Below, piece after piece: positions 1-64,000 of a stretch of 64,000 nt of DNA. The DNA comes from Crossaster papposus. Its lineage: Eukaryota; Echinodermata; Asteroidea; Velatida; Solasteridae. Numbering within the stretch: position 1 is the first letter of the stretch; each line of letters opens with the position of its first letter. Under the pieces are notes generated by a model, which ran no database searches, was not told where the DNA came from, and saw only the letters and a list, made by a program, of their open reading frames with translations. A program made the position numbers and the translations under genes. The stretch is from contig JBAIAA010000096.1 of assembly GCA_037893245.1 (NCBI GenBank), positions 1,488,001 to 1,552,000 on the forward strand, read 5' to 3'.

Positions 1-1290
1 AGGTCTAATGAGGAAGCTCAGTTTTCCACTCAAAAAGTGCAGACAAATGAATACGGCTGACAATAAGACCACTTTAAAAGTAAATGTACACCACATAGTT
101 TCACAAATGTGCATTTTTATTACACAATCCATTTTATGTATCCTTTAGGCAGATCTAATTTTGGAGGGGGCCAATTCGGTCCACTAATTAGGTCTTAATT
201 AAAAGTCTAATGAGGAAGCTCAGTTTTCCACTCAAAAAGTGCAGACAAATGAATACGGCTGACAATAAGACCACTTTAAAAGTAAATGTACACCACATAG
301 TTTCACAAATGTGCATTTTTATTACATAATCCGTTTTATTCACCCTTTAGGCAGATCTAATTTTGGAGGGGGCCAATTCGGTCCCCTAATTAGGTTTTAA
401 TTAAAGGTCTAATGAGAAGGTTCAGTTTCCTCTCTAAAATGCAGAAAAATGAATACGGCTGACAATAAGACCACTTTAAAAGTAAATGTACACCACATAG
501 TTTCACAAATGTGCATTTTTATTACATAATCCCTTTTATCCATCTCTTAGGCAGATCTAATTTTGGAGGGGGTCAATTCGGTCGACTAATTAGGTTTTAA
601 TTAAAGGCCTAATGAGGAAGGTTCAGTTTCCTCTCTAAAATGCAGACAAATGAATACGGCTGACAATAAGACCACTTTAAAAGTAAATGTACACCACATA
701 GTTTCACAAATGTGCATTTTTATTACATAATCCCTTTTATCCATCTCTTAGGCAGATCTAATTTTGGAGGGGGTCAATTCGGTCGACTAATTAGGTCTCA
801 ATTAAAGGCCTAATGAGGAAGGTTCAGTTTCCTCTCTAAAATGCAGACAAATGAATACGGCTGACACTATAGATCACTTTAAAAGTAAATGTACACCACA
901 TAGTTTCACAAATGTGCATTTTTATTACACAATCCATTTTATGTATCCTTTAGGCAGATCTAATTTTGGAGGGGGCCAATTCGGTCCACTAATTAGGTCT
1001 TAATTAAAGGCCTAATGAGAAGGTTCAGTTTCCTCTCTAAAATGCAGACAAATGAATACGGCTGACACTAAGACCACTTTAAAAGTAAATGTACACCACA
1101 TAGTTTCACAAATGTTCATTTTTATTACACAATCCATTTTATGTATCCTTTAGGCAGATCTAATTTTGGAGGGGGCCAATTCGGTCCACTAATTAGGTCT
1201 TAATTAAAGGCCTAATGAGAAGGTTCAGGTTTCCCCTCTACGGCTGACAATAAGACCACTTTAAAAGTTAATGTACACCACAATTTGGTG
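1..1290 (-). repeat. Left inverted arm of fold-back element: ~200-bp tandem array
   Basis: About six monomers of roughly 200 bp are visible, starting near 9, 209, 411, 610, 809 and 1010 with a partial one near 1215. Each carries the words CCACATAGTTTCACAAATGT and GGAGGGGGCCAATTCGGTC. The monomer is the reverse complement of the one in the array at 13,215-20,290, so the two arrays form inverted arms around the coding region. Neighbouring copies differ by only a few percent plus small indels. The outer edge lies outside the window, so the true left end and any target duplication cannot be seen. Strand is given relative to the right arm. Confidence 0.93.
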
Positions 1291-2110
1291 GCTCAAAACT
1301 GAACACTGCATGCGTTTTTCACTGTAAAATGAATACTGAATATTGTTGACAGTATAGATAAAGACTCAATTAAAAGTAGCCGTCACTGTGCACTTTAGTT
1401 TTGCAATTTATAATTTTAATACAGAATCCATGTTATCAATTTCTTAAGCAGAAAAAACTTTTGGAGGGGGCCAATGCACTCAACTCATTGTAAAAAGCAA
1501 AAATATTGGTCGTTGTTTTCCACTATAAAAATGCAGAAACTGATTATTGCTGTTACAATTCATATCTATACCAAATTCAGCTGACAGGTGGTCACTTAAA
1601 TCACTTAAAACAAAGTCAAGTACGAGTAATCAATCAATCATAAGCGCTAACCCACTGCCCCGCATTCCATTCCCTATATCAATCTACCAGCAGATGTAAC
1701 CACTTAAATCTCATATGCCAACTATAAAGCAAGTCTAATTCAACTAAACCTCCACTGAGTTTTCTCAAGATACTTGTAACCTCTGAACTGTGGCTGTGAT
1801 GGGGTCACTTTGGTGCACTGAAGCATATGTATCAACGCGAGGTCTGTACTATCTCATTATCAAAGGACACGAGTTATACTATATTCTGAAGAAGTTATCT
1901 TAGTGTAGGCACACAATTCTGAAGTGTTTACATAAGAAAATATATACGGTTAATTAATATCAAATATTCACATTAATAATGTGACAAATGAATTAAAAAT
2001 CAATTGAGCAATTCCTTATCAACAATATCTTATTCCTAGGAATGCATTGGACAGATCAAATTCAAGATCTAATTATATTAGGTGTTAATTACAGGCCTGA
2101 TAAAGAATCC
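1291..2110 (-). repeat. Decayed inner copies of the arm monomer
   Basis: Past 1290 the monomer can still be followed as diverged fragments. Around 1300-1480 the order AATGAATACTGA, then TGTGCACTTTAGTTTTGCA, then CTTAAGCAG and TTTTGGAGGGGGCCAAT matches the array order. Around 1500-1560 there is a further weak match, and around 2040-2105 the words GGACAGATCAAAT, AGATCTAATTAT and TTAATTACAGGCCTGAT recall the monomer end. The outer copies are homogeneous and the inner ones degraded, as expected if unequal exchange or conversion keeps renewing the outer part. No gene is seen here. Confidence 0.6.
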
Positions 2111-3537
2111 GATTGAACAATGTTTTTACCAAAAAATTTGCCAAAAATTTATTTGTATACCACAAACGTGTCTATCGGTTTCGTATCCCATTCTTGCATT
2201 TTATTTCATCTTCCTGTCAACGAAATCGTTTGGCATTGATGGGCATCCACTAAAGACCCGGTCGTGCGCTGGGTATGGGGCAGCGGTGGCTGACACGGAC
2301 GCGTCTGCCCCGTCGCGACGGGGCAGACACTATAGGATCATGTGATAGCTATTCGAACTCGTGTAATATTTGCATATCACGCGTATCAATCTAAACGAAC
2401 GCACCACATATAGGGCATGATTAATTTCGCCTTGCGCATGCGCAACAAACTTAATACACTTTAACTTTTTTGACCGAGTTAATAATTCGACTACTACTCA
2501 CTAGAGTAGAGGGGCCAGAGTAGGGTGTAGACTGGACATAAGCAACCTGGCGCTCCAGCCGGTCACGAGGACGCGCGGGTCATTTGCTGTTTCTGACGGA
2601 CATTTCACACAGAAAAGTGCTCGAGAGCACAACTAGTGAGCTGGATGTGTTTGTGAGGCGTGTACATATCTATGTAGGTCCTGATTATTGCAAAAGTAAT
2701 TTTGAAATTGACAGTGGAACACATTGGAAACGTCTCTGGTTGTAGCTCGTGCAAATACTCGATCAGATATCTAGATCTTGAAGCACAGTACACGGTTCTA
2801 CATAAACAATAGCGCACAATTATTAACAAGTTGTTGTAGTGCCCCATCATAATTATTAAGGCTCGCTTTATCCAATGGAGCAACTTGGGTCAGGTTACCG
2901 CGCAAAGGCAACTCACTGGGGAGCGAAAGGAATTTCTGGTAAGCAGAACAAACGACGCTTGTTTTTTGATGCGGATGGATGCAGCCGGAGACCAGTGAGT
3001 ATTAAAACGTTAATTTTGGAAGTTTTTTTTTTGTTACTTGAAAAAGGGCAGTAGGTCGAGCGCAGACTCCCGCATTAACCGCACAAAGCCGGTACGGACT
3101 GTGTTTCAGTATAGTTGGGCTTAAACAAAACCCGATCAGTCCGGGGACAGTTCCAACCTATATAGGCTATACTTAATGTACAATTCATGAAAAGCCTTTG
3201 GTAAAATCACTCTATACGCAAGTACTAGTCCGATAATCTATATTTTGAGAATGACCGTGTTATTACGTTTCACCGCTGACTATATTCTACTCAATGACCG
3301 ACCAATAAAAACAATTAAAGATCAGCTTAAATTGAGCACCACCCCTGCTCAAAACCACACACGCTGTTCGCGCTGTATTTTTAGCCATGTCCTAATTACG
3401 TGCAAGTTCTAATTGTCTTAACCAGTGTTATTAATGCGTTACCCGTCGTGGGCTGTATAACTCGGTAGTTGTAGGCCTACTTAAATTTGTTTTACTGATT
3501 GGAACGACGATAAATCACTGTTGGCCTGTTGGGACTA
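2111..3537. other. Non-coding spacer upstream of the transposon gene
   Basis: No ORF with family resemblance is seen. The stretch contains a perfect 26-bp palindrome at 2303-2328 and a GC-richer segment around 2500-3000. A short open segment with ATG at 2969 ends at a good donor (GTGAGT at 2995). It could be a 5' exon of the downstream gene: phase 2 would fit a weak acceptor at 4155-4156, just before the first internal exon. This is speculative. The promoter of the element is expected somewhere here, but no clear TATA box or initiator can be defended. Confidence 0.4.
2303..2328. repeat. Perfect 26-bp GC-rich palindrome
   Basis: The halves GTCTGCCCCGTCG and CGACGGGGCAGAC are exact reverse complements with no spacer. 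The palindrome sits inside the fold-back element, between the left arm and the gene. It could be a dimeric protein binding site or a cruciform-prone sequence. No family is recognised. Confidence 0.85.
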
Positions 3538-3812
3538 TAGGCTATACGCCGTGCTACTACCGTGCCGAGTGCAGCAATAGCGCGGCAATAGCACAGCGTT
3601 GCACTAAACGTCGTTCGTAATTGGCGCCACGCCACTGCCGTTCCGAGCACCGATAGCGCGGCAGGCCCTGTCGAGGTCGAGCTAGAGGGCTTTGCTGTGC
3701 CAAATTAATTTGCCGAGCCGAATTGGTTCTAAACGACGTGCTATTGCTGCGCCAAACTAATAACAGTCTAATTATTTGAATCCGGCACGGCAGTAGCACG
3801 GCATATAGCCTA
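3538..3812. mobile_element. MITE-like inverted-repeat element (275 bp)
   Basis: Arms of 30 bp, at 3538-3567 and 3783-3812, are inverted copies with two mismatches. They begin TAGGCTATACGCCGTGCTAC on the left. The interior is rich in related short words such as ATAGCGCGGCA and GTGCTATTGC in both orientations. There is no coding capacity. It lies about 350 bp upstream of the first confident exon and is therefore an insertion inside the larger element. Target duplication is not clear, so the superfamily is not assigned. Confidence 0.7.
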
Positions 3813-4169
3813 GGCATAGTAATTGAACTGTATGAATTAAATTAACAAACTGTACAAATTGAACGTGCCACCAAGTGATGACTTTGGGACAATAATAGGA
3901 GTTAATTGCCTTAATCCCCCCTCCCCCCTACATATTCCTGCGTTATATTAATACAAGCTATATTTTCACCTGCTTTGGCACTCACGTTTGTGATTACAAT
4001 TAACGTCTTGATTATTAACCTTTGAACTGACTGTTTACAAGATGAACAAAAATCAATTCAAAAAGAGTGAAATTTAGTGGTTGTTTTTAAGGTAAAAACT
4101 AAATACAAAAACACTAAATACCACTTTAAAAAAAGAAAGTTGTTCAAGAAAGACAGTTTTTGCTTGAAA

Positions 4170-6949
4170 ATGTCTCAGCTGCCATTGGTTAATGATTGTT
4201 TTGTCAAACAGTTTGCAATGGTTTACGGAGATTCCCAATGGAGATCCATGGTTGATGGACACGTAGATCTCAATGATGATGGGCAGTGTTTCCGGTTGGG
4301 AATAAGCTGCACACCAGGGGCAGGGATCCAAGATATACACAGGGTAAGTCTGAATAGGCAATAATTATTGGTAATGGAATAAGGGCGATGTAGGCCTACG
4401 GCGCCAATTTTGTGAGGGTTACCGGTTAGTGTACAAACAAGCATTAGGTGAGGTAATTATATGGGGATTGACGCTTTGAGCCTTTCCCTTTTCTTTTACC
4501 AGTCTCATACAAAGGATGGGTGTGTTTAAATTCTCAAACCAGGTCCATTCGGCAACACTATAAATCAGTCCTTTTCCGGGTCAAAACTTCTGTCAAGGTA
4601 ATGCCCCCCCCCCCCCCCCCCCCCCCCCCCCATCTGAATCAGGAGTTTTTTCTTTTATTGCTTTTGCTTTAAGGCCTGGCCACTTCCCCTCTCTATCCCC
4701 TGGAAAATAAATCATAGATTCCCCAAAAAATTCTTAGATAATTGTGTCCCTTTCTACAGGAAATAAGACGCAACAATGTAGGCACTGAACCGGAAGTCAT
4801 CTTATTTTCGGTTGGAACAAATAACGTATCCAGCTTGAATTGCAGCTTTGAGTCAACCCGTAGAGATTTAGATCGCATGCTTGACTCTGCGACTGAGATT
4901 CACCGAAACAGCAAAGTATGTACGGCCCACCGAAATGTGATTTTAATGTCTAAGTTTATTATTGCACACGATACATTCCAACAAAAGCTTGAAATAAAAA
5001 GACATTAACAAAATACCTTATGTTTTTTGTCATAATTATTATATGTTATGTTCCTTTGGTGTTTCAGATTGTCATGTTATCAATACTGCCACGGTTAGAC
5101 AGATTTGGGGCATCGGTGGCCAGGTATAATAACATGATGCACATCTTGTGCAAGCAAAAAAACATCAATTACATCGATGTAGGCGATGAGTTTCAAGAAA
5201 GAAAGAAATGGCTATGGTGTGTGGATGGCATACACCTGAGCGACACCGATGGCGCACCATTGCTCATTGAGCTGTTGCAAGAGGCAGTGGGTAAAGTGTT
5301 GTCATCACCACCACCGCCACCACCATACTCACCGCCGCTGCCACCACCACAGCACAGCAGCCAGAAAACATCAGCAACGCATCCAGCATCAGTAAAAGGT
5401 GAATGGATGGTTTGTTTAATGGGGGGGGGGGGGGGGGTGTATGGTATGCAAGAAGAAAGGGAAAAATATTCTACAAATTGATTAACATTGGCCGTTTTCC
5501 CTCCTTACTATGCTCTCTTGTAATTATCCATGCCAATAGGCCCTTCTACAGAAGGTCTGTGTTGGTGAGTGGGGTAAAGGGGGGGGGGGGGGGGGGGGGC
5601 TATTGGACACTGGGGGCTATTGGTTTATCGGTGGCGTGGTGTGTCCTGTCGATAAGTACGACGATTGAATTAACATGTCTAAGCTTTTTGAAAAACTAGC
5701 GCGTGAACGAGAACAATGGAATGACGTACGTATGACGTGACTAGAAAGTTTCGCTCTCCTTTTCCCTAATTTGATATATCGTTCACATTTTGTTAATTGA
5801 AATGACAAATAATATTTTATTGAAAGTTTTTTTTTCAGATTCTTCCATAATCACCAAATATTATGCAAATATGCTGCCCATAGAATACTTTTCTGTTTTG
5901 TTCAATGATCAGAACAAAAACCTTTTGGCTTTAGGTGCTTTAATGAGTTTGCGCTTTTGAGTCTATGTGCATTAAATAAATGAACATAAGTTCCTATGGA
6001 GTCACTGCTCAAGCTAAAACTCAAAGTCAGACTCAAGATCAATTTCTTTTTTCTGGATCCTTTTGAAATTTGACACAGATGTTATCTTATTAGATAATTG
6101 ACATAAATATCATGGTTTTTAAATTGGCGGAACTCACATCACATGACATGTATTGTTACTTCCATTACGCCGAAGTTCAAAACAGTCACATTCGCCTATG
6201 GTAAATGGGATTTACTATTCGTTTATCCTTGTTTAACGGCTTTTGAACAGTCCACCTTCACTCCAAAACACAGGAAGAAGGTCATGACCTGATCTGTGCT
6301 GCAAAGCCACGTGTCAGGTTCTATGTATATATATGTTATTATTGGTTTAAACACCATCGATGACGTAGTAAATCACTTACTTAATCTTTTTAATCTTTAG
6401 ATAAAACTGCGAAATCTAAAAAGATTCACATTAAAAATCTAGTCCTGGAAACTGAGGGTGGCCCGAAAAGAAGCCGTGCTAGTCGTCGATGTACGCCTAC
6501 AATGGAAGCAGCACAGCAGTACCATCGGAAATGCTCTGGATATTTGGAGTAAGTAACGTCTTGGTCATGAAGGTGCTACGGTCATAACCAGTAACTATTC
6601 ATTACAAACCCAATTGATACCCAGACATTAAAAGAAAGGAACATAACGGTTTAATTTTAACCGTTGAGGGATATTATTATTAGTATAATGGTGCGTTAAC
6701 CAACGGAGACAATATTCATTGTAACTTTGGCATAAAGAGAACTATCGAGGTATACCCAGTAATTATGTCCACTGATACTCCTCGTCGTCATTGTTGACAT
6801 TATCCATGACGTAATCTATCGTGCTTGATTAATTAATTTTCTAACACTTTTGTAACAATAGAAACAAACCACTGATGACGGGTCTTGGTGCCAGTTGCTT
6901 GAGTACAGTGACATATGCTCTTCCATATTCAAACGCAGCCATGTATAAG
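4170..6949 (+). CDS. Exons 1-5: SGNH/GDSL-type hydrolase module of the giant transposon gene
   Basis: Five exons are inferred at 4170-4343, 4760-4915, 5068-5398, 6401-6548 and 6862-6949. All introns are GT..AG and the phases agree (0, 0, 1, 2, 0). The 299 residues carry the SGNH hydrolase blocks: GDSQ with nucleophile Ser22, a glycine-bearing block II (SCTPGAGIQDI), GTNN (Asn79/80), and DGIH with Asp163 and His166. A hydrophobic strand (IVMLSILPRLD) lies between them, as in GDSL esterases. After the domain come a proline run (PPPPPPYSPPLPPP) and a Lys/Arg-rich linker. The start is the first in-frame ATG (4170); the frame is open upstream to 4077, so an upstream exon is possible. Exon 5 ends in phase 0, matching the acceptor at 7537-7538, so this reads into the large exon. 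Esterase domains are known in ORF1 of some CR1/L2 retrotransposons; finding one fused to a DDE transposase is unusual. Confidence is high for the domain and moderate for the exact exons. Confidence 0.72.
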
Positions 6950-7538
6950 GTATGTCATACTATGTAGCTTCTTCCCCAAACAACGGCTGTTCTATAATCT
7001 AGTAAATATATTTTTTTCAACGGACAATACTATAGGGAAAATGTATACACCTCCACTTTGTAAAGGCAGTTTTCAAAATAAACACCGGCGGCAATGGCTA
7101 ATTTTTGTACAACCAAAATACCATAAAAAATGTAGTCCTTTCTATTTGTTTATTTCTTTTTTATATATAGGCCTATATACAATAACATTGGCGGAAACAC
7201 GTATCTAAAGTGGGTGGATAAGTATCATTTTGTGAAGTCGTTGTTCCACCCCTATTAAACAAATATTGGTTGGTAGTTTTTGTTTATAGAAACTTGGGCT
7301 GCTATTAAAAACAGTTTAGCATTTCTTAGTAATCACCTATGAACACAGAAGAGACTAACATGGAAAATATGTACATAACAATACACATAGGCCTATCATT
7401 AATTGATAACGGCGATGACTCACGTCTTGAAATTGTTCTGTTCTTCTTTTGTATGGATTTTTGTGAGGGATAGGTCAACGATCCTGTCAATTGAAAATAA
7501 TGTGCAATGCAAGAGAATCATTTTTAAATCTGTTACAG

Positions 7539-10500
7539 AAATCGACCCATCACAACAACGACACCGGAGGGGGAAGAAAAAGGGTAAGGGGAGGTGAAAA
7601 GGTGTCCAGGATTGCCAGCGTTTTGGTCGAAACGTTAGAAGAATACCCGCTTGATGACGAGTACATATGGATATCTGAAACAAGTATGTTAAATTTACGT
7701 AGGAAAATGAAAACCCAAAAATGTAAGCAAAGGATTCTGATCATGTGGAGAAACAACCGTCAAGAGTTTAGAGAAAAGGTTCGCCAGTTGTTTCGTAACA
7801 AAACCAAAAATACCAAACCTAACAACCAGTCCGAGCCGATAAATGTGTCGCAGAATGATTCCAAATCGGTCAAAGCAACCGATCCCAATTCTGGACATGA
7901 CCAACAATCATGTCCTTCAAGGCCAGGACCAAATATCCAAACACAATCGTGTACTTCAAAGTCTAAACCCCCATCTGCAACATGTTCACAGTCTGGGCCA
8001 GCGACAACGAAGGCTCCAATATCTGGACAATTAGCCCCGTCAATGTGTTCATTGTCTGAACAAACAACATGTCCTAATGATGAACCGATCCCAATGTCAA
8101 CACCAGGATCTAAAGAAGATTTCAGGAATGTAATATCCAAAGATTATTCTAATTCAACAATCACTCATACAAATTCAATCAAGGTTTCCACACACTGCTC
8201 AACCGGCTCTATGTCTGAAACATTATATTGCATTTGTCGTCAACCCCACCACGATTCAAGAAGTATGATTGCGTGTGATAATTGTAATACCTGGTACCAC
8301 TATTTATGTATCGATCTTGAACCTGAAAATCAATGTAAATCTTACATGGATGATGTTACATTCAAGTGTGGCCTTAATGGTTGCAATGAGGGCGAAAGGG
8401 TGTTCATACACAATACAGTCACAGAACGTTCTTTTTTAAATGAAAAACGGGGTAATATTAACAACCAACAACGGACGACAAACTTGCCTGTGACAAATCC
8501 CCACTCAAAAGTCAAAAATTGGATTGATGACAATTCTACAGATTTTATAGAAAATTATTTTGATTTTGGTGATTTATCTTCTATAGATATTAAGCCAAAC
8601 ATATCACCCACTAGCTCGCCACAAAAACAAGCTCCGTCGTTGCGAACTTCAAGTTGTAATGATGACCATCATTCCATAAATAGTGCCATTAGTGACAATG
8701 TACGAATGGATGCATCCTTATCACATTTTTCAGAAAAATCTGTCCAATTGCCAGACATGAAAACAAGCAACTCATATAAATCTTCAAAAATTGTTACAAG
8801 TGACATAGATTTTTCAGGAATGGCTGAACAAAAATCATCAACTACATCTGGTGAAAAAGGGGACAACATTTTACCAGACAATGTTATTCTAGATATGTGC
8901 ACAGAAGCTGATGACGCCAGTACCAACACATTTCCAAAATTCTGGACAGTTCAATTGCCTAAAAAACAAAAAAGTTTCTTCTACGTTGATAGATCAGAGT
9001 GGAAGATTCTTAAGAAACAACAGAAAGGATGTACATTTCCAAAGCCATGGATTCATATTTTTATTAAAGGTTTAAAGACACTGCACCCCTATTGTTCATT
9101 CCAGTTTAGGCGCCATTATGTTTCCTCTAATTCAGGTAGAAAGCCTTCCAAAAACGCCTTTAGTGCCAGTGGGTATTGTAATTTCAATCACTGTACTGTA
9201 AAATTTAAATTAACAATGGAAACGGAAATCAATTTGAAAGTTCATGTTGCTTTTACTGGAAATGTTAAACACAACAAAAATGAACGTCGGGCAAGGTTTG
9301 TCCGAAACACACAGCGCGAAGCTCTGAAAGAGGTCCTCAAGTACAAAAAAACAAGGCGAGAGCACTTGGACAACCTTAAATCGTTAGGTGATACTGAGTT
9401 TCTCTCAGGTTGTCGGGACAGAGCTCCAAAAAAAGAGGTTTTACATAAAATTTCGAGCGAATCTAAGAGACTTTCTAATTCAAGTGAAAGTGAGATAAAG
9501 ATCCTTCTTGACATTATTCATAAGCAATCTGATTCAAGCAAGAAGTTTCCAGGCATTTTACGACAGGTTAGTTTGCATCCCCCCTATGTTATTTTATACT
9601 CACAAGAAAGCGTCAGAGTGTATCATCAACTATCACAGAGGGATATCCTATATTTTGATGCTACTGGATCAATTGTCAGGAATAATTCAACATTTTCTCC
9701 CAACAAGAAATACCAATTATATGACCTCGTGGTTCGTCACCCAGAAAAGGGTAATCCTCCGTACGTGCTTGCCTCTTTTCTTACAACAGATCACAACTCG
9801 GTTGTAATCAGTTTTTTTTTACAGTGTTTTTTACATTCGGAACAAAGCCTTTACGGTCACAATGGCGTTAAACCACCTCTTTTGTTGATGATTGATGGCA
9901 GCTCGACACTTTTGTTGGCAAGTTTAAAAGCTTTTAACTGTGAGACTGTAACAGAATACCTAAATCGGTGTTACAGTATCGTGACGGGTTCTGCCACAGA
10001 CAAAGATTTCAAGAAGACAATTGTACATTGCTGTGCAAGTCACTTCATGAAAAACGCCTCCAGAAAATGCCGCCGGTATTATCCTCAGAATTTTCGCGAT
10101 GCGATGTATTGGATCGGATTGCTTTTACAGGCAAGTAATATGAAAGACATCGACGCGATTGTAGAATCCTTGACATTCATTACATACTCGAAATTCGCAA
10201 CGGACTTAGTGAGACATCACTATCAAAAACTGAAATGCCAAATTGAAAACAGTGATAAAGATAAATTGGGAGATGATTTTTTGGAAGAAGACGAAGATGA
10301 AGATGGTAATTTTGGGGACGAATTTGAGCAAAGCGTGGGCTTGGAAAATGAAAACGATTTGTCCCAGATAAATATATCACAGGAAGATCACGTGGCAAAG
10401 GCACCAACTTCACCCTTTCGCATTCATTTTCAAAGATTGGTGGACAATGCAATCCGCCATTTGAATAAGTATAACATGACCGTAAATGATTTGTCGAAAT

Positions 10501-12890
10501 TGAATACAAATGCATATTTGGGAAAGGAGTACATGAGTTATTTGCTCGAATACTCTTTGCCAAACATTCCCAACTGGTCGGGGCTTTTAATTCACGATTT
10601 AGGCAGACACGGTAGTTCAGATACATACAAAAACTACTCGACGATGTACAGGTCACTTAACAAATCGGGATATCAAAACATAACGTCCGATAACCGCACT
10701 CAGGGTATAGTGGAAAAAAGTATGCAAGAGGTCAAAAGAGTGAAAATGAACCATAATAGATCGAGAAGAATTACTGATTTTGTGATAAATTACGAACGTG
10801 ACATGTTACCCTTGCAAAGGGAATTCTGCGAGGCATTTTGCGTGAAAACAAAAAAAATCCCCCACAAAACTGTTAAATTGTCTAATGAAATATGGCGCAA
10901 GCGTGTAAAAACAAGCACGCCATCTAAGAAAGGAGTTTACCTTACACCCCCCTCAACAAGATTAAAGTTTAAGGAGAAGTCAAAACAAAAACGCTCCAAA
11001 AAACCGGTGATTACTGTACCCGATTCAGATAATGAAGACGAAATATCCCCTCCAAAAAGAAAGAAATCAAATTTTCCTCAAACGTCCGGTTCAAGTAACA
11101 AGCACAAACGAAATATCAATATGGCCAATCAACCCAATCAACAGATTCCAACTTTACCTAGGGGTATTATAAACGATAAAGTATCGTGTTGGTGGATTTC
11201 AACTGTTCAAGCTGTAAAGCCTTTCGTTGCTGTAGCTAAGTTGAGTGTAGACAAATTTGAAGGGAGTGATACGTTTCTATGGCGACAGTTGATACAATTA
11301 TTTCAAATAATGTCAATGAAAAGGTCACAATCAGTACAATCTATACCTTTTCATATCGTGCATCCTTTGATCAAAGAGTCTGCCATTCAGATGAATTTCA
11401 GCTGCAACCAGCAACAGGACGCTGCAGAATTTTATTCACAGCTCATGGTACCGTTTTTTGGCGAGTCTTGTTTAACCAATGAAATTGAGATTTCAAAAAG
11501 CGTTACGTGCCTGAATTGCAACAAAAAGAAAGTAGTTGAAACTTCAACATCCGGTGTATTACCTGTTCCTGTTCAAAATATCAGCCTTCGCAATTGTGTG
11601 CAAAAATGTTTTGATGAAGAAATTGTAAGGGGTCTTAAATGTGATATGTGTGGGCAAGATCAGTGTACAAAAAGGGTTGTGTCTTATATTGTAAACTGTC
11701 CTACTTTATTAGTTGTACAATTGTTACGATTTCGTAATGTTGGGGGGCGACAGGTGAAAATTACAGCAGACGTTACCACTAGTATTGTTTTGGATTTGTC
11801 CAAGTTTTGTTTGAAGAATACTCCGGCAGTTTACGAGTTGAGGTCGGTAGTCGTCCACGAAGGCCAATCGTTGGAATCTGGACACTACAAAACCTTTGTC
11901 AGGGATCAATTAAATAATACAATAATAGAGTTCAATGATGGCATTGTTAAAGAAACAACTGCTCTTCGTTTTGCAAATCGAGTTTCCGAAACGGGATATT
12001 TGTTTTTTTATGAAAAAATTGAGTCGACAGAAGACACTATTGCATCGTTAAACTCGGACAAGTGGTTTACAGTAAATGAAAAAGAGGAGGAATTCGTACA
12101 ACTTATGTGGGCCTCAATTGATCCGAGAAATTTAAACAGCGTGGCAGTGCGTGACAAGAAAACCAAAGATTTTCTGTTCTTCCACCAATTGGCCATGATC
12201 AACAACATTCCTAAATCGCCTGTATTGAAGCGTTTGAGACATATCTATCCAAACTACAGTACTGGTTGGCTGAGCGAATCTGTCGTTGATTTTTATCTTA
12301 GTCAACTGTGCGAAATCGTAAATGCAGAGATCGATCAAATGCAATTATGGGCTATGCACTGTCATGAAACGTTGAAGATCATTAACAAGCAACCAACACC
12401 TCAAACGTTTCGATCAGTTTCTAAAGCCTTCATTGACGGTAAGAGATTTTGCGAAATCATGTTTTTCCCTCTCCTTGAAAACAAGCATTTTACTCTGTAT
12501 GTTTTGGACAACGCCCAGAACCAGCTTAAGTGCTATGACTCACTGAGTTGCAGTTCAGACACTCGCCAGAAAATGATTCATCATGGAAGCGCTTTTTTTG
12601 AGTTTTTCCTAAACGGTAGAAAAAATAGATGTTGGACTCAAACACCAAGTGTTTTACAAGGTCAGCAATTTCTTTCGGCCAGACAAGCAGTGTGCACGCA
12701 ACAAACAGATTTGGCGAGTTGCGGAGTATTCTGCTGCTTGTATGCTGAAGAAATCGGTCTCAAAACAAAACAAATCAAAGACGACAATGCTAACAAACTT
12801 AGGATCTACATAACTATGCAGGTTTTAAAACGATCGCACATCGTAGATCCAGAGCTAAGTAGATTGTTCCTAGCTTACTTTAATAAGTAA
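7539..12890 (+). CDS. Exon 6: PHD finger - MULE-like DDE transposase - USP protease - ULP1 protease
   Basis: This single exon encodes 1,783 residues (residues 300-2082 of the inferred spliced protein). The acceptor TTTTTAAATCTGTTACAG ends at 7538, and an in-frame stop at 7464 blocks a longer unspliced ORF. ATG 7500 is the alternative start if the exon is used alone. Domains in order: a Ser/Thr/Pro-rich linker, a PHD finger (about 530-583), a Cys/His region resembling FLYWCH/WRKY-type DNA-binding zinc folds (C846, C851), a DDE core (D1006, D1085, CxxH 1131-1134, E1358), a basic linker with KRKK-type nuclear signals, a USP domain (C1516, H1748, D1766) and a ULP1 domain (H1949, D1966, C2027). 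An acidic run (EEDEDED) lies between the CxxH and the catalytic Glu. The reading frame is intact, so recent activity is plausible. The DDE layout with CxxH is that of MULE/NOF-type transposases; ULP1 capture by MULEs is known in plants (Kaonashi, CUMULE). The likely role is transposition in the nucleus, plus removal of ubiquitin and SUMO from targets not identifiable here. Confidence 0.93.
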   Translation, partial: KSTHHNNDTGGGRKRVRGGEKVSRIASVLVETLEEYPLDDEYIWISETSMLNLRRKMKTQKCKQRILIMWRNNRQEFREKVRQLFRNKTKNTKPNNQSEPINVSQNDSKSVKATDPNSGHDQQSCPSRPGPNIQTQSCTSKSKPPSATCSQSGPATTKAPISGQLAPSMCSLSEQTTCPNDEPIPMSTPGSKEDFRNVISKDYSNSTITHTNSIKVSTHCSTGSMSETLYCICRQPHHDSRSMIACDNCNTWYHYLCIDLEPENQCKSYMDDVTFKCGLNGCNEGERVFIHNTVTERSFLNEKRGNINNQQRTTNLPVTNPHSKVKNWIDDNSTDFIENYFDFGDLSSIDIKPNISPTSSPQKQAPSLRTSSCNDDHHSINSAISDNVRMDASLSHFSEKSVQLPDMKTSNSYKSSKIVTSDIDFSGMAEQKSSTTSGEKGDNILPDNVILDMCTEADDASTNTFPKFWTVQLPKKQKSFFYVDRSEWKILKKQQKGCTFPKPWIHIFIKGLKTLHPYCSFQFRRHYVSSNSGRKPSKNAFSASGYCNFNHCTVKFKLTMETEINLKVHVAFTGNVKHNKNERRARFVRNTQREALKEVLKYKKTRREHLDNLKSLGDTEFLSGCRDRAPKKEVLHKISSESKRLSNSSESEIKILLDIIHKQSDSSKKFPGILRQVSLHPPYVILYSQESVRVYHQLSQRDILYFDATGSIVRNNSTFSPNKKYQLYDLVVRHPEKGNPPYVLASFLTTDHNSVVISFFLQCFLHSEQSLYGHNGVKPPLLLMIDGSSTLLLASLKAFNCETVTEYLNRCYSIVTGSATDKDFKKTIVHCCASHFMKNASRKCRRYYPQNFRDAMYWIGLLLQASNMKDIDAIVESLTFITYSKFATDLVRHHYQKLKCQIENSDKDKLGDDFLEEDEDEDGNFGDEFEQSVGLENENDLSQINISQEDHVAKAPTSPFRIHFQRLVDNAIRHLNKYNMTVNDLSKLNTNAYLGKEYMSYLLEYSLPNIPNWSGLLIHDLGRHGSSDTYKNYSTMYRSLNKSGYQNITSDNRTQGIVEKSMQEVKRVKMNHNRSRRITDFVINYERDMLPLQREFCEAFCVKTKKIPHKTVKLSNEIWRKRVKTSTPSKKGVYLTPPSTRLKFKEKSKQKRSKKPVITVPDSDNEDEISPPKRKKSNFPQTSGSSNKHKRNINMANQPNQQIPTLPRGIINDKVSCWWISTVQAVKPFVAVAKLSVDKFEGSDTFLWRQLIQLFQIMSMKRSQSVQSIPFHIVHPLIKESAIQMNFSCNQQQDAAEFYSQLMVPFFGESCLTNEIEISKSVTCLNCNKKKVVETSTSGVLPVPVQNISLRNCVQKCFDEEIVRGLKCDMCGQDQCTKRVVSYIVNCPTLLVVQLLRFRNVGGRQVKITADVTTSIVLDLSKFCLKNTPAVYELRSVVVHEGQSLESGHYKTFVRDQLNNTIIEFNDGIVKETTALRFANRVSETGYLFFYEKIESTEDTIASLNSDKWFTVNEKEEEFVQLMWASIDPRNLNSVAVRDKKTKDFLFFHQLAMINNIPKSPVLKRLRHIYPNYSTGWLSESVVDFYLSQLCEIVNAEIDQMQLWAMHCHETLKIINKQPTPQTFRSVSKAFIDGKRFCEIMFFPLLENKHFTLYVLDNAQNQLKCYDSLSCSSDTRQKMIHHGSAFFEFFLNGRKNRCWTQTPSVLQGQQFLSARQAVCTQQTDLASCGVFCCLYAEEIGLKTKQIKDDNANKLRIYITMQVLKRSHIVDPELSRLFLAYFNK
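8226..8390 (+). other. PHD finger domain
   Basis: The Cys4-His-Cys3 pattern is complete: CIC, then MIACDNC, then TWYHYLC, then FKC and a last Cys in LNGC. Tryptophan two residues before the His is the usual PHD core residue. PHD fingers of this CIC..CDxCxxWxHxxC type commonly read the H3 tail (often H3K4me3). By inference this one could bring the transposase complex to active chromatin. Confidence 0.9.
9540..10760 (+). other. MULE/NOF-like DDE transposase core
   Basis: The first Asp lies in ILYFDATGS (codon 9657), at the end of a beta-strand as in RNase H-fold transposases. The second is in LLLMIDGSSTLLLASLKAF (codon 9894), followed by CxxH in HCCASHFMKN (10032-10043). The candidate Glu is in RTQGIVEKSMQEVKR (codon 10713), which resembles the T..VE......K pattern of MULE transposases. 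The 79-residue D-D spacing and the long D-E insertion fit the MULE/hAT/P-type group. Assignment to the NOF branch rests on element architecture and is less certain than the DDE call. Confidence 0.8.
11148..12030 (+). other. USP-type (C19) deubiquitinase domain
   Basis: The Cys box is divergent but keeps the nucleophile in VSCWWISTVQAV (Cys codon 11187). NQQQDAAEFYSQLM matches the conserved USP QQDAxEF block. Two CxxC pairs (CLNC, CDMC) give the zinc-ribbon fingers. The His box is SLESGHYKTFVR (His codon 11883), followed by FNDGIV (Asp codon 11937) and the terminal GYLFFYEK strand. Cys, His and Asp are all present, so activity is plausible. The usual Asn/Gly before the Cys is altered (NDKVSC), which may affect oxyanion-hole geometry. 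Confidence 0.85.
12240..12790 (+). other. ULP1/SENP-type (C48) cysteine protease domain
   Basis: The N-terminal substrate-binding element GWLSESVVDFYLSQL is typical of ULP1 domains. FPLLENKHFTLYVLDN holds the catalytic His (codon 12486), CYDSL the Asp (codon 12537), and QQTDLASCGVFCCLYAEE the Gln/Cys pair (Cys codon 12720). The triad is complete. The family removes SUMO or related modifiers; adenovirus and Polinton proteases share the fold, so the true substrate could be different. Confidence 0.88.
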
Positions 12891-13214
12891 AGTTCTGCGT
12901 TTTATAGAGTAATAGTAACAGCTCTTACCCTTCTATGAATTTTAAGTTTCCGTTGTTCCACCGCTGCATTTGTGTTTCTTTAATTCAAAACTAGGGTGGG
13001 GGATTTAACCCCTTTAAACTTTTTAAAAACTTGTTTAAATCTTTGGCTATATTTCTTTTGCCAGAATTACGTAGGCTATTTCAAGACATTTTTCGTTAGA
13101 GTATACAACATTAAGGTTCCTCATGTGACCCTTATTCATTTGTATATACAGCTTGTTTGGAATGAACACACCGGTTTTAACAAAGCTCATTATACAGCCA
13201 CTCAAGTCAAATCG
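12891..13214. other. 3' flank of the gene up to the right arm
   Basis: No second gene is seen. A canonical AATAAA close to the stop codon is not obvious, so the polyadenylation site is undetermined and might lie inside the right arm, where AATAAA occurs in most monomers (GTAATAAAAATG). That would make the arm also serve as a transcript terminator; this is inference. Confidence 0.4.
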
Positions 13215-16200
13215 GCTTATTTGTCTGCACTGTTATGTGGAAAACTGAGCCTTCTCATTAGGCCTTTAATTAAGACCTAATTAGTGGACCGAATTGACCC
13301 CCTCCAAAATTTGATCTGCCTAAACAATGAATGAAAGGGATTATGTAATAAAAATGCACATTTGTGAAACTATGTGGTGTACATTTACTTTTAAAGTGGT
13401 CTTATTGTCGGCCGTATTCATTTTTCTGCACTTTTTGAGTGGAAACCTGAGCTTCCTCAATAGACTTTTAATTAAGACCTCATTAGTGGACCGAATTGGC
13501 CCCCTCCAAAATTTGATCTGCCTAAGAGATGGATAAAAGGGATTATGTAATAAAAATGAACATTTGTGAAACTATGTGGTGTATACATTTACTTTTAAAG
13601 TGGTCTTATTGTCGGCCGTATTCATTTGTCTGCATTTTAGAGAGGAAACTGAACCTTCTCATTAGGCCTTTAATTAAGACCTAATTAGTGGACCGAATTG
13701 GCCCCCTCCAAAATTAGATCTGCCTAAAGGGTGAATAAAACGGATTATGTAATAAAAATGAACATTTGTGAAACTATGTGGTGTACATTTACTTTTAAAG
13801 TGATCTTAGTGTCAGCCGTATTCATTTGTCTGCACTTTTTGAGTGGAAAACTGAGCTTCCTCATTAGACTTTTAATTAAGACCTAATTAGTGGACCGAAT
13901 TGGCCCCCTCCAAAATTTGATCTGCCTAAAGGATACATAACATGGATTGTGTAATAAAAATGCACATTTGTGAAACTATGTGGTGTACATTTACTTTTAA
14001 AGTGGTCTTATTGTCAGCCGTATTCATTTGTCTGCATTTTAGAGAGGAAACTGAACCTTCCTCATTAGGCCTTTAATTAAAACCTAATTAGTCGACCGAA
14101 TTAGCCCCCTCCAACATTAGATCTGCCTAAGAGATGGATAAAAGGGATTATGTAATAAAAATGCACATTTGTGAAACTATGTGGTGTACATTTACTTTTA
14201 AAGTGGTCTTATTGTCAGCCGTATTCATTTTTCTGCATTTTAGAGAGGAAACTGAACCTTCTCATTAGACCTTTAATTAAAACCTAATTAGGGGACCGAA
14301 TTGGCCCCCTCCAAAATTAGATCTGCCTAAAGGGTGAATAAAACGGATTATGTAATAAAAATGCACATTTGTGAAACTATGTGGTGTACATTTACTTTTA
14401 AAGTGGTCTTATTGTCAGCCGTATTCATTTGTCTGCACTTTTTGAGTGGAAAACTGAGCTTCCTCATTAGACTTTTAATTAAGACCTAATTAGTGGACCG
14501 AATTGGCCCCCTCCAAAATTTGATCTGCCTAAAGGATACATAAAATGGATTGTGTAATAAAAATGCACATTTGTGAAACTATGTGGTGTACATTTACTTT
14601 TAAAGTGATCTTAGTGTCAGCCGTATTCATTTGTCTGCATTTTAGAGAGGAAACTGAACCTTCCTCATTAGGCCTTTAATTAAAACCTAATTAGTCGACC
14701 GAATTGACCCCCTCCAAAATTGTATCTGCCTAAAGGATACATAAAATGGATTATGTAATAAAAATGCACATTTGTGCAACTATGTGGTGTACATTTACTT
14801 TTAAAGTGGTCTTAGTGTCAGCCGTATTCATTTGTCTGCATTTTAGAGAGGAAACTGAACCTTCCTCATTAGGCCTTTAATTAAAACCTAATTAGTGGAC
14901 CGAATTAGCCCCCTCCAACATTAGATCTGCCTAAGAGATGGATAAAAGGGATTATGTAATAAAAATGAACATTTGTGAAACTATGTGGTGTACATTTACT
15001 TTTAAAGTGATCTTAGTGTCAGCCGTATTCATTTGTCTGCATTTTAGAGAGGAAACTGAACCTTCCTCATTAGGCCTTTAATTAAAACCTAATTAGTCGA
15101 CCGAATTGACCCCCTCCAAAATTGTATCTGCCTAAAGGATACATAAAATGGATTATGTAATAAAAATGCACATTTGTGCAACTATGTGGTGTACATTTAC
15201 TTTTAAAGTGGTCTTAGTGTCAGCCGTATTCATTTTTATGCACTTTTTGAGTGGAAAACTGAGCTTCCTCATTAGACTTTTAATTAAGACCTAATTAGTG
15301 GACCGAATTAGCCCCCTCCAAAATTAGATCTGCCTAAGAGATGGATAAAAGGGATTATGTAATAAAAATGAACATTTGTGAAACTATGTGGTGTACATTT
15401 ACTTTTAAAGTGATCTTAGTGTCAGCCGTATTCATTTGTCTGCATTTTAGAGAGGAAACTGAACCTTCCTCATTAGGCCTTTAATTAAAACCTAATTAGT
15501 CGACCGAATTGACCCCCTCCAAAATTGTATCTGCCTAAAGGATACATAAAATGGATTATGTAATAAAAATGCACATTTGTGCAACTATGTGGTGTACATT
15601 TACTTTTAAAGTGGTCTTAGTGTCAGCCGTATTCATTTTTATGCACTTTTTGAGTGGAAAACTGAGCTTCCTCATTAGACTTTTAATTAAGACCTAATTA
15701 GTGGACCGAATTAGCCCCCTCCAAAATTAGATCTGCCTAAGAGATGGATAAAAGGGATTATGTAATAAAAATGAACATTTGTGAAACTATGTGGTGTACA
15801 TTTACTTTTAAAGTGGTCTTATAGTGTCAGCCGTATTCATTTGTCTGCATTTTAGAGAGGAAACTGAACCTTCCTCATTAGGCCTTTAATTAAAACCTAA
15901 TTAGTGGACCGAATTGGCCCCCTCCAAAATTTGCTCTGCCTAAAGGATACATAAAACGGATTATGTAATAAAAATGCACATTTGTGCAACTATGTGGTGT
16001 ACATTTACTTTTAAAGTCTTGCTTGGCGGATACCGGCGCCTTATAAATGTTCATTATTATTATTATTATTATTATTAAAGTGGTCTTAGTGTCAGCCGTA
16101 TTCATTTGTATGCACTTTTTGAGTGGAAAACTGAGCTTCCTCATTAGACTTTTAATTAAGACCTAATTAGTGGACCGAATTGGCCCCCTCCAAAATTTGA

Positions 16201-19200
16201 TCTGCCTAAAGGATACATAAAATGGATTGTGTAATAAAAATGCACATTTGTGAAACTATGTGGTGTACATTTACTTTTAAAGTGATCTTAGTGTCAGCCG
16301 TATTCATTTGTCTGCATTTTAGAGAGGAAACTGAACCTTCCTCATTAGGCCTTTAATTAAAACCTAATTAGTCGACCGAATTGACCCCCTCCAAAATTGT
16401 ATCTGCCTAAAGGATACATAAAATGGATTATGTAATAAAAATGCACATTTGTGCAACTATGTGGTGTACATTTACTTTTAAAGTGGTCTTAGTGTCAGCC
16501 GTATTCATTTGTCTGCACTTTTTGAGTGGAAAACTGAGCTTCCTCATTAGACTTTTAATTAAGACCTAATTAGTGGACCGAATTGGCCCCCTCCAAAATT
16601 TGATCTGCCTAAAGGATACATAAAATGGATTGTGTAATAAAAATGCACATTTGTGAAACTATGTGGTGTACATTTACTTTTAAAGTGATCTTAGTGTCAG
16701 CCGTATTCATTTGTCTGCATTTTAGAGAGGAAACTGAACCTTCCTCATTAGGCCTTTAATTAAAACCTAATTAGTCGACCGAATTGACCCCCTCCAAAAT
16801 TGTATCTGCCTAAAGGATACATAAAATGGATTATGTAATAAAAATGCACATTTGTGCAACTATGTGGTGTACATTTACTTTTAAAGTGGTCTTAGTGTCA
16901 GCCGTATTCATTTGTCTGCATTTTAGAGAGGAAACTGAACCTTCCTCATTAGGCCTTTAATTAAAACCTAATTAGTGGACCGAATTAGCCCCCTCCAACA
17001 TTAGATCTGCCTAAGAGATGGATAAAAGGGATTATGTAATAAAAATGAACATTTGTGAAACTATGTGGTGTACATTTACTTTTAAAGTGATCTTAGTGTC
17101 AGCCGTATTCATTTGTCTGCATTTTAGAGAGGAAACTGAACCTTCCTCATTAGGCCTTTAATTAAAACCTAATTAGTCGACCGAATTGACCCCCTCCAAA
17201 ATTGTATCTGCCTAAAGGATACATAAAATGGATTATGTAATAAAAATGCACATTTGTGCAACTATGTGGTGTACATTTACTTTTAAAGTGGTCTTAGTGT
17301 CAGCCGTATTCATTTTTATGCACTTTTTGAGTGGAAAACTGAGCTTCCTCATTAGACTTTTAATTAAGACCTAATTAGTGGACCGAATTAGCCCCCTCCA
17401 AAATTAGATCTGCCTAAGAGATGGATAAAAGGGATTATGTAATAAAAATGAACATTTGTGAAACTATGTGGTGTACATTTACTTTTAAAGTGGTCTTATA
17501 GTGTCAGCCGTATTCATTTGTCTGCATTTTAGAGAGGAAACTGAACCTTCCTCATTAGGCCTTTAATTAAAACCTAATTAGTGGACCGAATTGGCCCCCT
17601 CCAAAATTTGCTCTGCCTAAAGGATACATAAAACGGATTATGTAATAAAAATGCACATTTGTGCAACTATGTGGTGTACATTTACTTTTAAAGTGGTCTT
17701 AGTGTCAGCCGTATTCATTTGTATGCACTTTTTGAGTGGAAAACTGAGCTTCCTCATTAGACTTTTAATTAAGACCTAATTAGTGGACCGAATTGGCCCC
17801 CTCCAAAATTTGATCTGCCTAAAGGATACATAAAATGGATTGTGTAATAAAAATGCACATTTGTGAAACTATGTGGTGTACATTTACTTTTAAAGTGATC
17901 TTAGTGTCAGCCGTATTCATTTGTCTGCATTTTAGAGAGGAAACTGAACCTTCCTCATTAGGCCTTTAATTAAAACCTAATTAGTCGACCGAATTGACCC
18001 CCTCCAAAATTGTATCTGCCTAAAGGATACATAAAATGGATTATGTAATAAAAATGCACATTTGTGCAACTATGTGGTGTACATTTACTTTTAAAGTGGT
18101 CTTAGTGTCAGCCGTATTCATTTTTATGCACTTTTTGAGTGGAAAACTGAGCTTCCTCATTAGACTTTTAATTAAGACCTAATTAGTGGACCGAATTAGC
18201 CCCCTCCAAAATTAGATCTGCCTAAGAGATGGATAAAAGGGATTATGTAATAAAAATGAACATTTGTGAAACTATGTGGTGTACATTTACTTTTAAAGTG
18301 GTCTTATAGTGTCAGCCGTATTCATTTGTCTGCATTTTAGAGAGGAAACTGAACCTTCTCATTAGGCCTTTTATTGAGACCTAATTAGTGGACCGAATCG
18401 GCCCCCTCCAAAATTTGATCTGCCTAAAGGATACATAAAATGGATTATGTAATAAAAATGCACATTTGTGCAACTATGTGGTGTACATTTACTTTTAAAG
18501 TGATCTTAGTGTCAGCCGTATTCATTTGTCTGCATTTTAGAGAGGAAACTGAACCTTCCTCATTAGGCCTTTAATTAAAACCTAATTAGTCGACCGAATT
18601 GACCCCCTCCAAAATTGTATCTGCCTAAAGGATACATAAAATGGATTATGTAATAAAAATGCACATTTGTGCAACTATGTGGTGTACATTTACTTTTAAA
18701 GTGGTCTTAGTGTCAGCCGTATTCATTTTTATGCACTTTTTGAGTGGAAAACTGAGCTTCCTCATTAGACTTTTAATTAAGACCTAATTAGTGGACCGAA
18801 TTAGCCCCCTCCAAAATTAGATCTGCCTAAGAGATGGATAAAAGGGATTATGTAATAAAAATGAACATTTGTGAAACTATGTGGTGTACATTTACTTTTA
18901 AAGTGGTCTTATAGTGTCAGCCGTATTCATTTGTCTGCATTTTAGAGAGGAAACTGAACCTTCTCATTAGGCCTTTTATTGAGACCTAATTAGTGGACCG
19001 AATCGGCCCCCTCCAAAATTTGATCTGCCTAAAGGATACATAAAATGGATTATGTAATAAAAATGCACATTTGTGCAACTATGTGGTGTACATTTACTTT
19101 TAAAGTGGTCTTAGTGTCAGCCGTATTCATTTTTCTGCATTTTAGAGAGGAAACTGAACCTTCTCATTAGACCTTTAATTAAGACCTAATTAGGGGACCG

Positions 19201-20290
19201 AATTGGCCCCCTCCAAAATTAGATCTGCCTAAAGGGTGAATAAAACGGATTATGTAATAAAAATGCACATTTGTGAAACTATGTGGTGTACATTTACTTT
19301 TAAAGTGGTCTTATTGTCAGCCGTATTCATTTGTCTGCACTTTTTGAGTGGAAAACTGAGCTTCCTCATTAGACTTTTAATTAAGACCTAATTAGTGGAC
19401 CGAATTGGCCCCCTCCAAAATTAGATCTGCCTAAAGGATACATAAAAGGGATTATGTAATAAAAATGAACATTTGTGAAACTATGTGGTGTACATTTACT
19501 TTTAAAGTGGTCTTATAGTGTCGGCCGTATTCATTTGTCTGCATTTTAGAGAGGAAACTGAACCTTCTCATTATGCCTTTTATTAAGACCTAATTAGTGG
19601 ACCGAATTGGCCCCCTCCAAAATTAGATCTGCCTAAGAGATGGATAAAAGGGATTATGTAATAAAAATGCACATTTGTGAAACTATGTGGTGTACATTTA
19701 CTTTTAAAGTGGTCTTAGTGTCAGCCTTGTTTATTTTTCTGCACTTTTTGAGTGGAAAACTGAGCTTTCTCATTAGACTTATAATTAAGACCTCATTAGT
19801 GGACCGAATTAGCCCCCTCCAAAATTAGATCTGCCTAAGAGATGGATAAAAGGGATTATGTAATAAAAATGAACATTTGTGAAACTATGTGGTGTACATT
19901 TACTTTTAAAGTGGTCTTATAGTGTCAGCCGTATTCATTTGTCTGCATTTTAGAGAGGAAACTGAACCTTCTCATTAGGCCTTTAATTGAGACCTAATTA
20001 GTGGACCGAATCGGCCCCCTCCAAAATTTGATCTGCCTAAAGGATACATAAAATGGATTATGTAATAAAAATGCACATTTGTGCAACTATGTGGTGTACA
20101 TTTACTTTTAAAGTGGTCTTATTGTCAGCCGTATTCATTTTTCTGCACTTTTTGAGTGGAAAACTGAGCTTCCTCATTAGACTTTTAATTAAGACCTAAT
20201 TAGTGGACCGAATTGGCCCCCTCCAAAATTTGTTCTGCCAAAGAGATGGATAAGATAGATTACACCGTAAAATACAAATTATTTTTATGC
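13215..20290 (+). repeat. Right inverted arm of fold-back element: ~34 copies of a ~204-bp monomer
   Basis: Counting the ACTATGTGGTGTACATTTAC word gives about 34 monomers, the first near 13,367 and the last near 20,085, a mean period of about 204 bp. Two subtypes recur: one with CACTTTTTGAGTGGAAAACTGAGC and one with ATTTTAGAGAGGAAACTGAACC. Blocks of several monomers are themselves repeated (for example around 15,000-15,700 and 17,050-17,400), so higher-order duplication occurred. The outermost copy decays after about 20,240. The array is the reverse complement of the left arm. The short frames seen through the monomers are not maintained and are not genes. Confidence 0.95.
16017..16074 (+). 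mobile_element. 5'-truncated retroposon tail with (ATT)n
   Basis: A 58-bp insertion interrupts one arm monomer and is flanked by TTAAAG on both sides (16011-16016 and 16075-16080). It ends in TTATAAATGTTCATT followed by ATT repeats, the 3' signature of a LINE or SINE family. A second copy of the same tail is at 30,490-30,522. It sits in one monomer only, so it postdates the last local amplification. Confidence 0.75.
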
Positions 20291-20700
20291 AAAATGAAAA
20301 ATTTCGTTGCCATAGTCTCAGAACTCCTGAAATAAAAAAACACAGTTTTGACCACCCTTTACTCTATCCATTTGAGATTTTGAAACCGCGGCTGAGAACG
20401 CGGCTGAAACCGCGGTTGAGACCGCGGCTGGAGAACGCGGCTGAGAACGCGGCTAGGTTCAGTCAGGTAGACTCGACTAGACTCGACTGACGGCGGCGCA
20501 TGTAGTGTCATCGCATCGCGAGCGCCCCAGCCGGCCAGCTGCAGGATGACATCGATGCGGAACAGGAAAGATGGACGTTGTTGAAGTAAGTACCATGCCT
20601 CCTGACTGGTAATTTCATATCATAGTGTTTCCAGACCTAGTTGTTGTTGCCCGTGAAGCCATTGTCCCTTCGCTAATTTGGCTGCAGCCGTTTTTGTACA
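20291..20700. other. GC-rich minisatellite and possible first exon
   Basis: At about 20,386-20,455 a short tandem repeat based on GCGGCTGAGAAC / GCGGCTGAAACC is followed by CpG-rich sequence and GACTCGACT repeats. An ATG at 20,571 opens five codons (MDVVE) and runs into a consensus donor, GTAAGT, at 20,586. This could be the CpG-rich promoter and first exon of a host gene whose later exons are not in view. No downstream exon is recognised, so the call is weak. Confidence 0.25.
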
Positions 20701-21610
20701 CTACAGACGTTTTCCTAGTTCCGGATCGCAAAAAATATTCAGGCTGTTTTCAACAGGTATAATCCTCGAAATTCAAATGAAATAGGTTTAGTTTACCTTA
20801 TGTGATGGAGAAACTACAGTTTTTGTTTCCATATTTGTGCTCTTCTTATTCTGAAAATACGACGTCAAAAGTACCGACATCACTTTTCCTAGTTGCGGAT
20901 CGGTTCAATCGATTCCGGATCGGGTGAAAACTGCTTCGTACATAAAAAAATAATCATGCTAGAACCAACCCGAATCAAGCCTTATTTCTGATAAAGTATT
21001 CATTAATTTATATAAATACAGTTTAAAATATATTTCGAATACTTTCACTTCCAATAAAGTTTAAAAAGAGGACTTGCAAAGAAATGTTTTTAAATGTTTT
21101 GTCTATATGTACGTGTGTGGCGCGCGGCAACGAGCCGATAAACTTTGACCTACAGGAAACGTCATATGAAATCGCTTGCGCGCGTGTAGTTGATGCATGT
21201 ATTTTACGAGCGATCCGGAACTAGGAAAAGATGTACGTTCAGTCTTTGGCAGATTTTTTAATACTGGAGACTTTTAGACTTATTTTTACTCGACAAATAA
21301 TCGATGCATGAGTTTTACTGTAGACTACAAAACGGCATAAATGAAATCAAACGTTTTTAGTGACATGTCGCAGAATATTTGTTCGCGGTTTTGCGGCTCC
21401 CGTGATTTCCACAAACCGTTCAAACATGTCAAAGTACGAGTCAAAAATCTTGCCAAAATTCCTTTTCTGGATATTTTATTACAAATATGTTTATGTATCA
21501 AGAAGCTTATGTTTCTTTTCAAAATGCACTTCATCTAAACAAATAGTATTGGAGACCAAGCAATAAGAGGTAGGTTTGTATTTGAAGCGATCCGGAACTA
21601 GGAAAACAAC
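20701..21610. repeat. Four copies of a 19-bp motif in inverted arrangement
   Basis: TTTTCCTAGTTCCGGATCG occurs directly at 20,710-20,728 and, with one mismatch, at 20,884-20,902. Its exact reverse complement occurs at 21,211-21,229 and 21,588-21,606. The two direct copies face the two inverted copies across about 300 bp. A partial copy (GATTCCGGATCGGG) follows the second one. There is no ORF of interest here. Confidence 0.85.
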
Positions 21611-22916
21611 TGTACTACAGAGTACAGGCAGTCCGAGTTACTGTACTCTCTAGTTATCGCTTTTTTAACATTTGGACATTATCTAGTTCGAGTAACTTGG
21701 ACCCCAAAATCACCTTTTTCAACATTTGGACACGGTCTGGTGATTATTAGGGTCCAAGAAAACCCGGTTGGACTCGTTGTACGAAATGTCTGCACATCGA
21801 TCCCCATGACCTCCCACACTTTTCCCAAAAAATGTCACGGAAAACGGCCACTTACAAAAATGCTGCTTGTCCCCAGTAGGCACTAAGGATCAAGGAAGAC
21901 ACTTACACTATCGGTAGGGTGTTCAGTTCACTCACCGCGACTGAAGACATCTAACCAATGTTTATCCCCAAAATTGTACGACTTTTCTATGTCAGAAACT
22001 GCAAGTAAAACCTTCATTTGAAACCCCTGACTTTCAGCTATCGAATAATGCACATAAAATAGCAGTAGGGTGGATGTACGACAGCTTATACATTTTGTGA
22101 ATGAAGCCCTTTTGCTCCGCCCAACTTTTCCCGAGAAAAACCGATCCACGCGTCCACGCGTTCGGCCCCAGATTTTTCCCGACAACATCGTGTAGTTTTA
22201 ACTCCGCGCGATTTCCGAACCCCGGAGTGACAGTTGAACGGGTTTCATTTTGATCCCGAAGGGGTACTGAACACGTTAGTGTTTACTCGATCCCGATAAA
22301 CAATTTAGAACGAAAGTTACGAAAAAAGTAAAAATAAACTCAATTTTTTGAGGTGCAATCCTCAAAATTCAAGGTAGGAGTTATCATTTACATAAAGTTT
22401 ACTTGTCTTGTCTACTATACCTGTTATTTTTAAGTCTCTAATGTGCGTAGATTCGGGCGGAAAGTGTACTTTGTAAAGCTAGATTCATGACAGCTACGCG
22501 AATGTATGTGTGAGCTCCGCGTTTCGCGTGCCGTGTGTGAGGCATGTTTTGGTGCCATTCAGGGATACATAATGTATGTAGGGACCGTCTTCATCGAATG
22601 GGGTGAATTTAATCAAATAAAACAGGATTTCTCAAAAACTAATTATCCGATTTTCTCGATTTAAAAAGCATTGTATTTCTTTCATCAAGACCTTTTATTT
22701 GGTGTATAGTTTGAGCATTTTGGAGGAAGAATAATGTTTTACCTGAACACCCTACTATCGGTGTCTTACCTTTTAAAAAAGTGAGAAAATCGGACCTCAA
22801 AATGTGGAGCAATGTTCGCCGATTCAAATGCACGTAGCCATTGTTGAGCAAACTCATGACGTCATTCTTGTTGACAACAACGTCGCGCGCAACTCCGGTC
22901 GCATAGTCAGCGGCTG
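21611..22916. other. Non-coding flank with a dispersed repeat copy
   Basis: No recognisable coding sequence. Around 21,630-21,760 the words GTCCGAGT, TTATCGCTTTTTTAACATTT, GGACAT and CTGGTGAT are arranged as in a second copy at 24,812-24,890, so this is an interspersed repeat of unknown type. Within the first copy the GGACA..CTGGTGAT portion is partly repeated. Confidence 0.5.
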
Positions 22917-22993
22917 TTACCTGTTTCGTGCACTGTGCTGTAGTGGATGGGTGGTTTAGCCATCCACTACAGCACAATGCACGAAACAGGTAA
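22917..22993. repeat. Long near-perfect hairpin (34-bp arms)
   Basis: The arms 22,917-22,950 and 22,960-22,993 pair over 34 bp with a single mismatch, across a 9-base loop (GTGGTTTAG). The left arm begins TTACCTGTTTCGTGCACTGT. Such a stem could be a snap-back duplication, a very short MITE, or a hairpin RNA precursor. The right arm ends in a donor-like CAGGTAAG. Confidence 0.9.
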
Positions 22994-23138
22994 GAACACA
23001 ACCAATTAGGCCGCCACGTTTGTTTGCGTTACGTTTCCGGTAACCCGACGGACCGTAAATATTTTTTGGTCAAAAAAATAATTTGAAAATGTGTAAATGA
23101 TCTTGAATTGCTGAAAACGAAACCTTTGCTACACGTCA

Positions 23139-23172
<34 letters not shown>

Positions 23173-25985
23173 AGGGGGGGCCCTTCGAGGCTGTGATTGC
23201 GAAACGCTATGGTACCCTCCATTCTCAAAATAGGGGGAACAATTTTCTTACTCGAAAAATAAAGAGTTTTTGACATCCAATCTTAACATCTTGTATTTTG
23301 TAGTTGTACAAGGTTGTTATTTACCTTAATAAAATGAAAAAAGCAGTCGAAAAAATTAAGCGTTGACGTACCGTTGATGCGCGTCGAGATTGTGCACAAA
23401 TACTCAAACGACGTTAACAAATACCTCCCCTAAAAAGGGCAATAATAATCGATAAATTGTGAAAAATTGTGCTTCGACCCCACTCATTTTTTTCCATGGA
23501 TACGTTAAAAAAGGAGGTAGCAGTGATATACTGAATTTTTAAAAAAATCTGCCTGTGACCCCCTTGCGTTTTATCGTGTTGTTTTCGAACGAAAATGGCA
23601 GAAAATGACATCGCCCCAAAATAATTCGTGTAGATCGTGCCTGTGTACCTGGCTATGCGGACGTTGTATAAATCACTGAATTCGAAGAGCGAGCGCGGAG
23701 CAAATTTGTACGTGTTTCAATGGTGCGCTTCGAGGGGGCGATCTATACGTATTTACTGTGTGAGATGTGTGGCTCATGAGCGTGGAAGAATGAATGAGAT
23801 ACATTTCAACGTTGGTGGCGCACTTTGTTGGCCCCCCCTGCTACACGTGTAAAATGTACAGCATTAAGAAAGTCACACGATTGTCCCGTTTTTAATTGGC
23901 AAGTTATTGCATGGTAACTTATAGTAACGTTAGAAACAAAAATCATGTCGACTTTCAAAACAAAACACTTGCTACGAATTGTCCCCATTTTATCGGCAAG
24001 TTAGACACAAAATCCATGTCTTTTCTGTCTTTTCAAAAATGCTTCTAAATAACTTTTTACGTCATAAATGCTTGTAACCTTTCTGTCGTCCATATTTGCT
24101 GGTTTGCTTACTTGCTTTACTTGTATTTTCGGAAGGAAACCGATGTTTTTTCGCCGGTGTGATCGGCGTGCAACTACTCGCACTCGCAGTGAACGGATTG
24201 CAGAACCAGGGGTGCCAACTCTCACGCATTGAGCGTGAGAGTCACACATTTCGGGTTATTCTCACGCCCACACAGGATTTCTCACGCTAAAAAAAATCCC
24301 ACCGCAAAACTAAAAAAATCCGCACTTCGGCTCATCCAACGACATTGCTAGCGCACATAAAATTATTTAAGGAAAAATATCATCTGGCTCCGTGTTTTGT
24401 ATACGTATATAAAACCATAAAAAGATGCAGGACACAGACTCCGTGCGCATTCTGTAACATACCGGTACAGTCTGGCCGTTTTATGAACTGCAGTCTAATA
24501 GTCTGATTCCGCGTGAATGAATACATGTACAGGTACATCGGGATACGGACACTATACCTATGCACGCACTATGTGGATATTGGAAAAACGTGGATCCTGG
24601 GTTTGGACATCAAAAACACGCATGTCAAAATGATTTAAAATAGGAAGGACATCAGCGAACAAGAAAAGGGACAAGAGCATGTAAAAACTGTTGATATAAA
24701 AGGCATCAAAAATGCTTAGAAATGGGACTGGTTAAAGAAGGAAGTGGATGGAGTTCCCCCGGGGAGTTCATCTTGAAAAATCAGTATGAAAACTTGATTG
24801 ACCAGGCATGGCATTAGTCCGAGTAACTAGGACCTTACTTATCGCTTTTTTAACATCTGGACATGATCTGGTGATAGTAGGGTCCTAGGGAGTTCGCATG
24901 GGTCCCTTCACATTTAAATCAAAATGCCACTTTGCCAAAATGTTTGCCCAAAGAAACATCAGATATCACCCTCAAAACGGCCACCAAATTACTCGATAAG
25001 CCATCTGAGATACAAGTACACATCGACGATTAAGATTGTGGTACATGTACTAAGGTTTACTTACGATTCGGATGAAAAGTGAAATTTCCAGCTGAATTCC
25101 GCAAGCTGCCTCGGTACACGTAATTTGCTTTCATGTCGTTGATATGTGTTCTTTCATAATAATATCTGCATATGAATACGGCGCGCGGTGACCCCGGCTC
25201 GACCTTGCATATCAATATCAGCAGCATGCAGGCGCACACATTTCTAGCTCTATTACTATTAGTATCATACAACTTCCGAATTTCCGAACCTACATGTGTA
25301 CCATTTTAGTTCAGTTTGGTTAGGGTTCGGTTCGGAAGGCTATTTTTAGTTCGGTTTGGCTGCAGCACTATGTACAACATGGGGTTTGGGTTGTAAAAAT
25401 AATAAAATTTAATTGATGATGTCATCATGATGTCACTTCGGATTAGTGTGACTATCTAAACGATCCACCAAGTTTCATGACAATTGGATCAATTCTTGTA
25501 TGTGTTTTAGAAAATCGCATTTTTGATGACGTCATCATGACCGTCATCCGATGTTTCATTTGTTGGTGGAACTACCTATTACATGTACCAGTACCTAACA
25601 GACCTTGTAAATTTTTTATACAAAAAGAATTTTGAATTTATTACCGGTATGTGCCGTTCATGAGATATCGCCTTTAGGTTCAAAAACTTGATAATTCATA
25701 TCAAATCGTATAAAATCCTGACATCACCTCAATTTTCATATACCGGTATAACACATCCCGGTCTACCCAATATCAAGTATAAACCTAATCAGACTTATAT
25801 TATGGAGATACACTGTACATGTACATGTACATGTATAGGGTCTCCAAAGAAAAGGTAGTCTCCACTACAGCAGCCGAAAAAGTGCGTAGCTTACACAATA
25901 CGTAAGACTTGCGCCACAAGTTTATTGCATAGCTGCGCAATAAACTTACGATCGATTTCACGAAACTTGGCGTAACTGTGCAACA
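22994..25985. other. Non-coding flank with G-tract and small palindromes
   Basis: Holds a long G-tract (about 23,142-23,169), a 10-bp-arm palindrome ACTCTCACGC/GCGTGAGAGT at 24,218-24,242 with further CTCACGC words after it, the second dispersed repeat copy at 24,812-24,890, paired TGATG(A/T)(C/T)GTCATCA words near 25,418-25,540, and TACATG repeats at 25,811-25,838. The segment at 25,880-25,985 (CGCAATAAACTTACG, TTTCACGAAACTTGGCG) resembles 42,061-42,250 and is probably a MITE family. No gene is supported. Confidence 0.5.
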
Positions 25986-26406
25986 TTAACCCTAACACTC
26001 TAGGCCCTTTTTGCTAGAAACCATCCTCAATCCTCTAAAATCCTAATTTTTTTAAAAACCTAATTTTTTTTAAACGCCATCTAGCCTCAATCCTCAAAAA
26101 TCCTCTTTTTTTTAATCCTCCCAAAACTGCAATGAGGAATCTGGGGATTGAAAAAAGTCAATCCTCCAAAATCCTCATTATGATTTTTTGAAAACCCCAC
26201 AGCCTCATTCCTCCAAAATCCTCATTTTTTGAAAACCCCATTGTGCCTCAATCCTCAAAAATCCTCCACACTTGAAACATTGTGAAACAACATTGTGCCT
26301 CAATCCTCAAAAATCCTCATTTTTAAAAAACCCCATACAGCCTCAATCCTCAAAAATCCTCAAACTGCAATGAGGATTTTTGAGGATTGAGGAGTGTTAG
26401 GGTTAA
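25986..26406. mobile_element. AATCCTC minisatellite bounded by inverted TTAACCCTAACACTC
   Basis: The interior is a diverged tandem repeat of CCTCAATCCTCAAAAATCCT type. It starts at 25,986 with TTAACCCTAACACTC and ends at 26,406 with the exact reverse complement, so the whole 421-bp block has 15-bp terminal inverted repeats. A related block in opposite orientation lies at about 48,110-48,424 and also ends in TTAGGGTTAA. The ends contain the telomere-like word TTAGGGTTA. Type is unknown: an array-bearing MITE is the simplest view. Confidence 0.65.
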
Positions 26407-28245
26407 AAATAATTTAACCATCTAGGACGAGGACAATAATAGTGTTTCCGACAGCTGTTTCTGCAGAAAATGGGAGCTGTCATGAAACAGTCGTTGAATT
26501 GCAGCCCATATGTTCACCCGCCATTTTAAAAATAGTTTTGTTATACCGTACGTTTTTTAGGAATCGTGTGGCAATGTAAAAAAAAATCTCTCGGGAGTAA
26601 AATAGTTGTCTATATACTTCAGGGTCATTCTATAAATCTGGGGTCCAATAGTGTGACATGAGGTTAACATTTTAAAAGCATTAAAACAGATTAAAAATAT
26701 TATGATTTAATACACAACTATCCGTGTTTTCTTTTAAAAAAAAAAAAAAAAAAAGTATGGTGTACGCCTAATTTAACACACTTCATGTAAGTGAATGCCA
26801 ACAAAATTGACCAATGTAACGGGGACACCAAAACAAACATCCATCACCAACTACATTATGACACGAGTTACATATTGTCTTAGTTAGTTCTTTTAAACTA
26901 GTTTTCAGGTGATATTTAACCATGAAAAAAAATAGAGGAAAATACCTAATTTGAATAAGAAATTGTATACACACAAAAATTTGAACATGCTACATTTTGG
27001 CTAAGCAGGCACTTTTTGAACTGAAGTTTTTATTACTCAAAACATTGCTCAACAGATTTGATTTTAAACACCTTAATCTATCAAACTCAATCATATCAAT
27101 ACATTTCTATTGCAAATGATTACCTTCCTACTCAACATTGTATGTAGCACTAAGTTGAAATAAGACATGTTGTGTGTTATGGGGACACCAAGACTTTCGT
27201 GTCCCCTGTTATGCGCAACACACAGTCAATGATCCAGGTAAAATAACAGTTATGTGTCTGTAAAGTTATAACAACTTCAATTTTGTAACAATTTTTCACA
27301 GGATATTGATCAAGGAAAGATTTTTTAAATACTTGGAAAATAATCTTTAGTGGAGAACATACATTGTACCACCTGCAAAAGTAACTGTTATTTTCAACAA
27401 GTCGTGCTTTATGCCCAAAGGTTGAGCTTAAAGAGTTTATGTACGCATCTTTCCTGTAAATCTTTCAAAATCCCACCCACATATATTTTAACTGTAGCTG
27501 TACAACTAAATACTTAATGTCGTACAATGTAATTTGTAAATGGCATTAGTTAGAATGTGTCATGTACAATAAAGGGGACACGAAAGTTCTGGTGTCCCCC
27601 CCCCCCCCTTATGTGCAACAGCTGTAGCATATGGCATACTATGGACCTGTTGGTATGTTTTGCTGTTTTGACAATTTTAGCATCATTTGGAGTGAGAGCT
27701 GGAAATTTAAGTCTCCAACCATGTTAATTTCAAGATTAGTATGATAGTGGTAGAATTGCAGGGAAAACTCAAAACAAAAACACGTCTTCAATCGTATTTC
27801 TCAAAATTGGTAGGGCATAGTCGTTTGGCAATAAAAGCTGCCTCTAAAATCCTGTCAGGAAACTTGGCCTTGCAATTTGCAACATGACTGTTACTAGGAA
27901 TCAATACGCCCGAGACCCAATGACTTCACGCTTTGTTTACATGTGCACTTTCCTAAGAGTGAGTCTGTCCCTAGGCCATCTGGCATCCAGACTTCTTCTC
28001 CCATAGAAAGCACATATATGTAAACAAATCCATGACGTCATTACGTCTCGGGTCTTTTGTCACACAATTAAGCTATTCAAAGGAACTTATTTACAAATGT
28101 ATTGCTGGAATGCATTAATATATCACTGGGCTTATTTCATTTTGCTCTTTTCTTTTGTTCCAGTTTGTTTTTTAAACTCTTTTTAACATTATTAAATTCA
28201 TTTAACATACCACAAGGGAAACTGACAAGGTCAATTTTGAAACTT

Positions 28246-28322
28246 ACAGGAGCGGAATTTGAACCTGCGACCTCCAATATACTGTACCTGCACCCACCCT
28301 ACCAACTGAGCTGTCTTGCTCT
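28246..28322 (-). other. tRNA-like sequence (SINE head), with a second T-arm at 28,460-28,495 on +
   Basis: On the minus strand CAGCTCAGTTGGTAGGG resembles a Pol III A box/D-arm. About 40 bases later GTCGCAGGTTCAAATTCC is a T-arm and B box. A plus-strand stretch, TTCGCAGGTTCAAATTCC at about 28,473-28,490, repeats the T-arm with a degraded head. The two are inverted relative to each other, about 150 bp apart. Folding as a functional tRNA is doubtful: the anticodon arm is poor. Best read as two tRNA-derived SINE copies inside transposon A. Confidence 0.5.
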
Positions 28323-29780
28323 ACATGTACATGTACAATGTATGTTGGCGGTCTCACAAATTGTCAGTATAAAAAGGAATGTTTTTAAGTGTCCAATGAA
28401 TAAAAATAGTGACAATTTAGAAGACTGCAAACCTAGGGCAAGATAGCGTAAGTACAGTATATTCCCAAGTTCGCAGGTTCAAATTCCACTCATATCCCTG
28501 TCCGTTTTCATTGTTCACTCTGAAAATATTTCTAATTTGTTTATTCTAACATTGTTTCAACACCTTTTGCATTTTCATGCAAGTTGCTTAATAAACTAAT
28601 ATGGTTGGCTGAAGGGTGTTGTGAGACCACCTGATGAACTACATAGTGTAGTAGTTTTGACTTTTGATGTCAAAGCTGGACCACACAAAACCTTGCCCAT
28701 AACACACTAACATGGGTCCGAAACTACTTAAGCATCAATTGATTTCAACTCAAATGGCAAAGTGAACCAAACATGCATTGACGCATCGCTTGCTTTTGAT
28801 GAGAAAAAAACAAATCAAAATGCATTTAAATTTCTAAAGCATGCAATATTCATTTTTCTTTTAGCTACATGTAGAAAGAAATTAAACGTCTAAAATTGAT
28901 TCTGCATGTATGCTTGAGTAGTCGTGGTCACTAATACTAATTTGGAAAGGCTTGCTAGGGAATGCCATAAAGGATGAGAATAAAGCAAAACCATGGTGGA
29001 TAATTCCCCTCTCAGGTTCACTTCCAATTTGTGACTTTTAGTTATACTTTTGTGGGCGACACCATTTTTATTTACTATGGTTATGAGGTGATCGGTGTTA
29101 TCTAAATGAAGTTGTGTTATAAAAATACCTGTAAACTCTAGGAAGCTTGTTAGGTACATGTAATAAAATGGGAGTCACAACAAAAACATGTCGCAACGGC
29201 CTAATATTTATGTTTTAATTTCTAGAAATGGGTCATTCCATTTATTTGGGGGCCAACCTGTGACATGGAGGCCAAAATTTCAAAATAGTTCAATCTTTTA
29301 AAACAAGTTGCCTAATAATGGTTAACATGTTAATTTTTGGAATCCGTTAAATTTTAAAAATTTACATGAACATTGTCCGAGTAAGAACAGTTCAAATGGG
29401 CACGCGTCTGGCAAATTCCCCGTGTAAACGGGACACCAAATTGTAACTGGCTTGTGTAACATAAATGTAACAAATGATTGAAATAAATCAAAGTTTGCAC
29501 CAAATTGATACTTCACTATGACCCCTTTTAACATTAAATGACATTTGGTTACAGTTCATTTTGACCAAAACCATAATTGGGTGACCAGAGTTTTACAATT
29601 GTGGCTGCATATTGTCATATTTTGGCCATCTTGGTTCAACAAATTGTTTTTAGCCACAAAACTAAGTCTTACTTTAATAAAGTGCATTCTTATTTGTGGC
29701 ATAGGATGTATTTAAACCATTTCAAAAGCTTTTAACTGATCGCATAATGTTAATGGCCACAAATTACCCCCGAAAGTTAA

Positions 29781-30610
29781 GTTCCACGTGTAACTGGGAC
29801 ACCAATATCTTGGTGTCCCAGTTACACGGGGAACAAAGACCAAATTTCAGTGGTGTTTATGTTGCCTGTGATAAAACACAATTTTCAGGTATGCACATAT
29901 TTAAGATGGTCAGTAGTACAACATTACTAACTTTGAAAATGCTCAGGGGCCAAAACATGCATGAAAGGTTCCACATGTAAATAGGACACCAAAATGTTGG
30001 TGTCCTATTTACACGTGAAACAAAGACTACATTTTCTGGCGTCTGTTTCCTGTAATAAAATTTAATATTCATACATGTATGCACAGACCTATTTAAGATG
30101 GTCAGTATTAATTACTGAATATAAAAATACTCCCAGGGTCAAAACATGCATGAAAGGTTCCATGTGTAAATGGGACACCAAAATGTTGGTGTCCTATTTA
30201 CACGTGGAACAAAGACTACATTTTAGTGGCGTCTGTTTCCTGTAATAAAATTTAATCTGCATACATGTATGCACAGACCTATTTAAGATGGTCAGTATTA
30301 ATTACTGAATATGAAAATACTCCCAGGGTCAAAACATGCATGAAAGGTTCCATGTGTAAATGGGACACCAACATCTCTTGGTGTCCCATTTACACGTAGA
30401 ACAAAGAGCCAATTTTAGTGGTGTGGGTTTTGTATGGTAAAATTAAACTGCATGTATTTAAGATGGTCAGTAGCACAAGTACATGAACTTATAAATTATA
30501 AATGTTCATTATTATTATTATTATGAACTGAAATTGAATATTCTCCCAGAGTCAAAACATGTATGAAAGGTTCCGCACGGACCTATGGGACACAAATTTT
30601 TGTGTCAGTC
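29781..30610. repeat. Subterminal array of large palindromes in transposon B
   Basis: Four ~25-bp-arm palindromes start at 29,781, 29,968, 30,157 and 30,347, and a decayed fifth at about 30,570. Each has the core GGGACACCAA or AGGACACCAA, a 3-6 base loop, and TTGGTGTCC. They sit in a direct repeat of about 190 bp that also contains AAACATGCATGAAAGGTTCC and AAGATGGTCAGTA. Palindromic subterminal repeats are typical transposase binding sites. The same core is scattered at both ends of A and at the right end of B. Confidence 0.88.
30490..30522 (+). mobile_element. Second (ATT)n retroposon tail
   Basis: A 33-bp insertion ending in TTATAAATGTTCATT plus ATT repeats is flanked by ATGAACT (30,483-30,489 and 30,523-30,529). 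The sequence matches the tail at 16,017-16,074. It lengthens the spacing between the fourth and fifth palindromes of the B array. Confidence 0.7.
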
Positions 30611-31092
30611 AATTTCCATTCTCATACTCAATGACTGTCAGTAATAGACCGTATCGAATAGCTGCCATCTATTTTGTACTGAATTTGTGCACTATTTTAC
30701 AAAATTGTTTCATTTCATTAAACATGTTTCCATATAACACTGGTCAAATTACATTTACTAACATCCAATTCTAATTAACATCAAGATTAAACTAACATCA
30801 CATTTTAACTAACATCAAGACTGAACTAACATCAAATTTTTAACATATTGAATCTCAAGCTGGTTTTGCTAAGGATTCCTGCTACTAATAACACTTCGTT
30901 GAGTTGAATTTTGGTTGTGCACTCTTTCATATGTTGAGACTGATGTTTGTGTCGCCCAGCTGAAGAAGGTTCCGGACACAAATGGTCTCATAACAGAACA
31001 GGAACCGAAACCCGCACAGGTTTTTGTTTTTGTTCATTACCATTCCAAATTCAGCATAAAATATTACCTGTGCTGGTCCTGGGGATTTTTCT

Positions 31093-34000
31093 TTATTCAA
31101 TAGCATTGAAATTTTTTTCAGCATCTTTTAAATTAAATTTAAAAAACAAACGTGACCCGACAGCAACGGGCTCTGGTGCTTCAAGCTTTGCAACAATGTC
31201 GGTGATGGGGTGCAGAAAAAATACTTCGTCTCCCTGCGGCCAGGTGTATTGGTTGCTACCCTTTGCTTTGATCATGTACGAGAGGCTGTATGACTCATCG
31301 TCTGGTACAGATGCTACCTGCAATTTGGATTGACAAAGTAAGCAGTACAATACAAATTAAATACAACATTTTACATGTACTTTGTTACCATAGTACATGT
31401 ATAAATCTAGCTTAATAAATCTATTTTTTGCGATCCACCAGTCTTTGAGATGTACGACCCACGTTGAAAAGCTTGAGCATCTTTGTCGTTACTTAATTCT
31501 ATTTTCCAATTTTTTATGTGTAGATAGTATGAAAATATTTACCTGCGCTACATGTAATTCATCTGATCTTGCTTTTCTTCCAGTACTGGTTACCCTTACT
31601 GCAACAAAATCTTGTACACCAGCGGTTGTAAGTGAAATGGCTCTACCTGTTAAAAAAACCCACAAATTAGAAAACAATAATAAAAAACAAGGCATATGAT
31701 TTGTACATTGGTTGGCGAAACAAAATTACTATTAATCACCTCTTTTTCATTGCTGTTGTTTAAAAGTATAAATCCAATTCTCCAACATTCTGGCATATTT
31801 GATTTACATTACTCAATCATGCCTACCTTTGATGCTATTATGTGCAGGTGCTAGAACTTCTACTTCTGTGGGGTGGGCAGAATCATCTTCTCCTGTACGG
31901 TGGACAGTGTCTACTTCTCCTGTGGTGTGGGAAGAATCTTCTCCTGTGGGGTGGGAAGAATCTTCTCCTCCTGTAGGGTGGGATGTAGCTGTAATAAAAT
32001 AAATTAAATAATTGAAATATGATCAGTTTCTGGTGTTACATTGTATTTTTTTGTTTACTTTTAAGCATTGATTAAAAATTGACATTGTACATGTTGTACC
32101 GTTTACGTATGATGCTCTGCTTCTACAATAATTTTTATTATACTCAAAAAGTTCATTTTCAAACATTTTCGCTAATTTAAGGGTCTCGGCATGTTCAGTC
32201 GTGCTGCACAGTAAACACATTTGTGATCTAGCATACATGTAACAAAGTTCATTTACCTTTTCTTCTGTTTGTAAGTTGAACCTCCTTCCAAGGGTGTACA
32301 TAAGCTGCATTTACACATCTGCCGTATCCTCCGAGACACGAATCGCAGAAACATGAGAGATTCCTAGTAGCAACTTTTCCTCCGTTGACACTCCTGACAC
32401 TGTGTAACTTCCTTGTTCCAGGGACCGTTCTTAGTGCCCTGTCTTGCCGCTCTCGCAAAACTTCTTCATGGTTTACGAAGAGAACAGATCTCCTGAATGA
32501 AGTGCAGCATTGGTCCTCGGTAGCGTCCTTTGTGACATTCCCTTCAAGGTAATTATACAACTGCTTGGGGGTGCTGATGATTGCAATTCCAGCTTTGATG
32601 GCTTCGGCTGCTTTCCTCTTTACCACACCGCTTTCTCCATCACTGGCACCTTTGCCATGTCTTGTGCCTGAGTAGTTGTGGTGGATTGTATGCCCAAAAT
32701 CTTCCCTTCCGTAGCTTATATCTGAGATGGGCCCTTTACTTTTATATTGACTGCTACAACCGTCTGAGAACCTGTAAAACTTTGTAATCTTCAAGCCTCT
32801 TGTAGCAGTCAGATGGTCGGTAACTTTTCTATGAAAAGTATTGACAAGATGGTAGTCGTGGGTCAAATCATCGCTAACCATTACGATACTTTCCCTCACT
32901 GGTTTTAAACATTTAGGACAGCAGTAATAGTTAACAACAGGGTGTACTGTTGCTGAATCATGAGAGTAGTAGGCGCTTTGTACTTCACGTTGGTGTTCGC
33001 ATTTGAAGTTTTCTGCGAAATCATACACTCCCAACACCTCATTCAATTTCAGCTTCTTGATAAGATTTTTTTCTTGATTATTTTGCCAGTCCTTATTGAA
33101 TAGGTGTTCACTGAATGGACGAATCTCAGTCTTAAGCTCCATCACCAAATCCATCACAGTTCCCTGTTTTTCAACAGGCTTTCGTTTCTTGACTTCCTTT
33201 GTTCCCTTACTGGTGAAACACGTTGTTGTCACAATTGACCATCGTTTCCACTTGATGCTGTTGTTAGGGTTGGCAAGTATAGGACGAAGTCTTTCATCCA
33301 TTTTGTCAACACCACATTTCCTACAGTTCCTTGTGATACAGGAGTGATGGTTAAAGTCCCATTCTGGTGGCTTGGGGCACATCGTTGTTCTGATAACATC
33401 ATAGCCATCTTTGAAGGTTCCCTTGTGGATGCTGTTGATTGCTTCTATCTTGAGATTGACATTTTCACAGTACTCGCACAGACAGCCAATATACTTGGCT
33501 TGTGCTTTAGTTTTTACATTTTTGGGTCTGAGACGATAGAAGATCCCTGCACTTACTGGCTGATCTGGATGTGCTTTGCTGTATTTCTGGTAGAGATCTG
33601 CTATGGTTGTTTCCATTACATGTGCTGGTTCAAAGGTTTTTTTGCTGACGAATTTTTTATCAGGCAAAGTACTTGAATTTGCTTGGTAGAATTCTTGGAC
33701 GAGTTTAATCTTTTCCAATGAGATACCACTTCGGCCAGCTGATCGTTTCCTTGCTCTTCCAAGAAGTTTGCGGCTACAACCAAAGTATTTTGCAGCCTTC
33801 CTTTGTTGCTTATACCTTTTTATCGCACTGAGAGACATGGCCATATACTTCCGTTTTGCAGAATTTCTTGGTCCTGAAAGGACATCGCCAACGGCTTCCA
33901 TCACTCCTTCATGTAATGGATTTCTACCTGTTAATCCCGCCTTTTTTAGTCCAGCAGCTTTCCTTGGTGAAGCTTTCTCTACTAGGTCAATTGTTGTGGA

Positions 34001-34852
34001 AACAAAATGCGACCTTTGTTGTGGCATAGCTTCTCTGGCACGTTGAAGGCTCTTTCTCCTGGCATCATTGGACCGGATGTCAATACCATCTTCGCCTAGG
34101 TCTTTGTTTATGTTTTGTAACCTTGTCTTCGTTTCTAGCAACTCTATCTCTCTTGCATGCAACTGTTCCTCCTGATCTTTCAACTTCTGCTGCATCTCTT
34201 TCAGCTTTTTTTCCCTTTCTAGAATCTTCATTTCTCCCTTGGCCGCATAATTTGTTCGTCTTTTCTCATTAATCTTGGCCATCTCTGCCGTACTTTTCTT
34301 AGCACGCTGTTTTCGTTTCCTCTCACTTTCATGAGCTTTTTTTTTCTCATGTTCTCTTCTTGTCATGGCTTTTTTAGGTTTGCTATTCTTTTTAAGATCA
34401 GCTTTTTTTCTTGCATTCATCTTCGCCATCCTCTTTCTGGCTGTTTCATTGTTACGTTGTTTCCTTTTATACCATTTCTCGGCCTCTTCTCTTTCTTTTT
34501 CTGTTAGATTTCTCTTCTTCAGCTTTTCCTCGGCAGTTGCACAGGATAGCCGGTGGTAACTACTGTATACCTTAGCCTCCTTCTTCATCTTCTCATATTT
34601 CTCAGGTTTTGTTTGTTTCTGACGGTCTCTCCAATTTTGCGTTTTTCCCTTTGAAGGCAGAGGAGCAGTGCTTTTGGAAGCAGTACCCTCATCTTGGGTT
34701 CGATGCTGGAGCCTTATCCGCAATGTGTATGGTAGCGGTATTCTTTTCTTCTTCTTCTCTGGTTCGTTTGAAGAGGTTGAGGCATTGCTTGTGGAAGCAT
34801 CTTCATCTGATTTTCCCTTTTTCCCACGAATCCGCAAGGTGAATGGTCGCAT
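31093..34852 (-). CDS. Four-exon transposase-like gene of transposon B
   Basis: Exons on the minus strand are 34852-32257, 31988-31827, 31646-31543 and 31317-31093, with GT..AG introns and phases 1, 1, 0, giving about 1,028 residues. The start is the first ATG of the main ORF; CTCTAAG just before it could be an acceptor for a 5' exon ending at 35,909 before a GTAAGT donor. Residues about 80-270 are extremely Lys/Glu-rich and coiled-coil-like. The middle has several CxxC pairs. Candidate catalytic residues are D611 (YDFAENF), D697 (FSDGCSSQYKS) and E740 (GKGASDGESGVVKR). A C-terminal cysteine cluster (CFCDSC..GRC) follows. Exon 2 encodes four SSHPTGED-like repeats; exon 4 encodes a YTWPxG..HPxxDIVxxLE domain. 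This FSDG..QYKS / GKGxxDG family is common in predicted genes of marine invertebrates. A DDE fold is inferred; Sola affinity is a hypothesis from the 4-bp TSD. Confidence 0.85.
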
Positions 34853-35083
34853 CTTAGAGTAAGGCAATGGCAGGCTAACCCTAGTACAAGTACAACAACA
34901 AATATAAATTAGAATGTTTTATTAAAAATAATAAATGACAAACTTCAAGTTGATTTTTGCCATCTGCTACCTTACATTACATGTAGGCCCTGAAAAAAAA
35001 TTCAAAACTGAGAAAATTTTTATAGATTTATAGGCCCACCTAATCCAGCCCAGTCTTTTCTTTTATATTTTATGTTGTAGGGG

Positions 35084-35117
<34 letters not shown>

Positions 35118-35340
35118 CCAACTTGAAATTATTTCCCTTGCATAATAAAACAACCTGGCTACTTAAAAGAGTTCATTTAAATTATTTGAACTTTAATAAG
35201 GGAATAAATGTGTGTTCGAGAGGTTTTAATCACTCTGTTTAATACCGCTTGGAGTCTGGGTGCTGATAATTACCCGAGCCGAAGGCGCAATACATGTAAT
35301 TTATTGTAAAAATAAGGAAACTGAAAAACATCGATCGTCA

Positions 35341-35548
35341 TGATCATGACTGCGCAATAGCCCTAGCCTTGTTGCCATTTTGTGATTGGACAATTAACGA
35401 CGTTCGTTTGCTGGTGATGCAGTGTTTTCATATCTCCAGTGAGCGCGCTAGCTCAGCCCGGCGCCCGTCTACGTCTGCATTAGCCGAACGGCGTTATTTG
35501 TCCAATCACAAAATGGCAACAAGGCTACGACTATTGCGCAGTTGATCA
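35341..35548. repeat. Inverted repeat (~50-bp arms) upstream of the B gene
   Basis: Arms 35,341-35,393 and 35,498-35,548 pair almost throughout, sharing ACTGCGCAATAG and AGCCTTGTTGCCATTTTGTG. The loop of about 100 bp is GC-rich (AGCGCGCTAGCTCAGCCCGG). It lies about 500 bp upstream of the B start codon and within the likely promoter region. It may be a MITE inserted in B or part of its regulatory region. A poly-T tract (about 35,086-35,117) lies between it and the gene. Confidence 0.8.
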
Positions 35549-36938
35549 TGCCGCGTGTACATGGTGTCCCTTGTGCAATTGTTTACGATGTGTTTTACAC
35601 TGCCAGAAATAAACATTACGAACGACAATACCTCACGATTTGTATCCAGCTACTTCATATAAATATAGAAATGATTCCGTTTACGTTTGAGCGTTCAACT
35701 ATTAATTCATAATACGGTTTACAACTAAAGTTGAGCTACGTAAATCGCGATACGATAAATTTCGTTTCCCGAACTCAACTACATGCCACTTTTACGTTTC
35801 TTGCACGAGTACACGACCTTCCGTCTTTCTTTGGCCCTTTGAAACAAATTTAGAGCATCAATAACTACAATAATACGATGACATAAGTTCAAGAAAGAAC
35901 GAACTTACCCCAAATTTCTTGCTGAATGGCAAATCACAACGTAAACGCCACAACATCGTAAAAGATGTGACACGAAATCTTTTTTTTACTGCGAACGTGG
36001 CATGAAAAATGGCGGCTGAAAAATGTGCGCTCGTTGTGAAGAAGCACATCCGGGACCTTGAATCACGTGGTTCGTTCATTCATAAAATTACCGATGGGCT
36101 CGGAATGCCATCGCGAATTTTCACATCGTAAATAAATCGTTGGGACACGAATGTTCGTATTTTTCTGTAAAGTTGTGATTTTTCCGACATGGCGCTAGAT
36201 TTTTCTTTGTTAACCATATTAGTTCGTTGATGTTTATCAATGTTAAGAACAAGTGGATAAGCGGTTTGATGTCATTACCTTTATTACAAATTTAGACAGC
36301 ACGGAAAATGGCTTTCCATACGTAAATGTTTGGGACACGAACATTTACGTTGTAACACCAGTATTGATTCAACGACTACAAAAATATGAAGGACACCAGA
36401 ATAATGGAAACGATCAAGAACTGATGTTTATTATTGTGTTCTTTCATAACACCACAGGTAATTATATTCAAACATTACTTGGACATTTTACAGCACTTAA
36501 AACAAAAGAAAAATCTATGTCACACAGACATGTTGCAAAATCTAGGGACACCACAGATAAATTCCCCGCAAAAAGCAAAATCCTAAAAATATTTTTAATT
36601 ATTTTTATTTGGTGGAATACCCCAATACATGTTTATTAACAATGTCAATATGAAAATTGTGTGTGTTACTGTTCAGAGTAAAAATTAGACCATACAAGCT
36701 GCATACCCATAAATTCACAGCTGGCCCCCAAATAAATGGAATGACCCAAATACAGTGTATGCAAGTCTAATTCCTTCATGTGTGACCTTGCTAGCAAAAC
36801 ATTCGAACTGCAAATTCTAAAACATCAAACAACTCCAAGAAAAAACCTCAACCAAACCAACAACTTGTATACAAAAACGCTACAGTCTAATTAACCTTTT
36901 CATTTGAAAAAGAAAACAGACTTGCATGAATACAAAAA

Positions 36939-37109
36939 TTAGGCCGACACAAACAGTTTATTGGATTTGTCTGTGTTGAATTTCAAGTATGGCCTCGTTC
37001 CTTTAAATATTGTGAGCGGTTGTTCCAGTCGCATCACGATGTCGCTTGGTGGGTGAGTATAACTCACAGCAGCTTTCCCCTCTGGCCATGTGTAGACGTG
37101 ACTGTTTGC
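36939..37109 (-). pseudogene. Orphan last exon of transposon A's transposase gene
   Basis: After an acceptor-like TTGGTGCAG the minus strand encodes NANSHVYTWPEG..., with HPPSDIVMRLE, a GTR triplet and YLKFN before a stop at 36,939. The fourth exon of the B gene has QYTWPQG, HPITDIVAKLE, GSR and FKFN in the same order and spacing. This is the homologous terminal exon in element A, just outside B. No homologue of the long first exon remains in A, so A's gene is broken or reduced. Confidence 0.75.
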
Positions 37110-37227
37110 ATTCTGCACCAAGTAGGTTAACTTAAAATTGTCGCCATGTAGTTAATCAACCTAAAGATTAAATTAAAGCAAAATATAAAAACCTATATTT
37201 AGGACCTTTGTTTCTTGTTTAAGAACT

Positions 37228-39998
37228 GGGCAGTTTCACGGGAAAGGTTGCAAAAAAGTCTCACGGGGGGTCAAAAATGAAACTTGTTGTATCGCTAAAA
37301 CATGGTTATTTGTTGAAAGTACATACATAAAGGTACTAGAAAATGTGAATGGCAAAGCTGAAACATTTTTTCGTTTTAATTTAAGACACTTTACACTTTG
37401 CAGACTATAGAATTGGTGAAATGGAGGTAGGTATCATAAACTGCTAATTCCACATCTCAAACAGGCTTGGAGTTGCTTTAAAATGATTAAAAGTCATTAC
37501 AGTAGTCACGTCTTGAATAATAATGCACTCTAGGCTACGAAAAATGACATGTAATTTCATATATTGACGGAAAATTCAGTTTTATAACTTGTTTTCCTTG
37601 AAACACAAACTTTCATTTCTGTTTTACAGGAAACCATGCAGCCTGCTGATTTTTTGCACTTTTGTCCAAGGGCTGTATGCATGGTAGAACAATTGGCAAA
37701 GAAATTGCATTGATAGTGTGCTGCTTTATAGAGTTACCATGGTCTTTATCATGGCTATGAAAAGGGTTCATTGTGTTCAGGAAAGGACAATTTTAACTAC
37801 ATTCGGTCTAAAATTTGATCTTATGAGAATGAACTTTACAAGAAATATAACCGAGTGGCAATAGAGTAGCAATATAATGACATGAACATAGTTTGTTAAG
37901 AAAATTCAATAAAACTGATAAAATATGTTTGATATACAGCGTGCATGATGTGTTACTATGTACAATGTACATTGTACATGTACATTGTACACCAACATAC
38001 TACATGTAGGTAAAGCATGTTAGAGTAACTTATTTATTTGTAAAAGTGTTATTTAGGTGTTTTGGTTTTTTTTTTAGAGTTGGGAGGTAAATACATTTGT
38101 GAGGCAGATCAGTTTGTATCTTGTTAATGCTGCAACTAACTGCTGTGTTACGTTCAGGAAAGGACACAATATTTAACAAGTTCTACATGTAGCATAGCAC
38201 CGTGCATTTCCTACATGACAATAAAGTAAACTAAAGTAATGTCCATCACTTTAAATGATTAATAATCATTGCTGGTGAAAATAACTTTAAATTGAGACAT
38301 TGATACACGTACAGTGTATGCCCCAACAAGAAATGCTTAGATAATTAAACTATTATCCAGTGAACTTTATTCAGTCAGCATGGTGCTTTCTACAAAATGG
38401 GGTCTAAGGAATAGGCACATCACGCCCAAAACAGTTTGAAGTATTTGTACACTTGTATGCACGGAGGAAGGTTCATGTGTATCTGTACTTGTTCCTTGTT
38501 AAATGTTTTAAACATGTTCAGGAAAGGACACAATTTTTAACAATGATTAATATACAAGTTTTTCAGTGACAATTTCGATAAAAGAATACCAATCTTGACA
38601 AATTTACTGTTTTACACAAAATTCTGATAAAATTACTTCAGAAGTTTTTGGTTAAATACATATATCATTTTCATTTATGTTCAGGAAAGGACACACATTT
38701 TAACAATATTCAACATGGTCCTACATGTATATGTACTTTAACAGAAAATAGCAACCCTCGCAAACTAACCGTGTGTGTCACAAAGCTCTGATACATACAG
38801 TAGGTAAAACTAATGAAATGGCTGGACACACAGAAAGAACTGTTAAAAGAGTGTCTAACAGATGTTGCTCAACTCGTTAAAAAAAAAGCGTCCTTTCCTG
38901 AACAGTTTAATACACAGAACTAGACTAAAACAGTAAATTATAATTGAATTGACTCAAACTAATGCATGTATTTTGTGAAAGTGATGATATGAAACTGTAG
39001 ATCAGCCAATTCCTGACAAATATTGGATTTAAGTGTGACTTGTAAAGATAAGTGTATATGCACATGTGTACTCGTATTGTGTGTAAACACGAGTGAGTAA
39101 ATGACCTGTAAGAACAAAACACTAACACTTTCTGGCCATAGTTGGTTTTAATTTTAAAACATAAACTCTACAGACAATATAAGCATATACTTCATCAAAT
39201 TTAAGCAACAATGGCTTTTGCAAGTACTCTGTTAAACTATATGTTCAGGAAAGGACAATGCAGTTTAACGACAATGTCACAACAGCAAGCAGGGTTCGAG
39301 TCTGAATCTTTGTATAGTCTGTTAAATCAAGTAAGTCTACCCCTAGGTACATGTTTATGTCAAAAAAGTTTTATCTCTGACTTCATGTAAAAAAGGGGGG
39401 GCCATGTTCAGGAAAGGACATTTTTAACGAACATTTGCGTGGCATATGCGACTGCTGCTTTATCAAATTTACTTGTGATTTCCCAATTCCAATATTTTCA
39501 TATTTTATTACTGGAGTATGTAGCATCATTTTGACAGGCAATAAGTTGTGTTTCCTTTCTTTTCATTCTAGAAAAAATATCATGTTCAGGAAAGGACATT
39601 TTGAAAAAACCTTTAACGAACAAATCAACGTCTCACTCAAAATAGCATAACAAAAAAAACGAGTTGGCCCAGCCTAATAAAATCTGGTGTACAGATTTTG
39701 GGGACATACTTCTATGTCCTTGCAAGTCTGGGTGGTTCCTGTGGCATTTAATTTTTATTTCTCATCAATTGCAGTTCCAAGAAAATGTGAATGAGACTCC
39801 AAATCTTGTGTTTTAGCACTCATGTGAGCTTATAATTTGATAATCGTAATACGTAAAACTGTGAAATTATTTTTGGAGACTCCTACAACATAGAGGTCCT
39901 TGTAGGACAAAAACCAGCAAATTCCCACAAAGTCTTCTTGTGAAATAAAGCATCGATTACCTATTTTTCATTTTGCAACCTTTCCCGTGAAACTGCCC
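37228..39998. mobile_element. Transposon C: 28-bp perfect TIRs, TSD AACT, non-autonomous
   Basis: GGGCAGTTTCACGGGAAAGG (continuing TTGCAAAA) at 37,228 is repeated exactly in inverted orientation ending at 39,998. AACT flanks both ends (37,224-37,227 and 39,999-40,002). The 2,771-bp interior has no coding capacity. It holds eight copies of GTTCAGGAAAGGACA. GGG termini and the 4-bp TSD match A and B, so it may be mobilised by a related transposase. It is inserted in A, to the right of B. Confidence 0.93.
37775..39598. repeat. Eight interspersed GTTCAGGAAAGGACA motifs in transposon C
   Basis: Direct copies start at 37,775, 38,152, 38,516, 38,679, 39,243, 39,406 and 39,584. One inverted copy with one mismatch lies at 38,889-38,903. 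Most are followed by A/T-rich sequence and TTTAAC. Spacing is irregular (160-380 bp), so this is not a simple tandem array. The GGAAAGG core is shared with the terminal repeat (CGGGAAAGGTTG), which supports a transposase-recognition role. Confidence 0.85.
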
Positions 39999-40002
39999 AA
40001 CT

Positions 40003-42385
40003 ATAGATGACCATTTAAAAACATTTGACTTTACTCGTTCATTCAATGTTCTAGTCGACACCAAAAATGAACCAGACTTTTAAGACCAAGACAAAAGACT
40101 AAACAATAAAAAAAAAGTCACAAACTTTGTGTTCTGAAAATCACACTTTTGATGACGTCATATTTGTATGTAAATATCTATGATCTAACAAACCTAGTAA
40201 TAAGGTTTCAGGTTCGTGGCATTTTGTTAAAAGAGCAAGAATTTAAAAAATAAAATGAAACAAACCTTTACAATCAGTGTTTTGGTAAAATAGTCAAACT
40301 AAATACTAAAATAGGTTTGTTATGAATTGAAAAACCAGTTGCACATGTAAATGGTATTTCAACATATCTCTGCAAAATATTATGATGTACTGTAACCCTG
40401 TCCCACCCCCTGCAAAATGGTCCGGTCCTTTTAAAAAATTCCCCAGTATTATGTCGATCAAAACAATCAAGTACTGGTAGTGAAGTACATGGGCCGGTTT
40501 CTGGGCCTACATCATACATTTAATTTTGTTACTTAATTTAGAAAACTTTATTATAAATTGGTCAATACTCAATAGCATTCGTACAGGAGGAAAAAATGCT
40601 TTGAAGAACAATAAATCCGCAACAGTGTGCTACTGCTACCCAGTCCTAGTATTTATGCCTTAACAATCGGCATACATGTACTTTTGTATCAACTCCATGC
40701 ATGTTTTACGTTACGTTACAGGGGACACAAAACATTTGTCGTCCCTTGAAAATGCATACGTCGACCACTTTTTGTTAAGAAAACATGACTGAAACACTTC
40801 TTCTCATTCAAAGATCGGAACAATGTTTAAGAATATTCAAAGAAGATTAAACATTTTTGTTTATAGTGTTACCGTAGCTCGTAGCCTCAAACGCGAACGA
40901 CAATTTTCCCTGCCACTTTCGGCGCAACAACATTACTACACGCACTCGCAGCGTTATGGGGGACACGCCACCTAATTGTGTCCTCGTGCACGAAAGCGGC
41001 TCAAACGCGGTTAAATACGGCTCCAAAATCCAACATTTTGATGCTTTTTACGGAAGATTTTACCCCCACCCCGATGCTAAAATGTATAAAGAAACATTGC
41101 ATAGGCCTACTCACCTTTACGAACGATTGTAGCATGTTGATGGTCGACGCAACGAAAATGCCCAACGTTACTTCGAGATCAAGCAGGGACAAGAAAGTTA
41201 ATTCAGCTCCATTTTGTGCATGGCGCGAATTGATCGCGGTTTTCTTGTTGTCAGGCAAAACATCCGGGACTTTCCTTGACGTCATTTATTCCTTGAAACC
41301 AGGGGGCGTCATTTACGCAAATAGTATAGCCTTGAAATTTGCCAGCGTTACGATGGGTTGGGGACGACAACATTCTTCGATGTTTTGAAACGCGTTAGAA
41401 ACTTTCTGAAACTAGTTTGAACGCTCAAAAAAAGCGAATATCGGTGGGAGTTTAACTGACTCTTCAGTATAAGGTAGCTTTCAGAGTAAATGTACGTGTA
41501 TTTACCTTTACATACGCATCTGAAAACACAAAAACCAGCGCAACTGTAGGGACACTAAAACGTTTCGTTGGTACCGTACTTTTCCAAAGGCCAGCATGGG
41601 AGATTGTATGCAACATTAACACGAAATACTTTTGCATTATCGACTCTTGTTGACGTATTTTTCAATCGACAAACTATAGACGGATTTAATATCGGGGGAA
41701 TGGTGAAAATGATGAATGAAATTATTGAGTTTTCATGTCACAGACGTTACCTAAAACTAGGGGGACACAAAGACAAAGAAAGACTCGATCTCAAAAAATG
41801 TAATTGATTGAAAACTCTTTTATTTCAAATAAAATACTAGTAATCGATCAAGTATAACTTAAGACTTAAATTTTCGGATTCAAAGTTTCCATTCACACAA
41901 AAAATGGACATCGAATGTGCATAGTGTGTGAAAACCGCATTGGACCCCAGATTTATAGAATGACCCTTCAAACACAGCTGTGAGTGTAGCAAATCAAATT
42001 TGACAGATTGAGCAATGACAGGATCCATGAAGATCACGATTTGCTTGTAAAAAAGATGATTTTCAGTCGCTACACACCACTTACGCCACCTAATTTAATT
42101 TATGGCGCAAGTCGCGGGCTAACGCACTATCAAACGTTCGTGAAATTATCGTAAGAGAAATGTTGCGCATGATGAGATGTTGCGCAACTTACGCAATAAA
42201 TTGTGGGTCAAGGGGCCTTGCGCCATTGCATCAAGTTTCGTGAAATCGGCTACATGTTAGGTTTGCTGGGGATACGACTTTGTTTTCTGTTACAAGTACA
42301 TGTGCAAAAACCGTGTACAAAGTTTATGGGATTTGGGTAACCCCCCCCCCCCCCCCCCCCCCAACAAAAAAAAAGAGAAAAGAAC
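40003..42385. other. Right part of transposon A and adjoining spacer
   Basis: The stretch 40,003-41,966 is the right end of transposon A, with GGGACAC-type words near 40,720, 40,958, 41,550 and 41,762 and a CpG-richer segment around 40,870-41,380 comparable to the upstream region of the B gene (both contain ACATCCGGGAC). No ORF with family resemblance is present. From 42,055 to 42,250 GCGCAA, CTTACGC and TTTCGTGAAATCG words resemble 25,880-25,985 and probably mark a small MITE. A C-tract lies at 42,341-42,362. Confidence 0.5.
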
Positions 42386-42388
42386 TAA

Positions 42389-42712
42389 GGCCAAACAAAA
42401 AAAGGCTCCGGTTTCTGGTATGGAGCTTGCCCCAAAAGTGTTTTTTTTCTATCCCCATAAAACTCTGTAAAAAGTGCCCGACGAAATTCAGTGCAGAATA
42501 TAATGGGAGCCCAGAGAGGCCACATAAAGCTTAAATACTAGATCGTTACCCCCTCTAAAAACACGTTTAAATTGTGCAGCAGCAGGATTCCAGTCAAACC
42601 AGTCAGTTTAGCGGTTTTGAAAGGTCTTACATTGAAACATATTTTGCCGACGCGCATTGCTACTGCGACGCGCGCGCGCAGACCAGAAACCAGAACCTTT
42701 TTTTTTTTGGCC
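42389..42712. mobile_element. PIF/Harbinger-like MITE 1 (TSD TAA)
   Basis: The left end GGCCAAACAAAAAAAGGCTC and the inverted right end match over about 30 bp, extending through CCGGTTTCTGGT / ACCAGAAACCAG. TAA flanks both ends (42,386-42,388 and 42,713-42,715). TWA target sites with GGCC termini are the pattern of PIF/Harbinger and Tourist-type elements. No coding sequence. Confidence 0.75.
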
Positions 42713-42746
42713 TAAGCAATTTGCTCATTTTGGCAAGGAGGGTTAA

Positions 42747-42980
42747 CCAGTTCGCGCCGGGATTATTTTAACATCGCCGAGCCCACCGGCGGGATTATTT
42801 TTAACAAAACTCGATCCGAAGCGGGTTCAGGCTGATAGTGCCGGGAAGCACACCCATGCATTTCCGGCCTTGCTCGCTGCTGACATACATTTCCGAACTT
42901 GAACTTGGCGTGTTTATGCGTCATCCGTTTTGAATTTGGGGAAATTTTTGCGTTTATATACGTCATCCGGCGCGAACTGG
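42747..42980. mobile_element. TTAA-flanked MITE (234 bp)
   Basis: Terminal repeats CCAGTTCGCGCCGG (42,747) and CCGGCGCGAACTGG (ending 42,980) are exact inverts, each bounded by TTAA. TTAA targets point to piggyBac or Kolobok. The inner part contains TTTATGCGTCATCCGTTTTGA, which recurs at about 45,358-45,378, so a related but broken copy lies there. It abuts the 3' side of the zinc-finger gene relic on the minus strand. Confidence 0.82.
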
Positions 42981-42984
42981 TTAA

Positions 42985-44140
42985 GACAAGAAATCTGCCC
43001 TTTCTATATTGTGGCTGCATGAGATGCTGTGTATAATATACTCGAGTCATTAACTCGCTATTAAAATGTTCATCCTTTGCAGAGAAACCTTTTCTGGAGT
43101 ATAGAGTTGATGTAAGACATCCTGCCTGGGTCATCTTCTGTTTTACCTCTTCTTTGCGTCTATTCAAGTATTCAATCTTCAGTGAGTGGAAAGACTTTAG
43201 GGGCCTTCCAGCTTCTCTCTTGCCTTTGGCGATGTGCAGAGGCATTGACATCTATTCTCCGTTCAGTCTCTCTCAGATGAAGGAAGCCATCTACATGTAC
43301 TTCAGTAATTATTGCTCTGTTCTGCTCCTTGATGAAGAAATTTTTCACAACCAAGGCCAGATCAGTAAGGGCAAAACCTACTTTTAGAGCAGTAGAGTAA
43401 GAGTTGTGCACACCCTTGACCCGATCATATCCTGAAACAACACGTGCACACTGGACAGCAACATCAAAGGAAGTTGGCTTGATGATATCCCTTGCTTGTC
43501 TGATTTCGGAATCAAGAATTCGGGCATTGAAAAGAACTTTGCCCAAAATCCTCATTTTTTCACGTGCCTTATCTACCTTGCGTGACGAGTTGCTCTTGTT
43601 CAGGACATTTTCCCCTACTTTAAGTATTTCTGTATCATTTTTTGCAATCAACGATATTTTATCAGGAATCATGTTAAGAACTACTGGCCTGACATGTCAC
43701 ACTTTGGTGGTATCAGCATTCTACCTGCTTTTACATGTTGTGTACCAGCTCCTGATGAAGCCTTATCCTGTAATTTTGGACAGATTTTCCTATGTAACCA
43801 GAGGGAGTTTCTATAGAAATAACCCAAACAGCTACATGTACTGCATGGCACGTAGTCTGTGATGAGTGCCTCTTTATTCCGTTTGCCAGATGCAGGGCGT
43901 TTTCTAACAATGAGGTCATTGGCCTCACCATTGTGAACACGTAAATTATGTTCGTGGTTACCTAAATTCCGTATGTAAAGCCATTCCATTCGCCTCTGCT
44001 GTTTGTTTTCCTTAGGAACTGCCATCACCTCAGCAACAATTGCCTCTTCATGATGCTTGCGACAACAATGCCGTGGCAGTTTTTTCTGTCGCTTTTCACA
44101 AAACAGACAATACGAGTATTTGTGGCTTAATTTGTTAACA
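42985..44140 (-). pseudogene. Frameshifted zinc-finger gene relic of a recombinase-associated family
   Basis: Read on the minus strand, fragments occur in the order YCLFCEKRQKKLPRHCCRKHH, IRNLGNHEHNLRVHNG, PCSTCSCLGYFYRNSLWLHR, then in another frame MIPDKISLIAKNDTEILK, VSGYDRVKGVHNS and LKSFHSLKIEYLNRRKEEV. A stop and a one-base shift near 43,681 and another frame change near 43,250 break it. This cysteine/histidine N-terminal module is familiar from invertebrate and fish predicted proteins that often continue into a tyrosine-recombinase (Crypton-like) domain. No recombinase domain survives here, so the assignment is tentative. The TTAA MITE cuts its downstream end. Confidence 0.5.
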
Positions 44141-44419
44141 AATTTTGTTCACCCTCGTCCCCATGAAGACTTTCAGACGACGTATGACTGCAGCTGTCAT
44201 CTTCATCACTGACAATGTTTATTTCACATTTTTCATTTTTGATCAACGAAGCTGTTCTGCTCCTTGATGAAGACATTTTTTACAACCAAGGTAAATGTGA
44301 AGATCTGTTGGTACATGTACATGTATATGACCCGTATTTTTGATATCTAATGTTTTGTTCTTCATTAACAAAATTAATATGAGTTTGTGTTTGAATAAGT
44401 TTTGAAATGGTGTGCATTT

Positions 44420-44794
44420 GGCCAAATAAAAAAAAAAAACATGTTTAGCGTCCCCGCCCGCTTTCTTTTTGGAGGCCGCCTGCTTTTTTTTCTCTTTTTG
44501 TTTTTCTTCAAATAAGACAATTCTATATCTTTTAGCAAAAAAGTCGTAGAATCCAGTCGTAGACCTTTTTTCTGTTGCATCTAGCCCAGAAAAAGCTGAT
44601 AAGTCATTTCCAGAGTCCTAGTGGCAGCCATTATAAAAACAAACTGGCAGCCAGCTTGCAAAATAGCCCGTCCAGTCATTTTGGAAAAAGGGTCGGGCAG
44701 CCATTTTGAAGAAAAAAAAAGAAAAAAAAAGGGCCCTCCTCCTCCTCCTTTTTAAAAAGGCAGGACGCTAAACATGTTTGTTTTTTATTTGGCC
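44420..44794. mobile_element. PIF/Harbinger-like MITE 2
   Basis: The left end runs GGCCAAATAAA, an A-run, then ACATGTTTAGCGTCC. The right end is its inverted copy ending in TATTTGGCC at 44,794. The 375-bp interior is composed of low-complexity T-rich and CTCCTC sequence, with repeated GGCAGCC words. The right flank is TAA but the left is TTT, so the target duplication is decayed. The same left end reappears truncated at 48,614. Confidence 0.75.
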
Positions 44795-46568
44795 TAACAA
44801 ATTAACATGTGTCTGTGAGACAGTGTAGATCATGGCTATGTGGCAAGTGTTTTTTTTTTTCGGGGGGGGGGGGGGGGGGGGAGGGGATCTGTTTTTTTCT
44901 TAGTTAGTTGGATAAGGCGGGCATTCAAACTCTTTCAATTTATTTTCAAAATATGGATGCATGTATACAATAAACCTGGAGAATATATTATTCACTGTAA
45001 CTTTCAAGAACACATTTTTCTTAAACCCGTATTGAATAAAAAGCTACCTGTTTTAGTTATTTTGCAAAAGTGCAAAAATAAACACCTTGTAATAATGTTA
45101 AGTTTTTGGCATTAACACAACTTAATTGGCATGAGGTATTCTATATTAAGGCACACCCCAAAGAAAGTAAATAAATACATAAATAGATTAACAGAAAAAA
45201 TGGGGGAAAAATGTAAAATAATTTGAATAATTTTGAAATAGGTTGGGCATAAAATCAACTTATGCAGACAGTCCGTGGGCAGCATGCCCACGAGGTGCCA
45301 GCTGCGAGCCGGTCGCTGACAGATATTTCCAGCCTCGACTCCGAGTTGTCGTGGCATGTTTATCAGTCATCCGTTTTGAATTGCGGAAATTTTTGCGGAA
45401 ACAAATGATCGAGAATAGTTGAGGAAAAGAGTTAAAAAAATGTTAACTAAAATCGCTAGTATGGATTGTTGTTGGTGCACATAAAGACAATTGTGTATTC
45501 ACGGTCCCCGTAATTTTGTAAACAATTTGTGTGCACTGCGTTCTGACTAAAAACTGTGTTGATATGCAAGACACCTACTGCAAAACTCTAAGTCTAAGAA
45601 AATTTACAATATTTTTTTAATGTGTCATTACAGTTGAGAGAAGTATAATAATTAATAGTTTTATAAAGTCATTTTGGAATAAAAAAAAACACCCTTCAGT
45701 CACTCGAATTGGATCCAAATTAAAGAGGGGCCCGTAACTACACAATCAACCACACAAACCACATGCACAATTATGTACTGATATGCACACATACTGGGAA
45801 ATTTCCTCGGAAAAAAGTGAAATCTCGCGCAAAAGAATGTTTCATAAAAAAAACCTATATCAAACGAAAGCATGTGCTTGCATCTTTCCAAAAACCTGGA
45901 CAAATTCCAATATTTTTTTTCTTCCTGGGTCAGGGCACACCTACCAAAATACCTGCCAAAATCACTCCTGATACTATATCCCCTTTGCAGGTAGTATAAA
46001 TCGGTGAAAAAAACAAGTTATATTAGACAAATTTTATATGATTCTACTCGGAAAGAATCGCGCAAGAAACTTGCCACGCCATCTTGGCCGTCAGCTGTAT
46101 CGCATTTTAGAACGTGTAGGAAAGAAAGAAAGCGAACTCTCGAAAAATCACACGCAAGTCTCGCGACCGAACTGTGTGCGTGGCGCTGCAAATAAATCGC
46201 GTGCTTTGACCTCATTATCGCTGGTACTGCGGACTGACTGTGCTAGAAACTAACTGCTAATGTAACAGAAATTCACCGATAGTGTAGTACATTTTACTAC
46301 ACTATCGGTCAATTCTTTGTTACATTATCGGTTAGTGATACAGTATCGGTCAATTTGTGTGACATTATCGGTTGGTGGTACATTATCCGTTGGTTACTAA
46401 GTATCAGTTGTAACAGGGCGGAAGGGGGATGGGCCTTTGAATTATCTCTCTCCCCTCCACCGACTTCTCAGTTTTTTGTAGTGGGAAAAAAATATGGCAA
46501 TGTTCAGGTGCACTTGTCACCAACATTGAAATGTATTACAATTGGAGAACTTAATTTGTTCGTCATAA
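44795..46568. other. Non-coding spacer with short repeats
   Basis: No gene recognised. It holds a G-tract (about 44,862-44,881), a fragment related to the TTAA MITE (about 45,258-45,400), and at 46,275-46,309 a perfect hairpin with 15-bp arms (ACCGATAGTGTAGTA) and a 5-base loop. The hairpin is followed by four ATTATCGGTT-like words up to about 46,395. Confidence 0.5.
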
Positions 46569-47268
46569 GGCCAAATAAAATAATTTGTGTTCAGGAACGC
46601 GGCCCGACTTGGATATTTGGTGGTTAAATTGCCAACCTCAGACTTTGTATTGCCATTTTGCTAGTAACCATTTTCCACACTTGAAATTGGACTTCTTCTT
46701 CTTATCGTGTCCACACACACTAGATATTGTGTTTCAGCCAGAACTGGACACATTTCCTGGCAATATCATTGTACTCTGCTAGGTCCTCAGGTTTGCATTC
46801 ATGCTCCAATAAGGGACATCTCAAGAGGTGCTTCATAGTTTGTGGTTCCATATTACAAATGCAGGTCACGTCTTCAGAGTTTAGGTATCCCCACTTCTTG
46901 AGAGACACTTTGCACCGGCCAGTTGCTGTTCTTAGTCTGTTGAGGCACTTCCATTCAGCCCAACTTGAGTTGGCACCAGGAGGGAGTTCTTCTGAAGCAC
47001 TCATGGACATGGATGTTCTAGGTGGGAGTCCACCAAGTCTCTCCTCCCACATGGCAGTTCGGAGAACCCCGGCTTCTGCACTTGGTTTGACTTTGTTGAG
47101 GAAGCTTTTCCTGGACTTGAGTCGATTTTTAGCAGGTTCGTGGCTGAATAGAGGGTGTCATGAAATTGGACTGAAAACAAAAGACAAAATATAATTATTT
47201 CCCTACCTACCTGCCTGGATTTTGTTTCCAAGACGTTATCGTACACACACAATTGATTTTGTTTGGCC
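46569..47268. mobile_element. Harbinger-like TIR element carrying a LINE fragment
   Basis: GGCCAAATAAAATAATTTGT at 46,569 is imperfectly inverted at the right end (ATTGATTTTGTTTGGCC, ending 47,268). TAA flanks both sides. At 700 bp it is twice the size of its relatives. Most of the interior is a minus-strand reverse transcriptase C-terminal fragment. Either a truncated LINE inserted into a MITE, or the element captured it. Confidence 0.65.
46720..47160 (-). pseudogene. Non-LTR retrotransposon RT C-terminal fragment
   Basis: The minus strand encodes FSHEPAKNRLKSRKSFLNKV in one frame, then MWEERLGGLPP and LNRLRTATGRCKVSLKKWGY, with CICNMEPQTMKHLLRCPLLE, ending in FWLKHNI and a stop. The order LNRLRT..GRC..KWG..C.C....QT..H.L..CP is the carboxy-terminal zinc-knuckle-like region found after the reverse transcriptase domain of many non-LTR elements. 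The catalytic RT domain is absent, so this is a 5'-truncated remnant. Confidence 0.8.
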
Positions 47269-48676
47269 TAATAAATTATCATTTTGGCTGCTATTCAATG
47301 AAAATAAAACTAAGAAACTTTACCCTTTTTAGTTTTGATAGAACTAAGAAAGGGTCAAAGGTCATCATAAGTCATTAAACACCAATAATTATAACGTTGA
47401 GTGCAACTTGCATTTATGTGTATACAAACAGGTTATAATAGACCGATCACTGATCACAAGCTTAAGAACATATATAGTGCAAAGAGTATTGTTGTACTGT
47501 GTGAAGAGGAAGGTGCATATCTCACGATAATATTTGAATGTCTAATATTTGAATATTTGACATTTTGATCGGACATTGCGGTGTGTAATCAGTGATTAGT
47601 CCACAATAAATGGTTGTTCTTTATTGGTGTTCAGTTTATACCCCTGGTGACCTTTGACCCTTTCTTAATTTAGGATGGCACCTCTTGTAACTTTCTTAAG
47701 TGGCGGATTTTGCTCCAGTAAGGTGTCAGCTACCGGTACACATTGACACTTGTTTTATTCTTGCACTCAAACTTATGATAAAATGTGTAATTAACACTAA
47801 TTAAAGACCTTCTTAAGTGTACTTAGCACCAATTATATTGTTCTTAAGTATACAAATCCTATTCAGTACACGATAAACTTTCGACTCATGAAGAAATTAT
47901 GTTTGCACTCAAGATTATGATTAAATCTAATTTTGGGGGGTCTGTCAGGGGCTCACCCCACCCAACGCACCACTCGCCAAACTTAAGAAAACCCATTTTG
48001 CAGTTGTCCCAGTCACCCCAACATATCCCACGCTTCAAACCTTTTGCACTCAAAATTATGATTAAACCTGGCTGGGCTCCCGGACTAACCCGCTTCAGTT
48101 GTTATTATTGTGTAACTAATCCTTTAAAATCCTATTTGCAAAATGCAGGAGTTTTGGACGATTGAGGATCTTTGAAAGTTGAAGCACCAGAGGATTTTGC
48201 AGGATTGAGGTTACTCTTGGTTTTTGCCCCTGGAGGAATATGGAGGATCCAGGTAATCAGGCCCAGTGTGATGCTGGATAATCTCTGAGAATTGAGGGTA
48301 TTGGGGCTTTTATCCAAAATCCACTGGAGGATTTTGTAGGATTCAGGCACTGGTCCCCAGTATTAAACACTGGAGGATTCATGTCACATGTAGGAAAATG
48401 GGAGTAGGGAGTTAGGGTTAAACCATACATACACAAACGTTGTGTGCATTGAAACTTGTGCAATGTTCCGCAAATGTGTATCCTTGTGGAGACATCTCTT
48501 TGTTCTTGTGGACAAAATGGTTAGAGTGTCAACAACTTCTTTTTCAAAATGCTCCTATTTAAACCACAATTAATTTCCTGGGTTGACATTTCGACCCAAT
48601 ATACCCTATATTAGGCAAAAAAAAAACATGTTTAGCGTCACCGCCCGCTTCCTTTTTGGTGACCGCCTCTTTTTTT
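47269..48676. other. Spacer with AATCCTC-type block and a truncated MITE
   Basis: No gene. Around 48,110-48,424 GAGGATTTTG / GGATTGAGG words in the opposite sense to 25,986-26,406 end in GGGAGTTAGGGTTAA, so this is a second, more diverged copy of that element. At 48,614-48,676 the left 63 bp of MITE 2 (GGCAAAAAAAAAACATGTTT onward, preceded by TTA) is cut off exactly where the 871-bp satellite starts. Confidence 0.6.
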
Positions 48677-51600
48677 CTTTAGGTTCACTATACAACAATA
48701 CAATGTAGAGATAGGTCTTCGCGGCCTACACTGGCGTTCTTTTGGTTTCCGAGAGTCTGTGGGGCCGTTTAACTACATACTTTGTCTCCATGTTACCTTT
48801 TCCTCTCTTTTTTGCATTCTTCTTTCCATTCAACCCAAGAAATTAATTTGCACCGTATTTCAGCAGCCTTCGGTTCTTAGTTACTTTATTACTACGCGCC
48901 AACAATTGTTTTTAACACGCCCGTGTGTGGAGCGCACTCGGCTAGAATGATGATTCAAATTCCTGCGTCACGTTCACACTTCGCCCTCAGCTGCCATCGA
49001 TGTTATACGCCTTTCTCCGTATACTAGCGCTATAAAGCAAGTTGACCGACTGCAAGGTAATTTTATGTTTACATTTGGTTTCCTCTCTCTCTCCAACACC
49101 ACGTAAAAGTTCTTATGGGGTAGGCCGTGCAGTCTCGAGACGAAACCTACCCATGGTCTGAGCGAACTGCACCTGACGAGTCTCGCTTTTTATAAATTTT
49201 GTTCTGGTTTCCTTGTTGAAATTTACTGAAATAGACTGGTAAGAACTTTTACACGCCGGCATCTTTAATACCTATACTAACCTGAACTCAGTAAATAACT
49301 ATACTCGTAGAACTGTCGGTATATCGCGTGCATTTTGAGTTCTTACTGTTTCCCCTCTGTGTGCTCTCTGTCTCTTTGAACTACCTATCCCCTCGTGCCG
49401 GGTTTGACATTACTGGATCTTTTATAACCGGTCGTCAAGTCCACCAACGGGCACATTCCTGAACGGTTTTTAAATCCCACTTTCTTCCCCGGCGACTGTC
49501 TGAACGTCTGGCGTATCGTGAGGTACGTTAGGGACTGTAGTTGGACTTTAGGTTCACTATACAACAATACAATGTAGAGATAGGTCTTCGCGGCCTACAC
49601 TGGCGTTCTTTTGGTTTCCGAGAGTCTGTGGGGCCGTTTAACTACATACTTTGTCTCCATGTTACCTTTTCCTCTCTTTTTTGCATTCTTCTTTCCATTC
49701 AACCCAAGAAATTAATTTGCACCGTATTTCAGCAGCCTTCGGTTCTTAGTTACTTTATTACTACGCGCCAACAATTGTTTTTAACACGCCCGTGTGTGGA
49801 GCGCACTCGGCTAGAATGATGATTCAAATTCCTGCGTCACGTTCACACTTCGCCCTCAGCTGCCATCGATGTTATACGCCTTTCTCCGTATACTAGCGCT
49901 ATAAAGCAAGTTGACCGACTGCAAGGTAATTTTATGTTTACATTTGGTTTCCTCTCTCTCTCCAACACCACGTAAAAGTTCTTATGGGGTAGGCCGTGCA
50001 GTCTCGAGACGAAACCTACCCATGGTCTGAGCGAACTGCACCTGACGAGTCTCGCTTTTTATAAATTTTGTTCTGGTTTCCTTGTTGAAATTTACTGAAA
50101 TAGACTGGTAAGAACTTTTACACGCCGGCATCTTTAATACCTATACTAACCTGAACTCAGTAAATAACTATACTCGTAGAACTGTCGGTATATCGCGTGC
50201 ATTTTGAGTTCTTACTGTTTCCCCTCTGTGTGCTCTCTGTCTCTTTGAACTACCTATCCCCTCGTGCCGGGTTTGACATTACTGGATCTTTTATAACCGG
50301 TCGTCAAGTCCACCAACGGGCACATTCCTGAACGGTTTTTAAATCCCACTTTCTTCCCCGGCGACTGTCTGAACGTCTGGCGTATCGTGAGGTACGTTAG
50401 GGACTGTAGTTGGACTTTAGGTTCACTATACAACAATACAATGTAGAGATAGGTCTTCGCGGCCTACACTGGCGTTCTTTTGGTTTCCGAGAGTCTGTGG
50501 GGCCGTTTAACTACATACTTTGTCTCCATGTTACCTTTTCCTCTCTTTTTTGCATTCTTCTTTGCATTCAACCCAAGAAATTAATTTGCACCGTATTTCA
50601 GCAGCCTTCGGTTCTTAGTTACTTTATTACTACGCGCCAACAATTGTTTTTAACACGCCCGCGTGTGGAGCGCACTCGGCTAGAATGATGATTCAAATTC
50701 CTGCGTCACGTTCACACTTAGCCCTCAGCTGCCATCGATGTTATACGCCTTTCTCCGTATACTAGCGCTATAAAGCAAGTTGACCGACTGCAAGGTAATT
50801 TTATGTTTACATTTGGTTTCCTCTCTCTCTCCAACAACACGTAAAAGTTCTTATGGGGTAGGCCGTGCAGTCTCGAGACGAAACCTACCCATAGTCTGAG
50901 GCTGAGCGAACTGCACCTGACGAGTCTCGCTTTTTAGAAATTTTGTTCTGGTTTCCTTGTTGAAATTTACTGAAATAGACTGGTAAGAACTTTTACACGC
51001 CGGCATCTTTAATACCTATACTAACCTGAACTCAGTAAATAACTATACTCGTAGAACTGTCAGTATATCGCGTGCATTTTGAGTTCTTACTGTTTCCCCT
51101 CTGTGTGCTCTCTGTCTCTTTGAACTACCTATCCCCTCGTGCCGGGTTTGACATTACTGGATCTTTTATAACCGGTCGTCAAGTCCACCAACGGGCACAT
51201 TCCTGAACGGTTTTTAAATCCCACTTTCTTCCCCGGCGACTGTCTGAACGTCTGGCGTATCGTGAGGTACGTTAGGGACTGTAGTTGGACTTTAGGTTCA
51301 CTATACAACAATACAATGTAGAGATAGGTCTTCGCGGCCTACACTGGCGTTCTTTTGGTTTCCGAGAGTCTGTGGGGCCGTTTAACTACATACTTTGTCT
51401 CCATGTTACCTTTTCCTCTCTTTTTTGCATTCTTCTTTGCATTCAACCCAAGAAATTAATTTGCACCGTATTTCAGCAGCCTTCGGTTCTTAGTTACTTT
51501 ATTACTACGCGCCAACAATTGTTTTTAACACGCCCGCGTGTGGAGCGCACTCGGCTAGAATGATGATTCAAATTCCTGCGTCACGTTCACACTTAGCCCT

Positions 51601-54600
51601 CAGCTGCCATCGATGTTATACGCCTTTCTCCATATACTAGCGCTATAAAGCAAGTTGACCGACTGCAAGGTAATTTTATGTTTACATTTGGTTTCCTCTC
51701 TCTCTCCAACACCACGTAAAAGTTCTTATGGGGTAGGCCGTGCAGTCTCGAGACGAAACCTACCCATGGTCTGAGCGAACTGCACCTGACGAGTCCCGCT
51801 TTTTAGAAATTTTGTTCTGGTTTCCTTGTTGAAATTTACTGAAATAGACTGGTAAGAACTTTTAAACGCCGGCATCTTTAATACCTATACTAACCTGAAC
51901 TCAGTAAATAACTATACTCGTAGAACTGTCGGTATATCGCGTGCATTTTGAGTTCTTACTGTTTCCCCTCTGTGTGCTCTCTGTGTCTTTGAACTACCTA
52001 TCCCCTCGTGCCGGGTTTGACATTACTGGATCTTTTATAACCGGTCGTCAAGTCCACCAACGGGCACATTCCTGAACGGTTTTTAAATCCCACTTACTTC
52101 CACGGCGACTGTCTGAACGTCTGGCGTATCGTGAGGTACGTTAGGGACTGTAGTTGGACTTTAGGTTCACTATACAACAATACAATGTAGAGATAGGTCT
52201 TCGCGGCCTACACTGGCGTTCTTTTGGTTTCCGAGAGTCTGTGGGGCCGTTTAACTACATACTTTGTCTCCATGTTACCTTTTCCTCTCTCTTTTTTGCA
52301 TTCTTCTTTCCATTCAACCCAAGAAATTAATTTGCACCGTATTTCAGCAGCCTTCGGTTTTTAGTTACTTTATTACTACGCGCCAACAATTGTTTTTAAC
52401 ACGCCCGTGTGTGGAGCGCACTCGGCTAGAATGATGATTCAAATTCCTGCGTCACGTTCACACTTAGCCCTCAGCTGCCATCGATGTTATATGCCTTTCT
52501 CCGTATACTAGCGCTATAAAGCAAGTTGACCGACTGCAAGGTAATTTTATGTTTACATTTGGTTTCCTCTCTCTCTCCAACACCACGTAAAAGTTCTTAT
52601 GGGGTAGGCCGTGCAGTCTCGAGACGAAACCTACCCATGGTCTGAGCGAACTGCACCTGACGAGTCTCGCTTTTTAGAAATTTTGTTCTGGTTTCCTTGT
52701 TGAAATTTACTGAAATAGACTGGTAAGAACTTTTACACGCCGGCATCTTTAATACCTATACTAACCTGAACTCAGTAAATAACTATACTCGTAGAACTGT
52801 CGGTATATCGCGTGCATTTTGAGTTCTTACTGTTTCCCCTCTGTGTGCTCTCTGTGTCTTTGAACTACCTATCCCCTCGTGCCGGGTTTGACATTACTGG
52901 ATCTTTTATAACCGGTCGTCAAGTCCACCAACGGGCACATTCCTGAACGGTTTTTAAATCCCACTTTCTTCCACGGCGACTGTCTGAACGTCTGGCGTAT
53001 CGTGAGGTACGTTAGGGACTGTAGTTGGACTTTAGGTTCACTATACAACAATACAATGTAGAGATAGGTCTTCGCGGCCTACACTGGCGTTCTTTTGGTT
53101 TCCGAGAGTCTGTGGGGCCGTTTAACTACATACTTTGTCTCCATGTTACCTTTTCCTCTCTCTTTTTTGCATTCTTCTTTCCGTTCAACCCAAGAAATTA
53201 ATTTGCACCGTATTTCAGCAGCCTTCAGTTCTTAGTTACTTTATTACTACGCGCCAACAATTGTTTTTAACACGCGCGCGTGTGGAGCGCACTCGGCTAG
53301 AATGATGATTCAAATTCCTGCGTCACGTTCACACTTCGCCCTCAGCTGCCATCGATGTTATACGCCTTTCTCCGTATACTAGCGCTATAAAGCAAATTGA
53401 CCGACTGCAAGGTAATTTTATGTTTACATTTGGTTTCCTCTCTCTCTCCAACACCACGTAAAAGTTCTTATGGGGTAGGTTGTGCAGTCTCGAGACGAAA
53501 CCTACCCATGGTCTGAGCGAACTGCACCTGACGATTCTCGCTTTTTATAAATTTTGTTCTGGTTTCCTTGTTGAAATTTACTGAAATAGACTGGTAAGAA
53601 CTTTTACACGCCGGCATCTTTGATACCTATACTAACCTGAACTCGGTAAATAACTATACTCGTAGAACTGTCAGTATATCGCGTGCATTTTGAGTTCTTA
53701 CTGTTTCCCCTCTGTGTGCTCTCTGTGTCTTTGAACTACCTATACCCTCATGCCGGGTTGGACATTACTGGATCTTTTATAACCGGTCGTCAAGTCCACC
53801 AACGGGCACATTCCTGAACGGTTTTTAAATCCCACTTTCTTCCACGGCGACTGTCTGAACGTCTGGCGTATCGTGAGGTACGTTAGGGACTGTAGTTGGA
53901 CTTTAGGTTCACTATACAACAATACAATGTAGAGATAGGTCTTCGCGGCCTACACTGGCGTTCTTTTGGTTTCCGAGAGTCTGTGGGGCCGTTTAACTAC
54001 ATACTTTGTCTCCATGTTACCTTTTCCTCTCTCTTTTTTGCATTCTTCTTTCCGTTCAACCCAAGAAATTAATTTGCACCGTATTTCAGCAGCCTTCGGT
54101 TCTTAGTTACTTTATTACTACGCGCCAACAATTGTTTTTAACACGCGCGCGTGTGGAGCGCACTCGGCTAGAATGATGATTCAAATTCCTGCGTCACGTT
54201 CACACTTCGCCCTCAGCTGCCATCGATGTTATACGCCTTTCTGCGTATACTAGCGCTATAAAGCAAATTGACCGACTGCAAGGTAATTTTATGTTTACAT
54301 TTGGTTTCCTCTCTCTCTCCAACACCACGTAAAAGTTCTTATGGGGTAGGTCGTGCAGTCTCGAGACGAAACCTACCCATGGTCTGAGCGAACTGCACCT
54401 GACGATTCTCGCTTTTTAGAAATTTTGTTCTGGTTTCCTTGTTGAAATTTACTGAAATAGACTGGTAAGAACTTTTACACGCCGGCATCTTTAATACCTA
54501 TACTAACCTGAACTCAGTAAATAACTATACTCGTAGAACTGTCGGTATATCGCGTGCATTTTGAGTTCTTACTGTTTCCCCTCTGTGTGCTCTGTGTCTT

Positions 54601-57600
54601 TGAACTACCTATCCCCTCATGCCGGGGTTTGACATTACTGGATCTTTTATAACCGGTCGTCAAGTCCACCAACGGGCACATTCCTGAACGGTTTTTAAAT
54701 CCCACTTTCTTCCACGGCGACTGTCTGAACGTCTGGCGTATCGTGAGGTACGTTAGGGACTGTAGTTGGACTTTAGGTTCACTATACAACAATACAATGT
54801 AGAGATAGGTCTTTGCGGCCTACACTGGCGTTCTTTTGGTTTCCGAGAGTCTGTGGGGCCGTTTAACTACATACTTTGTCTCCATGTTACCTTTTCCTCT
54901 CTTTTTTGCATTCTTCTTTCCATTCAACCCAAGAAATTAATTTGCACCGTATTTCAGCAGCCTTCGGTTCTTAGTTACTTTATTACTACGCGCCAACAAT
55001 TGTTTTTAACACGCCCGTGTGTGGAGCGCACTCGGCTAGAATGATGATTCAAATTCCTGCGTCACGTTCACACTTAGCCCTCAGCTGCCATCGATGTTAT
55101 ATGCCTTTCTCCGTATACTAGCGCTATAAAGCAAGTTGACCGACTGCAAGGTAATTTTATGTTTACATTTGGTTTCCTCTCTCTCTCCAACACCACGTAA
55201 AAGTTCTTATGGGGTAGGCCGTGCAGTCTCGAGACGAAACCTACCCATGGTCTGAGCGAACTGCACCTGACGAGTCTCGCTTTTTAGAAATTTTGTTCTG
55301 GTTTCCTTGTTGAAATTTACTGAAATAGACTGGTAAGAACTTTTACACGCCGGCATCTTTGATACCTATACTAACCTGAACTCGGTAAATAACTATACTC
55401 GTAGAACTGTCAGTATATCGCGTGCATTTTGAGTTCTTACTGTTTCCCCTCTGTGTGCTGTCTGTGTCTTTGAACTACCTATACCCTCATGCCGGGTTTG
55501 ACATTACTGGATCTTTTATAACCGGTCGTCAAGTCCACCAACGGGCACATTCCTGAACGGTTTTTAAATCCCACTTTCTTCCACGGCGACTGTCTGAACG
55601 TCTGGCGTATCGTGAGGTACGTTAGGGACTGTAGTTGGACTTTAGGTTCACTATACAACAATACAATGTAGAGATAGGTCTTCGCGGCCTACACTGGCGT
55701 TCTTTTGGTTTCCGAGAGTCTGTGGGGCCGTTTAACTACATACTTTGTCTCCATGTTACCTTTTCCTCTCTCTTTTTTGCATTCTTCTTTCCATTCAACC
55801 CAAGAAATTAATTTGCATCGTATTTCAGCAGCCTTCGGTTCTTAGTTACTTTATTACTACGCGCCAACAATTGTTTTTAACACGCGCGCGTGTGGAGCGC
55901 ACTCGGCTAGAATGATGATTCAAATTCCTGCGTCACATTCACACTTCGCCCTCAGCTGCCATCGATGTTATACGCCTTTCTCCGTATACTAGCGCTATAA
56001 AGCAAATTGACCGACTGCAAGGTAATTTTATGTTTACATTTGGTTTCCTCTCTCTCTCCAACACCACGTAAAAGTTCTTATTGGGTAGGTCATGCAGTCT
56101 CGAGACGAAACCTACCCATGGTCTGAGCGAACTGCACTTGACGAGTCTCGCTTTTTATAAATTTTGTTCTGGTTTCCTTGTTGAAATTTACTGAAATAGA
56201 CTGGTAAGAACTTTTACACGCCGGCATCTTTAATACCTATACTAACCTGAACTCGGTAAATAACTATACTCGTAGAACTGTCGGTATATCGCGTGCATTT
56301 TGAGTTCTTACTGTTTCCCCTCTGTGTGCTCTCTGTGTCTTTGAACTACCTATCCCCTCGTGCCGGGTTTGACATTACTGGATCTTTTATAACCGGTCGT
56401 CAAGTCCACCAACGGGCACATTCCTGAACGGTTTTTAAATCCCACTTTCTTCCACGGCGACTGTCTGAACGTCTGGCGTATCGTGAGGTACGTTAGGGAC
56501 TGTAGTTGGACTTTAGGTTCACTATACAACAATACAATGTAGAGATAGGTCTTCGCGGCCTACACTGGCGTTCTTTTGGTTTCCGAGAGTCTGTGGGGCC
56601 GTTTAACTACATACTTTGTCTCCATGTTACCTTTTCCTCTCTCTTTTTTGCATTCTTCTTTCCGTTCAACCCAAGAAATTAATTTGCACCGTATTTCAGC
56701 AGCCTTCGGTTCTTAGTTACTTTATTACTACGCGCCAACAATTGTTTTTAACACGCGCGCGTGTGGAGCGCACTCGGCTAGAATGATGATTCAAATTCCT
56801 GCGTCACGTTCACACTTCGCCCTCAGCTGCCATCGATGTTATACGCCTTTCTCCGTATACTAGCGCTATAAAGCAAATAGACCGACTGCAAGGTAATTTT
56901 ATGTTTACATTTGGTTTCCTCTCTCTCTCCAACACCACGTAAAAGTTCTTATGGGGTAGGTCGTGCAGTCTCGAGACGAAACCTACCCATGGTCTGAGCG
57001 AACTGCACCTGACGATTCTCGCTTTTTAGAAATTTTGTTCTGGTTTCCTTGTTGAAATTTACTGAAATAGACTGGTAAGAACTTTTACACGCCGGCATCT
57101 TTAATACCTATACTAACCTGAACTCAGTAAATAACTATACTCGTAGAACTGTCGGTATATCGCGTGCATTTTGAGTTCTTACTGTTTCCCCTCTGTGTGC
57201 TCTCTGTGTCTTTGAACTACCTATCCCCTCGTGCCGGGTTTGACATTACTGGATCTTTTATAACCGGTCGTCAAGTCCACCAACGGGCACATTCCTGAAC
57301 GGTTTTTAAATCCCACTTTCTTCCACGGCGACTGTCTGAACGTCTGGCGTATCGTGAGGTACGTTAGGGACTGTAGTTGGACTTTAGGTTCACTATACAA
57401 CAATACAATGTAGAGATAGGTCTTCGCGGCCTACACTGGCGTTCTTTTGGTTTCCGAGAGTCTGTGGGGCCGTTTAACTACATACTTTGTCTCCATGTTA
57501 CCTTTTCCTCTCTCTTTTTTGCATTCTTCTTTCCATTCAACCCAAGAAATTAATTTGCATCGTATTTCAGCAGCCTTCGGTTCTTAGTTACTTTATTACT

Positions 57601-60600
57601 ACGCGCCAACAATTGTTTTTAACACGCGCGCGTGTGGAGCGCACTCGGCTAGAATGATGATTCAAATTCCTGCGTCACGTTCACACTTCGCCCTCAGCTG
57701 CCATCGATGTTATACGCCTTTCTCCGTATACTAGCGCTATAAAGCAAATTGACCGACTGCAAGGTAATTTTATGTTTACATTTGGTTTCCTCTCTCTCTC
57801 CAACACCACGTAAAAGTTCTTATTGGGTAGGTCATGCAGTCTCGAGACGAAACCTACCCATGGTCTGAGCGAACTGCACTTGACGAGTCTCGCTTTTTAT
57901 AAATTTTGTTCTGGTTTCCTTGTTGAAATTTACTGAAATAGACTGGTAAGAACTTTTACACGCCGGCATCTTTAATACCTATACTAACCTGAACTCGGTA
58001 AATAACTATACTCGTAGAACTGTCGGTATATCGCGTGCATTTTGAGTTCTTACTGTTTCCCCTCTGTGTGCTCTCTGTGTCTTTGAACTACCTATCCCCT
58101 CGTGCCGGGTTTGACATTACTGGATCTTTTATAACCGGTCGTCAAGTCCACCAACGGGCACATTCCTGAACGGTTTTTAAATCCCACTTTCTTCCACGGC
58201 GACTGTCTGAACGTCTGGCGTATCGTGAGGTACGTTAGGGACTGTAGTTGGACTTTAGGTTCACTATACAACAATACAATGTAGAGATAGGTCTTCGCGG
58301 CCTACACTGGCGTTCTTTTGGTTTCCAAGAGTCTGTGGGGCCGTTTAACTACATACTTTGTCTCCATGTTACCTTTTCCTCTCTCTTTTTTGCATTCTTC
58401 TTTCCGTTCAACCCAAGAAATTAATTTGCACCGTATTTCAGCAGCCTTCGGTTCTTAGTTACTTTATTACTACGCGCCAACAATTGTTTTTAACACGCGC
58501 GCGTGTGGAGCGCACTCGGCTAGAATGATGATTCAAATTCCTGCGTCACGTTCACACTTCGCCCTCAGCTGCCATCGATGTTATACGCCTTTCTCCGTAT
58601 ACTAGCGCTATAAAGCAAATAGACCGACTGCAAGGTAATTTTATGTTTACATTTGGTTTCCTCTCTCTCTCCAACACCACGTAAAAGTTCTTATGGGGTA
58701 GGTCGTGCAGTCTCGAGACGAAACCTACCCATGGTCTGAGCGAACTGCACCTGACGATTCTCGCTTTTTAGAAATTTTGTTCTGGTTTCCTTGTTGAAAT
58801 TTACTGAAATAGACTGGTAAGAACTTTTACACGCCGGCATCTTTAATACCTATACTAACCTGAACTCAGTAAATAACTATACTCGTAGAACTGTCGGTAT
58901 ATCGCGTGCATTTTGAGTTCTTACTGTTTCCCCTCTGGTGCTCTCTGTGTCTTTGAACTACCTATCCCCTCGTGCCGGGTTTGACATTACTGGATCTTTT
59001 ATAACCGGTCGTCAAGTCCACCAACGGGCACATTCCTGAACGGTTTTTAAATCCCACTTTCTTCCACGGCGACTGTCTGAACGTCTGGCGTATCGTGAGG
59101 TACGTTACGGACTGTAGTTAGACTTTAGGTTCACTATACAACAATACAATGTAGAGATAGGTCTTCGCGGCCTACACTGGCGTTCTTTTGGTTTCCGAGA
59201 GTCTGTGGGGCCGTTTAACTACATACTTTGTCTCCATGTTACCTTTTCCTCTCTCTTTTTTGCATTCTTCTTTCCATTCAACCCAAGAAATTAATTTGCA
59301 TCGTATTTCAGCAGCCTTCGGTTCTTAGTTACTTTATTACTACGCGCCAACAATTGTTTTTAACACGCGCGCGTGTGGAGCGCACTCGGCTAGAATGATG
59401 ATTCAAATTCCTGCGTCACGTTCACACTTCGCCCTCAGCTGCCATCGATGTTATACGCCTTTCTCCGTATACTAGCGCTATAAAGCAAATTGACCGACTG
59501 CAAGGTAATTTTATGTTTACATTTGGTTTCCTCTCTCTCTCCAACACCACGTAAAAGTTCTTATTGGGTAGGTCATGCAGTCTCGAGACGAAACCTACCC
59601 ATGGTCTGAGCGAACTGCACTTGACGAGTCTCGCTTTTTTTAAATTTTGTTCTGGTTTCCTTGTTGAAATTTACTGAAATAGACTGGTAAGAACTTTTAC
59701 ACGCCGGCATCTTTAATACCTATACTAACCTGAACTCAGTAAATAACTATACTCGTAGAACTGTCGGTATATCGCATGCATTTTGAGTTCTTACTGTTTC
59801 CCCTCTGTGTGCTCTCTGTGTCTTTGAACTACCTATCCCCTCGTGCCGGGTTTGACATTACTGGATCTTTTATAACCGGTCGTCAAGTCCACCAACGGGC
59901 ACATTCCTGAACGGTTTTTAAATCCCACTTTCTTCCACGGCGACTGTCTGAACGTCTGGCGTATCGTGAGGTACGTTAGGGACTGTAGTTAGACTTTAGG
60001 TTCACTATACAACAATACAATGTAGAGATAGGTCTTCGCGGCCTACACTGGTGTTCTTTTGGTTTCCGAGAGTCTGTGGGGCCGTTTAACTACATACTTT
60101 GTCTCCATGTTACCTTTTCCTCTCTCTTTTTTGCATTCTTCTTTCCATTCAACCCAAGAAATTAATTTGCACCGTATTTCAGCAGCCTTCGGTTAGTTAC
60201 TTTATTACTACGCGCCAACAATTGTTTTTAATACGCGCGCGTGTGGAGTGCACTCGGCTAGAATGATGATTCAAATTCCTGCGTCACGTTCACACTTCGC
60301 CCTCAGCTGCCATCGATGTTATACGCCTTTCTCCGTATACTAGCGCTATAAAGCAAATTGACCGACTGCAAGGTAATTTTATGTTTACATTTGGTTTCCT
60401 CTCTCTCTCCAACACCACGTAAAAGTTCTTATTGGGTAGGTCATGCAGTCTCGAGACGAAACCTACCCATGGTCTGAGCGAACTGCACTTGACGAGTCTC
60501 GCTTTTTATAAATTTTGTTCTGGTTTCCTTGTTGAAATTTACTGAAATAGACTGGTAAGAACTTTTACACGCCGGCATCTTTAATACCTATACTAACCTG

Positions 60601-61424
60601 AACTCAGTAAATAACTATACTCGTAGAACTGTCGGTATATCGCGTGCATTTTGAGTTCTTACTGTTTCCCCTCTGTGTGCTCTCTGTGTCTTTGAACTAC
60701 CTATCCCCTCGTGCCGGGTTTGACATTACTGGATCTTTTATAACCGGTCGTCAAGTCCACCAACGGGCACATTCCTGAACGGTTTTTAAATCCCACTTTC
60801 TTCCACGGCGACTGTCTGAACGTCTGGCGTATCGTGAGGTACGTTAGGGACTGTAGTTAGACTTTAGGTTCACTATACAACAATACAATGTAGAGATAGG
60901 TCTTCGCGGCCTACACTGGCGTTCTTTTGGTTTCCGAGAGTCTGTGGGGCCGTTTAACTACATACTTTGTCTCCATGTTACCTTTTCCTCTCTCTTTTTT
61001 GCATTCTTCTTTCCATTCAACCCAAGAAATTAATTTGCACCGTATTTCAGCAGCCTTCGGTTCTTAGTTACTTTATTACTACGCGCCAACAATTGTTTTT
61101 AATACGCGCGCGTGTGGAGCGCACTCGGCTAGAATGATGATTCAAATTCCTGCGTCACGTTCACACTTCGCCCTCAGCTGCCATCGATGTTATACGCCTT
61201 TCTCCGTATACTAGCGCTTTAAAGCAAATTGACCGACTGCAAGGTAATTTTATGTTTACATTTGGTTTCCTCTCTCTCTCCAACACCACGTAAAAGTTCT
61301 TATGGGGTAGGTCGTGTAGTCTCGAGACGAAACCTACCCATGGTCTGAGCGAACTGCACCTGACGAGTCTCGCTTTTTAGAAATTTTGTTCTGGTTTCCT
61401 TGTTGAAATTTACTGAAATAGACT
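48677..61424 (+). repeat. 871-bp satellite array, about 14.6 copies
   Basis: The word CTTTAGGTTCACTATACAAC marks unit starts near 48,677, 49,550, 50,419, 51,293, and so on to about 60,866, with a period of 869-875 bp. Copies are very similar. Diagnostic variants include TTCCCCGGCG in the first copies versus TTCCACGGCG later, ACGCCCGTGTG versus ACGCGCGCGTG, and CCTCTCTTTTTT versus CCTCTCTCTTTTTT. From about 55.6 to 59.1 kb two subtypes alternate, giving a dimeric period of about 1,742 bp. Each unit has a stem GGGTAGG..CCTACCC around GTCTCGAGAC, and a 13-bp inverted pair GTAAAAGTTCTTA / TAAGAACTTTTAC about 140 bp apart. Short frames through it (92 aa plus, 60 aa minus) are broken by the variants and are not genes. 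Confidence 0.97.
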
Positions 61425-62470
61425 GATGTTTTTTCTCAAGCATACACTAAGGTTTGTGCAGTATTTGTCAATGAATTTTCACTCAAATTTGAACAGAATG
61501 TTGATGGTTATTATATATTTACCGTAAAATTGCTGTATTTATAGGGTGTGTCATAGACATTCCTTGCAATCATTGAGGTATTTGTAATTTTGAAACCTGT
61601 TCTTAGGGGATGTACAGAAAATGAAAGTGACCTGAATTACTTATTTGGGTGCTTTTTCTTAAGCATACACTAATGGTTTAAAGGTTTGTGCAGTATTTGT
61701 CAATGAATTTTCACTCAAATTTGAACAGAATGTTGATGGTTATTATATATTTACAGTAAAATTGCTATATTTATAGGGTGTGTCATAGACATTCCTTGCA
61801 ATCATTGAGGTATTTGTCATTTTGAAACCTGTTCTTAGGGGATGTACAGAAAATGAAAGTGACCTGAATTACTTATTTAGGTGTTTTTTCTTAAGCATAC
61901 ACTAATGGTTTAAAGGTTTGTGCAGTATTTGTCAATGAATTTTCACTCGGATTTGAACAGAATGTTGATTGTTATTATATTTACAGTAAAATTGCTGTAT
62001 TATAGGGCGTGTCATAGACATTCCTTGCAATCATTTAGTTATTTGTCATTTTGAAAACTGTTTTAAAACTGAACTTAGGGGATGTACAGAAAATGAAAGT
62101 GCATGACCTGAATTACTTATTTGGGTGTTTTTTCTTAAGCATACATGTACACTAATGGTTTTAAGGTTTGTGCAGTATTTGTCAATGAATTTTCACTCGC
62201 ATTTGAACAGATTGGTGATTGTTAATATTACCAATCTGTTCAAATGCAATACTTGCAAATCAGTCGTGCAGTCATTTGTCATTTAAAACTATTTAAAAAC
62301 TGAACTTGGGGCATCTACAGAGTATGTTGAAAGGAAAGCGAGCTGAATTAGTTTTGATACACATCAAATGATTTTAAGTTGAGGCAGAGTTTGTCAATGA
62401 ATTTTCACTCAGATTTGAACAGAATGGTGATTGTTATTAATATATCTTCAATAAATGGTTGTAATTACAT
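61425..62470 (+). repeat. Decaying ~230-bp tandem repeat, about 4.5 copies
   Basis: The words TTTGTGCAGTATTTGTCAAT and GAATTTTCACTC recur near 61,452, 61,684, 61,918, 62,167 and, diverged, 62,390. The first two copies are nearly identical and the later ones increasingly different. The array abuts the satellite directly at 61,424 with no spacer. A perfect 18-bp-arm palindrome lies in the fourth copy (62,199-62,247). Confidence 0.9.
62199..62247. repeat. 18-bp-arm palindrome
   Basis: GCATTTGAACAGATTGGT at 62,199-62,216 is exactly inverted at 62,230-62,247 across a 13-base loop. Other copies of the repeat have GAACAGAATGTTGATGG here, so the second arm is a local inverted duplication in this copy only. 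Confidence 0.9.
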
Positions 62471-62734
62471 CAAAAACATTCTTGTAGTCGGTTATTTTGT
62501 CACGTCTCCCCTTTAAATCCACCCACATGGGGTTTCGTTTCTCCCTGGATGGTTAGATCTGATTCTATTGAAATAAATATAAAACTTGTTGTGAATGGTT
62601 TTCAAGAATCACATTCTCACAAAATAAATTCAATCAATGAATTGCTCAAAGATCTATACAGCTGACAAAACCAATAAAACTGTCCCTCTAGTCAAAGTCC
62701 TCAAATTTTTGGACAAAATGTGGGGCTGGAGTTT
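62471..62734. other. Short non-coding spacer
   Basis: A/T-rich sequence between two repeat arrays. I see no gene, hairpin or repeat signal worth naming. Confidence 0.5.
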
Positions 62735-64000
62735 AGTTCTGTGCTGGCTGTTATCTGCTGGTCTCATAAATACAGGAAGGCTACCTACACACACATACAA
62801 GTGGGTAAATGCCGTCAATAGGGGACGGGGCATTGTCCGACCGTCTTCCTTTTTTTACTTTGTACTCTAACGTTTTCGGATGATCGCCATAGGATTTGCA
62901 CACGAGTCTGAATCGGGGACCTTTGCGGAATAGGGGACCCCATTGTTCCCTTTGTCATACGTCCCCTATTTCAATCAAAAACAAACGCACACACACCGTC
63001 CTGCAAATGCAGGGAGGTTACGTTGTGTGTGTGTGTTGTCGGTTCCAGAAATGCCGGTGATATTCCAACAATACTGTACTATGCCACACACAATAAAAAA
63101 CAGTTGGCATTGGGTAAATATATATGTTGACGGGGTAGGACAGGGGTGGGTGGGGTGTGTATTGGTGAGCAGGGGGGGGGGTGGTGGTGGGTGGTATCAT
63201 CCCCCTTTCTCCCTTCTGTGCTGGCTATTATCTGCTGGTCTCATAAATACAGGAAGGCTACCTACACACACACACCGTCCTGCAAATGTAGGAAGGTTAC
63301 ATAGTTGTGTGTGTTGGCGGTTCCAGAAATGCAGGTGATATTCCAACAATACTGTACTATGCCACACAAATAGCTTTACCTTACATACGCACTGTGGACA
63401 TTCCTTTGTATTCGTGTAGTTTGACTAACTTTGACTAAATACTCATTTTTCTCGCTTCCCCAAAACAAATTTACCCTCAAATTAGGATTATGGGCCTCTC
63501 AGCTGTCCCTTCTATCTTTTCTATATATAACCCTAACCCGTTTTTCCTCTAGCGCACTTTTTCGGAAACTGAAAAACGGATTGTGGACGTGTGCAAGTCC
63601 ACACACCGTAACCTCTTCCCGCATCGTGTGGACCTATATTGTTCGGAGGTCCACAGTGCGTATGCAAGACTAACTCACAATAAAAAACAGTTGGCATTGG
63701 GTAAATATATATGTTGACGGGGTGGGACAGGGGTGGGTGGGGTGTGTATTGGTGAGCAGGGGGTGGGGGGGGGGGGTGGTGGTAGGTGGGTGGTGGTGGG
63801 TGGTGGTGGGTGGTGGTGGGTGGTATCATCCCCCCTTTCTCCCTTCTGTGCTGGCTATTATCTGCTGGTCTCATAAATACAGGAAGGCTACCTACACACA
63901 CACACCGTCCTGCAAATGTAGGGAGGTTACATAGTTGTGTGTGTTGGCGGTTCCAGAAATGCAGGTGATATTCCAACAATACTGTACTATGCCACACACA
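62735..64000 (+). repeat. Long tandem repeat with G-rich block, running off the window
   Basis: The module TCTGCTGGTCTCATAAATACAG, then AGGAAGGCTACCTACACACAC, recurs near 62,754, 63,231 and 63,861. CAGAAATGC and GATATTCCAACAATACTGTAC follow at 63,047-63,078, 63,325-63,357 and 63,954-63,985. A linking piece, AACAGTTGGCATTGGGTAAA, lies at 63,100 and 63,690, followed by a G-rich tract. Unit length varies (about 480-630 bp) because of G-tract expansion and an insertion at 63,370-63,670. No coding signal. Confidence 0.88.
63385..63664. mobile_element. Small TIR element inserted in the terminal repeat
   Basis: CATACGCACTGTGGAC at 63,385 is exactly inverted at 63,649-63,664, and weaker pairing extends outward. 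The segment is absent from the equivalent place in the neighbouring repeat unit (compare 63,079-63,095), which shows it is an insertion of about 300 bp. The exact ends and target duplication are unclear. Confidence 0.65.

Follow-up and report, generated by a model that had tools for sequence, protein, structure and literature searches.

The window analysed here, 64,000 nt of the 1.02-Gb Crossaster papposus assembly (G000:C96:1488001-1552000), carries a gene that probably encodes the transposase of a giant cut-and-paste transposon, recently active, Rehavkus-like in build and belonging to the Mutator superclade; this explanation includes the mechanism proposed below. Comparison of copies establishes that the element is complete, has inverted arms made of satellite units and a 9-bp target duplication, and exists in several copies; within it lies a single spliced reading, predicted from the DNA, that encodes SGNH, PHD, zinc-finger, DDE, USP and ULP1 modules. 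The initial annotation had placed SGNH, PHD, DDE, USP and ULP1 in one gene, a reading that our results support; the gene is real, but the annotation missed that it belongs to a 23-kb element. Plain numbers below are window positions, and the gene and its features lie on the forward strand.

The element, its arms and its copies

Compared copy ends place the whole element at C96:1485295 to 1508468 (23,174 bp), with its left end outside the window (C96:1485295, window -2705) and its right end at 20468; the part inside the window, 1–20468 on the forward strand, is delimited by the common outer ends of copies and a 9-bp target-site duplication. Inverted arrays of ∼202-bp satellite units flank the gene. 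The left arm, in reverse orientation, occupies 1–1240 and extends further left, where unit matches reach down to C96:1485613, and the right arm, in forward orientation, holds 34.6 units at 13219–20262; the longest pair between the arms is 97% complementary over 808 nt. Allowing up to two mismatches, a word from the unit has 40 occurrences in the window, of which six are in the left arm (reversed) and 34 in the right, so that none falls outside the two arms. At 16010–16090 a short foreign piece containing a run of ATT breaks the right array. A search of the window for Rfam families gave none at or above its gathering score. Genome-wide the unit has at least 206 matches, and facing arrays recur at C584 and C762, with short forms at C774, C601, C531 and C649.

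The outer right terminus (20263–20468, forward strand, ending ...GTTCAGTCAGGT) is the same in other copies, being common to C96, C584, C762, C364, C671 and C738. It is followed by the 9-bp duplication AGACTCGAC (20469–20477), which is repeated before the left end of the element. All three copies with both flanks available show a perfect 9-bp duplication: AGACTCGAC, TTGCTGATG and GGTCACGTG.

A genome search with the main open reading frame (ORF) scored 26 of 575 candidates, so that its yield of at least 35 matches in 24 places (our grouping) is a lower bound. Eight copies are near-identical (96–100%): the frame is open throughout its 1,807 residues in C96 and C364 and broken in C762 and C584, C671 and C738 give partial matches, and C601 and C774 match residues 1407–1807 only, between facing arrays, as expected of deletion derivatives. 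The remaining places show 43–60% identity in their best stretches. A captured or domesticated host gene among accidental repeats would account for the long intact frame and for purifying selection on the core, but this reading is hardly credible: precise common ends and 9-bp duplications already contradict it, as do near-identical copies in eight places and derivatives that retain the same C-terminal residues between arrays.

Elsewhere in the window, an 872-aa ORF at 32249–34867 on the reverse strand, with a lysine-rich start and a Cys/His-rich later part, has no Pfam match at E<=0.001 and is perhaps another mobile-element protein. Tandem arrays of 190-bp and 232-bp units lie at 29781–30421 and 61449–62228, and at 22917–22993 there is an inverted repeat whose 34-nt arms are 97% complementary and 9 nt apart.

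Gene structure and the SGNH exons

The main ORF (7467–12890) is open over 1,807 aa. The exons of the initial annotation (4170–4343, 4760–4915, 5068–5398, 6401–6548, 6862–6949 and 7539–12890) have GT-AG ends and join into a single in-frame product of 2,082 aa, bearing out its claim of an intact frame with consistent splice phases. Among junction combinations built from local GT/AG sites two are open, and the exon-3 donor is their sole difference. A chance ORF was ruled out by conserved splice sites and codons.

Three exons carry the SGNH module: 4212–4343 with the GDS block (YGDSQW at 4224), 4760–4915 with the GxN block (VGTNN at 4811), and 5068–5398 with the DxxH block (5224), followed by a proline-rich tail and a phase-1 donor. 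Two linker exons follow, a basic one at 6401–6548 and another at 6862–6949, and then the main exon (7539–12890) with PHD finger, zinc finger, DDE core, USP and ULP1 and its stop at 12888–12890. These exons are kept in copies. In the four other copies compared, exons 2 and 5 show no differences (exon 5 over the part present), exon 4 none or one and exon 3 two to eight of 331, whereas aligned intron parts are about 1–17% different, gaps counted. Splice sites are retained in the same four copies, except for an exon-5 donor deleted in C584, whose main frame is also broken.

The start at ATG 4170 fared less well and is doubtful, because the GDS exon opens at an AG acceptor in all four divergent copies read (C489, C7, C360 and C241) and the window has a like acceptor at 4211/4212, which a candidate first coding exon can join. 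This exon (2875–2994; 40 aa from ATG to a GTGAGT donor, phase 0) is in frame with the 4212 acceptor, giving 2,108 residues, and has neither stops nor gaps in any of the four near copies compared.

The joined product of exons 1–5 scores 44.3 bits with Pfam Lipase_GDSL_2 (cut-off 32.9), while separate searches with the regions of exon 2 and exon 3 give 14.5 and 23.4 bits, under the cut-off; GDS, GxN and DxxH blocks are all present in one SGNH domain. In the divergent copies read, GDSQWR and GTNN are each found in 4/4 and DxxH in 5/5. When the SGNH product was compared with PDB sequences, the matches were all weak and of other folds, chiefly G-alpha chains. With the joined product of exons 1–5 as query, and 131 of 237 candidates scored, SGNH exons were found upstream of the ORF on the same strand in at least 17 of its 24 places: C96, C364, C762, C584, C671, C7, C489, C838, C241, C535, C643, C360, C617, C245, C362 and two on C64. 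Among the matches listed there is none at C738, C1097, C601, C549, C774, C871 or C762:69333, seven places where the ORF match is partial, in some with stops.

The matched stretches of the three SGNH exons stop at like places across copies. By inspection, the third is open to a phase-1 GT donor in five of five divergent copies (C489, C7, C360, C241 and C535) and past that donor runs into a stop, as at 5398; the SGNH part therefore seems, from these frames, to be spliced onward. An element with two genes, a separate SGNH esterase and a PHD-DDE-USP-ULP1 transposase starting near 7500, would agree with the ATG at 7500 that opens the main frame, with the linker exons, which among the matches listed were found in near copies only and not in divergent subfamilies, and with the gene calls of two proteins from outside this genome, P0002 and P0004, which start without SGNH. 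We consider it rather unlikely. The exon-3 donor is reached without an in-frame stop here and in those five divergent copies, in phase 1 throughout; the acceptor of the exon at 7539 is codon-aligned here and in C241, and P0002 and P0004 have Gln at this point, as a read-through CAG acceptor would give (our reading); and the linker exons are conserved across the four near copies.

Modules of the main exon, relatives and selection

The PHD finger (8226–8396) scores 23.3 bits with PF00628, just below the cut-off of 24, and aligns with the PHD finger of P0002; the domain is above the cut-off in P0002, C489 and C360. The C360 ORF carries two PHD stretches. A WRKY-like zinc finger at 8961–9302 is a putative DNA-binding domain. 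The DDE core (9636–10721) is placed by its motifs YFDATG (9651), MIDGSS (9888), CCASHF (10029) and RTQGIVEKSM (10695) and by a predicted RNase-H/DDE-like fold; the nearest structure to the prediction is ISCth4, an IS256-type relative of Mutator, and the predicted fold agrees with a DDE core of Mutator/IS256 type. No Pfam family covers the core, the Pfam matches of ten members of the core profile (A3) include no transposase family, and a PDB search with A3 gave two weak, unusable rows.

The USP, or ubiquitin carboxyl-terminal hydrolase, at 11163–12011 (SCWWIS at 11184, SGHYKT at 11877, EFNDGIV at 11928) matches Pfam UCH with 86.2 bits (cut-off 23.9, E 3.5e-24), and its catalytic Cys and His boxes are invariant in all seven rows of alignment A2. 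The ULP1/C48 protease at 12261–12815 (NKHFTL at 12480, CYDSLS at 12531, VCTQQTD at 12690, LASCGVF at 12711) matches Peptidase_C48 with 25.8 bits (cut-off 20.7) when the C-terminal piece is searched alone, and is not reported when the whole ORF is searched; its best PDB sequence match is SENP1 (E 0.0023). His-Asp-Gln-Cys is present in all four A2 rows that reach so far (window, C360, C7 and C245) and, on reading, in P0002 and P0004. Of the four enzymes annotated from their catalytic residues, then, Lipase_GDSL_2, UCH and Peptidase_C48 exceed their Pfam cut-offs and the transposase core has no Pfam family. In the genome Pfam C48 has 48 matches; at C845, C589 and C539 ULP1 occurs in ORFs about 1,000 aa long that are absent from the ORF-search matches.

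Homologues of the same domain order do exist, a point on which the annotation had staked the fusion. Outside this genome P0002 has PHD, UCH and C48 in window order, and P0004 has UCH and C48 with no PHD match. In a tree of 21 core rows this genome is represented by C241 and by four supported groups, within which the branches are very short; P0003 is placed among these and P0002 with P0004 outside them, the deep joins being unsure because of long branches and the midpoint root. Three short fragments, P0008 to P0010, came from a further search of proteins, and a viral_contigs scan with alignment A2 gave 78 pattern matches and no confirmed relative.

The subfamilies have their own repeats. At C360:748781-752280 a downstream array holds 8.4 copies of a 415-bp unit in 3.5 kb; the unit is unrelated to the ∼202-bp unit by blastn, and no partner arm was found in one 600-bp piece. 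C7 has no downstream array in the 3.5 kb read. In C7, C838 and C535 the N-terminal part of the frame consists of a long coding repeat, DADPDIT-like, whose period is 21 bp or 42 bp, and C360, C643 and C245 have 129-bp coding repeats.

Between the window and C762, dN/dS is 0.085 for the core, 0.24 for ULP1, 0.097 and 0.50 for two USP parts and 0.60 for the N-terminal part including PHD, all from small numbers of changes; the overall value against C364, based on 25 changes, is 0.55. Between subfamilies the core has dN of 0.28–0.46, with dS mostly saturated. Given their catalytic residues and the purifying selection seen overall, the proteases are likely to be active. The protease and SGNH modules might instead be passive passengers with no role in transposition, since MULEs, as excerpts of PMC6446971 describe, tend to pick up host gene fragments. 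We give this little credence: passengers would be expected to decay, and the catalytic residues of the modules are retained in subfamilies 41–57% identical, with USP accompanying ULP1 in P0002 and P0004 too.

Proposed mechanism and comparison with known systems

In the mechanism that we propose, the WRKY-like finger would bind the element ends or satellite units, the units forming an array of its binding sites, and the DDE core would cut the ends and, with a stagger of 9 bp, join them to the target. Tethering of the complex to a histone-tail state may fall to the PHD finger. USP and ULP1 would strip ubiquitin and SUMO either from the transposase or, at the donor or target site, from proteins of silencing and repair. 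The SGNH unit is a putative esterase with catalytic residues in place. Where the initial annotation named chromatin-linked ubiquitin and SUMO marks as the substrate, the proteases could also act on the transposase that carries them or on repair proteins.

More tentatively, the transposase lineage may be a self-contained chromatin-editing machine, in which PHD reads a histone tail, USP and ULP1 strip ubiquitin and SUMO to lift SUMO-dependent silencing or free repair factors at the element's own site, the esterase is put to use, DNA is cut, and the satellite arms both offer a multivalent platform for landing and seed new satellite DNA. SUMO participates in transposon silencing in animals; one transposase here carries a histone reader and two removal enzymes, for ubiquitin and SUMO, and an enzymatic fight of a transposon against silencing is therefore directly testable in this element. 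The giant foldback arms, borne here by an element of Mutator type that has recent copies, are a possible source of satellite DNA. The gene also suggests that large animal proteins annotated PHD, USP and ULP1 can be transposases.

The annotation knew of no described animal element that joins all five modules, and we found no paper describing it among open-licence PMC papers, a set without most subscription journals and Repbase Reports. Parts of the module set are not new, because PHD in Rehavkus, Ulp1 in Mutator elements of animals and the pair of Ulp1 and PHD in one Ginger1 family are known from the excerpts of the literature compared here. These describe Rehavkus (Repbase; Rehavkus-1_TC, Rehavkus-1_HR) as having a PHD finger in the transposase, a 9-bp TSD and satellite in the inverted termini (PMC6446971 and PMC10218199), with satellite or minisatellite at the termini and one ORF (PMC6446971), and our element is like it in all these respects. 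The term Rehavkus-like refers to such described features of build. The differences are of size and content: 9.5 kb in Rehavkus and 23 kb here, mostly five and eight units there and 34.6 on one side here, a tabled TIR length of 26–400 bp there and satellite arms here (right arm 13219–20262); USP, ULP1 and SGNH, all three present here, go unmentioned in the excerpts.

Among MULEs, the 9-bp duplication lies inside the range of about 8–11 bp tabled in PMC6446971 and the predicted core fold is nearest ISCth4, although the core here has no Pfam match. Ulp1, found here too, is reported in hydra and lancelet Mutators in the excerpt of PMC2836005, which reports neither USP nor SGNH for them. The same source describes a protist transposase accompanied by a ubiquitin hydrolase, and Ginger1 with a C-terminal Ulp1, one family having Ulp1 and PHD (its Table 1), a Gypsy-integrase-type core, a 4-bp TSD, TIRs of 40–270 bp and lengths of 2.6–7 kb. 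Our element shares the C-terminal Ulp1, and Ulp1 or OTU is a mark of Ginger1, but its TSD is 9 bp long, against 4 bp (CCGG/CCGT) in Ginger1, and it carries satellite arms where Ginger1 has TIRs of 40–270 bp; Ginger membership was ruled out by the TSD.

Long inverted arms of tandem units recall foldback-like elements, of which Galileo, classed with the P-element superfamily, Tetris and nematode Tm1 have long, internally repetitive inverted repeats (PMC3573991, PMC4079207, PMC3169594); the excerpts name no USP, ULP1 or SGNH for these elements, and all three are present here. A platyfish Helitron that captured an SGNH hydrolase gene (excerpt of PMC4021074) is a further case of such a gene mobilised by a DNA transposon, but there it is a captured gene in another transposon class, and here the SGNH module is, by the predicted splicing, fused to a DDE transposase.
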